A stretch of 64,000 nt of DNA. It comes from a bacterium. GTDB lineage: Bacteria; Hinthialibacterota; Hinthialibacteria; Hinthialibacterales; Hinthialibacteraceae. The translations under genes and the position numbers were made by a program. Positions 1-64,000 of this stretch are shown here, in pieces. Position 1 is the first letter of the stretch. The number at the start of each line of letters is the position of its first letter. The notes below the pieces were generated by a model, which saw only the letters and a program-made list of their open reading frames with translations, made no database searches and was not told the origin of the DNA. Location of the stretch: the NCBI GenBank assembly GCA_016125385.1, contig WGLV01000019.1:1-64000 (forward strand), read 5' to 3'.

Positions 1-579
1 AGCGTTTCTGATAAATCAAAATTCCGAAACCGTTTCTCTATCAGATCGCTTCAGCAACCAGCGAGCGCGCTTGAAACGCACAGCCCAAAGACCGGTCGGC
101 GGGCGCTGCCCGTTCTCCCCCCGAAGACCGGGGGGAGTTAGAGGGGGGTTGAAAGCATCGCTCAGACATCCCGCCTGATCGATCAACCCCCTCCTCGCCT
201 CCCCCATCTTGGGGGAGGAATTCTTGCTCGATTCCACCGCAGGGACAGGTTTGAAACCTGCCCCTGCAACCTTTCGCTTCTCATTTTGCTGCTGGTTATT
301 TATTCCCAGCGTTTCTGATAAATCAAAATTCCGAAACCGTTTCTCTATCAGATCGCTTCAGCAACCAGCGGGCGCGCTTGATACGCACAGCCCAAGGACC
401 GGTCGGCGGGCGCTGCCCGTTCTCCCCACGAAGATCGGGGGGAGTTAGAGAGGGGTTGAAAACATCGCTCAGACATCCCGCCTGATCGATCAACCCCCTC
501 CTCGCCTCCCCCATCTTGGGGGAGGAATTCTTGCTCGATTCCACCGCAGGGGCGGGTTTCAAACCTGCCCCTGCAACCG
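1..579 (-). repeat. Tandem near-identical copies of the composite unit (period 307 bp)
   Basis: Bases 1-272 are repeated almost exactly at 308-579, an offset of 307 bp, with only scattered substitutions. Each copy holds the A, B, C and D modules in the same order. The high identity points to a recent duplication. A similar period (309 bp) separates two copies at the 34 kb locus, so about 308 bp appears to be the natural unit length. Confidence 0.88.
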
Positions 580-680
580 GACTAGTCTCTCTAATGAAAC
601 GCCGGATGATAGAAACGTTTCTTATTCACCAAAACTCCGGTGACGAATCTTCATCAACTCACGTCAGCAACCAACGGGAG

Positions 681-837
681 CGCTTGATACGCACAGCCCA
701 AAGACCGGGCGGCGGGCACTGCCCGCCCAGCGGGCGCGCTTGAAACGCACAGCCCAAAGACCGGGCGGCGGGCACTGCCCGCCCAAAGGGCGCGCTTGAA
801 ACGCACAGCCCAAGGACCGGTCGGCGGGCGCTGCCCG
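681..837 (-). repeat. Three tandem A modules, 56-bp period
   Basis: The word CGCTTGAWAC starts at 681, 737 and 793, giving an exact 56-bp period. Each unit ends in the palindrome GGCGGGCACTGCCCGCC or its variant CGGCGGGCGCTGCCCG. The units are contiguous without unique spacers, so this is not a CRISPR array. The last unit stops directly at the rny stop codon. Confidence 0.88.
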
Positions 838-2388
838 TCAGCGCGCGTAGGCCACTGACCGGGTTTCACGCACTACGGTGATCTTGATATGGCCCGGGTA
901 ATCCATCTCGTCTTCGATTTTTTTCGAGATGTCATACGCCAGTTTGACCGCGCCCTGATCGTCGAGTTCGTCAGGCTGAGCCACCACGCGTACTTCGCGG
1001 CCCGCCTGGATGGCGAAGCATTTTTCAACGCCGGTGAACGACTGGACGATACCTTCGAGTTTTTCGAGGCGCTTGACGTAGTTGTCGATGGTCTCGCGGC
1101 GTGCGCCGGGACGCGCGGCCGAAATGGCGTCGGCCACCAGCACGATCACCGCCTCGGCGGTATCGAATTCAACGTCTTCGTGGTGAGCCGCGACCGCGTT
1201 GACCACCTCGGGCCGCTCGCCGAACTTGCGGCAGATGTCGGCGCCGATGGAGGCGTGGGTTCCGTCGCGCTCGAAGTCGACCGCCTTGCCGAGGTCGTGC
1301 AGCAGAGCGCCGCGCTTGGCGATCTCGATATCGAGGCCCAGTTCTTCAGCGATGGCCGAGGCCATGAAGGCGCACTCACGGGCGTGATAGAGCTGGTTCT
1401 GACCGAACGAATAGCGGAACTTCAGGCGGCCCAGAACCTTGATGATCTCGGGGTTCATATCGACGATGCCGAGGTCGAACAACACGCGTTCGGCGGCTTC
1501 GCGCATGTCTTCTTCGAGGTCTTTCATGACCTTTTCATACAGTTCTTCGATGCGCCCGGGGTGAATGCGTCCGTCGGCGATCAGTTTTTCCAGCGTCTGG
1601 CGCGCGGCCTCGCGGCGGATGGGGTCGAAGGCGGAGAGAACGACCGTATCGGGCGTGTCGTCGATGATCAGGTTGACGCCGGTGATGGTTTCAAAGGCGC
1701 GGATATTGCGGCCCTCGCGGCCGATGATGCGTCCTTTGATTTCATCGGAAGGCAGCGCCACGGTCGAGACGGTGGTTTCGTTGACCACTTCGGTACAGCC
1801 GCGCTGCATGGTGTAAGCGATGATCTTGGCGGCTTCGCGCGAGGCGCTGGCTTTGGCGTCGTCCATAATCTCTTTAATGATTCGGGCGGCGTCGCGCTTG
1901 ACGTCCGACTCAAGCGAGCGCAGCAACAGGTCTTTAGCCTGTTCGGAAGTCAGGCCGGAGATGCGTTCGAGATGGACGCGTTCTTCCGCGATCAACTGGG
2001 TCAGTTCAGCGTCTTTCTTTTCGAGGTCTTTGTCTTTCTTCTCAAGCCGTTTGGCGAGTTCGTTGGTTTCCTTCTCGATCTTGTCGACCTGTTCGGCCCG
2101 TTCATCCAGCGCGGTTTCGCGCTTGTCGAGTTTTTTCTCCTGCGCCGAGAGCTCGGCGCGGCGCTGCTTTTCTTCTTCTTCCAGCTTGCTCTTGTCGCGC
2201 AGCAGCTGTTCTTTCGCTTCGATGGCGGCTTCTTTGCGGATAGTGGCGGCGTCTTTCTGAGCCTCTTCGCGGATGCGAAGGGCCAGCTGTTCGATTCCGC
2301 CGATCTCCTTGTCGGTCATTCGCTTGTGAATCACGAAGCCGACGATCAGACCGATTAACAGGCCTACGACAGCCAGTAAGTATTCCAT
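838..2388 (-). CDS. rny: Ribonuclease Y
   Basis: Membrane-anchored endoribonuclease that starts mRNA decay. The 516-residue protein has the family's full length and order: one N-terminal membrane segment (about residues 4-21), a long charged coiled coil (about 25-150), a KH RNA-binding domain with GRIIGREGRNIRAFE at 219-233, and an HD phosphohydrolase domain with the metal-binding HD pair at 364-365 in LLHDLGK. All key motifs are present. It lies 29 bases after the NAD(P)HX repair gene on the same strand, so the two are probably co-transcribed. Its stop codon is immediately followed by repeat locus R1. A long open frame on the opposite strand is a composition artefact. Confidence 0.97.
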   Translation of the reverse strand: MEYLLAVVGLLIGLIVGFVIHKRMTDKEIGGIEQLALRIREEAQKDAATIRKEAAIEAKEQLLRDKSKLEEEEKQRRAELSAQEKKLDKRETALDERAEQVDKIEKETNELAKRLEKKDKDLEKKDAELTQLIAEERVHLERISGLTSEQAKDLLLRSLESDVKRDAARIIKEIMDDAKASASREAAKIIAYTMQRGCTEVVNETTVSTVALPSDEIKGRIIGREGRNIRAFETITGVNLIIDDTPDTVVLSAFDPIRREAARQTLEKLIADGRIHPGRIEELYEKVMKDLEEDMREAAERVLFDLGIVDMNPEIIKVLGRLKFRYSFGQNQLYHARECAFMASAIAEELGLDIEIAKRGALLHDLGKAVDFERDGTHASIGADICRKFGERPEVVNAVAAHHEDVEFDTAEAVIVLVADAISAARPGARRETIDNYVKRLEKLEGIVQSFTGVEKCFAIQAGREVRVVAQPDELDDQGAVKLAYDISKKIEDEMDYPGHIKITVVRETRSVAYAR

Positions 2389-2417
2389 TTGTCCGTTCGT
2401 CCTTTCTGAATCTATAA

Positions 2418-4010
2418 CTATGCGCCAAGCGCAGATTGTCCCGATTGGCGAATCTCTCGAATCGCAAGGGGAATTTCTTCAATAACCTGTCCGGCGGAGA
2501 GCGCCTCGGCGCCGGTTCGTTCAACCAGCCGGTCGGCGGCGAGCCCATGAATGAACGCGCCCGAAGCGGCGGCCCGCGCCGCGGGGATTCCCTTCGCCAG
2601 CAACGCGCCGATCAGACCCGACAACGCGTCGCCCATTCCGCCCGACGCCATCGCTGAATTGCCCGTCGGGTTCACGTAGAGTTTTCCTTCCGGACCGGCG
2701 ATCACGCTTTTGGGGCCTTTTAACACCGCCGCGCCCGCGCCCGCCGCCAGACGCCTGGCCGAGGCCCAGCGGCCGGACTGAACCTCGCGGGACGAGACGC
2801 CCAGCAGGCGGCCCGCTTCGCCGGGATGCGGCGTGATCGTCCACGGCGCCGTGCGTGACGTCAGCCGATCGAGCGACAGGGCGAACAGCCCGTCGCCATC
2901 GATCAACAGCGGCTTGTCGACTTCGTCAACGACGCGCTGGACGAGAGCCTGGGTGGAGGGGTGACGTCCCAGCCCCGGCCCGATCGCGATCGCGCTGAAG
3001 CGGTCGAGACCGGCGGCGATGGCGTCGAACGCCGATTCGCTCAATGCGCCGGTTTCGGTTTCATCACAGGGCAGGGTCATCATCTCCCACAGGCCGCCGG
3101 CGTATACGGGCAGCAGCGACGCCGGACACGCGGCGGTTATCAGCCCCGCGCCCGCGCGCAGAGCGGCTTTGGCGCACATCAGCGCCGCGCCGGTCATGCC
3201 GCGCGAACCCGCGATCACCAGCAGATGCCCTTCGGATACCTTGTGCGTCGAGACGCCGCGCCGGGGCAGCCAGGCGTCGATCATCTGGGGCCGCAGCCAT
3301 TCCGCTTCAGACCCGGCGCCTTCCAGCAGGTCACGGGGAAAACCAATATCGAGAATCTCAAGCCGGTTGTAATAATCGACGCCCGGCGGCAGGGCGTGAC
3401 CCACCTTGGGCAACCCCATCGTATAAACCACGTCGGCCCACACCGCATCGCCTTCAACCCGGCCGGTGTCGGCTTCGACGCCCGAACAGACGTCGAGCGC
3501 CGCGGTGAAGCGGCGATGCGCCCGCTGGCTCAGTTTTCGCGCGGCCAGCCCGACCAGCCCGCGCGGCGCGCCGTGCGCGCCGGTACCCAGCAGGGCGTCG
3601 ATGGCGACGGGGGAATTTTCGGTTTGGGAGAAATAGTCTTCGACGCCGCGTTCATCGCGGCACTCGGTCAGGGGGACGCCGCTTTCACACATCCGCTCGC
3701 AAGCGGTGCGCGCGTCGCCCTTGAGATCGTCACGCGAACCCATAAGCGCGGCCACAGGCTGAAAACCTTCTTTGTGAAGCAGGCGGGCCACGACGAAACC
3801 GTCGCCGCCGTTGTTGCCTTTGCCGCATACGATCGCGGATCGAAACAGCCGGGAGGGATCGAGGGAGGTCATCAGGCGGCGCGCCGCGCCTTCACCGGCC
3901 CGTTCCATCAGGCGCAGGCCGGGCGTCCCGCGTTCCTCAATCGAAACGCGGTCGATTTCGGCCATTACGCGGCCGGTCACGACGGGGCAGGAATACGGCG
4001 TTAAATACAT
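2418..4010 (-). CDS. nnr: Bifunctional NAD(P)H-hydrate epimerase / ADP-dependent dehydratase
   Basis: Repairs damaged NAD(P)H: the N-terminal YjeF_N half epimerises R/S-NAD(P)HX and the C-terminal ribokinase-like half dehydrates S-NAD(P)HX using ADP. Visible motifs are GKGNNGGDGF (63-72, epimerase), DALLGTGAHG (near 140), a glycine-rich IAGSRGMTGAA segment (near 270), AIGPGLGR and GGMGD (457-461), which holds the dehydratase catalytic Asp. The length of 530 residues is normal for the fused bacterial form. It precedes rny by 29 bases on the same strand. Confidence 0.95.
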   Translation of the reverse strand: MYLTPYSCPVVTGRVMAEIDRVSIEERGTPGLRLMERAGEGAARRLMTSLDPSRLFRSAIVCGKGNNGGDGFVVARLLHKEGFQPVAALMGSRDDLKGDARTACERMCESGVPLTECRDERGVEDYFSQTENSPVAIDALLGTGAHGAPRGLVGLAARKLSQRAHRRFTAALDVCSGVEADTGRVEGDAVWADVVYTMGLPKVGHALPPGVDYYNRLEILDIGFPRDLLEGAGSEAEWLRPQMIDAWLPRRGVSTHKVSEGHLLVIAGSRGMTGAALMCAKAALRAGAGLITAACPASLLPVYAGGLWEMMTLPCDETETGALSESAFDAIAAGLDRFSAIAIGPGLGRHPSTQALVQRVVDEVDKPLLIDGDGLFALSLDRLTSRTAPWTITPHPGEAGRLLGVSSREVQSGRWASARRLAAGAGAAVLKGPKSVIAGPEGKLYVNPTGNSAMASGGMGDALSGLIGALLAKGIPAARAAASGAFIHGLAADRLVERTGAEALSAGQVIEEIPLAIREIRQSGQSALGA

Positions 4011-4081
4011 ACGCTGCTCATGGGTTTTGGGAGAAGCCCACGGCAGTGGAAAGAGGGATTACGCCTGCAATACGAGACGGA

Positions 4082-4426
4082 TCAGGTCGTATCGTCTTCT
4101 TGCGTGTCGCGGTAAAACACGTCGTGCAACCACACAAGAAACGTCACGATGACGAAACCTTTCCATAACGTATCAAAAAAGAAATTGACCGCGTATTTCT
4201 CGAAGTCGTAGGTCTCGAATCCGCTCGCGCCGATGAAGTACTTCATGATCACCCACTTTTGAATGTAACAAAAGACGACAAAAACGATCGAGATCACGAG
4301 GTAATCATAAAAGTAGAAGCGGCTGCGCGTTACGCTCCGCTTTTCGGCTTTGCGCGGCGAAGGCGTCGGCGGCTGCGCCGACGGCTCGGGCGATGTCAAT
4401 TTCCGGCTTTTCTTTCCACGTACCAT
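4082..4426 (-). CDS. Small two-helix membrane protein, unknown function
   Basis: A 114-residue protein not recognised by family. A basic, proline/serine-rich N-terminus (about residues 1-35) is followed by two hydrophobic segments, about 42-62 (VISIVFVVFCYIQKWVI) and about 86-103 (WKGFVIVTFLVWLHDVFY), and a short acidic tail. It lies upstream of nnr on the same strand with a 71-base gap and may be the first gene of that unit. The composition is normal for this genome. Probably a real gene. Confidence 0.6.
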   Translation of the reverse strand: MVRGKKSRKLTSPEPSAQPPTPSPRKAEKRSVTRSRFYFYDYLVISIVFVVFCYIQKWVIMKYFIGASGFETYDFEKYAVNFFFDTLWKGFVIVTFLVWLHDVFYRDTQEDDTT

Positions 4427-4901
4427 AGCGTCAAGCCCTTTTGATTCAGTAACAGCGTATTGTAAATCAGTTCAAGGGTTTTAGGGAAGGCCTTGATAAC
4501 CGTCAATTCATTCGATGGTTTAACTGATTTCTCACATCCGAATCCCTCTTTCATCATGAGACTTCTGGATTCGGTTATTGAACAGGATCGAGTTTTCCAG
4601 TTGATGTTCACCGGTCACTCCGCAGCGTGTTTTGAACGCGGCTCCGGCATCCGATGCAGTGTTAACGGATGAATGGCGCGAACGTAATCTGTAACTCCGT
4701 TTGTTTTTACATAAAAGTCCACCGCGAACCGCCGGCTTGCTGATAATCTTTATCCCGTGCGTTTTGGCGCATTACCTTTTGAACGGGGCTTCGTTTTGTA
4801 AGGGTTCCCCATTATTCTTAGATCGGCTTGGGGACCGGCGATCAAGCGATCGTTCGCAACCAGGCGCCAACGCCGCCAATCACGATTTCCGGCAGGATTT
4901 T
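4427..4901. other. Intergenic region between divergent membrane-protein genes
   Basis: About 475 bases without a convincing gene. A 71-codon open frame on the minus strand (4396-4611) has no recognisable domain and overlaps the start of the small membrane gene, so it is discounted. The region is more AT-rich than its surroundings and should hold the promoters of both flanking genes. No promoter or riboswitch could be assigned with confidence. Confidence 0.5.
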
Positions 4902-5669
4902 ATGAATCAGGATAACGCCATCACCTCAACCGCCGAAGCGATGGAAACCGCCGCCGGCGCCGCGCTCGACGCGGAGATCGACGCCTCGGCCAAACTGCCC
5001 CCGCTGAAAAACCTGGCCGCCGCCATCGTCATCACCGTAATCGGGATGGTGGCCGTGGGTCTGTTGATTACGCTGATCTCGTCTGAAATCAAACAGTTCC
5101 GCATTCTGCCCAACCTGGGGCAGGTAGTAACCGACGCGGACGGAAACCAGACCTTCAACCCGGCCTACAGCCACATGCGCCGTTTTTCGTACTCAACGCC
5201 GGAAGACCCGCTCGCCAACTCGCACAACTATCTCCAACAGGCGGGGATGATGGGTACGGCGTTGTATTTTTACACGATCACCAACACGCTCAACTGGGCG
5301 CTTGAGGCTCAGCTGAACTATCTGGGCGAGATGGTCTTCGTGCCATTTTTCGTGATTCTGATCGGGTGCGCGCTGTTTTTCTTCGTCTTTCTGCCGCGCG
5401 AGGCGCAGACCCAGGACGCGGCGATCTTTTTCGCCATCCTGTTCAGCGGGCTTCACGCGATTCTGTTGATACTGCTGATGTTCGCCGGTTCGATGGCTTC
5501 AAACAGCTTCGGCATGCTGTATGCCCAGCCCTGCCTGAATTACTCGGGCCAGATGATCGGGACGATGTTACCCGGGGCGTTCGTACTGTTTTTCACCGAC
5601 ATGTTTTACGGCGCCATCACCGGAACGCTGTTGGGCTTCATCACGCGGGCGGTGAAGTTCGTCAAATAA
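4902..5669 (+). CDS. Multi-spanning membrane protein, unknown function
   Basis: A 255-residue protein starting at ATG 4902 (MNQDNAITS); the open frame continues upstream to 4701, but that extension is arginine- and cysteine-rich and looks non-coding. After an acidic N-terminus there are about four hydrophobic segments: near residues 37-60 (AIVITVIGMVAVGLLITLIS), 150-172 (FVPFFVILIGCALFFFVF), 183-205 (IFFAILFSGLHAILLILLMF) and 225-250. A periplasmic-type loop lies between the first two. No family is recognised. It is followed after 46 bases by a GT-C glycosyltransferase on the same strand and may be co-transcribed with it. Confidence 0.75.
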   Translation: MNQDNAITSTAEAMETAAGAALDAEIDASAKLPPLKNLAAAIVITVIGMVAVGLLITLISSEIKQFRILPNLGQVVTDADGNQTFNPAYSHMRRFSYSTPEDPLANSHNYLQQAGMMGTALYFYTITNTLNWALEAQLNYLGEMVFVPFFVILIGCALFFFVFLPREAQTQDAAIFFAILFSGLHAILLILLMFAGSMASNSFGMLYAQPCLNYSGQMIGTMLPGAFVLFFTDMFYGAITGTLLGFITRAVKFVK

Positions 5670-5715
5670 ACGTCGCGAACCGCTCACGGGCCCTGCCGCC
5701 CCGCGTTCGCCTGGA

Positions 5716-7323
5716 ATGGGGATGACCCGATTCACCCGGACGCCGGTTTGGGCGCTCGCCGCCCTGATGATCGCGGGGCATCTGGCGCTGGCGCTTTCAA
5801 GCGCGCGCCTCAAATCAGCCACCGCCGACGAATATACCTACATCTCCACCGCCTGGCTCTATGACAAAACCGGCGATTTCCGCCTCGACCGCACACACCC
5901 CCCGTTGACCCGTCTGCTGATCGGACTCCCGCTGCAGTTTCTTACGATTCAGACTCCACCCATTGAGCGTGACCGCTGGGACGAACCCGAGGCTCAGACA
6001 CTGGGTTATACCATCGGCTGGGCGATGTTGCTTGGCGGCGAAAACGACCCGTGGCGGCTGCTTTTCTGGGCGCGGCTGCCGGTGATGCTGTTGTCATGCG
6101 GGCTGGCGGCGCTGATTTTCATCTGGGCGCGCGAGTTGTACGGCGACGCGGGCGGCCTGCTCAGCCTGGGGCTGTATTGTCTCTCGCCCAACCTGCTGGC
6201 CCACGCCCGGCTGGCGACGCTCGACCTGGGACTATGTTTTTTCACCGTGCTGGCGCTGTACGCGGCGTATCGATACCGCCTGAAACCTTCGCTTCAACGC
6301 GCCGCGCTGACCGGTCTCGCGCTGGGGCTGGCGCTGGGTTCAAAAGCGACCGCGCTGCTGCTGGTTCCCGTGGTTTTTTTGTGGATGTTGCGCCCCGCCG
6401 CCGAGTCTGGAAACGATTCGCTTGCGCTTCGCACGCGGTGGCTGAACGCGGCGGCCGCGCTGGGAGTCGCGGCGGTTCTGTTGAGGCTGATGTATTTCGG
6501 CCAGCCGTTTTATTACATCGACACGCTGAAGAACGTATTTTATAAATCGCTGCACACCGGCGAGGCGGGCGTCGAGATTCCCGGCATGCCTCATCTGAAC
6601 TACGCGTTTTACCTGCTGGGCGAGTATTCCACCTCGGGGTGGCCGTGGTATTACCTCGCCGCGATGCTGTTCAAGACGCCGCTGGCGGCGTTCGCCGCGC
6701 TGGCCGCCATTTTACTCGCGGGACGCCGGCGCTGGATCGATTCAGCCGACGGCCTTATCGTGGGAACCTTCGCTCTGATACTGATCGCCTCCGCCTTCAA
6801 CCGCGTCAACATCGGCCTGCGTCACATCCTGCCGGTGTACGCGTTGCTCTACCTGGTTCTGGGGCGCGCCGCCGATCTGTGGCGCGGGCGTGGATTAAAA
6901 GCTTTCTGCGTCGCGCTGGCTCTTTGGTTCATCGCGGCGTCGGCCTTCATTTACCCCGACTACCTCAGCTATTTCAACGAACTGGCGGGCGGGCCGGGTG
7001 GAGGTCGTCTGATTCTCGACGACTCGAATCTCGACTGGGGGCAGGATCTGGCGCGGGTAAAATCGCTGGCAGAGCGGCATCCCGGCGAAACGGTCTACAT
7101 CGCCACGAACTGGATGTTCGATCCCGCCGCGTATGGCTTTTCAGCCGAGCGCTTGCGCGATGAACAGATCGCCTCGCCGCCGCGCGGGCTGGTGGCGGTG
7201 GGCGAACACTGGCTGATCCGTCATCGCATCAACCGGCGCTCGCCCGATTATTTCGACTGGTTGGAGAAATACGAACCGATCGGAGAAATCGGCCATTCGA
7301 TTCTGGTGTACCGCTTCGAGTGA
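5716..7323 (+). CDS. GT-C fold glycosyltransferase (family 39/ArnT-like)
   Basis: A 535-residue integral membrane protein of the dolichyl/undecaprenyl-phosphate-sugar-dependent type. The first extracytoplasmic loop carries the acidic pair DE at 38-39 (TADEYTYIS), followed by DRTHPPLTRLLIG, typical of PMT-like enzymes. About ten hydrophobic helices follow, then a C-terminal soluble part with a DDSNLDWGQDL motif common in such proteins. The likely role is transfer of a sugar from a lipid carrier to a surface lipid or protein; donor and acceptor are unknown. A second in-frame ATG lies two codons downstream. Convergent with the next gene, 12 bases apart. Confidence 0.85.
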   Translation: MGMTRFTRTPVWALAALMIAGHLALALSSARLKSATADEYTYISTAWLYDKTGDFRLDRTHPPLTRLLIGLPLQFLTIQTPPIERDRWDEPEAQTLGYTIGWAMLLGGENDPWRLLFWARLPVMLLSCGLAALIFIWARELYGDAGGLLSLGLYCLSPNLLAHARLATLDLGLCFFTVLALYAAYRYRLKPSLQRAALTGLALGLALGSKATALLLVPVVFLWMLRPAAESGNDSLALRTRWLNAAAALGVAAVLLRLMYFGQPFYYIDTLKNVFYKSLHTGEAGVEIPGMPHLNYAFYLLGEYSTSGWPWYYLAAMLFKTPLAAFAALAAILLAGRRRWIDSADGLIVGTFALILIASAFNRVNIGLRHILPVYALLYLVLGRAADLWRGRGLKAFCVALALWFIAASAFIYPDYLSYFNELAGGPGGGRLILDDSNLDWGQDLARVKSLAERHPGETVYIATNWMFDPAAYGFSAERLRDEQIASPPRGLVAVGEHWLIRHRINRRSPDYFDWLEKYEPIGEIGHSILVYRFE

Positions 7324-7335
7324 AGCGCGGCCGAT

Positions 7336-8547
7336 TCAGTACAGCGTCCAGTCCGGCACGGAAGAAAGCCCCAGCCCGCCGCGTACGCAGCGCACGTAGT
7401 TGTAGACGCGAATCTGGTCGGCCTGCGGGCCCAACCCGGTGGGATACCGCGATGGATCCCCCGCCTTGGGGTCGCTGCGTTGCGCGCCCGCGCCGTGCGC
7501 GTCGATGGTGAACTGGCCGGTGCGTGAATCGTACGCCAGCGCCCGCCCGAAGCAGACGTAGACGCCGAATCCGTTATCGTTGTGCGTGGTGCTGGTCCAG
7601 AACCACGATTCCGTCTCGGTCAGGTTGAAGATCGAATCGATGGCCGGGCCCCGGTTGGCCGCGTCAACCGCGTTGGGCGAATGCGTGTAGTCGACGATGC
7701 TCTGCAACTCTTTCGTGTTGGGCAGCCGCCAGTCTGTATAGCCCGCGTATTCGAGCGACTCGGCGTAGGCGAGCGCGTCTTCCCAGTTCATGGTTGTGAC
7801 GCTGTCGTCTTTCATCCAGGTCAAGCCGGTGGCGCGGTCGGTGACGGTTCCATCGCCGTTATCGGCGAAGTCGTTCACGCCGTAGGTTTGAGGGCCGCGC
7901 ACGCAGCGCACGTAACAGGTTCCCGCCGGGCCGCCATTGGTGTTCACGGGGTATGACTTGATACGGCCATCGGCGAAGTTGTAGCCGAAGACCGACGAAT
8001 CGTTATTCATGGTCAGGCCGGTGTAGTGAGAGCTCGTCCAGTATTGCGCGTCGATCTCGCGGTAGCCCTGCGACGTGTCGGGATAATAAAACGTGAAGTA
8101 TTGAGTGTTGATGTAGGGCGTGTAGGTATGAATGTCGCCGTTGAAATTCGTCAGCGAATAGAGTTCTTTGATGGTGGGCAGACGCCAGTCGTCGTGGCCG
8201 CCGAGAATCAGCCCTTCGGCGTAGGCGGCGGCGTCGTTCCACGTGAAATGGCTGGTGGGCGGAACCTGTTCCCAGGTCAGGCCGGTGACGAGATCGGTGA
8301 CGGTTCCGTCGCCGTTATCCTGATACGATGGCTGGTTGCCGTCGTATTGCGCGTCCTGCCCGTAAAAGCGCTCGCCCGGCCCCGGTGGATTGATGATCTG
8401 GTTATTGTCATAGCAGACGTCCTGCCCGGTATCGACGATCGGGTAGGTCAGCGCCTGAGCGTGGCAATCGGCGATAAACACCAGACCGATCAGCGCGGCG
8501 AACGCCAGTAAGAGGGCGTGGATGACATTATTCAGTGTATTGTTCAT
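7336..8547 (-). CDS. Secreted DUF1566 (Lcl-type) protein with two repeats
   Basis: A 403-residue exported protein. Residues 1-31 form a signal peptide ending in CHAQA. Two copies of the DUF1566/Lcl C-terminal domain follow: DNGDGTVTD at 77-85 and 229-237, WRLPTIKEL at 121-129 and WRLPNTKEL at 273-281, each closed by YVRCVRG (212-218 and 384-390). Family members are extracellular lectin- or adhesin-like proteins with a C-type-lectin-like fold; binding partners are unknown. It stands alone, convergent with the GT-C gene and divergent from the glycosidase-like gene. Start chosen for the signal peptide. Confidence 0.88.
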   Translation of the reverse strand: MNNTLNNVIHALLLAFAALIGLVFIADCHAQALTYPIVDTGQDVCYDNNQIINPPGPGERFYGQDAQYDGNQPSYQDNGDGTVTDLVTGLTWEQVPPTSHFTWNDAAAYAEGLILGGHDDWRLPTIKELYSLTNFNGDIHTYTPYINTQYFTFYYPDTSQGYREIDAQYWTSSHYTGLTMNNDSSVFGYNFADGRIKSYPVNTNGGPAGTCYVRCVRGPQTYGVNDFADNGDGTVTDRATGLTWMKDDSVTTMNWEDALAYAESLEYAGYTDWRLPNTKELQSIVDYTHSPNAVDAANRGPAIDSIFNLTETESWFWTSTTHNDNGFGVYVCFGRALAYDSRTGQFTIDAHGAGAQRSDPKAGDPSRYPTGLGPQADQIRVYNYVRCVRGGLGLSSVPDWTLY

Positions 8548-8733
8548 GATTCACTCTCCAATGAATGAAAACGAACAGTTGCTTTTCGCTCGTCGCTCAA
8601 TCGATCGTAAAACGGTAAGCCCCGCCGCGAGACCCTCAACAACGCGTTGTAAGAGTAAACGCGGCATCCGTGAAATTATTGGCTTAAAATCAAGATAACT
8701 TTGGTAAACATCATCACCCGGCGAGAAGCGGTC

Positions 8734-10005
8734 ATGACAACGAATCCTGCGCAGCGGCGCACGCGCCTGTTTTTTCCATTGCTTGCTCTTCTCATCGTTT
8801 TCGCGAGTTCCGTTCGATCTCAGGAAACCACCCGTGATAAAATCCTGATGGTTCACACGATGCCCTGGTATGCATCCAAACCGGTGAGCGGCGCATGGGG
8901 CTGGCACTGGACGATGAATCACTTCAACCCCGGCCGCACCGATTCAAGCGGAAAGCATGAAATCGCTTCGCAGGTTTACCCTCTGATCGGTCCGTATGAT
9001 TCCAGCGATCCCGATCTGGTTGAGTACCAGGCGCTGCTGATGAAGTTTTCAGGAATCGACGGCGTCATCGCCGACTGGTACGGCGTGAAGGATTTTTATG
9101 ACTATGGCTTCATACAGCGATGCACGCTGACCCTGGTTGACGCCGTCAAAAAAGCGGGGCTGTCTTTCGCCGTCTGTTATGAAGACCAGACGATCAAACA
9201 CATGATCGACGGCGGCGGGCTGGACGCCTCCAATGCCGTCGCGCACGGTCAGGAGGTCATGCGCTGGCTTGAAGAAAACTGGTTTAACGAAGAATGGTAC
9301 TGGAAAATCGGCGGGCGTCCGGCGCTGTTGGTGTTCGGCCCTCAATACTACAGCAACGCGCAGTGGACGCGCCTCTTTTCCGTATTGAAGATCAAACCGT
9401 TTTTCTTTACTCTCAACACCGCTCAGCCGGTCGCCGACGGCTATTTCGGATGGCCGCCGGTTCAGGCCGTCACGCCCGCCAATCCGCTTGGATGGAAGCA
9501 GGCGCTTGAAGATCAATACAACAACGCCAACGGTGAAAAACCGCTGCTGGGAACCGTGTTTCCCCAGTTTCACGACATCTATCGTGAAGCGGGCGTGAGC
9601 GATGGGTACGCGCGTATCGGCGATCAAAACGGCGAGACGTTTGTCCAGACGCTGAAGATGGGAGTCGACAGCCGCTCGGCGTATTTGCAGCTGGTCACAT
9701 GGAACGATTGCGGCGAAGGCACGGTGATCGAACCGACGCGTGAATTCGGCTATCGCTTTCTGGAAGACGTTCAGGCCTATCGCAAGGCGTCGCGCGGGGA
9801 GGATTTCTCATTCTCAGAGAGCGATCTGCGGCTTCCCGGCGAGTTATATCGGCTTCGGAAGGAATACGCTTCCGCGCGGGAAAAGCAGGAGCTGGACGAG
9901 ATCGCGGAACTGCTTTACGCGGCGGATACCGCCAGCGCGGCGGAACGGATTCGCCTCTTTATTGATAGCCGCGAGGCCGGCGTGCGCGAAGCGCCCCGGT
10001 ATTGA
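8734..10005 (+). CDS. Secreted glycoside hydrolase, GH71/GH99-like
   Basis: A 423-residue protein starting at ATG 8734, which gives a clear signal peptide (hydrophobic stretch LFFPLLALLIVFASS, cleavage near SQ at about 29-30). An earlier TTG at 8701 is in frame but less likely. The mature protein begins DKILMVHTMPWY and contains WGWHWTMNHFNP and GIDGVIADWYG, the pattern of GH99-like (endo-mannosidase) and GH71 proteins that adopt a TIM barrel. A short helical tail closes the protein. The substrate, perhaps a mannan or alpha-glucan, cannot be read from sequence. Divergent from the DUF1566 gene. Confidence 0.8.
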   Translation: MTTNPAQRRTRLFFPLLALLIVFASSVRSQETTRDKILMVHTMPWYASKPVSGAWGWHWTMNHFNPGRTDSSGKHEIASQVYPLIGPYDSSDPDLVEYQALLMKFSGIDGVIADWYGVKDFYDYGFIQRCTLTLVDAVKKAGLSFAVCYEDQTIKHMIDGGGLDASNAVAHGQEVMRWLEENWFNEEWYWKIGGRPALLVFGPQYYSNAQWTRLFSVLKIKPFFFTLNTAQPVADGYFGWPPVQAVTPANPLGWKQALEDQYNNANGEKPLLGTVFPQFHDIYREAGVSDGYARIGDQNGETFVQTLKMGVDSRSAYLQLVTWNDCGEGTVIEPTREFGYRFLEDVQAYRKASRGEDFSFSESDLRLPGELYRLRKEYASAREKQELDEIAELLYAADTASAAERIRLFIDSREAGVREAPRY

Positions 10006-10027
10006 CGGGCTTGCTGCGGCGAGGACT

Positions 10028-10432
10028 TTATATGGCGTCCGGCAGCTCCTTGCGGCCCGCGTACCCCGCGTCGAGCCCGTGGTAATACAGAATGCGCTCG
10101 CCGTCTTCCAACTCGTAACAGAGAAAGACCTCGTCACCCTCGATCACAGCGGGAAAATCGATCAGGCCGCGCGTGATATCCTGAATCACCACGCCCGCGT
10201 CGGTGATCTCGGTCACCAGCTCGTTAATACGCTTGAGAATTTCTTCGCGTTCATGGACGGCTTTGGCGTGGTTGCCGTTGGTTCGGCCTCCGTGTGGAAT
10301 CACGCCCGGCCTGACCATCGGTTCTCGCCCGCGCGCCTGCACGATCAGCTCGTGAATCTGAGTGAAGATCTCGCGGAAACGCGGAATCAGGGCGTTGGCT
10401 TCGTCGACGGTAAAGTGTTTGTCAAAGTGCAT
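10028..10432 (-). CDS. DUF2203 family protein
   Basis: A 134-residue soluble protein matching DUF2203: N-terminal FTVDEANALIPRFREIF, a central helix pair, GVVIQDITRGLIDFPAVIEG and the C-terminal VFLCYELEDGERILYYHGLD. The family has no established function. It follows the NUDIX hydrolase gene by 27 bases on the same strand, so the two are probably one transcript. Convergent with the GH99-like gene. Confidence 0.9.
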   Translation of the reverse strand: MHFDKHFTVDEANALIPRFREIFTQIHELIVQARGREPMVRPGVIPHGGRTNGNHAKAVHEREEILKRINELVTEITDAGVVIQDITRGLIDFPAVIEGDEVFLCYELEDGERILYYHGLDAGYAGRKELPDAI

Positions 10433-10459
10433 GGTTTCCCCAGGCGGCGATTGGGGCGT

Positions 10460-11017
10460 TTATTGAATCTCGCCCGCGCGCCGTTTGAGATCGTACAGGT
10501 AAAGCGCGTTTAATACGATGGAATGTTGTATGGTTCCGTTTGCGATCAGGTTCGGGATGTCGTCGAACGCAACCAGTTCAATGGCGATGTCTTCACCCGC
10601 GTCGAGCGTCTGCTCGAATTTCTGAACCACGTTGTGCGCGTAATACAGATAGCAGCGATTGTTCTGTATGGCGGGGTTGGGCAACACCACGCCCAGCTCG
10701 ATCATCGATTCCGCCTCGCAGCCGGTTTCTTCGGCCAGCTCGCGCCGCGCCGCCGCCTCCATCGACTCGTCGGTCGGGTCGACCAGCCCGCCGGGCGCTT
10801 CGAGCGTTACGCCTTCAAAGCCAAAACGGTATTGCTTCACCAGCACCACGCGCCGGTCGGCGGTGATGGGCAAAACGGTGATCCAGTTGTGGGTTTCAAG
10901 TATGTACGCTTTGAGTTCGTACGCGTTGCGCGGCGAAACGATCACATCTTCGCGCAGGCGGAAAACAGGGTACTCGCCCAGGATTTTCGATGACCGTTTT
11001 TCCCATCGTCTGACCAT
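10460..11017 (-). CDS. NUDIX hydrolase, ADP-ribose pyrophosphatase-like
   Basis: A 185-residue NUDIX enzyme starting at ATG 11017 (MVRRWEKRSSKILG); the frame extends upstream to 11149, but that part does not resemble the family. The N-terminal strand region and the Nudix box are typical of ADP-ribose pyrophosphatases: GGLVDPTDES then RRELAEETG, with catalytic REXXEE intact. The spacing between the box glycine and the first Glu is one residue longer than the classic GX5E. The likely reaction is ADP-ribose to AMP plus ribose 5-phosphate. Shares a transcript with the DUF2203 gene. Confidence 0.9.
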   Translation of the reverse strand: MVRRWEKRSSKILGEYPVFRLREDVIVSPRNAYELKAYILETHNWITVLPITADRRVVLVKQYRFGFEGVTLEAPGGLVDPTDESMEAAARRELAEETGCEAESMIELGVVLPNPAIQNNRCYLYYAHNVVQKFEQTLDAGEDIAIELVAFDDIPNLIANGTIQHSIVLNALYLYDLKRRAGEIQ

Positions 11018-11201
11018 GAGATCTGTTATCGCCTTCCGCCGTGGATTGATAAACGAATGGGGGGCGAAGGCCCCCCGCCGGTCATCGTAACGGATTTTCA
11101 CCGATGACTCCAGACAACAGGCGTTTCTATTCGCCCGAACGATGGCCACACGTGGCGGATTGAACCGGTTTCTCCGCGTAAAATCCGTCTTCGCTCGAAA
11201 G

Positions 11202-11233
11202 AAAAACCCCCGCTCGATTGAACGGGGGTTTTG
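11202..11233 (-). terminator. Rho-independent terminator of the prepilin gene
   Basis: The stem AACCCCCGCTC/GAACGGGGGTT with a short loop is flanked by A and T runs on both sides. On the minus strand it gives a GC-rich hairpin followed by TTTTTC, 25 bases after the prepilin stop codon. The symmetry may let it work in both directions. Confidence 0.85.
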
Positions 11234-11257
11234 TGTTCGTGTTAACCAGTGCGAATC

Positions 11258-12028
11258 TTACTGGAAGTTGGTGATATCGTCTTCAGCCGCGCGCGTTTTC
11301 AGGGCGTTGTCATCGTTGCGCGGAACATCGGCGGTATCGACGAAGTCATCGTTGTCGTTGTCGATCTTGTCTGAATCGAGCATCGAGCCGATTCCACCCT
11401 GACCGTCGTCCGCGTCGGTGATACCGTCGGGACCGAACGAAATCAGCTGAAACGTATTCGGCTTGAAGGGACGAAAGCGCTTGTTGTCTTTCACTTCATA
11501 CGCGCAGGGCGAACTGAGATTGACCGACATTCTGGTCGCGGTGCGGTAGTCTTTTCGCCCGCTGGGGTTGTACACCGCGCTTGAAATGTAATAGATCGGC
11601 ATGTTCCACGCGTCGACGAAGACGTATTCTTCATCCATCTGCGCGACGAGACCTTCAGCCGGAACGCCTTCTTTGCTGAGCTGTTGTTCGAGCTCATCGC
11701 TTTGCGTGCCTGAAACGTCGGTGCTCAGGTAGTAATGTTCGCTCTTGGCGAACTTGCGCGTTTCTTTGGCGTCGGGTTCATAGGTGGTTTTCGCTTTTTC
11801 GGTCAAAGCGATAAACAGGCCCTGCAGGTCGTAACTGGGGGGATACTCGCCAAAATCGTTCTGATACGCCACGATGGCGAATTCAAGGCTGCTGATTAAC
11901 GCCTTGGTTTTTGCGACCTTGGCTCTTTCGAGATTGTGTCGAACGTTCGGTACCAATATCGCGGAGAGTATGCCGATAATCGCCACGACGACCAGAAGTT
12001 CAACCAGAGTAAAACCTTTTTGCTTCAT
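11258..12028 (-). CDS. Prepilin-like protein (type II secretion pseudopilin / type IV pilin leader)
   Basis: A 256-residue protein with a class III prepilin leader: MKQKG, cleavage before F6, then FTLVELLVVVAIIGILSAIL with the conserved Glu at mature position 5. The rest is a globular pseudopilin-like domain (KALISSLEFAIVAYQNDFGEYPPS) with an acidic, Asp-rich C-terminal segment (DGITDADDGQGG and SDKIDNDNDD) that looks like a calcium-binding loop, as in GspG-like major pseudopilins. No assembly ATPase, platform protein or prepilin peptidase lies nearby. It has its own terminator and appears to be a single-gene unit. Confidence 0.9.
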   Translation of the reverse strand: MKQKGFTLVELLVVVAIIGILSAILVPNVRHNLERAKVAKTKALISSLEFAIVAYQNDFGEYPPSYDLQGLFIALTEKAKTTYEPDAKETRKFAKSEHYYLSTDVSGTQSDELEQQLSKEGVPAEGLVAQMDEEYVFVDAWNMPIYYISSAVYNPSGRKDYRTATRMSVNLSSPCAYEVKDNKRFRPFKPNTFQLISFGPDGITDADDGQGGIGSMLDSDKIDNDNDDFVDTADVPRNDDNALKTRAAEDDITNFQ

Positions 12029-12493
12029 GATCGTTTACCAATCCGGGGTTTCATTATTTTACTTCTGATACTGAATATAAGGTTTCATGAAATGAATGTC
12101 AACTAAACCGCCGCGACTTCCCCGCGCGGCGCGGGCCTGTTACAAATACCCGGCACGCCGCATAAACGAATGAGTATCTTCGCATCGCGGGCGGTATATG
12201 CTATTCTGCCCCACGTGAGCAACCTGTGAGTGTTCTGTTGGGAACCATTCGGATAACATGGGCGCCGATTTTCACCTCGCCGGCGCGGGTGGGTTATCCC
12301 CATTTTCACTACAGGACTCCACAGGAAATTTGAAATATAGCTACAGGGTTTCTTACAGAACAGGTTTAATCATATCAGCCGGTTAGAGCGTTACTTCCAG
12401 AATCCACAGGCATAATAAGTAATAATAATAATAAGAGATAAATAGAAGTAGCTTTTCATTATTATAAAAAAGCATGTACAAAGGCTGTGAAAC
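12029..12493. other. Candidate chromosomal replication origin upstream of dnaN
   Basis: Gene-free. It contains several sequences close to the DnaA box TTATCCACA: TTATCCCCA at 12294-12302 (one mismatch), TTCGGATAA at 12248-12256 (two mismatches to the reverse box) and GAATCCACA at 12400-12408 (two mismatches). Just after the last one comes a run of TAA triplets (12413-12434, with five consecutive at 12420-12434) and a long AT stretch to 12475, resembling DnaA-trio and unwinding elements. dnaN directly downstream and parA/parB/parS within 8 kb support an origin region. dnaA itself is not in the window, so this is a candidate only. Confidence 0.5.
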
Positions 12494-13618
12494 ATGAAAT
12501 TCACTACATCAAGCGCCACGTGGCAGCGAGGCATCGCCGCGGTTCAGCCCGCGGTGGGCAGCGCGATTTCAAACCCGATTCTCGAAAACATTTTCATCTC
12601 GTGCGATGAAAACAAGGTTTCGTTTATCGGAACCAATCTGAGCGTCACTTTCCGTTGTGACGGCGAGGCTCAGATCGAAACGCCGGGCTCGACGACGGTT
12701 CCCGCCAAGATCATCATCGGGCAGGTTCAATCGCTTCCGCAGGACGACGTCGTCTTTACGGAAAGCGATCAATCGATCGATATCAAATGCGCCCGCTTTT
12801 CAGCGAAAATGAAAGGTCAGGACGCAGCGCTGTTTCCTCCGTTTAACCAGGTGGTGGAAGGCGTCGAGTTTTCCATGCCGGTTTCGCGGCTGAAGTCGAT
12901 CGTGCGAAAGACGATGTTCGCGACATCGCAGGAAAAATCGCGATATGAGCTAGACGGCGTCAAGTTCGATATCAAAGACGGTGTGATGATGTGCGTCGCC
13001 ACCGATGGGCGCCGTCTATCCATGTGCCGCTACGAAGGCGAAGAAGCCCCCAAGGAGACGCTCAGCGTATTGATCCCGTCGAAGACGCTCCAGGTGATTC
13101 AAACGTCGCTTCCTGACGACGGAGAGGCCGCTATTCGAATTCATGAACGCAAGATCCAGGTCTCATGCGGCGACAGCGTGATCGTTTCGAACTTGCTGGT
13201 CGATAATTTTCCTCAGTATGACCGCATCGTTCCGCCGGAAGGCAAAATTAAAATCATGATTGACCGGGGCGCCTTGATGGCCTCGATCAAACGCGCTTCC
13301 AACCTGACCAGCATCGAAACCAGCATGCTTGTTTTCAAGTTGAATAAAGGTTCGCTTGAGATTGTGGGCGAACGTGAAGAGGTAGGCGGGTCGGGACGCG
13401 ACGTGATCGAGACGGATTACGACGGCGATCCGATGGAAATCCGCTTCAATTACAAGTATCTCGCTGACGCGCTGCGTTCGATGGAAGAAGAAAAGGTAGA
13501 GATTGAACTCACCGATTCGCGCAAACCGGGCATTTTCCGCTCGGTGGGCGACGATTCGTACAAATACGTTCTGATGCCGATGCGTCCGCCGGATGAAGAA
13601 GAAACGCCCTCCGCGTAA
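12494..13618 (+). CDS. dnaN: DNA polymerase III beta subunit (sliding clamp)
   Basis: Ring-forming processivity clamp that tethers the replicative polymerase to DNA. The 374-residue length and three-domain layout are typical: MKFTTSSATWQRGIAAVQPAV at the start, FSMPVSRLKSIVRKTMFATS opening domain 2, GVKFDIKDGVMMCVATDGRRL, and a C-terminal FRSVGDDSYKYVLMPMRP. The final stretch is an acidic tail (DEEETPSA). The gene stands alone, without the usual dnaA or recF neighbours, behind the AT-rich candidate origin and before a strong terminator. Confidence 0.97.
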   Translation: MKFTTSSATWQRGIAAVQPAVGSAISNPILENIFISCDENKVSFIGTNLSVTFRCDGEAQIETPGSTTVPAKIIIGQVQSLPQDDVVFTESDQSIDIKCARFSAKMKGQDAALFPPFNQVVEGVEFSMPVSRLKSIVRKTMFATSQEKSRYELDGVKFDIKDGVMMCVATDGRRLSMCRYEGEEAPKETLSVLIPSKTLQVIQTSLPDDGEAAIRIHERKIQVSCGDSVIVSNLLVDNFPQYDRIVPPEGKIKIMIDRGALMASIKRASNLTSIETSMLVFKLNKGSLEIVGEREEVGGSGRDVIETDYDGDPMEIRFNYKYLADALRSMEEEKVEIELTDSRKPGIFRSVGDDSYKYVLMPMRPPDEEETPSA

Positions 13619-13640
13619 GGGAGGATCAAAGAAAAAACAA

Positions 13641-13674
13641 GAGAGGACAGGATATCAACCTGTCCTCTTTTTTT
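13641..13674 (+). terminator. Rho-independent terminator of dnaN
   Basis: A perfect stem GAGGACAGG/CCTGTCCTC with a seven-base loop is followed by a run of seven T, 23 bases after the dnaN stop codon. Confidence 0.93.
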
Positions 13675-13937
13675 ATGGAAACGATGATGGCGCAATTTCC
13701 AGAGAACGACCGTAAAACGACCATTTCCCGCAAAAACCCGCTCGAGGAAAATCGATCTATATATCGAACATAATCAAGAGCATATCCTGTGTATAAGAAA
13801 AAATTTCTTGCCTGAAATGATCCCTGCGTCTATACTCTCCGTTTGCGGTTTGTTCGTACTTTTTTATTGCAATAGGAAGCAAAAAATAATTCAAACCGAT
13901 CACCCCAGCCGTAATCAGGAAGGTTGAAGAAAACAGG
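13675..13937. other. AT-rich intergenic region before the Cys-rich small gene
   Basis: No gene is seen between the dnaN terminator and the start at 13938. The stretch is AT-rich and includes TGTGTATAA (13789-13797), one mismatch from a reversed DnaA box, and GGAAGGTTGAAGAAAACAGG just before the next start, which supplies ribosome-binding sequence. A promoter is likely here but cannot be assigned firmly. Confidence 0.4.
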
Positions 13938-14189
13938 ATGAGTGACGCACTGACTCAAAAAACGCCGAGATTCGACCGTGAACTGGCCATCGAACGGGCC
14001 TGTTACTGTCCATCGTACAGTCCAAGCAAGATTCGCATTCAGGAATATTTTGTCTGCGATCCGCCTAAACCGCCGCTCGACATCTGCGAAGAGTGTCCGA
14101 TTAACGGATTGCGCGAACCTTCCACCATCGTGGTGGCGGCCTACGTCAAGCCGGGCGAACTGGAAGACGTTGAGGAAGATGATTTATAA
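13938..14189 (+). CDS. Small protein with paired cysteines, unknown function
   Basis: An 83-residue soluble protein, not recognised. It has a CYCPS motif near residue 22, a single Cys near 40 (FVCDPPKPP), a CEECP motif near 52-56 and an acidic tail (ELEDVEEDDL). The CxC and CxxC pairs suggest a small metal-binding or zinc-ribbon-like fold; that is inference. It starts at ATG 13938 with an AGGAAGG-type sequence upstream, ends 19 bases before the convergent 955-residue membrane gene, and sits beside dnaN. Codon use matches the genome. Confidence 0.65.
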   Translation: MSDALTQKTPRFDRELAIERACYCPSYSPSKIRIQEYFVCDPPKPPLDICEECPINGLREPSTIVVAAYVKPGELEDVEEDDL

Positions 14190-14208
14190 GATATAAAGAT
14201 TCAGCAGG

Positions 14209-17076
14209 TTAAAACACCCAGAGTTCGAAGACGGTCAGCCAGCTGTTATCTTCGGGCGGGGTGAAACGAATCTCGATCGAACGTGAAACAACGGGCTTAT
14301 CGGTCGTCAATATACTCGACCGGTAAGCCCGATAATATTTTAAAGAACCCACCTCGTACCACTCGCCGCCTTCCGTCAAACAAAATGCCTGGTTCTCGTG
14401 AAGATAGTCGTTCGCTTTCGTTCCGTGAAAAAGAACCACGCGCGAAAATGGTTTCGGCTCGGGAAACGTGATTCGTAAATACCCGCCATCGCTGGGGATA
14501 TATCCACTCGACCAGTAGGTGTTGCGATTGTATCCGCGCGGGCTGATGTTGTTGTCAGCGGCTGCGTCGAGAAAGGTCGGGTTGTTCGATTCGAGTTTCC
14601 ACGTGCTTTTTTCCATCGAAATCATTTTTTCCGATGGAAGAAATAACTCATAGTCGTCAAGTGTATAAGCATGATAGTCAAGACATTCTTTTCCGAACAG
14701 GCTTTTCAACACATCCATGTTCATGGGAAGGTAGCGTTCGGGCGACTCAAGTGAGGGGTTGTTATAGTAAAAACCTTGACGGTATAGATAACCGACGGCG
14801 TTCGATCGTATGGCTCGCCAGGCGTCTTCAGGAAAACGCCGTGAGAGACGGTCCGAACCAGTGACGCTTCCATTGGAATCGAACGTGAGACATTCGCCGA
14901 TCCAGTCCCGGCCCGCGTCGTTCGGACTGATGTCGAACCCCTGATCGCACAATAAAAACTCGATTCCCTTTTCTTTGACAAGTTTTTTTACTTGATTGAA
15001 CCGTGTGGGAACCAACATGCCGTCTTGTGAGAGACTGCTGGGATTCTGCATTCGCGGGCTGCTGAAACTCGCCGTGCTCATCCAGCTGACAAACAAGAGA
15101 CCACATAGACCAATCGATAGCGACGGTGATAACCGCCATGCGGATCGGAGCAGAGAAAAGAACAGAACAGGCGACAACCAGTACAGCGGCAGGGCGTACC
15201 ACGGCCACACGCCGAAGGGAGAGTATGACACCAGCAAAATGGTGAAGACCCCCATGCAGAAAAGCGTCAAACGAATTAACTTGTCGCCGATCAGGTTTCC
15301 TGTTTTTTGAGCGAACCCGGCGAATGGAATCCACGCCAGCGAAATCAGAAACAAAATAGACGGGATGTAAGCTAGTTTTGCCTGACGGAGGTCGCTCTGT
15401 TGATTGTAGGGCGTCCGTGAACCGAGCAACACGGGGAGGCATTCGCCGATAAACCGGTCAACCAGGGGACGCTCGCCCGCCACGCGCGCTTCGGGAAGCG
15501 CTCGGCCCTGGCGAAGAAACTCGGCTGCCCGGGCGCTGCCGGGGTCGATCGGCGCCCAATAGGGAAACAGCCCGGCCGCCAGCGTCAGCCCGGCGAGTAG
15601 ATATGGACGCAGTCGCCGCGATCCGGCCAGTGCGGCGATTCGTTGGCTGAACGCAACGCTTCGCGATTTTCGCCATGAAACGAACAGCGGGTGGACGATC
15701 AACACTCCCGACGCCGCGACGAAGGGAAGGGAGATCGGCAGTTCATAAAGCGTCGCGGCTGACAAGGCGCCCCACGCCAGCGCGGACAATGCGGAAAACT
15801 CATTGCGCTGATATGCGCGCAACCCGATCGACATCAGAATCGACCCAGCCGCCAGCGAAAATGAATAGCCGAACCACGCCTTGCTGAGTATCCAGCCGAA
15901 GTGCGCACCTACCACGCAGAAGAATACCAGCGCGAACAGACTGGAACGGGTACTGAAAAACTCAAAATAACAATATATAGTGGTAATTATAAATATTATA
16001 CCCCATATCATGGGTAATACCTTTAACGCCAACGCCGGATCGCCCAGAAAATGGATCAGAACCGCCAACGGCCATGCTTCCCAGGTCCCTTGATAAACCT
16101 GGCCATAATGAAAAAGGGGCGGCGCCTGTCCATCGAGCAGCCGCTGCGCCATTACGCCAAACGCGGCTTCATCCGCCTCGTATCGAATCGCGCCGGAGAG
16201 CGCTTCATGATGGGGCAATGGGTGAGGCAGGGCGATCAGCGCGATCGCGGCGACCGTCACGGATGCGGCGAAACGCGTGATGGGGTGGGCAAAGAACGGG
16301 GCGGCGATCGCGTTGAGGCTTGGCGCCGCGAAGAAAAACGCCAATACACCCAAAGCCGCGCCGAGCCATCCAGCGAAGATCACTTCGCGCCAGGCGAGAG
16401 GATGAAGACCCGGATGGATTCCAGCAACCGGCGTGAAACCAGTCGTCCCGCTGCGCGTCGCCGAGACCGCCACGCGGGGAAACGGCGCGGCGCCGTCGAT
16501 GACGCATTCAACCTGATGCGCGCCCGCCTCCAGTTCAAGCGGCAGAACCAGAAACCGGTTCGATTCGCTTTGCTCCTGCCATGCGGCGAGGCGCCCGTCG
16601 ATGTTCCACACGGCGCCTCCGTGGCTGGCGAACAGCATGACGGAGTGAAGCGCCCGATCCGTATAAAAAGACGCCGTAACCCGCAGGCGATCCGGCGCGG
16701 GCTCGATCCAGCCGTCATCCACCAGCGAGGGTTGCAGGGTGAATTCATCAAGCAGAATGTCTTCGCTTTGTTCGATAGCGTCATCGGCGCCGAGCCGTTC
16801 GATACGCAGACCCTGCTGGGGGCTGAGCCATAGCGAGACCGCCGCGCACATTGACAGCGAGACGGCGATCAACAGATGAGCGGGTTCGTACCGTGAAAGC
16901 GTCAGGCGGCGGACGGCGAGGGCGCCGCGAGCCGATTCGGGAGCGAAGCGGGCGATAATCAGCCCCGCCGCGCCCAGCACGGTCAGCCATTCGACCCGCA
17001 TGGGCAGGGCGATCCCCGGCGCCAGGCACAGCCAGAAGAATCCGAAAAGCAACATCGTCAACAGGGCGTTTATCAT
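14209..17076 (-). CDS. Large GT-C-like membrane protein with PA14-like and discoidin-like parts
   Basis: A 955-residue membrane protein. After two or three helices (about 3-84) comes an extracytoplasmic beta-rich insert (about 105-205; SFYTDRALHSVMLFASHGG, then GRLAAW and LELEAGAHQVECVID) resembling a PA14-type domain. Helices resume, with a GT-C-style acidic pair in RYEADEAAFGVMAQRLLDG (DE at 302-303) and about ten further segments. The C-terminal 120 residues (YWSSGYIPSDGGYLRITFPE, then FSRVVLFHG and VFELWVF) look like an F5/8-type-C (discoidin) sugar-binding fold. The likely role is lipid-carrier-dependent glycosyl transfer at the cell surface. Divergent from dapB. Confidence 0.75.
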   Translation of the reverse strand: MINALLTMLLFGFFWLCLAPGIALPMRVEWLTVLGAAGLIIARFAPESARGALAVRRLTLSRYEPAHLLIAVSLSMCAAVSLWLSPQQGLRIERLGADDAIEQSEDILLDEFTLQPSLVDDGWIEPAPDRLRVTASFYTDRALHSVMLFASHGGAVWNIDGRLAAWQEQSESNRFLVLPLELEAGAHQVECVIDGAAPFPRVAVSATRSGTTGFTPVAGIHPGLHPLAWREVIFAGWLGAALGVLAFFFAAPSLNAIAAPFFAHPITRFAASVTVAAIALIALPHPLPHHEALSGAIRYEADEAAFGVMAQRLLDGQAPPLFHYGQVYQGTWEAWPLAVLIHFLGDPALALKVLPMIWGIIFIITTIYCYFEFFSTRSSLFALVFFCVVGAHFGWILSKAWFGYSFSLAAGSILMSIGLRAYQRNEFSALSALAWGALSAATLYELPISLPFVAASGVLIVHPLFVSWRKSRSVAFSQRIAALAGSRRLRPYLLAGLTLAAGLFPYWAPIDPGSARAAEFLRQGRALPEARVAGERPLVDRFIGECLPVLLGSRTPYNQQSDLRQAKLAYIPSILFLISLAWIPFAGFAQKTGNLIGDKLIRLTLFCMGVFTILLVSYSPFGVWPWYALPLYWLSPVLFFSLLRSAWRLSPSLSIGLCGLLFVSWMSTASFSSPRMQNPSSLSQDGMLVPTRFNQVKKLVKEKGIEFLLCDQGFDISPNDAGRDWIGECLTFDSNGSVTGSDRLSRRFPEDAWRAIRSNAVGYLYRQGFYYNNPSLESPERYLPMNMDVLKSLFGKECLDYHAYTLDDYELFLPSEKMISMEKSTWKLESNNPTFLDAAADNNISPRGYNRNTYWSSGYIPSDGGYLRITFPEPKPFSRVVLFHGTKANDYLHENQAFCLTEGGEWYEVGSLKYYRAYRSSILTTDKPVVSRSIEIRFTPPEDNSWLTVFELWVF

Positions 17077-17162
17077 CGCAAGAATTGACCGCGTCGGGAG
17101 TCCATCGTATGCTACGCCGTATCAGGCAATTCGGCAAGACAACAGGAAAGGGGAGGCAGGTC

Positions 17163-17903
17163 ATGACGGAGACCATCCGAGTAATCGTCAACGGCGCCAA
17201 AGGCCGCATGGGCAGCGAGGCGGTGAAAGCGGTAGAAGGCGCGAGCGACATGCAATTGGCCGCCGCTCTCGATATGGGCGACGATCTGAAACAAGCCATC
17301 GAGAAAGAAAAACCGGCGGTGGTGATCGACTTTACCACGCCGAACAGCGCCTTTGATAACACCATGCTGATCATCGAATCGCAAGCGGGAGGCGTGATCG
17401 GTACCACCGGTTTCACCACCGAGCAGATTCATCAGTTGCGCAAAAAGGCGGAGTTCAAAAAGCCCGGCGTCATCATCGCGCCCAATTTCTCCATCGGCGC
17501 CATCCTGATGATGCATTGCGCTCACATCGTGGCGCACCACATGCCTCACGTCGAAATCGTTGAAATGCACCACCCCGCAAAACTCGACTCGCCTTCCGGA
17601 ACCTCGATCAAAACCGCCGATATGCTGGCCCACGCCGTCAAAGACACCGTTGTTCCACGTGGAACAGACGAGGAACCGGCGCGGGGACTGGTTCATGAAA
17701 ACATCCCGATTCACAGCATCCGCCTTCCCGGTTACCTCGCCCATCAGGAAGTCATCTTCGGCGCCGACGGTCAGACGCTCACTATCCGTCACGATACCTA
17801 TAACCGCACCTGCTATATGCCGGGCGTGCTGATGGCGGTTCGCGAGGCGGTAAAACGCCCTGGATTAACCTACGGACTCGAAAACATCCTGTTTCCCGGC
17901 TGA
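17163..17903 (+). CDS. dapB: 4-hydroxy-tetrahydrodipicolinate reductase
   Basis: NAD(P)H-dependent step of lysine and meso-diaminopimelate synthesis. 246 residues from ATG 17163, which has a strong AGGAAAGGGGAGG ribosome-binding sequence; the frame extends upstream without family similarity. Motifs: NGAKGRMG (10-17, dinucleotide binding), VIDFTTPNSA, GTTGFT, and the substrate/catalytic EMHHPAKLDSPSGT. The C-terminus ITPGVLMAVREA-like region is conserved. The codons for VVPRGT near residue 164 contain a perfect parS palindrome. It precedes rsmG by 15 bases, so dapB-rsmG are probably co-transcribed. Other dap genes are not in the window. Confidence 0.97.
   Translation: MTETIRVIVNGAKGRMGSEAVKAVEGASDMQLAAALDMGDDLKQAIEKEKPAVVIDFTTPNSAFDNTMLIIESQAGGVIGTTGFTTEQIHQLRKKAEFKKPGVIIAPNFSIGAILMMHCAHIVAHHMPHVEIVEMHHPAKLDSPSGTSIKTADMLAHAVKDTVVPRGTDEEPARGLVHENIPIHSIRLPGYLAHQEVIFGADGQTLTIRHDTYNRTCYMPGVLMAVREAVKRPGLTYGLENILFPG
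17651..17666. promoter_or_regulatory. parS: parS site 1, inside dapB
   Basis: TGTTCCACGTGGAACA, a perfect 16-bp palindrome and a recognised variant of the parS consensus bound by chromosomal ParB (TGTTNCACGTGAAACA). It lies within dapB coding sequence, 1.4 kb upstream of parA. An identical copy lies at 18975. Confidence 0.93.
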
Positions 17904-17918
17904 TCGTCGGCGGATCGA

Positions 17919-18641
17919 ATGAACGAGAAAGACGCCTTTTTTCAGCAATATCACGCGATTCTTCAACAGAACAACATCACGCCGTCCGGTGAGATCGACC
18001 TCGCCGGACGGTTTTTTCATCTGCTGCTTGAGGCGAACCAGCGCGTCAACCTGACCGGATACCGGTCGCTGGAGGATATGGTGGACTTCAATCTGCTGGA
18101 CGCCATCGCGTTTTTGCGCCATGCCGAGCCGCCCAACGGCGCCAGCCTGATCGACGTGGGCGCGGGAGGAGGCCTGCCCGGCGTCCCGATCGCCTGCCTG
18201 CGGCCTGATCTGCGCGTTACGATGATCGATTCCATCGCCAAAAAGATCGCCTTCATCCAATCGGCATGCGAAGAACTGGAGTTATCAAACGTGACCGCCG
18301 AAGCGGCCCGTGCCGAAGAATATGTCCGCCTGCCGGGTAAACGCGCGTCATTCGACGTCGCGTTCGCTCGCGGGTTGTCATCGCTGGGGGCGTCGATGGA
18401 ATATTGCGCCCCGCTGGTGAAGACCGGAGGGCAGGTGATTCTGCTTCGCGGGGCGGAAGAGATGCTCTCTGAAGAGGCGGATCGTTTCCAAAAAACGCTC
18501 GGTTGCCGCTTCGATCGGGCGGAGCGGTATGTTCTCCCACGCCGCGACAAGCCGTTTTGCGTGGTTTTTTACCAGAAAATCGCGGCGGGAGACAGGAAAT
18601 TCCCCCGAATGCCTGTGCAAATCAAAACCCGCCCCTTATAA
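17919..18641 (+). CDS. rsmG: 16S rRNA (guanine-527-N7)-methyltransferase
   Basis: SAM-dependent methyltransferase of the 530 loop of 16S rRNA (formerly GidB). 240 residues with the family motifs VNLTGYRSLEDMVDFNLLDA, IDVGAGGGLPGVPIACLRPD (SAM-binding motif I), MIDSIAKKIAFI and FARGLSSLGASMEYCAPLVK, and a C-terminal GGQVILLRG. It lies between dapB and parA, a placement near the replication origin seen in many bacteria. The repeat locus R2 begins within a few bases of its stop codon. Confidence 0.96.
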   Translation: MNEKDAFFQQYHAILQQNNITPSGEIDLAGRFFHLLLEANQRVNLTGYRSLEDMVDFNLLDAIAFLRHAEPPNGASLIDVGAGGGLPGVPIACLRPDLRVTMIDSIAKKIAFIQSACEELELSNVTAEAARAEEYVRLPGKRASFDVAFARGLSSLGASMEYCAPLVKTGGQVILLRGAEEMLSEEADRFQKTLGCRFDRAERYVLPRRDKPFCVVFYQKIAAGDRKFPRMPVQIKTRPL

Positions 18642-18957
18642 TCCAGGCAGCGCCTGGGGGCGAGTATTTGGGCTGTACGTGCCAACCGCTCCCGTTGGTC
18701 GCTGAGGTAAGCGCGATTGAGCATCGCAGCCGGAATTTTGGTGCACGAGAACCGTTCACATTGCTTAAACGATACGAAATAGAGAAACGACGGGTTGCAG
18801 GGGCGGGTTTCAAACCTGCCCCTGCGGTAAGATCGCTCAGCGTTTCCTCCCCCAAAGTTCGGGGGAGGCTAAGGAGGGGGTTGTCGATTCCACGCGATGC
18901 ATTAATTTGGAGCTCAACCCCCCTCTAACTCCCCCCCGGTCTTCGGGGGGAGAATGA
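18642..18957 (+). repeat. Composite repeat locus R2 (A-D-C-B)
   Basis: One full unit on the plus strand between rsmG and parS site 2. A starts with the stem CCAGGC-agc-GCCTGG at 18645-18659 and runs to GTTGGTCGCTGAGG. D is at about 18797-18826 (GGGGCGGGTTTCAAACCTGC), C at about 18845-18883 (CCTCCCCCAAAGTTCGGGGG) and B at about 18914-18953 (CTCCCCCCCGGTCTTCGGGG). No gene is seen. Confidence 0.9.
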
Positions 18958-18974
18958 AATCACCACAGAAATCC

Positions 18975-18990
18975 TGTTCCACGTGGAACA
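18975..18990. promoter_or_regulatory. parS: parS site 2, upstream of parA
   Basis: TGTTCCACGTGGAACA, identical to the site inside dapB, 58 bases before the parA start codon. ParB bound here would nucleate the partition complex and could also affect parA-parB transcription, since the promoter must lie in the same short interval. Confidence 0.95.
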
Positions 18991-19047
18991 TCACCGATAA
19001 TCGACCGGAAATCTCACGGAGAGGCGCATTCGAGGCGCGAATAGCGG

Positions 19048-19926
19048 ATGAATGAACTTGCGGCCCAATCCGAACCCGTTCAAACCCAGCAGACAAGCGA
19101 GAAACCTGTGGCGCGCGTCATTTCCATCGTAAACCAGAAGGGCGGGGTCGGAAAAACCACTTCCGCCATCAACCTGGCGGCGAGCCTCGCTCATCTCGGG
19201 AAAAAAGTCATCCTGATCGATGTCGACTCGCAGGGAAACGCGTCCAGCGGCCTTGGCGTGGCGAAAAACGAGGTCGAGGGCACGGTTTTCGACGTGCTGG
19301 TCGATCGCGCGCCGCTGGCGGAGATTCTTCAGCCCACGCCGCTGGAAACCCTCAAGGTCGCGCCCGCGAACAGCGACCTGCTCTCCGCTGAATTGCATCT
19401 GGGTGGGCAGGAAGACGGAAAAAAGCGCCTCAGCCAGGCTGTGATCGACTTTTTCGCCCATGCGCCGCATGAACTGCACCCTGAATTTATCGTGATCGAC
19501 TGCCCGCCTTCGCTGGCGTTGCTCACCATCAACGCCATTCTGACCTCCGATTCGCTGCTGATTCCGGTGCAATGCGAGTATTACGCGCTGGAGGGGCTCA
19601 CCGACATCATGTCGTCGGCCACCCTGCTTCGCCAGAGTTTCAACCCCTCCTTGTCGCTGGAGGGAATCCTTCTTACAATGGCGGACCGGCGGCTGAATCT
19701 CAGCCACCAGGTGGAAACCGAAATTCGCCAGGTCTACGCCGATTTTGTCTTTCAAAACGTGATTTACCGCAGCGTCAGGCTGAGCGAAGCCCCCAGCCAC
19801 GGGCTGCCGATTCTGCAGTACGACCCCGAATCGTCCGGGGCGAAAGCGTATCTGGGCGTAGCGGAGGAAATCATTCAAAATGAAGCGAAAAGCCCTCGGC
19901 CGTGGCCTTTCCGCGCTGCTGTCTAA
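19048..19926 (+). CDS. parA: Chromosome partitioning ATPase ParA (Soj)
   Basis: Deviant Walker A ATPase that positions ParB-parS complexes on the nucleoid. 292 residues: a 20-residue polar N-terminal leader, then ISIVNQKGGVGKTTSAINLA (deviant Walker A with the signature Lys), VILIDVDSQGNASSGLGV (Walker A' region), FIVIDCPPSLALLTINA (Walker B) and LQYDPESSGAKAYLGVAEEI at the C-terminus. Small-type ParA without an N-terminal helix-turn-helix. The 3' end overlaps parB by 47 bases, indicating translational coupling. Downstream of parS site 2. Confidence 0.97.
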   Translation: MNELAAQSEPVQTQQTSEKPVARVISIVNQKGGVGKTTSAINLAASLAHLGKKVILIDVDSQGNASSGLGVAKNEVEGTVFDVLVDRAPLAEILQPTPLETLKVAPANSDLLSAELHLGGQEDGKKRLSQAVIDFFAHAPHELHPEFIVIDCPPSLALLTINAILTSDSLLIPVQCEYYALEGLTDIMSSATLLRQSFNPSLSLEGILLTMADRRLNLSHQVETEIRQVYADFVFQNVIYRSVRLSEAPSHGLPILQYDPESSGAKAYLGVAEEIIQNEAKSPRPWPFRAAV

Positions 19927-20770
19927 CGCGCAGGTCGAAGCCGCCGCCGTTACCAACGACGCCAGAACCATCGAAGAGATCGCCGTCGACGTCATCGAAG
20001 CCAACCACTGGCAGCCCCGGCTGAGCTTTGACGACGAAGCCCTGCTCGAACTCTCCGAATCGATCCGCAATCAGGGCGTGCTGCAGCCGCTGCTGGTGCG
20101 GCGCGACCCCGCCAACGTGGGCCGCTTTCAGCTGATCGCGGGCGAACGCCGCCTGCGCGCTTCGCGGCTGGCGGGGCTTGAGAAAGTCCCATGCCTGCTG
20201 CTTGACGCCGAAGAAGCGGAAATGCTGGAGATCGCGCTGGTCGAAAACATCCAGCGCTCCAACCTGTCGCCGGTTGAAGAAGCCCGCGCTTACAAGCACC
20301 TCGGCGACCGCTTTTCCATGACGCAGGAGCAGATCGCCGACAAGGTGGGCAAAAGCCGCGAAGCGGTTGCGAACGCCCTGCGGCTGCTTAATCTGCCGGA
20401 CGACGTGCTGGAAATGCTCGATGAAGGCCGTATCAGCGTCGGTCACGCCAAGGTGCTGCTCTCTCTGCGCGATCCGGAACGGATCCAACTAGCCTGCGAC
20501 AAGGCCATCGAAGAACAATGGAGCGTCCGCCGTCTGGAGGAATACCTGCGCGGCGATGACGCGAAACCCGCCTCATCCTCCGAAAAAACATCCAAACCCG
20601 CCAAAGAGGAAGACCTGTACGTGTCAGACCTGCGCCGAAAACTGCAGGAGGCGTTTCAAACAAAGGTCGACATCAAAATGCGCGGCGCCAGCAAGGGAAA
20701 GATCGAGATTACCTTCTACGATCTCGACCAGCTCGATCACCTGCTCAAACAATGGCGCGTTGAACTATAA
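19880..20770 (+). CDS. parB: Chromosome partitioning protein ParB (Spo0J)
   Basis: CTPase and parS-binding protein. 296 residues starting at ATG 19880 (MKRKALGRGLSALLSNAQ, the typical opening of chromosomal ParB). It contains the N-terminal nuclease-like/CTP-binding domain with GVLQPLLVRR and IAGERRLRASRLAGL (GERRxRA box), NIQRSNLSPVEEARAY, a helix-turn-helix (MTQEQIADKVGKSREAVANA), the linker GHAKVLLSL, and a C-terminal dimerisation segment. It overlaps parA by 47 bases. Repeat locus R3 begins at the base after its stop codon. Confidence 0.97.
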   Translation: MKRKALGRGLSALLSNAQVEAAAVTNDARTIEEIAVDVIEANHWQPRLSFDDEALLELSESIRNQGVLQPLLVRRDPANVGRFQLIAGERRLRASRLAGLEKVPCLLLDAEEAEMLEIALVENIQRSNLSPVEEARAYKHLGDRFSMTQEQIADKVGKSREAVANALRLLNLPDDVLEMLDEGRISVGHAKVLLSLRDPERIQLACDKAIEEQWSVRRLEEYLRGDDAKPASSSEKTSKPAKEEDLYVSDLRRKLQEAFQTKVDIKMRGASKGKIEITFYDLDQLDHLLKQWRVEL

Positions 20771-21181
20771 GCCGACAGTGTCGGCTGCCGGGTCTTTGGT
20801 CTGTACGGATCAAGCGCTCCCGTTGGTCGCTGAAGCGCGCGGGATGTAAGGGCGGATCTGAAACTCGCCCCCTGCGATGTGGTCGAGCGCTGTTTCCTCC
20901 CCCAAAGTCTGGGGGAGGTTGGGAGGGGGTTGACCGAATTTGCGCGAACGCAGCAATTTGGCGCTCAACCCCCCTCTAACTCCCCTCGGTCTTCGGGGGG
21001 AGAACTGCCAGCGGCAGTGGCGTGTCTTTAGGCGTTGGTTGCTGAGGTAAAATGTGTCGACCGGCGTTTTCCTCCCCCAAGATGGGGGAGGCGAGGAGGG
21101 GGTTGACCGAATTTGCGCGAACGCAGCAATTTGGCGTTCAACCCCCCACTAACTCCCCCCCCGGTCTTCGGGGGGAGAACC
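20771..21181 (+). repeat. Composite repeat locus R3 (A-D-C-B then partial A and C-B)
   Basis: Starts directly after the parB stop codon with the palindrome GCCGACAGTGTCGGC (20771-20785) and module A, then a degraded D, C and B, a partial A, and a second C-B pair. The C-B segments (around TTGACCGAATTTGCGCGAAC, at 20930 and 21103) are near-identical with a 173-bp offset. No gene is seen; the remaining bases to 21303 are AT-rich and probably hold the promoter of the HD-GYP gene. Confidence 0.9.
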
Positions 21182-21303
21182 AGATTTCCTGAAAACAAGA
21201 GAATCAAGGTTCGTTGGCGACGCTTCAATTAAATCTAGGTTAAAATATGATTATGTGATATTCTTTTTCTATATTCATACTATTCTGAAGCGGATAGAGC
21301 CGT

Positions 21304-22284
21304 ATGGAGAATTCTTCCTTTATATCGGTTACTCCCGACATCCTGCGGGCGGTCGGCGACAAGGCTATCGACGTATATATTCAACGGGAAGAAGACGACG
21401 CGCCGATTTTGTTCCGAAGCAAAACCTACCCCTTCACGGAGGGCGACTGGCTCGATTTCAAATTACGGAAAGACATTTACTTTCTGGTTGACGCTGAGGA
21501 ATTCGGCGATCTCGACAAACATTTCGAAGAAAACTTGACCAGTCTTGTCAACGATGAAAACGCCCCGGTCGAAGAGAAATGCGAAGCGGTTTACAACGTT
21601 TCGCATCTCTGGATGCACCACATCTTCGAGACCTCCAATCCAGAATACGTTCTCGAGACCTCTGAACAGATCCTGCCCAACGTGCTGGAAGTCATCTTTT
21701 CAGACCGCGACGCCGCGCACAATTTCATCGTCAAAGCCAGCGTCGATTACGAATTGTATTCACACTCGCTCAACGTCTGTCTGTTCGGCGTGGGGCTCGC
21801 CCATCGCACACTGGGCATCAGCAAACAGGAAGCGATGAACCGGTACGGCCCGGGATTTCTGTGGCACGACTTGGGCAAGTTGTTGATAAATAAGAACTTA
21901 TGGGACAAAGAAGACCTGCTTGGCGAAGGCCTGCACAATGACATGCGTCAACATACCGTGAAAGGCGTCGAGATGCTGAAGGAGTACATCGACCTGACGC
22001 CGGAGAGCGAGTCGATCATTCTGCATCATCACGAACGCCTCGACGGCAGCGGATATCCCTTTGGGTTGAGCGGCGGTGAAATTTCGATGGGCGCGCGCAT
22101 CTGCGGCATCGTCGACGTGTTCGATACGCTCAGCACCGGACGCGAAGACCGGGAGCGCATGGTCTCGTTTGAAGCCCTCAAATACATTCGCGAGCGTACG
22201 CCGCATCAGTTCGACGCCGAGGTTTTTCATGAATTCGTCATCATGTTTCTGCCGCCCCGCGAGGCGAATGCGTTGACTCGCTGA
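21304..22284 (+). CDS. HD-GYP domain protein (probable cyclic-di-GMP phosphodiesterase)
   Basis: A 326-residue soluble protein. The N-terminal half (1-140) is an uncharacterised sensory-type domain (FRSKTYPFTEGDWLDFKL), and residues 145-326 form an HD-GYP domain: HSLNVCLFGVGLAHRTLG, the metal-binding HD at 188-189 in WHDLGKLLINK, and the full GYP signature HHERLDGSGYP at 242-252 followed by MGARICGIVDVFDTLST. Cleavage of cyclic-di-GMP is expected, with signalling through an unknown receiver. Its stop codon overlaps the tsaC start (ATGA). Confidence 0.93.
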   Translation: MENSSFISVTPDILRAVGDKAIDVYIQREEDDAPILFRSKTYPFTEGDWLDFKLRKDIYFLVDAEEFGDLDKHFEENLTSLVNDENAPVEEKCEAVYNVSHLWMHHIFETSNPEYVLETSEQILPNVLEVIFSDRDAAHNFIVKASVDYELYSHSLNVCLFGVGLAHRTLGISKQEAMNRYGPGFLWHDLGKLLINKNLWDKEDLLGEGLHNDMRQHTVKGVEMLKEYIDLTPESESIILHHHERLDGSGYPFGLSGGEISMGARICGIVDVFDTLSTGREDRERMVSFEALKYIRERTPHQFDAEVFHEFVIMFLPPREANALTR

Positions 22285-22898
22285 TGAGCGCCGTATTGCC
22301 CGCCCTCTCAACTCCCGCCACATTGCGCCGCTGCGTTGAAACGCTCGACGCGGGCGGCGTCATCGCCGTTCCGACCGAAACCGTATATGGCCTGATCTGC
22401 CGCGCCGGCCGAGATGACGCCATGCGGCGCATCGTCGACATGAAGCGACGCCCTGGCGATAAACCCTTCGCCCTGTTCGTCAGGCGCTGGAGCGATCTCG
22501 CCGGACACGCGCCACCCTGCGCGATGGCGCAACGGCTGGCGGACGCGTTGTGGCCTGGGCCGCTCACGCTGGTGGCGGCGGCGCATCCCGAATGTCCCGC
22601 CGAACGCGATGGATCGGTGGGGGCGCGCTCGCCCGATTATCCCGTTTTGCAGGACCTGCTGGCGGAGTGCGGCGGCCTGCTCATCAACACCAGTCTGAAC
22701 CGTAGCGGCGAGCCGCCCGCGCGCTCGCTGGATGACGCGGGCGCGCTGATCGATGAGGTTGATCTTGCGCTCGACGCGGGACAGCTGCCGCGGCGATCGC
22801 CCTCCACCGTGGTGGATTGCCGGGGCAGCGAACCGAAAATTCTGCGCGTGGGAGAGATCGGCGAAGACCGCTTGCGGAGCGTGTTGGGGCTGGAGTAA
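22284..22898 (+). CDS. tsaC: Threonylcarbamoyl-AMP synthase (YrdC/Sua5 family)
   Basis: Makes threonylcarbamoyl-AMP from Thr, bicarbonate and ATP, the first step of t6A37 tRNA modification. 204 residues, so the short YrdC-type without a Sua5 domain. Motifs: VIAVPTETVYGLICRAG, KRRPGDKPFALFV, LWPGPLTLVAAAHPE, VGARSPDYPV and the end motif PSTVVDCRG. The start ATG overlaps the stop of the HD-GYP gene by four bases (ATGA), indicating translational coupling. tsaB/D/E are not in the window. Confidence 0.94.
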   Translation: MSAVLPALSTPATLRRCVETLDAGGVIAVPTETVYGLICRAGRDDAMRRIVDMKRRPGDKPFALFVRRWSDLAGHAPPCAMAQRLADALWPGPLTLVAAAHPECPAERDGSVGARSPDYPVLQDLLAECGGLLINTSLNRSGEPPARSLDDAGALIDEVDLALDAGQLPRRSPSTVVDCRGSEPKILRVGEIGEDRLRSVLGLE

Positions 22899-23067
22899 AC
22901 AGCCGCGATCGCGTGCGGTATAATCGCGCATAAGATCATTTCTTGTCAAAGTTGAAGGGGAGCGCCGTTTGACAGTGGCCAAAGCGGCTCGAAATTCGTT
23001 ATAATGCGAAAGAAATCATAATTCGATTTAAATCAGGCGAGGCCGCCGCGCTTTCAACCGCGCGGCG

Positions 23068-24321
23068 ATGAAACGGAATCGTATGAGAATCGTCTGGCCG
23101 ATAATTCTGTTGCTGATCGCGAACGCCGCGAACGCTTCGCTGCGCGATCTGCCGCATTTTCGAGTCCCTGACGCGATCGGCGTGAACATTCATTTCGTCG
23201 ACCCGAACGACGACGAGATGGACATGATTCAGGCGGCGGGCTTCGGCGTGCTGCGCATGGATCTGGTCTGGGCGAGCGTCGAGCGTGAAAAAGGCGTCTA
23301 CGATTTCGAGGGGTATATCCGCCTCACCGAGGCCATGCGCAAGCGCGGCCAGATCCCCATGTACATTCTCGACTACAGCAACCCGCTGTACGAAGAGGGG
23401 CATTCGGTCGTCACCCCCGAAGGCCGCAAGGCGTTCGCGCGGTTCGCGGCGGAGGCGCTGATCAAGCTGGGCCAGGGGCCGGTGATCTGGGAAATCTGGA
23501 ACGAGCCGAACCTCGAACATTTCTGGGCCCCTCAGCCCAGCGCGCAGGATTATCTGGCGCTGGTCAAAGAAACCGTCGAGGTGTTGCGCAAAATCGACCC
23601 GCTCTGCACCATCGCCGCGCCCGCCACTTCGCGGATTCCGAAAGAGTTCATCGAGGAACTGTTCAAGGGCGGCCTGCTCGATTCCGTCGACGCGGTCAGC
23701 GTTCATCCCTATCGCTCCAGCGAACCGGAGACCGCCTACGACGAGTACCGCGATCTGCGTGAACTGATCGATCGGTATTCGCCGGAAAAGTTCATCCCGA
23801 TTCTGTCCGGCGAGTGGGGCTACTCGGTTTACAACGACGGGCGCGTACTGATCGACCAGGAACAACAGGCGCGCTATCTCGTGCGCCAGCTGCTGACCAA
23901 TTTCATGGCGGGGGTGCGCGTCAGCATCTGGTACGACTGGAAGAACGACGGCGACGACCCCGAAGAAAAAGAACATAACTTTGGAACCGTAGAACCCGAC
24001 CTCACGCCGAAACTCGCCTACTGGGCGGTGAAAACGTTTTCTCAACAGACGCGCGACATGACCTTCATCTCGCGCCTGCCCTCCGAACAACCTGAAGACT
24101 ACCTTCTGCTGTTCAGCAACGGCGAGCGTGAAACCCTCGCCGCGTGGACCACCGGACGCACTCACCTGATCACGCTGACGCTCGACGCTTCCATCGATCA
24201 GGCGGTCACCATGCTGGGCGAGACCGCGCAGTTATACCGCGTGGGTGAAAAGCTGGAGATCGAGCTTTCACAAAGCCCGATCTACATGCAGGCCGCCCGA
24301 ATTCATCCCGCCGGAAATTGA
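23068..24321 (+). CDS. Secreted glycoside hydrolase, clan GH-A (GH5/GH39-like)
   Basis: A 417-residue exported TIM-barrel enzyme. The signal peptide spans about residues 6-23 (MRIVWPIILLLIANAANA); a second start at 23083 would give the same mature protein. It has the clan GH-A acid/base Glu in EIWNEPN (E146) and a nucleophile Glu candidate in ILSGEWGY (E249), after VSVHPYRS. The C-terminal 90 residues form a small beta domain. Sugar specificity cannot be read. It lies in the same orientation as tsaC after a 170-base gap and is convergent with nagB. Confidence 0.85.
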   Translation: MKRNRMRIVWPIILLLIANAANASLRDLPHFRVPDAIGVNIHFVDPNDDEMDMIQAAGFGVLRMDLVWASVEREKGVYDFEGYIRLTEAMRKRGQIPMYILDYSNPLYEEGHSVVTPEGRKAFARFAAEALIKLGQGPVIWEIWNEPNLEHFWAPQPSAQDYLALVKETVEVLRKIDPLCTIAAPATSRIPKEFIEELFKGGLLDSVDAVSVHPYRSSEPETAYDEYRDLRELIDRYSPEKFIPILSGEWGYSVYNDGRVLIDQEQQARYLVRQLLTNFMAGVRVSIWYDWKNDGDDPEEKEHNFGTVEPDLTPKLAYWAVKTFSQQTRDMTFISRLPSEQPEDYLLLFSNGERETLAAWTTGRTHLITLTLDASIDQAVTMLGETAQLYRVGEKLEIELSQSPIYMQAARIHPAGN

Positions 24322-24363
24322 TTCCCGACTCGTCTCAGCCGCTGGTTACGGACGCCGCTCGCG

Positions 24364-25131
24364 CTAAAGCAGAGAGGCGGCGGGCTCGTCGAGCCAGATT
24401 CTGACGCGGGCGTGCGTACGCAGGCTCGACGCGGGACATAGCGTTTCAATCGGCCCCTTCAGCGCGTCATGCACCGCTCGCGCCTTGCGTTCATCGGGAA
24501 CCACGCAACTGACGCGCTCGGCGCGCAGGATGGCGGGCACGGTCTGCGTCAACGCGTGAGTGGGGACGTCATCCATGGTGGGGAACCAGCCTTCGCCCAG
24601 CTGCTGCTTGCGGCAGGCTTCATCCAGCTCGACCACTTTCACCATAAGCGGGTCATGAAAATCGGCCACGGGTGGATCGTTGAACGCGATGTGGCCGTTT
24701 TCGCCAATGCCGATGCAGGCCAGATCGATTTCGTCCGCCAGCAACAACCGGGTATATCGCGCGCATTCCGCCTCGGGGTCGGCGGCCTCGCCGTCGAGCA
24801 GATGAACCTCCGCCGGATTAACCAGCGAAAAGAGGCGCTCGTTGAGGTATTTTCGAAAACTGGCGGGATGGCCGATCGGCAGCCCGAGGTATTCGTCGAG
24901 ATGAAACGCGGCGACCCGGTTCCACGGCAGGCTGATTCGCGTCAGCGCACGCAGAAACTCGAACTGCGACGCGCCGGTCGCGAAGATCACCCGCGCCGCG
25001 CCTTTTTCCCGCACCACCGATTCAATCACGCTCGCCGTATATTCCGCCGCCGCCACGCCCACCGCGTCTTTGTCGCGGTAAACCTCGACTTCGCATCCAT
25101 CGGCGTTTAATCGTCTCACCGGTTCCGTCAT
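24364..25131 (-). CDS. nagB: Glucosamine-6-phosphate deaminase
   Basis: Converts glucosamine 6-phosphate to fructose 6-phosphate and ammonia. 255 residues from ATG 25131 (MTEPVRRLNADG); an upstream TTG at 25161 is less likely because it would run into the preceding gene. Motifs: FATGASQFEFLRAL (phosphate binding), AFHLDEYLGL (catalytic Asp), PASFRKYLNERLF, and LACIGIGENGHIAFNDPP (catalytic His). Length is slightly shorter than E. coli NagB. It follows the GH20-b-like gene by 26 bases on the same strand, which suggests joint use of amino sugars. Confidence 0.95.
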   Translation of the reverse strand: MTEPVRRLNADGCEVEVYRDKDAVGVAAAEYTASVIESVVREKGAARVIFATGASQFEFLRALTRISLPWNRVAAFHLDEYLGLPIGHPASFRKYLNERLFSLVNPAEVHLLDGEAADPEAECARYTRLLLADEIDLACIGIGENGHIAFNDPPVADFHDPLMVKVVELDEACRKQQLGEGWFPTMDDVPTHALTQTVPAILRAERVSCVVPDERKARAVHDALKGPIETLCPASSLRTHARVRIWLDEPAASLL

Positions 25132-25157
25132 TGGAATACCCCAGTTTTCTGGTTCGA

Positions 25158-26276
25158 TCAAGCCAGCCGCTTCATCTCTTCAAAGGGCTTCGCTTCTCCA
25201 TTCATCAGGCGCGCCGCCGCTTCGGCGGCCCGCTCTTCGCCATAATAACAACGCGCGTACGCCTTCAACATGTCTTCGAGCGAGTCCTGCGGCGACCAGC
25301 CCAGGCTCGACCACACGAAGCGCGCCCACTCCGCCTCGCCGCCGCACACGCCCAGCGCCGCGTAGATCATCGGGGCCAGTTCGGTATGCGCGCGCGCCAG
25401 GTCAAGCGCCGTCTCGCCCGCCAGCGGATGAAGCGCCGCCAGTTGCATACTGAGAGGGGCCTCGCGTTTGAGCGTTTCAAAACCTTCGCCCGCCGAGCGG
25501 TGTGCTAGAACGCGAACCGGGGGAAACGGATCGCCGAATACGTCATCCAGCAGATCCTGTAACGCATCCGGCGAGAAGCGCGACGCGTCGAGCCAGAACT
25601 CGCGCTCGCCTTCCAGCGGAAGCACGTCGAGTTCAAGCCGCCACTCTTCATCGCCGGGCGAAAAACACACGATGGCGCTGCTCTCCGCCCGCGCGGGCGG
25701 GCCCATCAGCAAGCGCCGTTCATGACACGTGTCTTCAAAGGGGCGCGTGCCACCGATCAGGTTGTTGCCCCACAGCTGGCTCTGGCGCGAGGCGTATTCA
25801 TCGGGAGCGCCATCAAACACAAGCCCGCGCATCGGGTTCAGCGGACGCCGGGTTTCATGCAGCGGGGGGATCTCGACCCGGTCCGCGAATACGCGAAGAT
25901 GTTGTAGCAGGCGTCCCGCCGCGAAAGGCAGCGCCCGCGCCGCGCCCGAGGTCAACAACAGCGCGGGCGGCTCGCCGCTCATTACCGCCAGATGGGTATG
26001 GCTGGCGTAATCGGGATACGGATGGATCGGGACCGGCGCTTCGAGCCGCTCACTCACGGCTTCGGGCAGCGCGTTCGCCGGGGCGAGATAGACGCGCAAC
26101 GCGGCGTCATCGGATGGATCGTCCATTGTTCGCGACGATACCTCAATCGCGGCGCGGCGCGAAAGTTCTTCGCCAAGCATCGCGGCGGCGTTTCGCGTTT
26201 CCGCGTCATCCGCCGGGGTGAGCAGCGCGATGGTTCGACCGGCGCCCACCTGGATCATGCCGTTCAATTCTTCCAT
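25158..26276 (-). CDS. Hypothetical protein with hexosaminidase-type accessory fold
   Basis: A 372-residue soluble protein without a signal peptide. Residues about 1-125 (RTIALLTPADDAETRNAAAML, then LLLTSGAARALPFAAGRLLQ) resemble the alpha/beta accessory domain that precedes the catalytic barrel in GH20, GH84 and GH67 enzymes. PLNPMRGLVFDGAPDEYASRQ then looks like the start of a barrel, but the expected length and acidic pair of a GH20 active site are missing. The C-terminal part is helical (AHTELAPMIYAALGV). Function unknown; the nagB partner suggests amino-sugar metabolism. ATG 26258 is an alternative start. Confidence 0.6.
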   Translation of the reverse strand: MEELNGMIQVGAGRTIALLTPADDAETRNAAAMLGEELSRRAAIEVSSRTMDDPSDDAALRVYLAPANALPEAVSERLEAPVPIHPYPDYASHTHLAVMSGEPPALLLTSGAARALPFAAGRLLQHLRVFADRVEIPPLHETRRPLNPMRGLVFDGAPDEYASRQSQLWGNNLIGGTRPFEDTCHERRLLMGPPARAESSAIVCFSPGDEEWRLELDVLPLEGEREFWLDASRFSPDALQDLLDDVFGDPFPPVRVLAHRSAGEGFETLKREAPLSMQLAALHPLAGETALDLARAHTELAPMIYAALGVCGGEAEWARFVWSSLGWSPQDSLEDMLKAYARCYYGEERAAEAAARLMNGEAKPFEEMKRLA

Positions 26277-26375
26277 TTTTTTATCACGGTGTACGAGTCA
26301 TTTTTTGAAACGGATCAGAATTTTGCCGTCCGGTCATAGTATCACGATCGAAAAAGCAACCGATCCCCCGGCGCA

Positions 26376-26405
26376 TAAAAAAAGCGGGCGGCTTGCGCCG
26401 CCCGT
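26376..26405 (-). terminator. Rho-independent terminator of the DUF4097 gene
   Basis: Stem CGGGCGGC/GCCGCCCG with a short TTGC loop. On the minus strand it is followed by CTTTTTTTATG, 68 bases after the DUF4097 stop codon. Confidence 0.9.
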
Positions 26406-26472
26406 CTGCTAAAAGGCCATTATATTCTGACCAGGAATGTGTGTAGATTGAGTATAAAAACTCGTTCGTTGA

Positions 26473-27717
26473 TTACTTGTCAGCCAGTTCGATGTTCACC
26501 GGTCCGTAGCTGCCTTTAACTTTGATCGATCCCGCGCCCTGGCCCACGCTGCCTTGCAGCGTCTGGCTGAACATCTCTTTTTTGCTCTGTAACGAGTCGA
26601 AGCCGATCGCGTTGACTTCGCCGAAGCTGCTTGACGCTTCAACCCGGCCTGAGAAATTGCGCGGGACGACCACATGCGCGTCGCCGAATGAAAACGAGCC
26701 ATCGAGCTGAGCCTCGGCTGAATGCAGAAAGATATCGGCGCGGCCGTAGCTGCTGGTGACATTGACCGGATCGGCGCCGGAGACGTTGATTTTCATTTCG
26801 CCGAAGCCGGCGCCGGCTTTCAGCGCGCCGTCGTGGTTGTCGATCTCAAGCGGGCCGTATTGGACGAAGGCGTTGAGGTCGCCGGCGGTCTCGGACAGGC
26901 GGGTTCCGCCAAACTGGTTTTTCACATCCGACGCGCCTTTCATTTTGTTGATTTCCACGTCGCCGAACTGATTGTTGATGCGCAGCGTGGTGCTGGCGGG
27001 CGCTTCAATGTGAATCTCGCAGTGCATGAAAGAGTTTTCCATCTTTTCGTTCTGGTTTTTAAACTGGACTCCAACCAGCACGGCCTCTTTCTTTTCTACT
27101 GTAACGTCGAATTTCTCGATCAGTTTTTGAGCCTCTTCCCGGGTTTTCGCGCCGGCCTGTTTCACGATTTCAACCGAGATGCGGTTGGCGTCCGTCGGTT
27201 CGATCACGATGGAGCTGAAAGACGATTCGATCTGAACCGGCAGGTCTCCACTCGCCTCAAAGCGCTTGAACACGACGTCTTTCACCAACTCGCCCTTAAA
27301 ATGGTCGGCGACATGGCCCAGGTGAGGAGGACTCACCGGTGGAACGGGAGGAATGGCGACGTGGATGTTCGGGATATCGAGGTCGAGATCGAGGTCGAGG
27401 TCGGACTGTATCTGCGCCAGAATCTCCGCGCGTTCCTCGCTGTCTTTCACCTTTCGCTCCAGCTCCACTTGCAGGCGTTCGAGCTTCTGCTGCGCCTTTT
27501 CAAGTTTCTGCTGCTGTTTTTCATGAGCCTTCTGGGCTTTTTCATCCGCCTTCTGCATGGCGTCGTCGCTTTTCTCGCGCAATTTCTGAATCGCCGCGGT
27601 AACGTCGCCGACGTTTTCTCCGTTCGTGTTTTCAACCGCGCGGGCAATGGGGTTCAGCGCGGCGCACAACAGCAAAGCCATCAGCAAATTCATCGTGACA
27701 TGGGTCCATCGTTTCAT
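26473..27717 (-). CDS. Exported coiled-coil protein with DUF4097 beta-repeat domain
   Basis: 414 residues from ATG 27717, chosen for the AGGAG sequence eight bases upstream and the following signal peptide (about 1-26, MNLLMALLLCAALNPIARA). Next come a charged coiled coil (about 40-110; DEKAQKAHEKQQQKLEKAQQ), an Asp-Leu run DLDLDLDI, a Pro-rich link, and a beta-rich DUF4097-type (putative adhesin) domain with repeated short blocks (INNQFGDVEINKM, FVQYGPLEIDNHDG, VTSSYGRADIFL, GSFSFGDAHVVVP, KGSYGPVNIELADK). Downstream of the ECF sigma/anti-sigma pair on the same strand, it may be a target or effector of that envelope-response unit. Confidence 0.85.
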   Translation of the reverse strand: MKRWTHVTMNLLMALLLCAALNPIARAVENTNGENVGDVTAAIQKLREKSDDAMQKADEKAQKAHEKQQQKLEKAQQKLERLQVELERKVKDSEERAEILAQIQSDLDLDLDLDIPNIHVAIPPVPPVSPPHLGHVADHFKGELVKDVVFKRFEASGDLPVQIESSFSSIVIEPTDANRISVEIVKQAGAKTREEAQKLIEKFDVTVEKKEAVLVGVQFKNQNEKMENSFMHCEIHIEAPASTTLRINNQFGDVEINKMKGASDVKNQFGGTRLSETAGDLNAFVQYGPLEIDNHDGALKAGAGFGEMKINVSGADPVNVTSSYGRADIFLHSAEAQLDGSFSFGDAHVVVPRNFSGRVEASSSFGEVNAIGFDSLQSKKEMFSQTLQGSVGQGAGSIKVKGSYGPVNIELADK

Positions 27718-27827
27718 GATTCGGTGCTCCTCGTATCTTTGGAATATTTTCTGGAACGGTTTTACAGTTTCATCCCCGCCTGAAGCGTCCACCCCGGACG
27801 TGGCGCTTCGCGAACCTTGGATGCCGC

Positions 27828-28496
27828 CTAAATCGCGGGCGACTCGTTGGCGTCGAACAGGGCGTAATCGAATTCGGGAATCGAGCCGCTCGACTCGACG
27901 TACTGATTCAATGATTTGAGCAGCGCCAGGTTCTGCATCACCGCGATGGTGAGGCCGCGCGCGACGACCGGGTCGGTCTGGTGTTTTTCAAACGCGGCGG
28001 CGAGGCTGGCGTTGGTTTGTTTGAGCGCGCCGATGGGGCCGCTCCAGGGATTGGCCGCCGTCAGTTCGGCGCCGTATTTTTTCGCCAGGTTGTCTTCAAG
28101 CCGCTGCATCTCGCCCGATTGATCGGCGATCAGTTGCGCGAAGACGTCCGCCCCGGTCTGGACGCGCTGATGTTCAACCATCATGCCCAGCGCGAAAACG
28201 GCGGCGATCAGGGCGAAAGCCGCCGCCCAGCGCCTCACGGGCCGCATGACCGGCGCGGGACGCCGCGCGGCATCGAGACAGCGCGCGGCCAGACCCTCGG
28301 GAGCGCGGGGCGCGGGCGCCGCCCGCATGCGGCGCAGCCGGGCCTCGATGGCTTCGGCGCGCTCGCGCAGCGTGGAGTCATCGGCGATCCGTTCGCTCAG
28401 GGCTCCGGCTTCGTCCGGCGTCATGGCGTCAGAGCGGCCCAGCCGGTATTCAGCGTATATAAAGAGCGTCTGTTCGAGTCGATCGAGATCGGTCAT
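27828..28496 (-). CDS. Probable anti-sigma factor, single membrane span
   Basis: 222 residues: a soluble N-terminal half rich in Arg and Ala (about 1-85), one membrane segment (about 90-106, AAAFALIAAVFALGMMV) and an extracytoplasmic C-terminal half. The gene overlaps the end of the ECF sigma gene by four bases (ATGA), the classic arrangement for a cognate anti-sigma factor. The HxxxCxxC zinc motif of many anti-sigma factors is absent; there is only one Cys. Identification rests on gene order and topology rather than a domain hit. It would hold the sigma factor at the membrane. Confidence 0.75.
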   Translation of the reverse strand: MTDLDRLEQTLFIYAEYRLGRSDAMTPDEAGALSERIADDSTLRERAEAIEARLRRMRAAPAPRAPEGLAARCLDAARRPAPVMRPVRRWAAAFALIAAVFALGMMVEHQRVQTGADVFAQLIADQSGEMQRLEDNLAKKYGAELTAANPWSGPIGALKQTNASLAAAFEKHQTDPVVARGLTIAVMQNLALLKSLNQYVESSGSIPEFDYALFDANESPAI

Positions 28497-29092
28497 GGCG
28501 TGTCTCCCGTGGTCAGGTACATCCAGTCATCGGGCAGGCGGTCGCGCAGTTCACGTTCCGCGCGAAAGGCGAGCGATTTCACCGCGCCTTCGGGTTTGTT
28601 CATAATCGCCGCGATTTCGGCGTAAGTTCGTTCTTCAAAAAACCGCAGAATGACGACCGCGCGCTTGTCGGGTTTCAGTCCATTGAGCGCCCGCTGCAGC
28701 GCGGCTTCGGCGCGTTGTTCATCCAGCGACCGGCGGGGGCACTCGCCGCTCGCCTCCAGCCGGTTTTCGTCGGCCTCGGTCATGGGCGAAACCAGCGACC
28801 GCACCGCGCGCCAGCGCAACTTGTTGATCGCCTTGCGCCGCGCCACGGTGTACAGGTAAGGCAACGGGCTGACGCCGGGTTTGAGCCGGGCGCGGTTTTT
28901 ATATAGCTCCATGAAAGCCTCCTGGGTGGCGTCTTCCGCGTCTTCAGCCGACCCCAGCATGCGCCGGGTAAAGCGGAACACCACCGCCGAATACCGCCCG
29001 GCCAGCAAGGCGAAAGCATGCTCGTCGCCGCTGGCCAACCGGGCGGACAGCTCGATCTCATCGAATGGTTCGGCGTGGGGTGCGGCTGTCAT
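28493..29092 (-). CDS. ECF-type RNA polymerase sigma factor
   Basis: 199 residues from ATG 29092, which has CGAGGGCTG just upstream; the ATG at 29110 lacks a ribosome-binding sequence. Region 2 is clear (HAFALLAGRYSAVVFRFTRR, then AEDATQEAFMELYKNR and YLYTVARRKAINKLR), and region 4 is clear (ALNGLKPDKRAVVILRFFEE, then TYAEIAAIMNKPEGAVKSLA). No region 1.1 or 3. It is translationally coupled to the membrane anti-sigma gene and followed by the DUF4097 gene, suggesting an envelope-stress or surface regulon. Confidence 0.93.
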   Translation of the reverse strand: MTAAPHAEPFDEIELSARLASGDEHAFALLAGRYSAVVFRFTRRMLGSAEDAEDATQEAFMELYKNRARLKPGVSPLPYLYTVARRKAINKLRWRAVRSLVSPMTEADENRLEASGECPRRSLDEQRAEAALQRALNGLKPDKRAVVILRFFEERTYAEIAAIMNKPEGAVKSLAFRAERELRDRLPDDWMYLTTGDTP

Positions 29093-29205
29093 CAGCCCTC
29101 GTGGCTCCATGGGTTCTGGTTCATCGCGCCTGTATAGAGTATTTCGTATCGCGGGGCGTGGAGTTGCACTATTTATTCAATCATGAAAAAAATTTTCGCC
29201 CGAAC

Positions 29206-29235
29206 AAAAAAAGGGCGGCCGGCCGCCGCCCCTTT
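29206..29235 (-). terminator. Rho-independent terminator of the second prepilin gene
   Basis: Stem GGGCGGC/GCCGCCC around CGGCCG. On the minus strand it is followed by a run of seven T, 23 bases after the prepilin stop codon. It separates this gene from the ECF sigma operon. Confidence 0.88.
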
Positions 29236-29257
29236 CCGCTTTCATTTCGCCTGATTT

Positions 29258-29824
29258 TTACGGACCAAAGCGGTAAATATCGCCGCTGCTGACGACGCCG
29301 TTGCTGGCGTTGTAATAATGCAGCGGATATCCCTCGGCGGCCTCGTAATCGGTGTCGGGCCCGGCCCCGTGCAACACCCAGCGATGACGGCGGGTTTTTT
29401 CGACGGGCATCCATTCCAGATCGCGGCTGTTGGCTTCTTTTTTCGCATCGAAGGTTTCCGGGTCCCACAGCGGATAGGCGCTGTCGTCGGCCTGAAACAT
29501 ATTCGAAGACGACACGTCGACGCCCTTGCGGAACGGATCGAGCGGGACGGAAGACATATACGAAATCGGCGAGGTCAGCTTGGCTAGGCGGGCGAAGCGC
29601 AGGTTGCCCGCCGTGTTGGGCGTGGGCGGGTACATGTTGTTATCCATGCGATACATCTCCATCGCGGTCGCCAGTGAGCGCAGGTCCGATTCACAGGAGG
29701 CGACCTTTGCGCGGACCTGGGCGTTGATGAAGTTGGGAATGGCGATGGCGGCGAGGATTCCGATGATAGCGACGACGATCAGCAGTTCGATCAAGGTAAA
29801 ACCATTCGAGGGCTGGCGGGTCAT
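29258..29824 (-). CDS. Prepilin-like protein, GFTLIELL leader
   Basis: 188 residues from ATG 29824, which has a strong CGGGAGGTATCGA ribosome-binding sequence; a longer frame to 29854 is unneeded. Leader MTRQPSNG, cleavage before F9, then FTLIELLIVVAIIGILAAIA with Glu5 and the helix NFINAQVRAKVASCESDLRS. The short C-terminal domain has the H-x-G... and GDIYRFGP ending common to planctomycete- and Sumerlaea-like general secretion pseudopilins. No secretion machinery is nearby. Single-gene unit with its own terminator. Confidence 0.9.
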   Translation of the reverse strand: MTRQPSNGFTLIELLIVVAIIGILAAIAIPNFINAQVRAKVASCESDLRSLATAMEMYRMDNNMYPPTPNTAGNLRFARLAKLTSPISYMSSVPLDPFRKGVDVSSSNMFQADDSAYPLWDPETFDAKKEANSRDLEWMPVEKTRRHRWVLHGAGPDTDYEAAEGYPLHYYNASNGVVSSGDIYRFGP

Positions 29825-29993
29825 TCGATACCTCCCGAGGGCGCGGCATGTCATGGCAAATAATCGATCGGAGAGTTCATCTTACCACGAATTGACCAAT
29901 CTTTTTCAACTCACGGCGGCGAAAAAATACAGCCTCGTCATGGCCCGGCGCGTGGATGTACGATACGATGTGTTTTCCAGATGAGATTCCATC

Positions 29994-30938
29994 ATGCAGA
30001 ACGATGTTCCAAACTCCATGCGCGACCGATTTCCCGATACCCCCTACCCACGCGTGAACGCGATTTTCCGCGCGGGCGAGCGCATCCGCCGGCGTCAATA
30101 CGGCGTGAGCCGGGCGTTTCCCGAGGTGGATGGGCCCGAGTTCTGGTATTGGCTGATGTGGTACGGCCCGGCGATCTTTCACGAGATTCAGGCGGTGAAC
30201 TACGCCTTTCCCGGCGAAGGGCTGCGCGCGCGCGTGATCGGTGAAAACGCCTCATGGAAGCGCTTCAATCAGGGCGGGCTGGTCGACTGGCGCCGGATCG
30301 AACGCTGTCTGCGCGAGGCGGGGATGAACTTTCGCGGCGGCGGCGCGGTTCTCGATTTCGGCTGCGGTTGCGGACGCATCCTGCGTCATTTCGCCCTGTA
30401 CGCGGGCCGAGGCCGCTTCTATGGAACCGATCTCGACGCGGAGGCGGTTGGCTGGTGCGATCTTCATCTCGACTTCGCTGCGTGTTCGGCTGGGCCCGCC
30501 GCGCCGCCTCTCGATTTCAGCGATGGATTCTTTGAAGCGGTCTACGCGTATTCCGTCTTCAGTCATCTGCCCGAAGAAGCCTCGCGGGCATGGCTGGCCG
30601 AGCTGGCCCGCCTGCTTAAACCCGGCGGGCTGGCGGCGCTCACCGTGCAGGGGCGCGCCGTGGCGGAGGCGGTATTAAGCGGAGCGGCCAACCTGGGCGT
30701 TCCCTCGCGTGAAACCCTGCGCGGCGGTCTGGCCCGGCTTGAAGAGAGCGGCTTTCTGTTTTATCCATATCAGGCCCTCGGAGAAACGGACGCCCGCGAG
30801 CTGGACCCCGCCCGGTATGGCAACGCCTTTATTCTTAAGCCATACATCGAACGCCGCTGGACGGAGGCGTTCGATCTGGCCGATTACCTGCCCGCGCCCG
30901 ATGGCTGGCAGGATTACGTGATCCTGAAACGGCGGTAA
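29994..30938 (+). CDS. SAM-dependent methyltransferase, class I
   Basis: 314 residues. The SAM-binding motif VLDFGCGCGRILRHF lies at 119-133, the acidic ribose-binding residue in FYGTDLDAEAV near 147, and motif SVFSHLPEEASRAWLAELAR/LLKPGGLAALTVQGR about 70 residues further on. Residues 1-110 form an N-terminal extension rich in aromatics. Fits the Methyltransf_11/25 group, often acting on sugars, lipids or small molecules near glycan gene sets; the substrate is unknown. Followed after 30 bases by the dockerin-like gene, perhaps co-transcribed. Confidence 0.85.
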   Translation: MQNDVPNSMRDRFPDTPYPRVNAIFRAGERIRRRQYGVSRAFPEVDGPEFWYWLMWYGPAIFHEIQAVNYAFPGEGLRARVIGENASWKRFNQGGLVDWRRIERCLREAGMNFRGGGAVLDFGCGCGRILRHFALYAGRGRFYGTDLDAEAVGWCDLHLDFAACSAGPAAPPLDFSDGFFEAVYAYSVFSHLPEEASRAWLAELARLLKPGGLAALTVQGRAVAEAVLSGAANLGVPSRETLRGGLARLEESGFLFYPYQALGETDARELDPARYGNAFILKPYIERRWTEAFDLADYLPAPDGWQDYVILKRR

Positions 30939-30968
30939 GCAACTCATTTTCCGGGTAGCGCGGCAAAT

Positions 30969-32159
30969 ATGCGAAAAACGATTCTGAGTATTCTGATCCT
31001 GTCATGGTTCCCGCTATGCGGCTCGGCGCAATTCATTTTCTCACCGGACGCCGCCATCGATTTCAACCGGTCGGGCAAGGCCGACGCGGGCGACCTGTTC
31101 ATTCTCGCCGCCGCCTGGCGCGATAAGGGCAGCGAGTACGATCTCGATTTCAACAACCTCGTCGACGCGGACGATCTGTTGCTGTTCCGCGCCGCCTGGG
31201 ACGCGGGCCGCGCCTATGCGTTGTACACGCCCCTGCTGGGCGCGTGGAGCGGCGAAGCCTCGCTGATTTCGGCTGAGCGGCCCGGAACGCCCTCGCATCA
31301 TTTCATGGTGGTGCGCATCGATCTGGCTGACAACAAGCCGCGCTTGACCGATGTGTTGAGCGATCCATTCTCAACCGATTACATCGCGCTGTCGCGTTCC
31401 GGCTCGACGGTCTCGGGTAAAAGCCCCGATGGAACGCAAGCGTTTGAAGGCGTACTCAGCGGCGACTCCATCGCAGGAGACCTGACGGAAACCGGCATGG
31501 ACGGCGATCTTGCTTATCACGTAGAATTGAAGCGGGCGGCGGCGATGAGCGGCGATTTCAGCGGACTGTGGGCTGTGGAATTCAGCGGCCAATACGCCGA
31601 TGACGGCAAGCCCGCGCCCTCGCTGGGCTTCATCAATCTTGAAGCGCTCGACCGCTCGGCGGGTTTGACCCAGTGGCTGATGAGCGATCCCGCCGAGGGC
31701 GATTTTATCTACGCGTTTTCCGCGAACGATCTTCTTGTGGCGCATGACGGCGGCGGCGAGACCGATCTCGGTCTGCGGCTGGCCGATGGCGGTCTGACCG
31801 GCGTGGCGGAGACGCCTTCGGGCTGGTCGACCCTGCGCGGCGAGCTCATCGAAAGCGAAGGCGAGCCCATCGCGGGGAGCTGGTCGCTGGCGCTGGGTGG
31901 ACTGTACGGCGAACCCGCGATCGAATGGATGGGCGTCACGATCGAGCAGACCGGTACGGCGTTGACGATGCGCGTGAACGGCGTTGACTACGCGGGCGTG
32001 CGGCTTGGCGAGTGGTTTCTCGCGCGGGGTGAAGACGGCGCTGGCGGCGCGTGGCGATTTTTCGGCGAAGCGACGGCGAAATCACTCACCGGTCACGCGG
32101 TGTATGAGTCTAACGGCGCGCGTTCGGTTTACGTCATGACAGGTTCAACTTCTCTCTGA
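30969..32159 (+). CDS. Secreted protein with dockerin-like tandem calcium loops
   Basis: 396 residues. The signal peptide spans about 1-20 (ILSILILSWFPLCGSAQ). Immediately after it are two dockerin-type I half-repeats: DFNRSGKADAGDL (31-43) and DFNNLVDADDLLLF (60-73), each with the Asp/Asn calcium-loop pattern followed by an A-AW helix (LAAAWRDKG, RAAWDAG). The remaining 300 residues are an unrecognised beta-rich domain with several internal repeats of a G-(D/E)-L/T-x-x-x-G type. An N-terminal position is unusual, since dockerins are mostly C-terminal. No cohesin is visible in the window. Confidence 0.75.
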   Translation: MRKTILSILILSWFPLCGSAQFIFSPDAAIDFNRSGKADAGDLFILAAAWRDKGSEYDLDFNNLVDADDLLLFRAAWDAGRAYALYTPLLGAWSGEASLISAERPGTPSHHFMVVRIDLADNKPRLTDVLSDPFSTDYIALSRSGSTVSGKSPDGTQAFEGVLSGDSIAGDLTETGMDGDLAYHVELKRAAAMSGDFSGLWAVEFSGQYADDGKPAPSLGFINLEALDRSAGLTQWLMSDPAEGDFIYAFSANDLLVAHDGGGETDLGLRLADGGLTGVAETPSGWSTLRGELIESEGEPIAGSWSLALGGLYGEPAIEWMGVTIEQTGTALTMRVNGVDYAGVRLGEWFLARGEDGAGGAWRFFGEATAKSLTGHAVYESNGARSVYVMTGSTSL

Positions 32160-32319
32160 CGGGCCAGACAACAGGCCCGCCCGGTTATCGCTCCCAATAC
32201 TTGAAACCGATTCATCATCCGGGAGGCCGGTTCATTCGCCGATTGTGTGGCTCCATTCGATCCTCGTTTCACCGGGCGCTATAATCAGGAACAAGCAAGT
32301 TCACCCATTGGAGCCGATC

Positions 32320-33042
32320 ATGGATTTCGATGCGTTTGAGACGCTGGTGCGCGCCCGCCGCGCGGTGCGTCATTTCAAGCCCGACCCGCTGCCCGAAGGC
32401 GCGCTGGAGCGGCTGCTCGATCTCGCGCACTGGGCGCCGAGCGGCTATAACCTTCAGCCCACCCATTTCGCCGTGGTCACCGACCCCGCATTAAAAGAGC
32501 GCATGTTGCCCGCCTGCATGGGGCAGAAGCAGATCGTCGAAGCGCCCGCCGTGGTCGTTTTTCTCGGCGACCGCCAGGTGTATCGCGCGAACTTCGAACG
32601 CGTAATTCAGCAGGAAAAAGACGCCGGCGCCATCAATGAACGATACGAAAAAATGCTGCGCGGCATCATCCCGCTGGCGTTCGACAAGGGGCCGGGGGGC
32701 GTTCATTGGTTATGGAAATCGACCGTACTGCCGGTGATGAGCCTGTTTCGTCCCATCCCGAGGCTGCCCGCCGTGAGTGAAGAATACTGGCTGACCAAAC
32801 AGGTGATGCTGTCGGCGATGGTGTTCATGCTGGCGGCTTCGGCGGCGGGGCTGGCCACCGTTCCGATGGAAGGCTTCGACGAGCGCCGCGTGAAAAAGGC
32901 GCTGAACATCCCGCGCCGATTCATCGCGCCGCTGGTCGCGCCGGTGGGCTACGCCGCCGACGGCGAGCTGAAAAAGACCCGGCTGCCCATCGCGGATTGC
33001 GTTCATTACAACACGTGGAACGCCGCCGCCGCGCGATCATGA
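32320..33042 (+). CDS. Nitroreductase family flavoprotein
   Basis: 240 residues from ATG 32320 (MDFDAFETLVRARRAVRHFK), with TTGGAG nine bases upstream; the longer upstream frame is unneeded. FMN-binding N-terminal arginines (RARRAVRHFKPDPL), LLDLAHWAPSGYNLQPTHFAVV and QVMLSAMVFMLAASAAGLATVPMEGFD are typical of the NfsA/NfnB superfamily. Longer loop (about 120-170) with a hydrophobic segment. Reduces nitro- or quinone-type compounds with NAD(P)H; the natural substrate is unknown. Overlaps the following SDR gene (ATGA). Confidence 0.9.
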   Translation: MDFDAFETLVRARRAVRHFKPDPLPEGALERLLDLAHWAPSGYNLQPTHFAVVTDPALKERMLPACMGQKQIVEAPAVVVFLGDRQVYRANFERVIQQEKDAGAINERYEKMLRGIIPLAFDKGPGGVHWLWKSTVLPVMSLFRPIPRLPAVSEEYWLTKQVMLSAMVFMLAASAAGLATVPMEGFDERRVKKALNIPRRFIAPLVAPVGYAADGELKKTRLPIADCVHYNTWNAAAARS

Positions 33043-33764
33043 ACGGCTCAACCTCACCAACCGCTCTCATCACGGGAGGCGCGCGGCGCATTGGCCGCGA
33101 GATCGCGCTGACCCTGGCGCGCGCCGGGTGGAACATCGCGCTGCATTACCACCACTCGCGCGAAGACGCCGAAGACGCCGCGCGCGAGATGGAAGCCATC
33201 GGGATGAAGTGTGAACTGTTTCAGGCGGATCTGGGCCGTCTGGATGAAGCGCTCGCGATGGTTGAACGCGTCTTTGAACGCATGCCCGGCTGCCGCGCGT
33301 TGATCAATAACGCCTCCATCTTCGAACGCGCTGCACTGCTCGAAACCAGCGAAGACCTTTTCGATCGGCATTTCACGCTTAATTTCAAGACGCCGTTTTT
33401 TCTCACGCGCGATTTCGCGCGGCGATGCCGGGAGGGAGAGGTCGTCAACCTGCTCGATACCAAGATCACCCAGAAGCATTCCAACTATTTCGCCTATACG
33501 CTGACCAAGAAAGCGCTGTTTGAGTTTACCCGCATGGCGGCGAAGGAACTCGCCCCGGGAGTGCGCGTCAACGGCGTCTGTCCGGGCCTCATTCTGCCTC
33601 CCCCCGGCGAGGGCGACGCCTACATGGAGCGCATGCAGATCCGCGTCCCGCTTCGCCGCAAGGGCGACCCCGCCGATATCGCGCGCGCGGTGCTGTTTCT
33701 TCTGCAAAACGATTTCATCACCGGCGAATGGATCTTCATCGACGGCGGCGAACACCTCAAATAA
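33039..33764 (+). CDS. Short-chain dehydrogenase, pteridine/dihydromonapterin reductase-like
   Basis: 241 residues from ATG 33039, overlapping the nitroreductase stop (ATGA). Nucleotide motif TALITGGARRIGREIALTLA, the NNAS motif in ALINNASIFERAALL, and the catalytic tetrad with TKITQKHSNYFAYTLTKKAL (Tyr-x3-Lys), then VNGVCPGLILPPPG. The YTLTKKAL context and GGARRIG resemble pteridine reductase and FolM proteins. Likely NADPH-dependent reduction of a pterin-like compound; family assignment beyond SDR is inference. Repeat locus R4 starts directly after the stop codon. Confidence 0.9.
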   Translation: MNGSTSPTALITGGARRIGREIALTLARAGWNIALHYHHSREDAEDAAREMEAIGMKCELFQADLGRLDEALAMVERVFERMPGCRALINNASIFERAALLETSEDLFDRHFTLNFKTPFFLTRDFARRCREGEVVNLLDTKITQKHSNYFAYTLTKKALFEFTRMAAKELAPGVRVNGVCPGLILPPPGEGDAYMERMQIRVPLRRKGDPADIARAVLFLLQNDFITGEWIFIDGGEHLK

Positions 33765-34352
33765 GCCGACAGCGCCCGGCTGACAGTGTCGGCTGCCGAG
33801 TCTTTGGGTTCTGCGGACCAAGCGCGCCCGTTGGGCGGGCAGTGCCCGCCGCCCGGTATTTGGGTTGTACGAGTTTAGCGCGCCCGCTGGTTGCTAAGGC
33901 GATCGGATGGAGAAACGGTTTCTTAATTTTGATTCAACGTAAACGCATGGCACACTCAAACGATTCGGGAAAGAGAAATGGCGTATGGTAGGGGCAGGTT
34001 TGAAACCCGCCCTTATAGTGAGACCGGGCAAGATTTCCTCCCCCAAAGTTTGGGGGAGGTGAAGGAGGGGGTTGTAAGATGAATCGTGAAGGTTGCGCGA
34101 TGCGCTCAACCCCCCTCTAACTCCCCCCGATCTTCGGGGGGAGAACGGCCAGAAGCCGTGGCGAGTCTTTGGACTGTGCGCGTTTAGCGCGCCCGCTGGT
34201 TGCTGAGGCGATCGGATGGAGAAACGGTTTCTTAATTTTGATTCAACGTAAACGCATGGCACACTCAAACGATTCGTGAAAGAGAAACGGCGTATGGTAG
34301 GGGCAGGTTTGAAACCCGCCCTTATGGTGAGACCGGGCAAGATTTCCTCCCC
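33765..34352 (+). repeat. Composite repeat locus R4 (A-A-D-C-B-A-D)
   Basis: Begins at the base after the SDR stop codon. Palindrome heads lie at about 33780 (TGACAGTGTCGG) and at about 33832 (GGCGGGCAGTGCCCGCC), followed by A copies, D, C and B, then A, D and the start of C. Bases 33873-34043 recur at 34182-34352 (171 bp, offset 309 bp, a few differences). The second copy breaks off in module C (CCTCCCC at about 34346). A minus-strand open frame through the array (33894-34454) is a repeat artefact. Confidence 0.92.
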
Positions 34353-34469
34353 GCGTGGATCATGAAAAAAACAGAAAAATATCACAAGCAACGATTTTTC
34401 TGATGACATCGGTGGCGTTTCGTGATTAAGTGATTCAGCAACACTGACATTCACCCGGGAGCGCCGCCC

Positions 34470-34604
34470 GTGTTTGTTCTTACCTACGATCTCATTTTAC
34501 TCTTCATTACGCTTTATTACTTCTCAAAAGCCGTCCGCTCGCTGCAACGGATCGCCGCCGCATTGATCGCGCGCAGGCGAAAACTGGAGAGGGCCAGCCG
34601 ATAA
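34470..34604 (+). CDS. Tiny membrane protein 1 of three (44 residues)
   Basis: A small frame starting at GTG 34470 with GGGAG about a dozen bases upstream. The first half is hydrophobic (VLTYDLILLFITLYYF), followed by an amphipathic basic helix (SKAVRSLQRIAAAL) and a highly basic tail. The stop TAA shares its last A with the ATG of the next gene, showing translational coupling. The membrane helix followed by an S-x-L-(Q/E)-(R/Q)-I-(A/G) helix is repeated in the two genes downstream. Function unknown. Confidence 0.7.
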   Translation: MFVLTYDLILLFITLYYFSKAVRSLQRIAAALIARRRKLERASR

Positions 34605-34882
34605 TGGAGTACTTTCTACTTTTTGACATAATCTCCGGATTGATTATTTCAATCGTTCTCCCACTCTTTATCCTCTATTGGGTCTACGAGTTTTCGGCGG
34701 CGCTCGAACGCATCGCAGACGAGCTGGAGCGCGCCGTCCCGGTCAAAAAGCAAAAGACCTCCCCGGTAAAAAATATCCAGGTTTCCGTTTCGCCTCAGCC
34801 CGCTTCGATCCGGCTCGCCGGGTACAGGCGCGCCCGGCCCCGAAGGCGCGAGTTCGGTTTTCGTCATTGGAGAACGAGATGA
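34604..34882 (+). CDS. Tiny membrane protein 2 of three (92 residues)
   Basis: Starts by a TAATG overlap with the preceding small gene. Residues about 4-30 form one hydrophobic segment (LFDIISGLIISIVLPLFILY), followed by EFSAALERIADELERAV, matching the amphipathic helix of the flanking small proteins. A basic Lys/Arg-rich tail of about 45 residues follows (VKKQKTSPVKN, then RRARPRRREF). Not recognised as a family. The shared layout points to origin by duplication. Function unknown. Confidence 0.72.
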   Translation: MEYFLLFDIISGLIISIVLPLFILYWVYEFSAALERIADELERAVPVKKQKTSPVKNIQVSVSPQPASIRLAGYRRARPRRREFGFRHWRTR

Positions 34883-34957
34883 ATGATTCGCCATGCTTAA
34901 AAAAATGAATAAAACATGGGGGAAAATTCGTCAGGAATAAAAAGGGGGGATTGAATC

Positions 34958-35122
34958 ATGCTGGATTTCTTATTCGGTTTAATTTGCCTTTTACTGTTCA
35001 TTCAACTGTTTTCGAAACTCATCAAAGCGCTCGAACAAATCGGGGCGAATCTCGGCGCCATCGCGCATGCTCTGGAGCGGGGTAACAGCGAGGCGCCGGC
35101 GCAATCCGATCCCGCTGGTTGA
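34958..35122 (+). CDS. Tiny membrane protein 3 of three (54 residues)
   Basis: A small frame starting at ATG 34958 with a strong AAAGGGGGG sequence upstream. Hydrophobic segment about 3-18 (DFLFGLICLLLFIQLF), then SKLIKALEQIGANLGAIAHA, similar to SKAVRSLQRIAAAL in the first small protein, and a short polar tail. Coding is supported by the ribosome-binding site, the shared architecture and the conserved SKx(I/V)(K/R)(A/S)L(E/Q) block. Function unknown. Confidence 0.7.
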   Translation: MLDFLFGLICLLLFIQLFSKLIKALEQIGANLGAIAHALERGNSEAPAQSDPAG

Positions 35123-35177
35123 TGAAAATCCCTCGCCACTGGGCGCATAGACCGGCGGCGGCTTTCAGCCACCACAC

Positions 35178-36911
35178 CTATTCACTTAACAGGGTGGCGG
35201 TGAAGACAAACGCCGCGTTCCAGGGCAGGGTGAACTCGTTAGACGAAAAGCTCTCTTCACTGTCGAGATAGGCGGTGGCGGGCGGCGAGGTGCTGGTAAA
35301 GCGGCTTTTTAACGCGCCGTCGTTGAGAAACTGATTGGGCCCCGCTACCAGAAAGCCCGGCAGCGGCGTCTTGCTTTTGCCCTGAAGCCCCTTCATGCGG
35401 TGGGGGTTCATCGGCGAACGCTGGCCGAAGCCGGTGAGATAACAGATCGAGTTGGGGTTGCGCCCCAGTATGTAATGCAACTGATCGAGCGCCGCCTCGC
35501 GGTACGCCGGCTGAGGGTGAAAGTAATCGGCCATCAGCAGAATCGAGGCGTTTTGCAGCACGGCGGCGTTCGACCCCCAGACGAATTCGCCCTCCTGCAG
35601 GGTGAGCAGAAACCCGTCACGTTCGCTCTCTTCAGAAAGAATGTCGGCCAGCGACAGCAGGTCGCGCCGCGCCTCATTGCCCAGGCCTTCCAGTTCTTCC
35701 CGGTCGTTCTGTAACAACAATGACGCCACCGCCAGCGGCGCCACGTTGCCCCAATACCCCGAGGCGGAAAGCAGGGGCACGCGCTTTTGCGCCAGCGCCG
35801 CGATGACGCCCAGCCAGGCGCGATCGTGCGTGAGGCCGTAGAGTTCGATCGCCGCCCAGAAGCGCTCGTCGCTGTCGTCGGGATCGGTATAGGCCTTGGT
35901 GGCGGCTTCTGGCGGGTTGATAAAGCCCTCGTCGTTGGGGTTGTTCTCCAGCCAGCGCCAGGCTGATAGCGAAGCGGTTTTGCACTGGGCGGCGAAGGTG
36001 GCGTCATAGGGCGAGTAAACCCGCGCCGCTTTGGCTAACACCGCGCTGGTTAACGCGGTGGCGGCGGTCGACGGCGCGAAAAGAAAGCGGTCCTGCTTCT
36101 CGGCCCCCGCGCCCATGTCGGCGGGCGTCAGTTTGTGGTTGACGGCGCCCTCGGCGGTCTGCATGCGCAGCAGCCATTCGAGTTCCCAGCGGGCTTCGTC
36201 GAGAATGTCGGGCGCGCCGTTGTCGCTTTCTGGAATCGACAGCGCGCCGTCGCCGTAGCGGTTGGGGGCGAGTTCATGCAAGGTCAGCAAGACGCCGGCG
36301 GCATAGGCCCCGCTGGGGACGTACTGACCCGGATCGCCGCCGTCCATCCAGCCGCCTTCCAGGTTGCGCGCGGCGGGCGGGTCGGTCCCGCTGGCGGCGG
36401 AAACGGCGGGGCTGGAGGCTTCCGCGCGATGCTCCCACTCAACCACGCGATGCGGCGAAGGCTCGACGGCGCGGCGCAGATAGGCGAAGGCCTTCATCGC
36501 CTGCCGGGCGCCATCGGCGTACGGCGACGCGCCGATGATGAAGCGGGGCGAGTCGCCCAGGCTCGGGACGTGAATCACGAATTCGCCGGTGGCCGAAAAG
36601 GGAGTGAAACGCGCCGCCCACAGGTTGGCGCCGCTGGCGGGGTCGGCGGCCTCGCGCAGCTGTAGAAAGCCCTCAAAACGAGGCTCGCGCGTCTGGGCGT
36701 CAAGCAGGGTGAAAGGCAACGCCACCGGCGACGAAGCCAGCGCGACTTTTTCAGCTGGCGCGGGATACCCCATCTGGTCGACGAAAATCGGCGCGATTTC
36801 GCTTTCCGCCGCGTTCGCCAGCGTCCCAAACCCGCAAACCAGCGCTACAATGACGGCGAGGACGCGCTGTTGCGATCGGTCTCGCGTCTTGCGATCGGCG
36901 TTTGTCTGCAT
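35178..36911 (-). CDS. Secreted glycoside hydrolase family 9 (endoglucanase-like)
   Basis: 577 residues from ATG 36911; an upstream in-frame extension to 37028 lies over the divergent promoter. Signal peptide about 14-33 (VLAVIVALVCGFGTLANA), an Ig-like CelD_N domain (about 40-130; IFVDQMGYPAPAEKVALASS), then a GH9 (alpha/alpha)6 barrel. GGWMDGGDPGQYV (near 188-198) holds the two Asp of the catalytic base motif, although DGGD replaces the usual DAGD. LGRNPNSICYLTGFG and PMNPHRMKG follow, and SSNEFTLPWNAAFVF carries the acid Glu. Likely beta-1,4-glucan cleavage. Divergent from the SH3 protein gene. Confidence 0.9.
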   Translation of the reverse strand: MQTNADRKTRDRSQQRVLAVIVALVCGFGTLANAAESEIAPIFVDQMGYPAPAEKVALASSPVALPFTLLDAQTREPRFEGFLQLREAADPASGANLWAARFTPFSATGEFVIHVPSLGDSPRFIIGASPYADGARQAMKAFAYLRRAVEPSPHRVVEWEHRAEASSPAVSAASGTDPPAARNLEGGWMDGGDPGQYVPSGAYAAGVLLTLHELAPNRYGDGALSIPESDNGAPDILDEARWELEWLLRMQTAEGAVNHKLTPADMGAGAEKQDRFLFAPSTAATALTSAVLAKAARVYSPYDATFAAQCKTASLSAWRWLENNPNDEGFINPPEAATKAYTDPDDSDERFWAAIELYGLTHDRAWLGVIAALAQKRVPLLSASGYWGNVAPLAVASLLLQNDREELEGLGNEARRDLLSLADILSEESERDGFLLTLQEGEFVWGSNAAVLQNASILLMADYFHPQPAYREAALDQLHYILGRNPNSICYLTGFGQRSPMNPHRMKGLQGKSKTPLPGFLVAGPNQFLNDGALKSRFTSTSPPATAYLDSEESFSSNEFTLPWNAAFVFTATLLSE

Positions 36912-37059
36912 TGGCGATATTCGTCCTCCCGCGCGGTCTCCCCGGCGTTGCGAATCCATGATACCATCGTTGTATCTCAATAGGACGGTTGACGGGGAGA
37001 AAAAGGTACGCCCTCTCGCGGACGCCATCCCGGCGTCCGCGCTGGAAAGGATAGGCCCG

Positions 37060-38358
37060 ATGCGAATTCCGAGTCTTCTCTTCTTTGTAATGTTATGCGT
37101 TCTGGCCGCGCCGGGCGCGCTCGCCGATACTCTCCTGCTGCGCAGCGGCGATCAGATCATCGGCTCCATCGCGGGAGAAACCCCTGACGAATACATCGTC
37201 GATATTCCCGGCGAAGTCGTGATTCAGATTCGCGTCAGGCGCGCCGACGTGATTCAGGTGGTTCGCTCGGGCGATGTTTACCCCAGCGCCACCCCTTCTT
37301 CCGCTACGCCCGAAGCCGCGTCGGCGGCGATTGACGCCTCCACGTCGACAACTTCGATTTACCCCACGATTCCCACGCTGCCTCCCGACTCGTTGCAGCC
37401 GGTCGGCGATTCGATCCAGACCGGTGGATTTACCACGCCCGTGACCGCTCCAGCGCAAGCGCAAGCCCCCGATCCTGATGCGGCGCTGCCGTTGTTGCCG
37501 CTGGCGCTGCCTCAAAACAACCTCTACCAGGTCAGCGGAGCGGGCGTTCGTTTCCGTGAAGGCCCCAACCTGACCTTTCCCATCGTCGACACCCTGCCGG
37601 GCCGAACACTGCTGATCGAGATCGAGACGGTCGACGGCTGGATTCACGCCAAAACCACCGAAGGCGTCACGGGGTGGATTCACCCCAATTTCGTGACGCC
37701 GCTGCCGCGCCAGCTGTTCGCCATCACCGGCGACCTGGTCAACGTGCGTGAAGCGCCGGGCGAGGTGTACCGCTCGCTGGGCCGTTTGCGCAAGAACGAC
37801 GTGGTGATTCAGCTTGAAGAACGCCCCGGCTGGCGCCGGATTCTATCCGGCGATTCGCTGGCGGGCTGGGTGAGCGAGGAGTTTCTGCAGCCGCTCGACC
37901 CCCAACAGGCGCAGAACCCGCGCATGGTGGTGATTCAGAACCGCGACGCGGGCTCTCCGGTCGCGGTCAAGCGCCCGATGAACGCCAGTTCGCCCGAGGT
38001 GACCTTCAGCGTGCTCGACGAGCGGCTGGTCATCGGCGGTACGACCAAGCTGATCGTCTTTTTCAACAACCCCAACCAGCTCGCGCAGGCCAGCGAAGCC
38101 TACGGCGGGCCCTCGATCATTCAACGGACCCATCTGGCGTCATCCGTCGAGATGATGAATCGCGGCTTTCCGGAAGAACTGGCGGTGAATTTCATCGGCG
38201 GCGAGATTCTCACCCTGCTGGGCGAGCGCGCCGCGCAGGGGTGGGACTTCAACCTGCTCGCCCCCAACGATCCGGGCGTACGTTATGGATTCATGGTTCA
38301 GCGCGGGCCTTCGCGCGGGACGCTGATTCTGGTCGAGCCGCCCGCCGCCGCGCAGTAG
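37060..38358 (+). CDS. Secreted protein with two bacterial SH3 domains
   Basis: 432 residues from ATG 37060 with GGAAAGG about 10 bases upstream. Signal peptide about 1-23 (LLFFVMLCVLAAPGALA), a short beta segment (LLLRSGDQIIGSIAGETPDE), a Pro/Ala/Ser/Thr linker (about 70-155), two SH3b domains (VSGAGVRFREGPNLTFPIVD to GWIHPNFVTPL, then ITGDLVNVREAPGEVYRSLG to GWVSEEFLQPL) and an unrecognised 130-residue C-terminal domain. SH3b domains of this kind bind cell-wall or glycan ligands. Divergent from the GH9 gene and convergent with the glycosylase gene 12 bases away. Confidence 0.85.
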   Translation: MRIPSLLFFVMLCVLAAPGALADTLLLRSGDQIIGSIAGETPDEYIVDIPGEVVIQIRVRRADVIQVVRSGDVYPSATPSSATPEAASAAIDASTSTTSIYPTIPTLPPDSLQPVGDSIQTGGFTTPVTAPAQAQAPDPDAALPLLPLALPQNNLYQVSGAGVRFREGPNLTFPIVDTLPGRTLLIEIETVDGWIHAKTTEGVTGWIHPNFVTPLPRQLFAITGDLVNVREAPGEVYRSLGRLRKNDVVIQLEERPGWRRILSGDSLAGWVSEEFLQPLDPQQAQNPRMVVIQNRDAGSPVAVKRPMNASSPEVTFSVLDERLVIGGTTKLIVFFNNPNQLAQASEAYGGPSIIQRTHLASSVEMMNRGFPEELAVNFIGGEILTLLGERAAQGWDFNLLAPNDPGVRYGFMVQRGPSRGTLILVEPPAAAQ

Positions 38359-38370
38359 GGCTTCGCGGCG

Positions 38371-39042
38371 CTACGGCAACATCGGTTGTAGCGGGCATCC
38401 CTCGCAGGACGGCGTTTTGCGGCAGAAGCGATTGCCCACCGCCACCAGTTGAGCGTGGTAATCGTTATAGAGTTCCACCTCGGGCGGAATGGCGTCTTCA
38501 AACATCGCCTTCATCTCGTCATACTCGACGTCTTCGGGCGCCCAGCCGTGACGCGTCAGAATGCGCCTGGTATACAGATCGATCACGAACGAGCGATGCC
38601 CGCCCGCGTACAGCAGAATCGAGTCCGCGGTTTCTTTGCCGATTCCCTTCACCGCCAGCAGTTTTTCACGCAACGCCGCCGTATCGTCTCGAAAAGCGGC
38701 GGTCAGGCTTCCCTTGTAATCCCGGTCGAGAAATTCAACGAACGCCTTCAGTTTGAGCGCCTTCTGATTGAAATAGCCCGAGGGCCGTATGATTCGGGCG
38801 AGTTCATCGACGGGAAGATCGCGCAAGGCGCGGATCGAGAGCGCGCGCTCGGCCTTGAGGTTGGCGATGGCCTTCTCGACGTTCTTCCAGCTGGTGTTCT
38901 GGGTCAGGATCGCGCCGACAGCGATTTCGAGCGGCGAATCCCCTGGCCACCAGCCGCGATGCCCGAACGTCTCTCGCAACACGAGGTACACCGCCATCAG
39001 GTCGACCGGTTTTACCGTGTTTTTTCGTTTTCTCTGTTTCAC
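38371..39042 (-). CDS. HhH-GPD DNA glycosylase, MagIII-like, with [4Fe-4S] motif
   Basis: 223 residues of the endonuclease III superfamily. AILTQNTSWKNVEKAIANL opens the fold, the helix-hairpin-helix is LLAVKGIGKETADSILLYAG, and the catalytic Asp lies in SFVIDLYTRRIL. The lysine used by bifunctional glycosylase/lyases is replaced by Glu (GIGKET instead of GVGRKT), as in 3-methyladenine glycosylase III of Helicobacter. The C-terminal cysteine loop (CRKTPSCEGCPL) retains the iron-sulfur pattern. Monofunctional base excision of methylated purines is inferred. Single gene. Confidence 0.85.
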   Translation of the reverse strand: MKQRKRKNTVKPVDLMAVYLVLRETFGHRGWWPGDSPLEIAVGAILTQNTSWKNVEKAIANLKAERALSIRALRDLPVDELARIIRPSGYFNQKALKLKAFVEFLDRDYKGSLTAAFRDDTAALREKLLAVKGIGKETADSILLYAGGHRSFVIDLYTRRILTRHGWAPEDVEYDEMKAMFEDAIPPEVELYNDYHAQLVAVGNRFCRKTPSCEGCPLQPMLP

Positions 39043-39103
39043 GCTTACTCCATGATCCGGCGATGGGGAGCCATTTTCTGCGACGCTTGAAAGAGAACAC
39101 CAT

Positions 39104-39133
39104 AAAAAAACGGCCCGTGATTGTCACGGGCCG
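39104..39133 (-). terminator. Rho-independent terminator of dxs
   Basis: Perfect stem CGGCCCGTGA/TCACGGGCCG with a TTG loop. On the minus strand it is followed by seven T, 28 bases after the dxs stop codon. Confidence 0.93.
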
Positions 39134-39161
39134 CTGTTGAACTGATTGCGATCGATTCCAC

Positions 39162-41057
39162 TCACGCGATCATGGCCGAAGCCTTGGCGTGAACGAAGTC
39201 TTCAATGCGTTTGGCGACCTGCGAGGGCAAGAGGCCGTGATCTTCAAAGACCTGTTTGCGCGGGCCGTGTTCGATGATCTCGTCCGACAGCGCCAGCCGC
39301 AAGAGCGGGACGCCTTCCAACCCGTTGTCGTGCATCGCTTCCGACACGGCGCTGGAGAATCCGCCGTGGAAGGTGTGATCTTCATAGGCCACGAAGTGAT
39401 GGTGTGTTTTCGCGAGCTCTTTGATAAGTTCCTGATCGATGGGCTTGGCGAAGCGCATGTTGACCACGGTGGGGCTGATCCCCGCCTTTTCCATCAGGTC
39501 GGCGGCTTCGAGCGCGCGGTATACCATGAAGCCGTAAGCCAGAATGGCGACGCCCGATCCTTCACGCATCACCACGCCCTTGCCGATGGGGATGGGCTCT
39601 TCTTCCGTGCTCCATTCGACGCCTTCGCCGTTTTCGCGCGGATACCGCACCGCGAAGGGTCCGTCGTGATGGAGCGCGGTCCAGAGCAGCTGGGAGAGGT
39701 CTTTTTCATCGGCCGCCGCCGACACCACCATATTGGGGAAGGTGCGCAGATAGGCGGTGTCGTACAGGCCCTGATGGGTGGCGCCGTCGTCGCCGACCAC
39801 GCCGCCGCGATCGAGCGCGAAGGTCACCGGCAGGTTCTGGATGCACACGTCGTGGTAGATCTGGTCGTAGGCGCGCTGCAGGAAGGTCGAGTAAATCGCG
39901 CAGACCGGGCGCAGGCCTTCGCAGGCGAGGCCCGAGGCCAGCAGTACGGCGTGCTGTTCGGCGATGCCGACGTCGTAAAAGCGTTCGGGACGGTGTTTCT
40001 GTAACGCCGAGAGACCGGTGCCGCTGGGCATGGCGGCGGTGATACCGACCACGCGGTCGTCTTTGTCTGACATCTTGCATATGACCTCGCTGAACACCTG
40101 GGTATAACTGGGCGGCGAGGGTTTGTCGCTCTTTTTGGCGGAGGGTTTTCCGGTGGTGACGTCGAAGGGCTTGGCCCCATGCCAGTTGGCGGGGTCGCTG
40201 GCGGCGAATTTATAGCCGTGGCCCTTTTCGGTGACGATGTGAAGCAGTTTGGGGCCTTTCAATTCGCGCAGGTGAGCCAGTGTTTCTTCAAGGATATGAA
40301 CGTCGTGGCCGTTAATGGGGCCGAAGTAGCGGAAGCCGAGTTCTTCAAAAAAGACGCCGGGCACGATCAGCGACTTGAGGCTTTCCTGCATCTTGCGGAT
40401 GCGCTTGCTGATAGCGTCGCCCAGGCTTTTTTCAATGACTTTGTCGATGTCGTTCTTGGTTTTGTTGTAGTAATAACTGCTGATGATCCGGTTGAGATAA
40501 TGTGAGATGCCGCCCACGTTGGGGGCGATCGACATATCGTTATCGTTGAGAATCACCAGCACGTCGGCGCCGACGTCACCGGCGTGATCAAGGCCTTCAT
40601 ACGCCACGCCGCCGGTGAGGCCTCCGTCGCCGATGATGGCGACGACCTTGTAATCGGCCTGTTTGATGTCGCGCGCGACCGCCATGCCCAGCGCCGCCGA
40701 GATCGACGTACTGGCGTGACCCACGCCGTAGGCGTCATGGGGGCTCTCATAGCGGCGGGGAAAGCCGGAGAGACCGTTGTACTGGCGGATGGTGTGAAAC
40801 TGGTCGCGGCGGCCGGTCAGAATCTTGTGGGGATACGACTGGTGCCCCACGTCCCACACGATTTTATCGGCGGGCGTTTTGTAAACCCGGTGCAGCGCGA
40901 TGGTGAGTTCGACCGCCCCCAGATTGGGCGCGAAGTGGCCGCCTTTCTGGCTGACGACGTCGATGATGGATTGCCGGATCTCCTGAGCCAGCGGCTCCAG
41001 CTCGGATCGATCGAGCGCGCGGAGGTCTTCCGGACTGTTGATGCGTTCAAGAACCAT
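39162..41057 (-). CDS. dxs: 1-deoxy-D-xylulose-5-phosphate synthase
   Basis: Thiamine-diphosphate enzyme joining pyruvate and glyceraldehyde 3-phosphate, the first step of the MEP isoprenoid pathway. 631 residues, normal length. Motifs: GGHFAPNLGAVELTIALH, WDVGHQSYPHKILTGR, GDGGLTGG...NDNDMSIAPNVG (ThDP-binding), VTEKGHGYKFAASDPANWHG, and the second-half pyrimidine-binding DVGIAEQHAVLLASGLA. The polyprenyl synthase gene lies 125 bases upstream on the same strand, the common ispA-dxs neighbour pair. A terminator follows. Confidence 0.98.
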   Translation of the reverse strand: MVLERINSPEDLRALDRSELEPLAQEIRQSIIDVVSQKGGHFAPNLGAVELTIALHRVYKTPADKIVWDVGHQSYPHKILTGRRDQFHTIRQYNGLSGFPRRYESPHDAYGVGHASTSISAALGMAVARDIKQADYKVVAIIGDGGLTGGVAYEGLDHAGDVGADVLVILNDNDMSIAPNVGGISHYLNRIISSYYYNKTKNDIDKVIEKSLGDAISKRIRKMQESLKSLIVPGVFFEELGFRYFGPINGHDVHILEETLAHLRELKGPKLLHIVTEKGHGYKFAASDPANWHGAKPFDVTTGKPSAKKSDKPSPPSYTQVFSEVICKMSDKDDRVVGITAAMPSGTGLSALQKHRPERFYDVGIAEQHAVLLASGLACEGLRPVCAIYSTFLQRAYDQIYHDVCIQNLPVTFALDRGGVVGDDGATHQGLYDTAYLRTFPNMVVSAAADEKDLSQLLWTALHHDGPFAVRYPRENGEGVEWSTEEEPIPIGKGVVMREGSGVAILAYGFMVYRALEAADLMEKAGISPTVVNMRFAKPIDQELIKELAKTHHHFVAYEDHTFHGGFSSAVSEAMHDNGLEGVPLLRLALSDEIIEHGPRKQVFEDHGLLPSQVAKRIEDFVHAKASAMIA

Positions 41058-41182
41058 AAGAACGAACCTGACGTGAATGGGTATCCCGGCGAGTTCGAGG
41101 CGAGACCCTGTAAGCTGGGGCGGCCGCGTTCACTCCGGCGTAAAACATATAGTATGATCGAATTACTTACAATCGAAAAGCG

Positions 41183-42142
41183 CTAGGCCTCCCGCTCAAC
41201 TAATTCCGTCGTAATATCAAGCAGAACCCGGGCGCGTTCGCCCTCGGGTTCGAGCAGGGCGAAGATCTCGTCGCGAAGCGCGTTGACCCGGGCTTTCGAT
41301 TGATCGAGACCGATCAGGGCGGGGTAGGTCAGCTTGCCGAGTTTTTCATCGGCCCCCGCCTGTTTCCCCAACGCGGCGGTGTCTCCGACCACGTCCAAAA
41401 TATCATCCACCACCTGAAAAATCAAACCGAGTTTCATTCCCGCCTGAGCGAGAATCTCCACGTCGCGTCCGGCGCCGCCCATCATGCGGGCGCCCATCGT
41501 CAGACCGGCGCGGATCAGCGCGGCGGTTTTGTGATGGTGAATGTATTCAAGAACCTCTTCGGTTCCCTGTTTCTGTTCGTATTCCAGGTCGACCACCTGA
41601 CCGGCCACCATGCCGGGGTATCCGCACGCCACCGCCAGATCGCGGGCCACATAATATGAACGTTCGGCGAAGCGTTCAGGAACGCTGGCGAGAATCTGGA
41701 ATCCCAGTGTGTGCAGCGCGTCGGCCGATAACACCGCCATCGCCTCGCCGTATACCTTGTGCGAGGTGGGGCGGCCGCGGCGCAGATCGTCGTCGTCCAT
41801 ACAGGGCAGGTCGTCATGAACCAGCGAATAGGTATGGACCATCTCGATGGCGCAGGCGGTCATCAACAGCGCCCGGCGCAGTTCGTCTTCGCCTTCGGGC
41901 CACCAGCGCCCGGCGTACAGGTCGGCCTGGCTCGCGCCCCGGCAGAAATCGGCGCCAATGAGCACCAGCAGCGGGCGGATGCGCTTGCCGCCCGCTTCCA
42001 GCGGGTAGCGCATCGCCTCATTCAGCCGCGCGGCCATTCCATCCGGTTTGGGCAACAACTCCCACAATACCGTCTCAACCTCGTCGCGGCGGGATTTCAG
42101 GTAACTTTTTAATTCCGTGCGGGATGCCTGACTTGCGTTCAC
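41183..42142 (-). CDS. ispA: Polyprenyl synthetase (farnesyl/geranylgeranyl diphosphate synthase)
   Basis: Chain-elongating prenyltransferase. From GTG 42142 it is 319 residues (VNASQASRTELKSYLKSRRD), with GGGAG nine bases upstream. A longer open frame runs into repeat locus R5 (to 42352) and gives a repeat-derived N-terminus that should not be annotated; TTG 42148 is a less likely alternative. Motifs: GGKRIRPLLVLIG, the first aspartate-rich motif DDLPCMDDDD (110-119) in the type-1 FPPS/GGPPS style, GEAMAVLSADALHTL, and the second motif QVVDDILDVVGD. Precedes dxs. Product chain length cannot be fixed from sequence. Confidence 0.92.
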   Translation of the reverse strand: MNASQASRTELKSYLKSRRDEVETVLWELLPKPDGMAARLNEAMRYPLEAGGKRIRPLLVLIGADFCRGASQADLYAGRWWPEGEDELRRALLMTACAIEMVHTYSLVHDDLPCMDDDDLRRGRPTSHKVYGEAMAVLSADALHTLGFQILASVPERFAERSYYVARDLAVACGYPGMVAGQVVDLEYEQKQGTEEVLEYIHHHKTAALIRAGLTMGARMMGGAGRDVEILAQAGMKLGLIFQVVDDILDVVGDTAALGKQAGADEKLGKLTYPALIGLDQSKARVNALRDEIFALLEPEGERARVLLDITTELVEREA

Positions 42143-42236
42143 TTCCAATGTCTCCCTGTTGCCGTTCGGCGATGATGAACCGCGATCGCTTCGTCGCGGG
42201 GATATCCGGCTGGCTTCGCCTTTTCGTCTTGTTTCT

Positions 42237-42665
42237 TCCTCCCCATCCTGAGGGAGGAAAAATCTGACCGATTCCACCGTTGGTGCGGGTTTGAAACCCG
42301 CTCCTGCAATCAATCTTGTCTCTCTTAATAATACGCTTGATGATGCAAACAAATCTCATTCACCAAAATTCCGGTGACGTATCTCCATCAAATCGCGTCA
42401 GCAACCAACGGGCGCGCTAAACGCGTATAACCCTAATACTGGGCTGCGGGCTGCTGTCCGTTCTCCCCCCGAAGTCCGGGGGGAGTTAGAGGGGGGTTGA
42501 GCGCCTTGCTCGCTCGGGTTTTCCGCCCGATCGATCAACCCCCTCCTTCGCCTCCCCCATCTTGGGGGAGGAAAACGTCGTTCGATCTCAATCGTGTCAG
42601 CAACCAACGGGCGCGCTAAACGCGCACAACCTGAATACCAGGCCGCCTACACTGCCCGCCCAGCG
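42237..42665 (-). repeat. Composite repeat locus R5 between ispA and queE
   Basis: Reads as a minus-strand array: A (at about 42595-42660), then C and B (CTCCCCCC/GGGGGGAG at 42465-42487), A (at about 42395-42460), D (about 42280-42308, GTGCGGGTTTGAAACCCGCT) and a degraded C (42240-42260). It lies between divergent genes, so unlike the other loci it does not begin at a stop codon. The 190 bases from 42666 to 42856 show no gene and no recognisable preQ1 riboswitch before queE. Confidence 0.88.
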
Positions 42666-42856
42666 GGCGTTGCCCGTATTGTAGTGCGGCGTGCGGTGGG
42701 AACAATGTCGGCCGGTTCATTGATCAAAACGCGGTTTGCGGTCATCATCATGGTGAGCGGCGGGCTGATAAATATCACGGAGGGAGCCCGATTTTCACCC
42801 TTGTTTCACCCGGCCGCCGCATTAACAACATCCGCTGTCCGCCGGATCGATCTCAC

Positions 42857-43498
42857 ATGCGTATATCCGAAATGTACCGCAGCATTCAGGGCGAATCGAC
42901 GTACGCCGGGCGCCCCTGTACGTTCATCCGTACGGCGGGGTGTTCGTTACGCTGCGGTTATTGCGACACCGAACACGCGCTCAGCTTCAAGGCGGGTGAG
43001 GAAATGACGCTCGACGCCGCGATCGAACAAGCCGCCGCGCTGGGGCTCGATCTGGTCGAGGTCACCGGCGGCGAACCGCTCGAACAGCCCGAAACGCCCG
43101 AACTGTGCCGCCGCCTGATCGAACGCGGCGCGCTGGTGCTGATCGAAACCAGCGGGGCGTTCGACGTCGGCGTATTGCCGCCCGGAACGATCCGCATCAT
43201 GGACATCAAGACGCCCGGCAGCCGCATGGCGCGGCGCAACCGGTGGGAGAACCTCGGCCTGCTTACGTCGCGCGATGAGATCAAGTTCGTCCTCACCAGC
43301 CGTGAAGATTACGACTGGGCGGCGGAACTATGCCGCCAGCATGGCCTGTTCGAGCTCTGCCCGGTGCATTTTTCGCCGACGTTCGGCTCGGTTGAACCGG
43401 TCGAACTGGCGCAATGGATTCTGAACGATAACCTGCCCGCGCGGTTGCAGCTCCAGTTGCATAAATACATCTGGCCGCCTGACGCGCGCGGCGTCTGA
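42857..43498 (+). CDS. queE: 7-carboxy-7-deazaguanine synthase
   Basis: Radical SAM enzyme of preQ0/queuosine synthesis that contracts carboxy-tetrahydropterin to 7-carboxy-7-deazaguanine. 213 residues: MYRSIQGESTYAGRPCTFIR, the cluster-binding Cys29, Cys33 and Cys36 in CSLRCGYC, EVTGGEPLEQPETPELCR, VLIETSGAFD and MDIKTPGS. Short, typical of the compact QueE type. queC follows 12 bases downstream, so queE-queC form an operon. queD, queF and tgt are not in the window. Confidence 0.95.
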   Translation: MRISEMYRSIQGESTYAGRPCTFIRTAGCSLRCGYCDTEHALSFKAGEEMTLDAAIEQAAALGLDLVEVTGGEPLEQPETPELCRRLIERGALVLIETSGAFDVGVLPPGTIRIMDIKTPGSRMARRNRWENLGLLTSRDEIKFVLTSREDYDWAAELCRQHGLFELCPVHFSPTFGSVEPVELAQWILNDNLPARLQLQLHKYIWPPDARGV

Positions 43499-43510
43499 AC
43501 GGGATATTCA

Positions 43511-44236
43511 ATGACCGAAACACAGGTTTCAACCCGCGCATCCCGGCGAAACGGCCGCGCCGTGGTGTTGCTCAGCGGCGGGCTCGACTCGGCGGTCACG
43601 ATGGCCATCGCGCGCGGCGCGGGGCTGGAGTGTTTCGCGCTCAGTTTCCGCTACGGTCAGCGTCACGCCGTCGAGCTCGACTCGGCGCGGGCGATCGCTG
43701 AGCGTTTTGGCGCGGTTGAACACGCCGTGGCCGATATCAACCTGCGCCTTTTCGGCGGTTCGGCGTTGACCGATGATATTGACGTACCCAAGGGGCGGTC
43801 GGCGGACGAGATGGCCGGTTCCATCCCCGTGACCTACGTGCCCGCCCGCAATATCATCTTTCTGTCTTACGCGCTGGGGCTGGCTGAAGTGAAAGGCTGC
43901 GGAAGCATCTATATTGGCGTGAACGCGCTCGATTACAGCGGTTACCCCGATTGCCGTCCCGCGTTTATACAGGCGTACGCCGAGATGGCGCGCCTGGGGA
44001 CCAAAACCGGCGTGGAGGGCGCGCCGTTCGCGATCGAAACGCCGCTGATCGACCTCACCAAGGCTCAAATCATTCAGCGGGGGGCGGCGCTCGGCGTTCC
44101 CTTTGAACTGACTCACAGTTGCTACGACCCCACTGAAACCGGCGAGCATTGCGGCCAGTGCGACAGTTGCCTGCTCAGGAAGAAAGGTTTTCATGAAGCC
44201 AATGTCACTGATCCGACGCGCTATCGAACGCTATAA
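43511..44236 (+). CDS. queC: 7-cyano-7-deazaguanine synthase
   Basis: ATP-dependent conversion of 7-carboxy-7-deazaguanine to preQ0. 241 residues with the PP-loop [10 protein letters not shown] (SGGLDS at 22-27), [19 protein letters not shown], the central [17 protein letters not shown] and [16 protein letters not shown], and the C-terminal zinc site ([20 protein letters not shown]). Directly follows queE. Its last 44 bases overlap the start of the lipoprotein gene. Confidence 0.97.
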
Positions 44237-46151
44237 CCAATTCGCCCGCCCGCTGGCGGCCGCCGCTCTGGGCGCGGCCGCCCTGGCGCTGATCGCCTCG
44301 TGCGGTCCACCCGCGCCCGAATCGCCCGAGGCGTTGAAAAACAGCTCGGCCGCCGCGCCGGTCAACGCCACGCCCGAAGTCGAAGTCTCCGGCGTGATCG
44401 ACACGGCCTCCATGCTGGAACGCATGGCCGATCCGGCTTCGCCCTCGATCTACGATCCGTCCGAAACCGTCGCCTACACCTCAAGCCACAGCACCGATTA
44501 CGGCCTGATCGACGCCGACTATTTTCAGGGCGAAAAAACCATCGACGGCAAAACGTGGAAGATTCTGTTCGATCGAGACGGGCCGGGCTGTCTGACCCGA
44601 ATCTGGATGTCGGGTAACACGAAAGGCCGGTTGCGCATCTATTTCGACGGTGAAGAACAGCCTCGCATCGACGCCACGGTCGATGATTTTTTCAGCGAAA
44701 ACATGGAGCCGTTCACCTCGCTGTTCGTACTGTCGTCCAAATCGAGCGGCGGCGGACAGGTGTGTTATTTCCCCATGCCGTTTGAAAAACACTGCCTGAT
44801 CGTTATCTACCCCGAAGTGGAACTGGTGCAGTACCAGGTTCAGGCTTCGATCTGGCCGCCCGAGATCGAGGTGAAGACGTTTGACCCCAAACTCGACGCC
44901 CGAACCCGGGGCGCGAAAGAAAAGGCGTTCAACTTTATCTCGAGCGTCGCCTACAACACGTTCAAGAATACGAGCAAAACCAATACATCCGTCACCATAC
45001 AGCCTGGCGAACAGGCGGTCCTCGCCTCGTTGCGCGGACCCGGCGCCATTGAATACCTGCAATTCGAAATGCCTGAATTCGATTCGCAGAAGATGATGAA
45101 GTTGCACCTCAAGGCGTATTGGGATGAAGTGGTCGAACCCGCTATCGACGTCTCCATGGCCGACTTTTTCAACGCCATCGACAATACCAACGGCTGGAGC
45201 ATTCCACCCCTGGGCGGGATTCCAGATCAGAAACTGGTGTTCACTCAGTTTTACATGCCTTTCTTTGAAAAAGCGCAACTGTTCATCGAGAGCGACCTCG
45301 ATAAACCCATCACAATCAAGGCGACCTACAAATTAACGCTGGACGAATTGCCCCCCAACACGATGTACTTTTTCGCGCGCAGCAAACAGCGCGACATGGG
45401 CGTTGGGCTGATGTTTCCGTTTCTTCAGTTCGAGGGGCGCGGGCGCTATGTCGGCATGAGCCTCAAGGCGGTGGCTTCACCGATGGAACCCAAGCATTTT
45501 TACATGGAAGGCGACGACTATTTCTTCATCGACGGCGAAGAACTCCCGTCGATTCAGGGTACGGGACTCGATAACTACTTCAACGGTTTCAACCGCATGA
45601 CCAGCGTTTCGCGTTTCTGGTCGCCCACCAACGGCTGCTGGGTGAAAGACGATGAAGACGGCGGAAAGTCATATTGTTTCCGCATTCATTACCTCGACGC
45701 CATCCCGTTCCATACGTCTCTGACGCGCGTTGAAGAGATCGGCTGTCCCGAACAGTTTTACAAGGTGGCCGACGCCAACAGCGCGGTGGTTCATTACGAA
45801 TGGACTCAATACTGGTACGGCGTTCCCCAGTCCGCGCACGGCAAACGTCATGAACGGCTCTATCATTATGGAATCAGCAGCCAGCCCAACCAGGCTCCGA
45901 CCGAAAACAGCCCGGTCATGATCGATCAGAAGCTGGTTATGCCCGTCAACACAGGCGATTGGTGGTTGCATCTTTCGCCGGTGTGGGACGTCTCTCAGGT
46001 CCAGCACGTCTTCAAGAGCTCGGCGGTTCAGCCTCCGCAACCGGAAGAATCACCCGCCGAAGCGGCCGGTGCGGACAATGCAAACGAGCCTCAGGCGGAG
46101 ACGCCCGGCGAACCGGAAGCCTCCGCTCCGCCTGAATCAGCCACGCCATAG
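44193..46151 (+). CDS. DUF2961 (GH172-like) lipoprotein
   Basis: 652 residues from ATG 44193, overlapping queC by 44 bases, with AGGAAGAAAGG just upstream. A lipoprotein signal runs through [20 protein letters not shown] (lipobox IASC), followed by an Ala/Pro linker and the DUF2961 double jelly-roll region ([38 protein letters not shown]). Members with known activity are fructofuranosidases/arabinofuranosidases (GH172). The motif usually written GTGTEDYF is GTGLDNYF here, so the conserved Glu is Asp. A low-complexity acidic/Pro tail ends it. Follows queC on one transcript but has no obvious tie to queuosine. Confidence 0.82.
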
Positions 46152-46653
46152 CGAAAGATACGAAACCGATGATCTCGCATCGCGGGGGGCGGGTTTTAAA
46201 TCCGTCCCCCTCTTTGTTTTCACCCAATCGTTTATTTTTGCGATAACAAAGTTCGTTCTGAACGCATTTCTGACTACCACGTAAGATTTGCGAACTTACT
46301 GCATTTTGGCGCCGTTTTTTCATTTCAATCATTTCGTAAATAACAGCCGTCCCCGCGTCTCTGACCCTCAGCATGGACATCATGACGGCTTAAGTCGTTT
46401 TGTTTCAATGAAAAACCGGATTAATGCCAGCGGAGTTCGTGTTCACCGTTTCAGTTGCGAACATCCCGGGACGGGTGAAGATTCAACTCAAACTGTCTGA
46501 TTTTGATCAGGGGGAAACTGTTTGAGATGATCCCCGGCCATTCTTATCGAGAATACTCATGTCCGGATTGTAATGAGCCAGATGAACGCGGAGAGGCGAA
46601 CGGGATGAACCACAGGACAATAATCAGGAAAAGAAAAACGGCGGACCCCAACC
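46152..46653. other. Intergenic region before the AAA+ regulator
   Basis: About 500 bases without a convincing gene. Shortly after the DUF2961 stop codon lies a decayed D module (GGGGCGGGTTTTAAATCCGT, about 46186-46212). The rest is AT-richer, with several short inverted pairs such as GTTC/GAAC but no clear hairpin terminator, operator or promoter. The promoter of the regulator gene must lie here. Confidence 0.45.
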
Positions 46654-48213
46654 ATGGCCAGACGAGACGCGGTCCATAATGGAGTGCATACACGAGAACT
46701 GACGCTGCTGCATAAAGTCAGCCAGTGGATGGACGACTGCGCGGGGCTGGAATTCGTCGCCGAACCCGTGCTGAAAGCCCTGTCAGAAGACCTGGAGCTT
46801 ACCCAGGGCTCCATCGCCATATTCAACCGGTATACCAACGAAATCGTGATCGAGGCCTCTTACGGCCTTTCACAAAGCCAGCGTGAACGCGGCCGCTATC
46901 GCATCGGCGAAGGCATTACGGGCCGCGTAGTGCGCGAAGGCCGCCCCATGACCGCGCCCAGCGTGTCGCACGAACCCGAGTTTCTCAACCGGGCCGCGGC
47001 CGCCAAGCCGCCCCGCAAAAAAGACGTCGCCTTTATCTGCGTGCCCATTCAATGGAACGGCGAATCGATCGGCGCGCTCAGCGCCTACCGGGTCATCGAC
47101 GAAGGGCTTTCGCTCGAAGGCGACGCGCGGTTGCTGTCAATCGTCGCCAGCATGGTCGCGCATCCGGTGAGGATGAGACAAACCGCCATTGAAGAACGTA
47201 TGGGGCTGGTTCAGGAAACCATCACCCGGCGGCATGAATGGAACACGCGCTTCCGGCTCGACGATCTGGTCGGTCAATCTGAAATTATGCTGGCCGTATT
47301 TGACCGAATCGCTCAGATCGCCAAAAGCGACGCGGCGGTGCTGCTGCGCGGCGAGCCCGGCGGCGGCAAAGAACACGCCGCCCGCGTGATTCACGCCAAC
47401 AGCCCGCGCGCCGAACGCCCGTTCGTCATTCTCAACTGCGCCCAGTTGCCTGAAGACAGCCTCGACCGCGAGTTGTTCGGTCAGGCGCACGAACCCGGCC
47501 AGAACGGCAAGACGCGTCGTCCCGGCCTGATCGAACAGGCGGAGGGAGGCGCACTGTTCATCGAAGAGATCAGCGACTTCAGCCTGCCGCTTCAGCTTAA
47601 AATCCTGCGCTTTCTCCAGACGGGCGAGTATGAACGCGCGGGCGGCGGCGGAACCGAACGCGGATCGGTGCGCATTATCGCCGCCAGCCGCCGCGACCTC
47701 GAAAGCCTGATTCAGGAGGAATACTTCCGGCAGGATCTCTACTATCGTCTTTCGCTGTTCACGATCTCGATTCCTCCCTTACGTGAGCGCAAGACCGATA
47801 TCCCGCTGCTGGCCGATCACTTCGTCGACAAGTTCAGCCGCGCCAACCGCAAGAGCATTTACCGCATCTCGTCTCCCGCCATCGACCTGCTGATGCGCTA
47901 CGACTGGCCGGGCAACGTGCGCGAGCTTGAGAACTGCATCGAGCGCGCCGCGCTGCTTTCGAACAATGGCGTGATTCACGCTCATCACCTGCCGGGAGCC
48001 TTGCAGAACGCTGGAGTCAAAACCAACGGACAGGGTGAGACGCTGCTGGCGATTCTCGACAACGTCGAGCGCGAGATCATTCTCGACACCCTGGAAGCGG
48101 CGCGCGGCAATCAAGCCAAGGCCGCCAAGATGCTGGGCGTGACTGAGCGCATCATGGGCCTGCGCCTCAAGAAACATGGAATCGACCCCAAACAATTCCG
48201 CACCGCCCGCTAG
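46654..48213 (+). CDS. GAF-AAA+-Fis regulator, NifA-like, lacking GAFTGA
   Basis: 519 residues: GAF domain (about 25-170), AAA+ domain (about 203-430) and a C-terminal Fis-type helix-turn-helix (about 483-510, AKAAKMLGVTERIMGLRLKK). Walker A is GEPGGGKE (233-240), Walker B has Glu for Asp (LFIEEISD, 301-308) and the arginine-finger region FRQDLYYRL (358-366) is present, as is WPGNVRELEN (418-427). The sigma-54-contacting loop, aligned without gaps at ELFG(277), reads QAHEPGQNG instead of the family HEKGAFTGA, so GAFTGA is lost. Probably a transcription regulator that cannot open sigma-54 complexes in the usual way. Repeat locus R6 starts right after the stop codon. Confidence 0.85.
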   Translation: MARRDAVHNGVHTRELTLLHKVSQWMDDCAGLEFVAEPVLKALSEDLELTQGSIAIFNRYTNEIVIEASYGLSQSQRERGRYRIGEGITGRVVREGRPMTAPSVSHEPEFLNRAAAAKPPRKKDVAFICVPIQWNGESIGALSAYRVIDEGLSLEGDARLLSIVASMVAHPVRMRQTAIEERMGLVQETITRRHEWNTRFRLDDLVGQSEIMLAVFDRIAQIAKSDAAVLLRGEPGGGKEHAARVIHANSPRAERPFVILNCAQLPEDSLDRELFGQAHEPGQNGKTRRPGLIEQAEGGALFIEEISDFSLPLQLKILRFLQTGEYERAGGGGTERGSVRIIAASRRDLESLIQEEYFRQDLYYRLSLFTISIPPLRERKTDIPLLADHFVDKFSRANRKSIYRISSPAIDLLMRYDWPGNVRELENCIERAALLSNNGVIHAHHLPGALQNAGVKTNGQGETLLAILDNVEREIILDTLEAARGNQAKAAKMLGVTERIMGLRLKKHGIDPKQFRTAR

Positions 48214-48650
48214 CCAGCGGACAGCGCCCGCCGCCCAGTCTTTGGGCTGTGCGTGTTTAGCGCTCCCGCTGGTTGCTGACCGACAGTGTCGGCTGCCGAG
48301 TATTTGGGTTGTACGTACCAATCGCGCCCGCTGGTCGCTGATGCGAGCGGGATGCAGGGGGCGGGATCCAAACCTGCCCCTTACGGTAGGTGCGGTCGAG
48401 CGGAATTTCCTCCTCCAAAGTTTGGGGGAGGCGAAGGAGGGGGTTGTCTGATAAATCACGCAGTCCGCGCAAGGCGCTCAACCCCCCTCTAGTCCCTTCG
48501 GTCTTCGGTGGGAGAATTTAAAGCCAACCCGCTGGACGGACAGTGTCCGCTGCCCAGACTTTGAGCTGTACGAACCAAACGCGCCCGCTGGTTGCTGGCG
48601 GGCAGGGTCGGCTACCGAATTTTCAGGCTGTGCGGTTTCAGCGTTTCTGC
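48214..48650 (+). repeat. Composite repeat locus R6
   Basis: Starts directly at the stop codon of the AAA+ regulator. Order: A, A (palindrome CCGACAGTGTCGG near 48278), D (about 48357-48385), C (about 48408-48442), B (about 48480-48517, with a degraded stem), then two further A copies with heads CGGACAGTGTCCG (about 48537) and GCGGGCAGGGTCGG. It lies between convergent genes. Confidence 0.9.
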
Positions 48651-48703
48651 AGAGTGCTTGCCGCTGATAATGGCGGCAAGTCTATACAACCGAAACCGAT
48701 TAC

Positions 48704-48740
48704 AAAAAATAAGAGCGGGTGGTTATCCCGCTCTTATTTT
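48704..48740. terminator. Bidirectional terminator between the regulator and lpxD-like genes
   Basis: Long stem AATAAGAGCGGG/CCCGCTCTTATT with a loop of seven bases, flanked by A and T runs. It lies 33 bases after the lpxD-like stop codon on the minus strand and can also end plus-strand transcripts leaving the repeats. Confidence 0.9.
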
Positions 48741-48772
48741 GAATGCCGGTTTATCCTGTCTCAAAGCGTAAT

Positions 48773-49558
48773 TCAGGATCCGTCGAGTTGTTTTTCAATC
48801 GCGCCAAGCCGCATGGAAAAATCGGCCAGCTCATCGATATATTGCTGGAAGACGGCGTAGCGATCCTGCTCCATGGCGGGCGAACCGACCATCACCGTCC
48901 CATCGTGGACGTCTTTGCTGATACCGGCGCCGTCTTTGACGCGGGCACCATCGCCGATGCGAATATGGCCGACCATGCCGACGCTCTGACCGATGGCGAC
49001 GTTGGAGCCGATCTTGCAGCTGCCGCAGATTCCCGTACCGTCGCCGACTCGCGAGTTGGGGCCGACCACCACGTTGTGGCCCACCTGAACCAGCGCGCCG
49101 ATCTCGGCGCCCGCTTCGATCTCAGTGATGCCCAGCGTCGCGCGGTCGATGGTGGTGTTGGGCCCGATATGAACTCCATCGCGAATCACCACGTACCCCA
49201 CCTGAGGCACTTTGTAATTCACGCCGGATTCTTCTTTGGCGTAACCGAAACCGTCGCTGCCAATCACCACGCCGGACTCAATGACCACCCGGTCGCCCAC
49301 ACGGGTTTTCTCACGCAGAGTGACGAATTGATACAGGATGGCACCTTCGCCGATCACGCAGTCTTCGCCCACGTAACAGCCTGCGTGAATCACCGCGCCC
49401 CGGCCCACGCGCACGCCTTTTTCAATTACGGCGTTGGCGTGAATCCTGACGCCCTCCGCCAGTTGAACCGACGGATCGAGCACGGCGTTCGGGTGAATCT
49501 GACAGACTGCTTCCGAATGTGAAGAGGCCAACTCAGACGTAGCCGCCATCTGCTTCAT
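48773..49558 (-). CDS. LpxD-like acyltransferase without the N-terminal domain
   Basis: 261 residues from ATG 49558 (MKQMAATSEL), which has GTAGGGGGAAACGCACTG directly upstream; 49594 is an in-frame alternative. A left-handed beta-helix of hexapeptide repeats covers about 20-210, with the LpxD signature IGSDGFGYA and the catalytic His in VQVGHNVVVGPNS, then a C-terminal helix (QQYIDELADFSMRLGAIEK). Family: UDP-3-O-(3-hydroxyacyl)glucosamine N-acyltransferase of lipid A synthesis. Canonical LpxD is about 340 residues with an N-terminal uridine-binding domain, which is missing here. Alternatively, an N-acyltransferase of another nucleotide-sugar pathway. No lpxA/lpxC/fabZ nearby. Confidence 0.8.
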   Translation of the reverse strand: MKQMAATSELASSHSEAVCQIHPNAVLDPSVQLAEGVRIHANAVIEKGVRVGRGAVIHAGCYVGEDCVIGEGAILYQFVTLREKTRVGDRVVIESGVVIGSDGFGYAKEESGVNYKVPQVGYVVIRDGVHIGPNTTIDRATLGITEIEAGAEIGALVQVGHNVVVGPNSRVGDGTGICGSCKIGSNVAIGQSVGMVGHIRIGDGARVKDGAGISKDVHDGTVMVGSPAMEQDRYAVFQQYIDELADFSMRLGAIEKQLDGS

Positions 49559-50042
49559 CAGTGCGTTTCCCCCTACTTCAATCCGCCCGGACATCAGCGG
49601 ACGCTAGGTTTTGGCTTCACCGAAGGACTTTTCACCGATGGGTCGCGTGAAAAACCCCCTTCATCTTCGCCCTTACGAATCGACTGGACTCCGCAAGGTT
49701 GAACCGAAGTAGTCGAACGTCTCCATTATCTCAAACACACAGGCGATGCACGGTTCTTAATATTACACTCACCGTATTTTCGCCTATTATAAGCATAGTC
49801 GCCCGTATAGAGCAATAAAGTTTATAAATTTTTCACCCATTACGGGTTTTTTACCCTGTTCTAACAATCGCTAATATCATAGTCCACAATCCAAAAATGA
49901 AAAGCGGCAAGATTGTCGCCCGCGATTCAACCGATTTTATAGTATAACCGGCGCGAATGGAGCGAGTTAAGCCGCCGGTGCCTCTCTTGAAGCGCGGAGT
50001 GAGGTCTTTTTACCCCGGTTTGCTGTTTCCTCCACCATTCAA
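49559..50042. other. AT-rich intergenic region upstream of the lpxD-like gene
   Basis: Nearly 480 bases without a gene. The middle (about 49730-49930) is distinctly AT-rich, with runs of A and T and short direct words. A candidate minus-strand promoter is noted separately. The 110 bases next to 50043 hold the downstream region of the rmlC-like gene; no terminator hairpin is evident. Confidence 0.5.
49786..49815 (-). promoter_or_regulatory. Candidate promoter of the lpxD-like gene
   Basis: On the minus strand a perfect -10 hexamer TATAAT (49786-49791) lies 18 bases after TTGCTC (49810-49815), which keeps TTG of the -35 consensus. It is about 230 bases before the start codon, so a long leader is implied. 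The assignment is by pattern only. Confidence 0.4.
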
Positions 50043-50492
50043 TCAGCGGTTCTGAATCGACCAGACGTCGTCAAAAGCGTCGATCGGCGCACGAATCTCG
50101 TCAGGATTGGCGGGATCGTAGGTCTCGGTGGGCATATTGAGCAGGTATGTGAACTCTGAAAGCGACATCTGCCCGTGCCACACCATCGTGGGAATCACCA
50201 GCAGCGCTTCAAGCCCGTGCTCTCCCAGGACCACGGTCTGATACTGGCCTTTGGTGGGGCTGCCGTCGCGGTCGTCGTAGAGACCGATCTTCGAGGTTCC
50301 GGCCACCACGTAAAAGTGGTCGGTCTGCTTCTCGTGTTTGTGCCAGGCTTTAACCACGCCCTTGCGCAAAAATGAAATGTACGCCTGACCGAACTTCTGA
50401 TAATGAGCGTCGTCGTTGCGCAGAACTTCGGTCAGATAGCCGCGGTCGTCGGCGTGGCGTTGAAGGCGGATCACTTTTACCCCATCGATCAT
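50043..50492 (-). CDS. dTDP-4-dehydrorhamnose 3,5-epimerase-like (cupin) protein
   Basis: 149 residues from ATG 50492 with AGGTGAAAGC just upstream. RmlC/cupin fold: RLQRHADDRGYLTEVLRNDD, QAYISFLRKGVVKAWHKHEK (with catalytic-type His), DHFYVVAGTSKIGLYDDR and PTMVWHGQMSLSEFTYLLNM, ending PANPDEIRAPIDAFDDVWSI. It is shorter than RmlC (about 180), close to the small dTDP-sugar epimerase-like group. The divergent RmlD-like gene 125 bases away suggests a joint role in deoxysugar synthesis. Confidence 0.85.
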   Translation of the reverse strand: MIDGVKVIRLQRHADDRGYLTEVLRNDDAHYQKFGQAYISFLRKGVVKAWHKHEKQTDHFYVVAGTSKIGLYDDRDGSPTKGQYQTVVLGEHGLEALLVIPTMVWHGQMSLSEFTYLLNMPTETYDPANPDEIRAPIDAFDDVWSIQNR

Positions 50493-50617
50493 GCTTTCAC
50501 CTGTTCCATCTTGGATTCAGACCCGCTTGCTTCAATAATGATCGCGTCCACGCGGCGAGCCGAAGTTATGGTACAATCGCGCGCGCGGATGGAAAAGAGA
50601 CCACGGGAGGAAAGCGG

Positions 50618-51490
50618 ATGCACGTCATGGTGGTGGGCGCTCGCGGCCAGCTGGGCCGCGATATCGTGGAGGCGTTCGGCGACTGCAAGGTCACGCCTTA
50701 CGATTCGGAAGATATGAACATCGGCGATGAAGCCAAGGTCCAGCAGCAGATCGCCTTCATCGGCCCGGACCTGGTGATCAACTGCGCCGCCTTCACCCGG
50801 GTGGATGAATGCGAACGCGAACACCTGCGCGCCTTTCAGATCAACGCGCTGGGGCCGCTTCACCTGGCGCTGGCCTGCAAGCGCTGGCGCATTCCGCTGA
50901 TGCACATCAGCACCAACTACGTTTTCGACGGCGGCAAGGGCGCGCCCTATCATGAGGGCGACTCAGCCCGCCCGATCAACGCCTACGGCGTCACCAAGCG
51001 CGCTGGTGAAGAATACGCGCTCTATACCCTGCCCAACGCCGCCATCGTTCGCGTCTCAGGCCTGTTCGGGCTGACCCCGAGCCGTATGAAGGGAACCAAC
51101 TTCGTCGAAGCCATGCTGCGGCTGGGCGGCAAGGGTTCGCCGTTGCGCATCGTGTGCGACGAGGTGATCTCGCCGACCTTCACCCAGGACGCCGCCGCCC
51201 GAATCCGCCAACTGGCCGACTTCAACGCAACGGGTCTGATTCACCTCGCCAATCAGGGTGCGTGTTCGTGGATGGATTTCGCGCGCTGCATCTTCGACGC
51301 CGCCGGCATGTCGGTCGAGATCGAACCGGTCACCGCCGAACAGTACGGCGCGCCCGCGCGGCGGCCCAAAGATTCCAGCTTTGAATGCCGCCGCATCGCC
51401 GAACTGGGGCTGCCCGCCATGCGGCCCTGGCGCGAAGCGGTGGAAGACTACCTCGCCCAGCGAGCCCGGCGCGAAAGCGAAACCTCATGA
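50618..51490 (+). CDS. rfbD: dTDP-4-dehydrorhamnose reductase-like (RmlD)
   Basis: 290 residues from ATG 50618, with GGGAGGAAAGCGG upstream; the longer frame to 50372 overlaps the divergent rmlC-like gene and is rejected. Rossmann motif VVGARGQLGRDIVEAFG, DLVINCAAFTRVDECE, LMHISTNYVFDGGKGAPYHE, the catalytic YGVTKRAGEEY (Tyr-x3-Lys), and NAAIVRVSGLFGL. Reduces dTDP-4-dehydro-L-rhamnose to dTDP-L-rhamnose; the exact sugar is inferred. rmlA and rmlB are not in the window. Overlaps the comF gene (ATGA). Confidence 0.9.
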   Translation: MHVMVVGARGQLGRDIVEAFGDCKVTPYDSEDMNIGDEAKVQQQIAFIGPDLVINCAAFTRVDECEREHLRAFQINALGPLHLALACKRWRIPLMHISTNYVFDGGKGAPYHEGDSARPINAYGVTKRAGEEYALYTLPNAAIVRVSGLFGLTPSRMKGTNFVEAMLRLGGKGSPLRIVCDEVISPTFTQDAAARIRQLADFNATGLIHLANQGACSWMDFARCIFDAAGMSVEIEPVTAEQYGAPARRPKDSSFECRRIAELGLPAMRPWREAVEDYLAQRARRESETS

Positions 51491-52245
51491 CCTCCACGCC
51501 GGGCGCGTGGGGCGTGATCCGTGGATACGCGGGCGCCCTGCTAGACCTCATCTACCCGCCCGCCTGCGCCGCTTGCGGCCGCGAGGTCACCGGCGGCGAG
51601 GTCATCTGCCCGGCGTGTCTGTGTTCGTTTACTCCCTCGCCCCGTCCCGCCTGCGCCTCATGCGGAGCGCCGGTCGAACGCGAGGTTCGCGAGTGTGACG
51701 AGTGCCCCAATCCACGTTATTTCGAGCGCGCCGTTTCACTGTACGATTACCATGACGATCGCATGCGCCGCGCCATTCATGAATTGAAATTCGCCTTTCG
51801 CGATCCGGTGGCGCAGCCTCTCGCCGGTTTGCTGGTTGATGGGTATGGTGAATTTTTTCAGGATGAGACGTTCGACGCGATCGTTCCCGTTCCATTGCAT
51901 AAAAAGCGGCTGCGCCAGCGCGAGTTCAATCAAGCGGCGTTACTGGCCGTCGCGCTGAGCCGCGCGCTGAACGCGACGCTGCGCGAGGACTGGACGGCGC
52001 GCATCCGAAACACGAGGCCGCAGTTCGGGCTGCCCGCGCATCGGCGGCCGGAAAATATTCGCGGGGCGTTCACCGCGTCCGAAGCGGTACGCGGGGCGTC
52101 GATTCTGGTCGTCGATGACATCTATACCACCGGCGAAACGGTGAACGAGCTCAGCCGGGTGTTGAAAGAAGCGGGCGCGGCGCGGGTATGCGTGCTCACT
52201 CTTTCACGCTCGTCACTGTTGTATAAACAGAACCGGGCGCGATAG
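51487..52245 (+). CDS. comF: ComF family phosphoribosyltransferase-like protein
   Basis: 252 residues from ATG 51487, overlapping rfbD (ATGA). N-terminal double zinc ribbon (CAACGREVTGGEVICPACL, then CASCGAPVEREVRECDECP), a linker helix DRMRRAIHELKFAFRDPVAQ, and a type I phosphoribosyltransferase domain: IVPVPLHKKRLRQREFNQA and the PRPP loop ILVVDDIYTTGETVNELSRV. Linked in other bacteria to DNA uptake, but ComF homologs are widespread and role is uncertain here. Followed by a strong bidirectional terminator. Confidence 0.93.
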   Translation: MTSTPGAWGVIRGYAGALLDLIYPPACAACGREVTGGEVICPACLCSFTPSPRPACASCGAPVEREVRECDECPNPRYFERAVSLYDYHDDRMRRAIHELKFAFRDPVAQPLAGLLVDGYGEFFQDETFDAIVPVPLHKKRLRQREFNQAALLAVALSRALNATLREDWTARIRNTRPQFGLPAHRRPENIRGAFTASEAVRGASILVVDDIYTTGETVNELSRVLKEAGAARVCVLTLSRSSLLYKQNRAR

Positions 52246-52286
52246 CGCATTCGTATGACGCGGATCGCCGCTTTTCACTCATCTGA

Positions 52287-52322
52287 AATCAAAAAGCCCC
52301 GGATGACCGGGGCTTTTTGATT
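52287..52322. terminator. Bidirectional terminator after comF
   Basis: Near-perfect palindrome: AAATCAAAAAGCCCCGG, loop ATGA, then CCGGGGCTTTTTGATTT. A-runs and T-runs on both sides let it serve comF (plus) and the small membrane gene (minus). Confidence 0.95.
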
Positions 52323-52351
52323 TTGCGTCGATTCGCCAACGGCATCTCACT

Positions 52352-52612
52352 TCATCCAAACCACTCAATCCCGCCGACGGCGGCGGCCATCAACCACAAC
52401 GCCGTGATAAGGCCGATCGAAAGGTTGAGCGAGCCGGTGCGCCCGCGATATTGATCGGGCGCGCGGTATACCATCAACGAAAACACCGCCGCGCCTCCGG
52501 CGACCGTCGCGAACCCGCCATAATGAGGCAGGACGAACAACAAGGCGAACACGCACGCGCATGAAATCACCGCGTCCATCGTCTGGGAAGAAATTTTATC
52601 GATCGCGTTCAT
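52352..52612 (-). CDS. Small membrane protein, unknown function
   Basis: 86 residues with three likely membrane segments: about 13-31 (DAVISCACVFALLFVLPH), 33-48 (FATVAGGAAVFSLMVY) and 63-84 (NLSIGLITALWLMAAAVGGI), with a short polar loop around residue 54. Family not recognised. It lies between the comF terminator and the AT-rich TIR gene. Composition is normal for this genome. Ribosome-binding sequence is weak. Confidence 0.65.
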   Translation of the reverse strand: MNAIDKISSQTMDAVISCACVFALLFVLPHYGGFATVAGGAAVFSLMVYRAPDQYRGRTGSLNLSIGLITALWLMAAAVGGIEWFG

Positions 52613-52828
52613 CGGACAACCGTTTCCTTATCATGATGACAGGTTTCATTGATAGCATCTTCAGGAATTTTACTACGTGAAATCGTGGAGAGATAGCAGT
52701 TTGATAAAACTCAGCGATGCAATCATTCCATCTCGATTTTATGTTCATAAATACTTATAATCCCCCTAGTAAAACAAACTGGGTGGCAATCATACGAAAG
52801 AGCAAGAGTCTAGCAAAGCGAGCGCATC

Positions 52829-53833
52829 ATGATGACATCCTGTCCCATTTGCAAATACAAATTGGAGCCTGACAGAAGAAACGGAGCGAAAGCGGGAGGA
52901 AAATTTTTCCTCAATTGTCCGAACTGCGGTGAATATCTGTTGACAGACATCGCCTTTAAGGACTATGTGGAGAATGGCGAACTTAACCGACGAGAGAAAC
53001 TCCGCCCTTTGTTTTCGTTTTATATAAGGAAATTGGATTCCCCTAGACTCGTAACATACGATTATTTGTTCGAGAAAGAAAACAGAACACTGCCAACTCT
53101 TAAAGAACAAGCCAATAATCTGCTTCGTTGGTTGGTAGAAAACTATCCGAACGGAGATGATGTAAATGTCGGGCCAAGCACGCATAGCGCAATCATCGGC
53201 TCGTCATCCGAAAATGGTTTTAGAGAGGTTGTCAAGTATTTGGAGAAAAAGGAATTCATCAACGCGATTGATTGCAGTTCACACGATTCATATGGCGATG
53301 CAATCATCAATGTCACGGTTTCTGGTCATGAATACACTGAAAAACTTCATCAAGCAGATCAACCAAGAGTAGAGACAAGAATAATGGATGACAAAAAAAT
53401 CTTCGTGGTGCATGGTCACGATAATTCGCTTTTAACTGAAGTTAATCTCTTCTTACGCAAGTTAAACTTGGAGCCAGTTATTTTGCATGAACAAGCGAGT
53501 CGGGGAAGAACGATTATAGAAAAAATAGAACGGCATTCAAACGTGAAATTTGCGATTGTTTTGTTGACCGGCGACGATGTTGGCAAGAAAAACGATCCTG
53601 ATGAAACTTTAAAACCACGTGCAAGGCAAAATGTTATATTGGAACTCGGGTATTTTATGGGCAAGTTGGGAAGGGAGAATATTGCTCTGCTTTGTTGTGA
53701 AAGCATTGAAATGCCCTCTGACTATCAAGGAGTCGTTTATACAGAATACGTCCATAGAAATAATTGGCAGAGCGGTCTCATTAAGGAATTAAGAGAAGCT
53801 GGGTTTGATGTAGATGCAAACAAGGTAATCTAA
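52829..53833 (+). CDS. Zinc-ribbon/winged-helix/TIR-domain protein, candidate defence effector
   Basis: 334 residues, ATG at 52829 (second ATG at 52832). N-terminal zinc ribbon with Cys5, Cys8, Cys30 and Cys33; a helical stretch; a winged-helix-like segment (about 125-172, FREVVKYLEKKEFINAI, then a beta hairpin VTVSGHEYTEKL); and a C-terminal TIR-like domain (190-330) of the CAP12/Pycsar type: KKIFVVHGHDN, LEPVILHEQASRGRTIIEKI, FAIVLLTGDDVG and KPRARQNVILELGYFMGKLG. Such domains are NAD+-degrading effectors of phage defence (Pycsar, CBASS, Thoeris). The gene is visibly AT-richer than its neighbours, has different codon use and ends only 15 bases from the convergent cdsA stop. No partner cyclase is seen. 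The function is inferred. Confidence 0.85.
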   Translation: MMTSCPICKYKLEPDRRNGAKAGGKFFLNCPNCGEYLLTDIAFKDYVENGELNRREKLRPLFSFYIRKLDSPRLVTYDYLFEKENRTLPTLKEQANNLLRWLVENYPNGDDVNVGPSTHSAIIGSSSENGFREVVKYLEKKEFINAIDCSSHDSYGDAIINVTVSGHEYTEKLHQADQPRVETRIMDDKKIFVVHGHDNSLLTEVNLFLRKLNLEPVILHEQASRGRTIIEKIERHSNVKFAIVLLTGDDVGKKNDPDETLKPRARQNVILELGYFMGKLGRENIALLCCESIEMPSDYQGVVYTEYVHRNNWQSGLIKELREAGFDVDANKVI

Positions 53834-53848
53834 AAGCGCCCGACTCTA

Positions 53849-54700
53849 TTACTTCATCCAGACGACGTAGGCGGTCATGGCGGGGGCGATCCAGAGCAGG
53901 CCGTCGAGAATATCGAGCCAGCCGCCGTGACCGGTGTTGCTGACGCCTGAATCTTTCACGCCCGCGTCGCGCTTGAGCGCCGATTCGAACAGGTCGCCCG
54001 CCTGACCGACGATCGACATCGCCGCCGCCGTCAGCGCCAGTTCGGCGTAGCGGTGGGGCCCCTTCAGCCAGAGGGTATAGCCCGTCCAGCGGCTGACCAC
54101 CCAGCCCGATGCCAGAATAAACGCCAGCGAGAGAATCACGCCGCCCGCCGCGCCTTCCCAGGTTTTGTTGGGGCTGAGGTGAGGGGCCATCTTATGGCGA
54201 CCGAAAAACTTTCCGCCGTAAAAACCGCCGACGTCGGTGATGCACCCCGCCGCCAGAATAAAAAACAGATAGGCCATGCCGTGTTCGAGGCTGCGCAGGT
54301 AGACGAAACACGCCAGCGGCCCCAATAGATAGATCAGCGAAAGGCCATGCACGGCGCATTCGCCGCGCGCGTTGACATACGTGCGGCGGATGGTGAGCAG
54401 ACAACTGCCCCCGAAATACAACCCCGCCGAAATCATGACGAAAAACGGGTCGAGCAGCACGGAGAGCAGAAAAAACAGGCCGCAGGCGACCTGCCAGATG
54501 GTGATGTTGGGGCAGGAGCGGACGTCGTAAAGCGCGTATAGTTCGACTCGCGACGCGACGAAAAAAGCAAAGACCACCACGGCGGCGAACCAGGCGCCAT
54601 AGGTCCAGAAAATGCCAACCAGAAACACCGGGACGAATAACATCCCGGTGACGATTCGGCGCATGTGCAGTGGCGAGGGCGACATCCCGAAACCAATCAA
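53849..54700 (-). CDS. cdsA: Phosphatidate cytidylyltransferase
   Basis: Makes CDP-diacylglycerol from CTP and phosphatidate, the branch point of phospholipid synthesis. 283 residues with about seven membrane helices. Motifs: AAGCITDVGGFYGGKFFGRH, HLSPNKTWEGAAGGV and the C-terminal signature SALKRDAGVKDSG, then HGGWLDILDG. The signature's usual Arg (LDRxD) is Ile here, as in planctomycete-type CdsA. Start at ATG 54700 (54685 is possible). Downstream of uppS by 135 bases on the same strand; both act in envelope lipid synthesis. Confidence 0.93.
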   Translation of the reverse strand: MIGFGMSPSPLHMRRIVTGMLFVPVFLVGIFWTYGAWFAAVVVFAFFVASRVELYALYDVRSCPNITIWQVACGLFFLLSVLLDPFFVMISAGLYFGGSCLLTIRRTYVNARGECAVHGLSLIYLLGPLACFVYLRSLEHGMAYLFFILAAGCITDVGGFYGGKFFGRHKMAPHLSPNKTWEGAAGGVILSLAFILASGWVVSRWTGYTLWLKGPHRYAELALTAAAMSIVGQAGDLFESALKRDAGVKDSGVSNTGHGGWLDILDGLLWIAPAMTAYVVWMK

Positions 54701-54835
54701 TGAAAGCGTTGAGCGTTCGCCGTTCCGGCCGGCGCGCGCGAACCGCCATACGATACGCGGCGAGCGGGCGCGTTCGATCCGAACCGGAGACTGAAATTCA
54801 GCAACGACAGGCTTTTGGTGGGGAAATTACTTTGC

Positions 54836-55636
54836 TTAGAGCGCGCCGTCAATGTCAACGCCTCCAAACCGCCGCTGACGCCCCTGAAAGTCGCGCAAGG
54901 CCGCGAAAAACTCCTCCGAGCGAAAGTCGGGCCACAGCGTGGGGGTGATCCAGATTTCCGAATAGGCGATCTGCCAGAGCAGAAAATTCGACACCCGCAT
55001 CTCGCCGCTGGTGCGGATCAGCAGGTCGGGGTCGGGCGTGCCGCCGGTGTCGAGCTCGGCGGCGAAGGTTTCGGGGGTGATATCGTCGACGCTGAGCGCG
55101 CCTTCTTCGACGCGCCGGGCGATCTTTTTGACGGCGTCGATGATCTCAAGCCGCCCGCCGTATGACAGCGCGAGGGTGAGCTGCATCTTGCCGCCGCCGG
55201 CGGTTTCGCGCATGGCTGAATCGAGCGAGCGCTGCACCGGTCCGGGCAGTTCATTGAGGCGTCCGATGGCGTTGAGGCGGATCTCGTTATCGAGCATCTC
55301 ACGAATCTCGCGCCGCAGGAAGTTGCACAGCAGAATCATCAGTGCGTTGACTTCGGCGCCGGGGCGTTTCCAGTTTTCGGATGAAAAGGCGTAGAGCGTC
55401 AGGTTGGGAATCTCAAGCCGCCGGCACACCCGCACGATTTCGCGCACCGACTTGATGCCCGCGCGATGCCCCTCAATGCGGGGACGGTGCATTGACTTGG
55501 CCCAGCGGCCGTTGCCATCCATGATGATGGCCACGTGGCGGGGCAACCGCCGCAGGTCGACGCCGGAGGCCTCGGCCCGCCGCAGGGTCTCAACTTGATG
55601 AGCGGGGCGTGATTCAACGGTTAGAACGGATGTCAC
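54836..55636 (-). CDS. uppS: Isoprenyl (undecaprenyl diphosphate) transferase
   Basis: cis-Prenyltransferase that makes the C55 carrier lipid for peptidoglycan and O-antigen. 266 residues: HVAIIMDGNGRWAKSMHRPR (catalytic Asp and the NGRWA motif), GHRAGIKSVREIVRV, LTLYAFSSENWKRPGAEVNA (SSENW loop), LTLALSYGGRLEIIDAVKKI, and DPDLLIRTSGEMRVSNFLLW (substrate RTSGE...R..NF). A 30-residue polar N-terminal extension precedes the fold. Upstream of cdsA. Divergent from miaA with a 147-base gap. Confidence 0.96.
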   Translation of the reverse strand: MTSVLTVESRPAHQVETLRRAEASGVDLRRLPRHVAIIMDGNGRWAKSMHRPRIEGHRAGIKSVREIVRVCRRLEIPNLTLYAFSSENWKRPGAEVNALMILLCNFLRREIREMLDNEIRLNAIGRLNELPGPVQRSLDSAMRETAGGGKMQLTLALSYGGRLEIIDAVKKIARRVEEGALSVDDITPETFAAELDTGGTPDPDLLIRTSGEMRVSNFLLWQIAYSEIWITPTLWPDFRSEEFFAALRDFQGRQRRFGGVDIDGAL

Positions 55637-55783
55637 CGCGTGACTCCATACGAGTTGAAATAGAGTGATGAACCGGGCCGCGATTCAGGCGCGTTTGGCC
55701 TGGCGCGATCGATGAATATACTAAGCCGACGGCTCCACAAGGTCTCGTGGAGCGGTGCGCCGCGCGCGTCTCGCATTGACAGG

Positions 55784-56776
55784 ATGAATCGGCTGCTCAT
55801 GCAGAATACCAGCACTCCACCCCGCAATCAACACGAAACCCGCCGCCGGGCGCTTTTCCTCGCGCTGGCCGGGCCGACCGCCTCGGGCAAGACCGACCTC
55901 TCGCTGGCGCTGGCCGACGCGCTGGGCGCGGAGATTCTCTGCGTCGACGCCATGCAGGTCTACCAGGGGCTCGACGTGGGGTCGGCGAAGCCGGCGCCCG
56001 ACGAACGCGCCCGCGTGGTTCATCACGGTCTCGACCTGGTCTCTCCGCTTGAAAACTACAGCGCCTCGCGATTCGCCGCCGAGATGGAACCGCTGCTCGA
56101 AGACGCCGTCCGGCGCGAGCGGCCGCTGATTCTCTGCGGCGGAACCGGGCTGTATTTCCGCGCCTTGCTCGAAGGTCTATTTGAAGCGCCAGACCCCGAC
56201 CCGGGCCTGCGCGAGGCGCTGAAACGCCGTGCGCTCGCCGAGGGCGGCGCCGCGCTGTACGCCGAACTGGAGGCCCGCGACCCCGTCGCCGCCGCCGGGA
56301 TTCACCCCAACGATGAGCGCCGCGTGATCCGCGCGCTGGAACTGATGGAGCAGACCGGTGAAACCGTCTCCGCCCTGCGCGCCCGGCAGAAACGAAAAAC
56401 CTGGGCGGACCAGACCGTTTACTTCGGCCCCCGGCGCGACCCGGGCGACCTGGCCAACCGTATACAAATACGAACGCGATGGATGTTTGATAACGGCCTT
56501 GTCGATGAAACGCGCCGATTGATCGATATGGGTTGCGATGAGAGCCATACCTCGCTGCAGGCGCTGGGCTACAAGGAATGCCGTGACTTTCTGCTGGGGC
56601 GCATGACGCGGGAGGAGGCGGCCGAGGCGGTCGAACGCGGAACCCGCCAGTACGCCAAACGCCAGATGACATGGTTCCGCCGCCAGTTCGACGTGAATTG
56701 GATCGATTGGAAAAAAGAGGAATCTTTAGAAGAAAAGTGCAATATTTGCTTGAAACTCTGGATCAATCTACGATAG
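55784..56776 (+). CDS. miaA: tRNA dimethylallyltransferase
   Basis: Adds dimethylallyl to N6 of A37 in tRNAs reading UNN codons. 330 residues from ATG 55784 (MNRLLMQNTS); 55799 is also possible and upstream frame extension is not needed. P-loop GPTASGKT (30-37), DAMQVYQGLDVGSAKP, GGTGLYFRALLEGLFEAP, the D-box MEQTGETVSALRAR and the C-terminal YAKRQMTWFRRQFDVNWIDW. First gene of the miaA-hfq-hflX cluster. Divergent from uppS. Confidence 0.96.
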   Translation: MNRLLMQNTSTPPRNQHETRRRALFLALAGPTASGKTDLSLALADALGAEILCVDAMQVYQGLDVGSAKPAPDERARVVHHGLDLVSPLENYSASRFAAEMEPLLEDAVRRERPLILCGGTGLYFRALLEGLFEAPDPDPGLREALKRRALAEGGAALYAELEARDPVAAAGIHPNDERRVIRALELMEQTGETVSALRARQKRKTWADQTVYFGPRRDPGDLANRIQIRTRWMFDNGLVDETRRLIDMGCDESHTSLQALGYKECRDFLLGRMTREEAAEAVERGTRQYAKRQMTWFRRQFDVNWIDWKKEESLEEKCNICLKLWINLR

Positions 56777-56842
56777 AATGTATGATGGAATTTCTTTACG
56801 TATATCCATGTGTGTTGCCCTAGCCGCAAAGGGGGTCTTGTA

Positions 56843-57103
56843 ATGGCAGTCAAGAGCGTAATGAATATTCAGGACAGTTTTTTGAACCAGGCGCGGCGTG
56901 AACGAATTTCCTTGGACGTTCACCTAGTGGATGGGTTGGATTTGCATGGGAAAATCTCCGCATTCGACAGTTTTACCATCATTCTGCTGAATGACGAACG
57001 CGAAGAACAATACCTCATCTACAAACACGCCATCGCAACGGTTACGCCGGCGGGTCATAGCCGGGTCCGTTGGAACCAAATGGAGCGGCCGTCCGGAAAC
57101 TGA
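56843..57103 (+). CDS. hfq: RNA chaperone Hfq
   Basis: Sm-like hexameric RNA-binding protein that pairs small RNAs with mRNAs. 86 residues from ATG 56843 (AAAGGGGGTC upstream). Sm1: NIQDSFLNQARRERISLDVH and GLDLHGKISAFDSFTIILL; Sm2: QYLIYKHAIATVTP, matching the YKHAI core. The distal-face lip residues and short C-terminal tail (SRVRWNQMERPSGN) are present. It follows miaA after 66 bases, as in many bacteria. Confidence 0.95.
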   Translation: MAVKSVMNIQDSFLNQARRERISLDVHLVDGLDLHGKISAFDSFTIILLNDEREEQYLIYKHAIATVTPAGHSRVRWNQMERPSGN

Positions 57104-57249
57104 CCTTTCGGACGCACAACAGGAACGAATAGCCGGAACGGGCCTCGCGCCCGTCCGGCATCGCTCTGTCTGCAAGCCGGGGAACTTCCATCGTTAACAA
57201 CTCCACCCCTTCCCGAAAGCAAGCCGGTCAAAAAGAAAAGGCCCTGCTG

Positions 57250-58383
57250 GTGTCGGCGTACACCTGTGACGTCGCGCCTCATCTCGCCCAGTACCGCGAA
57301 GAAGAGATGGAGCGCCTCGCCTCGACCGCCGGGGCGCGCGTCGTCGTGCGCAGCGGCCAGAACCTCAAGTCGGTCAACCCCGCCACCTACATCGGCGCGG
57401 GTAAGGTCGATGAAATCAAGGCCCTCATCGGCGAGAACGAGATCGACCTCGTGCTGTTCAGCAACGACCTTTCGCCGGTTCAACAGCGAAACCTCGAAAA
57501 AAAACTCTCGCGCCGCATCGTCGACCGCACCGAGCTGATACTCGACATCTTCGCTCAACACGCCCAGAGCCGCGACGGCAAGATTCAGGTTGAGCTGGCC
57601 CAGTTGCGCTACCTGAGACCCCGGCTCACCGGGCGGGGAGTCGACCTCTCGCGGCTGGGCGGCGGCATCGGCACGCGCGGCCCCGGCGAAACCAAACTGG
57701 AAATCGACCGGCGGCGTATCGACAACCGCATCGCCCGCCTGCGCGATGAATGGGAAAAAGTGCGCAACGCCCGCCGCCTGCAGCGCAAGTCGCGCGAGCG
57801 CGAAGGCCTGACCACCGCCGTGCTGGTGGGGTATACCAACGCGGGCAAGTCGACGCTGCTCAATCGCATGACCTCGGCCCAGGTGACGGCGCGCGACCAG
57901 CTGTTTTCAACCGTCGACACCACTACCCGGCGGCTGTTTCTGCCGGATGAACGCCGCGTACTGGTTTCGGATACGGTCGGGTTCATTTCCGATCTGCCCA
58001 AGGCGCTGCTGGCGGCGTTTCGCGCCACGCTGGAGGTGGTTGAAGAAGCGGGGCTGCTGCTGCACGTAGTCGACGCATCGTCGCCGTTTCTCGACGAACA
58101 GCTGCACGCCGTGAACGAAGTGCTGGTCAAGCTGGAATGCGATCAAAAACCGGTGCTGGTGGTGTTTAACAAGTTCGATCTGGTTGAAGATGACCACGGC
58201 CTGCGCGAGCTCGAACATCAGGTGGGCCGCAGCGTCCGGTGTTCGGCGCTGAAAGACCCCGACATGCTCGAACTGAAAACCGCCATGTCGCGCGCCCTGC
58301 TTGAAGCGGAAAAAGCGCCGCCTCCCCCGCCGCGTGAAATCTCCAACGAAAACTGGACGCCCCTCGACGACATCTCGTTTTGA
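57250..58383 (+). CDS. hflX: GTPase HflX
   Basis: Ribosome-associated GTPase that rescues stalled ribosomes. 377 residues from GTG 57250: glycine-rich GGGIGTRGPGETKLE (137-151), G1 GYTNAGKS (194-201), G2/G3 (FSTVDTTTRRL, SDTVGFISDLP) and NKFDLVEDD (G4). Upstream of the GTG the frame stays open from 57133 and encodes QKEKALLV, which matches the first strand of other HflX proteins, yet no ATG, GTG or TTG occurs there. The start is therefore uncertain. Follows hfq after 146 bases, completing miaA-hfq-hflX. Confidence 0.92.
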   Translation: MSAYTCDVAPHLAQYREEEMERLASTAGARVVVRSGQNLKSVNPATYIGAGKVDEIKALIGENEIDLVLFSNDLSPVQQRNLEKKLSRRIVDRTELILDIFAQHAQSRDGKIQVELAQLRYLRPRLTGRGVDLSRLGGGIGTRGPGETKLEIDRRRIDNRIARLRDEWEKVRNARRLQRKSREREGLTTAVLVGYTNAGKSTLLNRMTSAQVTARDQLFSTVDTTTRRLFLPDERRVLVSDTVGFISDLPKALLAAFRATLEVVEEAGLLLHVVDASSPFLDEQLHAVNEVLVKLECDQKPVLVVFNKFDLVEDDHGLRELEHQVGRSVRCSALKDPDMLELKTAMSRALLEAEKAPPPPPREISNENWTPLDDISF

Positions 58384-58394
58384 AAGACGCGCTC

Positions 58395-58643
58395 ATGGAT
58401 CAGGAGCCCAAGCCGGTAAAAAGCCACATCTTCATCGAGCATCTGATCGACTTCATCAGCACATCGATCAAATTCGGCGCGGGTTTCGCGATCGGCTCGT
58501 TCATCTTCTGGCGAATATGCGGGCCCGATTACTACATCCCCCTCTTCAGCGGGACGATTACGGGAACCCTGGCGGTCGTCTTCGGAGACTCGTTTTATGA
58601 GTGGGTGTATAAGGCGATTATCAACAGCGATATGTCAATGTAA
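58395..58643 (+). CDS. Small two-helix membrane protein, unknown function
   Basis: 82 residues from ATG 58395, 11 bases after hflX. A polar N-terminus (MDQEPKPVKSHIFIEHLIDF) is followed by two hydrophobic segments, about 27-44 (IKFGAGFAIGSFIFWRI) and 52-68 (LFSGTITGTLAVVFGDSF), and a short tail. Not recognised. It may be translated with hflX. Normal composition for this genome. Confidence 0.65.
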   Translation: MDQEPKPVKSHIFIEHLIDFISTSIKFGAGFAIGSFIFWRICGPDYYIPLFSGTITGTLAVVFGDSFYEWVYKAIINSDMSM

Positions 58644-58720
58644 TGAGTAAATTTCAAGCGGCTTCGCGGATCGGGTAATGCAAAAATTCCGTCATAGTGA
58701 TTCACCCGTGACTATTGGAA

Positions 58721-61700
58721 TCAGCGCGGCTTCGCCCGCGCCCAGCGCCCGCCAACAATCGCGGCGATTAACGCGATCAACGTAATCGTCAGCCCGACGA
58801 TGAAACTCGCGGGGCGATACGCCATCTCGATGCGATGCGCGCCCGGCCCCACCTCCACGCCGCGAAAATAATAATTCACCCGCTGAATCGGTTCGGGCAG
58901 CCCGTCGACGTACGCCCGCCAGCCGGGGTAAAACAGCTCGCTCAACATCACCAGCCCGCCGTGCTCGGCCACGCCGGAGGCGCTGAGACGATTGGGGCCT
59001 TCATGCTCCATCATCCACGCGAGCGGCGGCGCGGGCGCCGTCTCACGGCTGACGTCATGCGCGCGTTTCAACACTTCTTCGACCGGATCGGATGGAATCA
59101 CGATCTCGCGATTGTCGGTGAATTCGGCATGGGTCAGCGCGGGGCCTCCAGGATATCGAGTAAAAACGATCGAGTCGGCGCGCTGCATGAAGGTCTCCAC
59201 GCATTTCGTGGTCCCTTTCACGAAAACGAAAGCGTGCGAGAGCCACTTGCGGTCGTCGGGGTTGCCGCGATAGACGAAACTCGAACCGTTCTCTTTTAAC
59301 AGGTCGATCGTCTCGGGCAGCAGCAGGTCGGTGCCTTCTCCACGCAACGCGCCCAACACGATCGAACCGCCGGGCGCGTCTTCGATAAACTTGCGCATGG
59401 CGAGGTTTTGCGCGGGCGGATCATGCACGTAGGAGGGCGGACTTTCGGGCGCGTAATCCTTCATCAGGTCGAAGGAGCCTTGCGCGGTGACCTCTCGGCT
59501 GACGGGGTCGTACACCGCGAGGTTATACCCCACGTTGTTCGGGCTGTATTCAACCCCGCCGATGAGGATGCTGGCCTGCCCCACCCGCACCCCGCCGTCG
59601 AGCGAGGTGGTGGGTTCGATCGATGAAAAGACGGAAACCGGCTGCGCGATGGCGGGCGCGCCGGTCGGCTGTTCGATCTCCGCCGGAAAACTCCACGGCG
59701 TGAAGCGGTCATCAGCGATCGATTCAAAGAAGTTCTGCCATTCGCGTGCGAAGGTTCCGGTGGCGATCCATTCGGGTTGCGGGGGCCTGGCCACGCGGCC
59801 TTCGATATAGACTCGATTACGAGTCTGAACCACCAGCGCCTCGGTGGGCGACAGGATTTCAAGCGCGGAACCAACCGGCGCGCCTTTCACGCCCACGATC
59901 GCGTGCGCGAGGCGGAACTTCGTTCTCACGTCGATCGAAGCGCCGATGGCGCGCAACGCGCCCATGCCCTCGGGCATCAGCGAATCGGACGCATTATCGC
60001 GCGCGGCGGCGAACACCAGCCGCCCTTCGGGGATGGAGTCGATAAACGAAATCATGCGCGCGTGTTCGGGGTAGCCCGGCAGCGTGACGCCGTACATCGG
60101 GTTGAAGTACGCCGTCTTTTCGATCTCGCCGGTGGCGGGGTTGGCCACGGCGAAGTAATACCCCGCTTTGGAGTCTTCATCCGGCTCGATCTCTTCAAAC
60201 ACGTTTTCTCCGTCGACGATCAGAAACGCCCCATTCTTCACCGCCGCGGCCGAGGCGCTGGCGAACAGAAACGGCTTGGGGAACACCGCGCCCGGCGGCG
60301 CGGGGCCATCATCGTCCTCACGATCGGGGGCGACCAGCGCGACCTCGTTATACGGAAACGATTGCAGCGAAAGCACGCCGCGCTGCGCCTCGGGATCGAC
60401 TTCGAGCGAATCGGGCAGCTCGCGGGCGTTCGGCGGCGGCGTGTTCAGCGTATAGAGCCGTTGCGTGCGGCGTTGAAACTCGAGCGGCAGATTCATCGCG
60501 TCGGAGAGCAGCGCGCCCACGCCGCAGAGTCTGAGCAGGGCGATGTTGGGTTTATCGGAATTAACCAGCGCGGTGTCTTCACGCAGATCGAGCTGAAGGC
60601 GCGGCGTCAGCGGCGAGTTGCCGTCGAGTTCATAAAAACCCTGCGCCGCGCCGTGATACACGTCGCGGATCCCTCCGCCGCCCAGAAACACCTTGGTGCG
60701 GTAGTTCCAGGTCAGTTCCCGCAACGCTTCGAGCGATGGATCGGATGGATACCCGCCCGGGCCGGGCGCGAGATCGAGCCCCCGATATTGCGTACCGAGA
60801 TCGATCCAGGTCAGCGCGATCGCCAGCAGGGCGAAAGTTTTAACCGAACACTTGCCGGTCTGAGTCAGGCGCAGCATGAGAAAGAACGCGCCGCCGAACA
60901 ACGCCGTCCACAAAGCGCTTACGAAAATCCGGCGCGGCGTTTCCGTGATCCACGCCGCACCGCCCGCGGCGGCGCGCAGGCTTTCACCCGCCGTAATAAA
61001 GACGATCAGCGTCAACGCGGTCAGCGCCAGTCCGCACAACCCCGCCACCGCGCGGTAAAACAGCCGCCATTCTTCCGGCTCGGCCATGCGCGACGGTTCG
61101 CGGATCATCCAGTCGATGGCGCGGCCCGCGAAGTACGCGATGGGCAGGCTGGCGAAGTAGATCCACCGGCTGGGGGCGCGCACCCACGCCACGCCGGGAA
61201 TCAGGACGTAGCTGATGTCGTACAGAAAGAAATACTCGCCCATCGACAGCCCCACCGCCAACACCCCCGCCATGAGAAGAAAGCGGTCGACCGGCGTGAA
61301 GCCGCCCCGCATGACCGAGGCCATCGCCAGCAGGAGGGGAAACACGCCCCAGTAAAAAATCTCGACCTGCGACCAGTCGCGCAGCGCTTCAGGCAACACC
61401 GCGTCCATCAGTTCATACGGCGGCATGGAGAACTCGGTGCTGCGCGAAAACTGGCCCGCCTCGGCGCGTTCGCCCATTTTGATCATCTCGATGGTGGGCA
61501 GCCATTGTACGGCGGTAAGCGAAAAAGCCAGCGCGAACATCGCCGCGATGGGCGCGAGGCGCCTGAGCCAGGCGCCCAGGCGGCGCTCACCGGTTTCACC
61601 GGCGTGGTTCCACGCGCCGTACGCCATGCGCCCCGCCACCAGCAGGGTGATATACAGCGAGGCCTGGGGATGACCGGCCAGATACGCCAGCGCCAGAATC

Positions 61701-62287
61701 AGCGCGCCCTTCCAGGCGTCATGCCAGCGCGGGTTGCGCGCCCAGCGCTCGGCCACAGCCAGCGCCCAGGGCAGCCACACCAGCGTAAACAGCATGTTGG
61801 TGTGTTTTTTATGAGCGCAGTGAAACCCGCAGAAGGTGTACGCCGCCGCCGTCATGCCCGCGCCCCACGGCGAAAGGCCCAACAGCCGCGCGTAGCGGTA
61901 CGCGCCCAGCCCGGCGATCAGCAGATGAAACATCACCAGAATCTGAGCGGCGAAATAGGCCGATTGGGTCGAGCCGATAAACGGCGCCATCAGCCAGTTG
62001 AACGGATAAAAAAAGCCCGCCTCGCAATTGGCGATTCCCGGCCAGCCGCCGAACTGGTAGGGGTCCCACAGAGGGAGATGGCCCGACAGCGCCAGCCTGA
62101 ACAACCCCATGCGCGTGGCGAAATCCTTGATGAGGATGTCGTCGGTGAAGTGCATGCGGTCGGCGGCGAAGGGCGTCCAGATTCGCCACCAGAAAAGCGC
62201 GATGGCCGCCGCCAGCGTCAGAATGACGAGGCCATATTCTTTTTTCGACGCGGACAGCGTCCGCAGCCCGTTTTGAGGGTTTTGCAT
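58721..62287 (-). CDS. YfhO-family membrane protein (GT-C-like, 1188 residues)
   Basis: N-terminal half matches the YfhO family: two helices around 16-45, the acidic loop FTDDILIKDFATRMGLFRLA (about 68-87), PLWDPYQFGGWPGIANCEAG, KKHTNMLFTLVWLPWALAVA, and twelve or more helices up to about residue 530. Soluble, extracytoplasmic sections follow (about 540-1140), including two similar blocks with ASILIGGVEYSPNNVGYNLA-like and GVTLPGYPEHARMIS-like beta sequences that look like an internal duplication, then a last pair of helices (about 1145-1180). YfhO proteins glycosylate wall polymers in Firmicutes; here the acceptor is unknown. On the minus strand, downstream of the partial lipoprotein gene. 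Confidence 0.85.
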   Translation of the reverse strand: MQNPQNGLRTLSASKKEYGLVILTLAAAIALFWWRIWTPFAADRMHFTDDILIKDFATRMGLFRLALSGHLPLWDPYQFGGWPGIANCEAGFFYPFNWLMAPFIGSTQSAYFAAQILVMFHLLIAGLGAYRYARLLGLSPWGAGMTAAAYTFCGFHCAHKKHTNMLFTLVWLPWALAVAERWARNPRWHDAWKGALILALAYLAGHPQASLYITLLVAGRMAYGAWNHAGETGERRLGAWLRRLAPIAAMFALAFSLTAVQWLPTIEMIKMGERAEAGQFSRSTEFSMPPYELMDAVLPEALRDWSQVEIFYWGVFPLLLAMASVMRGGFTPVDRFLLMAGVLAVGLSMGEYFFLYDISYVLIPGVAWVRAPSRWIYFASLPIAYFAGRAIDWMIREPSRMAEPEEWRLFYRAVAGLCGLALTALTLIVFITAGESLRAAAGGAAWITETPRRIFVSALWTALFGGAFFLMLRLTQTGKCSVKTFALLAIALTWIDLGTQYRGLDLAPGPGGYPSDPSLEALRELTWNYRTKVFLGGGGIRDVYHGAAQGFYELDGNSPLTPRLQLDLREDTALVNSDKPNIALLRLCGVGALLSDAMNLPLEFQRRTQRLYTLNTPPPNARELPDSLEVDPEAQRGVLSLQSFPYNEVALVAPDREDDDGPAPPGAVFPKPFLFASASAAAVKNGAFLIVDGENVFEEIEPDEDSKAGYYFAVANPATGEIEKTAYFNPMYGVTLPGYPEHARMISFIDSIPEGRLVFAAARDNASDSLMPEGMGALRAIGASIDVRTKFRLAHAIVGVKGAPVGSALEILSPTEALVVQTRNRVYIEGRVARPPQPEWIATGTFAREWQNFFESIADDRFTPWSFPAEIEQPTGAPAIAQPVSVFSSIEPTTSLDGGVRVGQASILIGGVEYSPNNVGYNLAVYDPVSREVTAQGSFDLMKDYAPESPPSYVHDPPAQNLAMRKFIEDAPGGSIVLGALRGEGTDLLLPETIDLLKENGSSFVYRGNPDDRKWLSHAFVFVKGTTKCVETFMQRADSIVFTRYPGGPALTHAEFTDNREIVIPSDPVEEVLKRAHDVSRETAPAPPLAWMMEHEGPNRLSASGVAEHGGLVMLSELFYPGWRAYVDGLPEPIQRVNYYFRGVEVGPGAHRIEMAYRPASFIVGLTITLIALIAAIVGGRWARAKPR

Positions 62288-62357
62288 GTTTCGCGTTCCC
62301 GTTCGCCGCTGAATCAGGCGAGACCGGCTCCCCGCTGGATTCCCGATAACGTACCCA

Positions 62358-64000
62358 TCATTTCATGCCGCCGAGCGGCGAGCCGGAAAACATCGTCCAC
62401 AGCGTTTTGATATCTTCAGCGGGCAGGTGAAAATCCGCCTCCAGCCCGTGACCGGTCACGCTCGCCACCACCGACGCGCCCCGCATGGGAGCATCTTCAG
62501 GAATATGCACCATCGCCAGCAGGTTGAGCATCGGCATCTTGTCCGTCATCCGTTTTTTCATCCAGTTCACGACCTGGGCGAGGTTGACGTCGAGCTCAGC
62601 CAGTTCGCCCAGGGCTTGTTTATCGGGCCAGAAGGGTTCGGTATCGCCCAGCCGGAACTGCGTCCGGGCGCGCTCGAACGAGCCGGAGGTGACGATCAGC
62701 ATATCGCTCGTCAAGCCATACTCCACAGTCGCATGGTATGGCTCCATCTCCCGGGCGTAGGGCGATTCGGGGTCTCTGGTACGGAGTCGAACCTCGACGG
62801 TCGAATACGCGTCGCCGTCCGCCTCGCCCGCGTTGGGCGTATTGACGATTTGGGCTTCGAACTCGGTCGGGCTCAGCGCGGCGTCCACCCAGCCCTTCCA
62901 TTCGCCAACGAAGGTCTCGATGAACTTTTCGGCGGCGGCGCGTTCACGGATCGGAGCCGACGCGGTAAAGGTCAGCGCGCCGTCTTGAGCCACCTCGACC
63001 CACGTCGCGCGCCGCGCCTCGAACGCTTGGCCGATCATCGCCCATGTGTTGGCGAACGCGCCGCCGTCGACGGCCATCGAGGTCATATCGGCGGCGAGCC
63101 GGTCTTTGACCAGCTGAAAGAACTCGCCGGGGAAATTGACGTAGCCTTTCGCCAGCGGATGTTCACACAGCGCGGGGCGCGTATCGCTATCGGGGGCGGC
63201 CGTCCAGGAATCCACAAAGGTTCGCATCGGCGTATCGTCCGCGACGGCGGCGCGTCCGTGAATCCGAACGCCCTCGCTGGAGGCGAAGGCCTGAATCTCA
63301 ATCTCGCGGGTCTGGCCGAGCAGGTCAAGCATCCAGCGCCATTTCATTTTCGTCAGCGGCGACGCGGCGAAAGGATGCGGATCCGGATCGGGATTTTCCG
63401 CCTGGTCTTTCCAATAATCGTCCAGTTCAATCTGGATGTTATTTTTCACTTCATCCGATTTCAGCCACAGCGTGGCGTCGCCCTCGGCCTTGAATTTCGC
63501 TAATGCCGCCGGAGCGCCGCTGGCGGTCCATTGCTGAATGGGTTCGACGGAATCCGAACGCGAAACGATGGCATAGCCGTCTATCACGTCGTAATTGATT
63601 TTTTTCTTCCTGATTTTTTCATCTTCCGCGGCTCTGGTTTCGGTTCCATGAAGAAAGCGCTCGCCGTCGATGACGGGAACCAGCGCCGCGAGAGTTACCT
63701 TGCCGCCGGTCTTGTGCGAAAGAATCCATAACGGGCGGACTCGATCGACGGCGTCCTTCGATTCCTGATTGAGTTCATCAAACAATACGCCTTCCACCAT
63801 GCCGGGAAATTCCATCCCCAGCGAGGCCTGCAAAAAGCCGCCCACGCCGGCGTCAAGCCGATCGAGCGAGGCGATGCGCAGCATCGCGCCGACGCCTCCC
63901 GGCGCGATCTCGAATGGAGAAGCGGGCGAGGCGGGCGCGGCGGCGTCCTGTTGAGGGCGGCCGCACGACGCGAAAACCATCGCCAGACCAAGCAGGAAAA
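62358..64000 (-). CDS. Lipoprotein of unknown function, 5' end beyond the window
   Basis: The visible C-terminal 547 residues lack a start: the in-frame sequence before the first Met at 63980 reads FLLGLA, continuing MVFASCGRPQQ, so the hydrophobic core of a lipoprotein signal with lipobox FASC runs off the right edge. After an Ala/Pro linker there is a repeated DUF3352-like pattern (LRIASLDRLDAGVGGFLQAS, then RIASLDR.. and a WTAAPDSDTRPA segment). No enzyme motif is visible. It is upstream of the YfhO gene by 70 bases on the same strand, so the two are probably co-transcribed. Confidence 0.7.
   Translation of the reverse strand, partial: FLLGLAMVFASCGRPQQDAAAPASPASPFEIAPGGVGAMLRIASLDRLDAGVGGFLQASLGMEFPGMVEGVLFDELNQESKDAVDRVRPLWILSHKTGGKVTLAALVPVIDGERFLHGTETRAAEDEKIRKKKINYDVIDGYAIVSRSDSVEPIQQWTASGAPAALAKFKAEGDATLWLKSDEVKNNIQIELDDYWKDQAENPDPDPHPFAASPLTKMKWRWMLDLLGQTREIEIQAFASSEGVRIHGRAAVADDTPMRTFVDSWTAAPDSDTRPALCEHPLAKGYVNFPGEFFQLVKDRLAADMTSMAVDGGAFANTWAMIGQAFEARRATWVEVAQDGALTFTASAPIRERAAAEKFIETFVGEWKGWVDAALSPTEFEAQIVNTPNAGEADGDAYSTVEVRLRTRDPESPYAREMEPYHATVEYGLTSDMLIVTSGSFERARTQFRLGDTEPFWPDKQALGELAELDVNLAQVVNWMKKRMTDKMPMLNLLAMVHIPEDAPMRGASVVASVTGHGLEADFHLPAEDIKTLWTMFSGSPLGGMK

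Follow-up and report, generated by a model that had tools for sequence, protein, structure and literature searches.

The window analysed here, a stretch of 64,000 nucleotides, is part of contig C9 of a 5.5-Mb draft genome. Between a nitroreductase/short-chain dehydrogenase gene pair and a glycoside hydrolase family 9 gene lies a 1.4-kb interval, whose first part consists of a dispersed intergenic repeat and whose second part holds three small frames, here termed ORF1, ORF2 and ORF3. The features of the locus are as follows.

32317-33764, plus strand: nitroreductase/short-chain dehydrogenase pair.
33778-34352: dispersed intergenic repeat (R4), with two 188-nt copies at 33856-34043 and 34165-34352.
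34405-34474, plus strand: candidate mRNA hairpin enclosing the ribosome-binding site and start codon of ORF1 (-28.8 kcal/mol, z -2.35, 4 of 200 shuffles as stable).
34457-34461, plus strand: Shine-Dalgarno-like GGGAG of ORF1, 8 nt before the GTG, as read in the DNA.
34470-34604, plus strand: ORF1, 44 aa, GTG start, membrane helix followed by a basic amphipathic helix, homologous to ORF3.
34604-34882, plus strand: ORF2, 92 aa, with a membrane helix, a short amphipathic helix and a tail of low confidence, perhaps not a folded domain; its ATG overlaps the ORF1 stop (TAATG).
34939-34949, plus strand: purine-rich ribosome-binding site of ORF3, AAAAAGGGGGGA, about 8 nt before the ATG, as read in the DNA.
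34958-35122, plus strand: ORF3, 54 aa, membrane helix followed by an amphipathic helix, homologous to ORF1.
35112-35158: candidate hairpin where ORF3 and the glycoside hydrolase gene converge (z -2.39 for 35110-35190).
35178-36911, minus strand: glycoside hydrolase family 9 gene.

The lengths and coordinates that an earlier note on this DNA had given for the three frames are exact, as is the overlap of the first two, with the precision that ORF1 starts at GTG and not at ATG. A Shine-Dalgarno-like stretch precedes each ORF, and that of ORF3, already singled out in the note as strong, is indeed the best of the three. We infer that the ORFs are translated and co-transcribed. A scan for promoter-like sites returned none on either strand of the locus, the promoter types of this organism not being established, and neither an Rfam match nor a tRNA was found there. 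The stability of the first hairpin is suggestive only, and this structure may cover the start of ORF1. The second one is a terminator candidate devoid of a T run and was not reported by the terminator scan. A 15-codon frame (MLKKMNKTWGKIRQE, 34893-34940), possibly a chance frame, is also seen between ORF2 and ORF3 and stops just before the ribosome-binding site of the latter.

The small frames lie directly beside the repeat, as had been noticed before, since R4 ends at 34352, 117 bp before ORF1. This repeat has 65 matches in the genome and is also present in the window at 2-777, 18646-18954, 20771-21180, 42378-42669 and 48217-48596. Its reverse translation reads RAGFKPAPT, and the string FKPAPT had no match in the literature searched. 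A 40-nt core (34107-34146, CCCCTCTAACTCCCCCCGATCTTCGGGGGGAG region) recurs with 93-98% identity in intergenic-type copies from other genera, and shorter matches extend to another family of the order. We also considered that the ORFs might have been brought by the repeat, and rejected this origin: the R4 copies inspected elsewhere have no similar ORF. The DNA of ORF1 to ORF3 is single copy in the genome and lies outside the repeats.

We then compared the three proteins with each other. ORF1 and ORF3 align without any gap from the start codon to residue 43, with 15 identities. Their BLOSUM62 score is 61, against a mean of 20 (sd 4.4) in shuffles that keep the hydrophobic/polar pattern, and none of 2000 such shuffles reached it. 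The two proteins are reciprocal best hits in the 5.5-Mb genome with E-values (0.14 and 0.06) that are each weak alone; however, chance would give no reason for both places to lie 0.5 kb apart on the same strand. Once the start is excluded, different codons specify 9 of the 14 identical residues, an argument for selection on the protein, and the best local match in the DNA extends over 14 bp. ORF1 and ORF3 are clearly old duplicates, and such a pattern is what one would expect if they had been maintained at the protein level. The block (F/Y)SKx(V/I)(R/K)(S/A)L(Q/E)(R/Q)I(A/G), attributed by the earlier note to all three frames, is present in ORF1 (FSKAVRSLQRIA) and ORF3 (FSKLIKALEQIG) but not in ORF2, which reads YEFSAALERIA. 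The possibility raised in the same note, that such a similarity arises by chance in hydrophobic-rich short frames, does not account for the ORF1/ORF3 pair given the outcome of the pattern-preserving shuffles.

The relationship of ORF2 with this pair is less secure. ORF2 is devoid of the FSK block and has only the L(E/Q)(R/Q)I(A/G) half in common with ORF1 and ORF3. Its alignment scores are marginal, both with ORF1 (34 versus 24 in shuffles, p 0.04) and with ORF3 (34 versus 22, p 0.01), and its cytoplasmic helix gives p 0.003 against ORF3 and p 0.09 against ORF1. Searches with ORF1, with ORF3 or with a profile built from both did not recover it. The spacing between the starts of L(E/Q)(R/Q)I(A/G) and LER(A/G) is 14 residues in ORF1 and ORF3 and 7 in ORF2, a difference of exactly one heptad, and the composite of these two motifs, although chosen after the fact, occurs nowhere else in the six-frame translation of 663 kb. 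Judging from these sequence comparisons, ORF2 is a probable third member of the family. The proposal of a duplicated family thus holds for ORF1 and ORF3 and is plausible for ORF2.

One would also wonder whether these frames are genes at all, or rather chance frames and decayed remnants in a repeat-bearing intergenic interval. Such an explanation would fit with the failure to find homologues, with an interval that is missing from relatives and carries dispersed repeats, and with a synonymous-codon signal that is absent or negative in the three ORFs. In addition, all three outscore the other two frames of the same strand in coding score, but the reverse frame scores equally well for ORF1 and ORF3. 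The GC3 of the ORFs (0.59-0.65) is lower than that of reference genes (0.75), and the tail of ORF2 (34763-34882) has a non-coding score. On the other hand, remnants or chance frames would hardly yield two proteins whose similarity is far over that of pattern-preserving shuffles while their DNA shows little, whose identical residues come from different codons and whose start points match, nor would they explain ORFs that are single copy and outside the repeats. Strong membrane ORFs are moreover rare by chance: when the locus was subjected to dinucleotide shuffling, 0.5% of the trials gave a plus-strand ORF that was 44 aa or longer and had a strong membrane segment, and no trial gave two. ORF2 and ORF3 pass this filter and ORF1 is just under it. 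We therefore regard the absence of genes as quite improbable. The locus looks like a real small-protein pair, ORF1 and ORF3, probably a triplet with ORF2, for which no outside relatives were found.

The search for these relatives covered a class sample of 14 genomes (13 besides the source), beyond which the next relatives sampled share only the domain. None was detected in the 13 other class genomes, in about 370 further genomes, or in GTDB and viral contigs; the contig scans find close relatives only and small proteins are hard to detect, so that distant homologues could escape. ORF3, the only one queried against phage and plasmid records, had no relative there, and the ORFs have no match in Pfam, NCBIfam, PHROGs, PADLOC or PDB. 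The hits to ORF1, ORF2, ORF3 or the ORF1/ORF3 profile were at chance level, and those inspected fell in unrelated longer proteins, in other or broken frames. The most promising of them, with E 0.0025 to ORF2 (G002 C196), a 162-aa protein made of a membrane helix and a coiled coil and encoded beside a sigma-factor-like gene, was judged unrelated. A lack of conservation in relatives had been named beforehand as an argument against the genes; taken literally, no relative was found in what was searched, but the ORF1/ORF3 pair provides internal evidence of coding and selection. The best reading is that the family is young or fast-evolving.

The flanking genes were also followed in relatives. Nitroreductase and dehydrogenase are kept in one relative (G001) and the dehydrogenase in another (G005), on contigs other than that of glycoside hydrolase 9, which in relatives is mostly accompanied by SH3-like and endonuclease III-like genes. 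In the same-family genomes, the flanking gene blocks are on separate contigs and no similar small membrane ORFs stand beside them; none is found either alongside the nearest dehydrogenase relative in GTDB (L131). Among the matches listed for the DNA of the interval in relatives, all are within the repeat. Downstream, the region 35178-38358 is a conserved neighbourhood of unrelated functions: four same-family genomes pair glycoside hydrolase 9 with a divergent SH3-like gene, and in three of these the endonuclease III-like gene is close.

What could these proteins look like? In single-sequence AlphaFold2 models, ORF2 and ORF3 each form one uninterrupted helix over residues 2-44, with a pLDDT of about 92 across residues 1-30 of ORF3 and a low-confidence tail in ORF2; this mode favours long helices and is uninformative on association. 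None of the three has a lysine or arginine before the membrane segment and all have several after it, and by the positive-inside rule an N-out/C-in topology is thus likely. The case is weakest for ORF2, which also has acidic residues after this segment. The helical moment of the cytoplasmic helix exceeds that of shuffles in ORF2 (p 0.001) and ORF3 (p 0.008) and does not reach significance in ORF1 (p 0.09). Hydrophobic residues recur with heptad spacing at L25, I28, L32 and L39 in ORF1/ORF3 and at L34, I37 and L41 in ORF2. Such a helix suggests, as the most economical mechanism, that the proteins associate with themselves or with each other as a membrane-anchored coiled coil.

We propose that tandem duplication could have given rise to a small, operon-like cluster of membrane proteins specific to the lineage. 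The core of each would be a single continuous helix of about 43 residues, whose N-terminal half would cross the membrane with almost nothing outside and whose C-terminal half would run on as an amphipathic helix in the cytoplasm. The heptad-spaced positions of the latter could then let the proteins pair among themselves or with another membrane protein as partner. Taken as a whole, this scheme of single-span, C-in proteins associating via a cytoplasmic coiled coil is one to which we grant even chances. The likeliest kind of role would be to scaffold or modulate an unlinked membrane complex. A bolder version, which we find rather doubtful, is that of a genus- or species-specific tandem family of single-helix membrane proteins, newly arisen or very fast-evolving, whose heptad-patterned cytoplasmic helices would assemble into mixed bundles anchored in the membrane. 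It would be a small-protein system not described before, from a bacterial lineage that is poorly sampled.

Three functions had been put forward earlier, namely membrane-active peptides, regulators of a membrane enzyme and toxins, and none receives direct support. In the second case, they could be small subunits, like CydX or AcrZ, that regulate a particular membrane enzyme and are encoded away from it. A short protein with a single span and a C-terminal helix has a compatible architecture, but the neighbours (nitroreductase, short-chain dehydrogenase, glycoside hydrolase) form no membrane complex, no membrane enzyme holds a conserved position beside the ORFs, and no co-occurring gene can be traced since no relatives were found. 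We consider this explanation unlikely. A holin was also considered and set aside, as no phage genes were noticed nearby.

For the membrane-anchored coiled coil that we favour, a parallel can be drawn with PspB-like proteins, which are small, span the membrane once and have a coiled coil in the cytoplasm. They likewise have one N-terminal membrane helix followed by a heptad-patterned cytoplasmic helix. The ORFs differ from them in having no Pfam or NCBIfam family match, and no other psp-like genes were noticed nearby.

Another comparison is with type I toxins, of which some families have tandem paralogues. The membrane-associated ones (Fst/Ldr, Hok, TisB, AapA) have fewer than 60 aa, are hydrophobic and possess one helical membrane segment and a cationic C-terminus (PMC8309996). 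ORF1 fits this description. ORF3, likewise under 60 aa with a hydrophobic helix and a charged C-terminus, agrees in size and helix, yet its part after the membrane is near neutral, and ORF2 (92 aa) is too long. One could assume that these are tandem small hydrophobic proteins silenced by mRNA structure or antisense RNA, which would depolarise the membrane once produced. The hairpin that may cover the ORF1 start and the patchy distribution would agree with this. However, the scans detected neither an antisense promoter nor a known RNA, no toxin or other known small-protein family was matched in Pfam, NCBIfam or PHROG, and a long, conserved polar cytoplasmic helix with heptad spacing exceeds what pore formation needs. 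A toxin therefore seems to us improbable.

Finally, the ORFs resemble YohP and other small membrane proteins of E. coli in being tiny and without catalytic activity (PMC12719787), but no sequence relation to any named family was detected, and YohP, with 27 residues, has no room for a long cytoplasmic helix. In one genome of the same family (L059, 1483-1701, minus strand), a lone small coiled-coil protein encoded next to trpS, with a transmembrane segment followed by IQSLERKLDQIYEMLKS, shares the general architecture of ORF2. It is a single gene in another neighbourhood, and with E 0.53 to ORF2, chance level for a genome search, it is not demonstrably homologous. By itself, the family changes the picture of no known system and is ordinary in kind. 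Small membrane proteins are poorly annotated, and ORF1 and ORF3, a duplicated pair for which no outside relatives were found but whose own comparison points to constraint on the protein, make a clean case for testing membrane-protein genes that are specific to a lineage.
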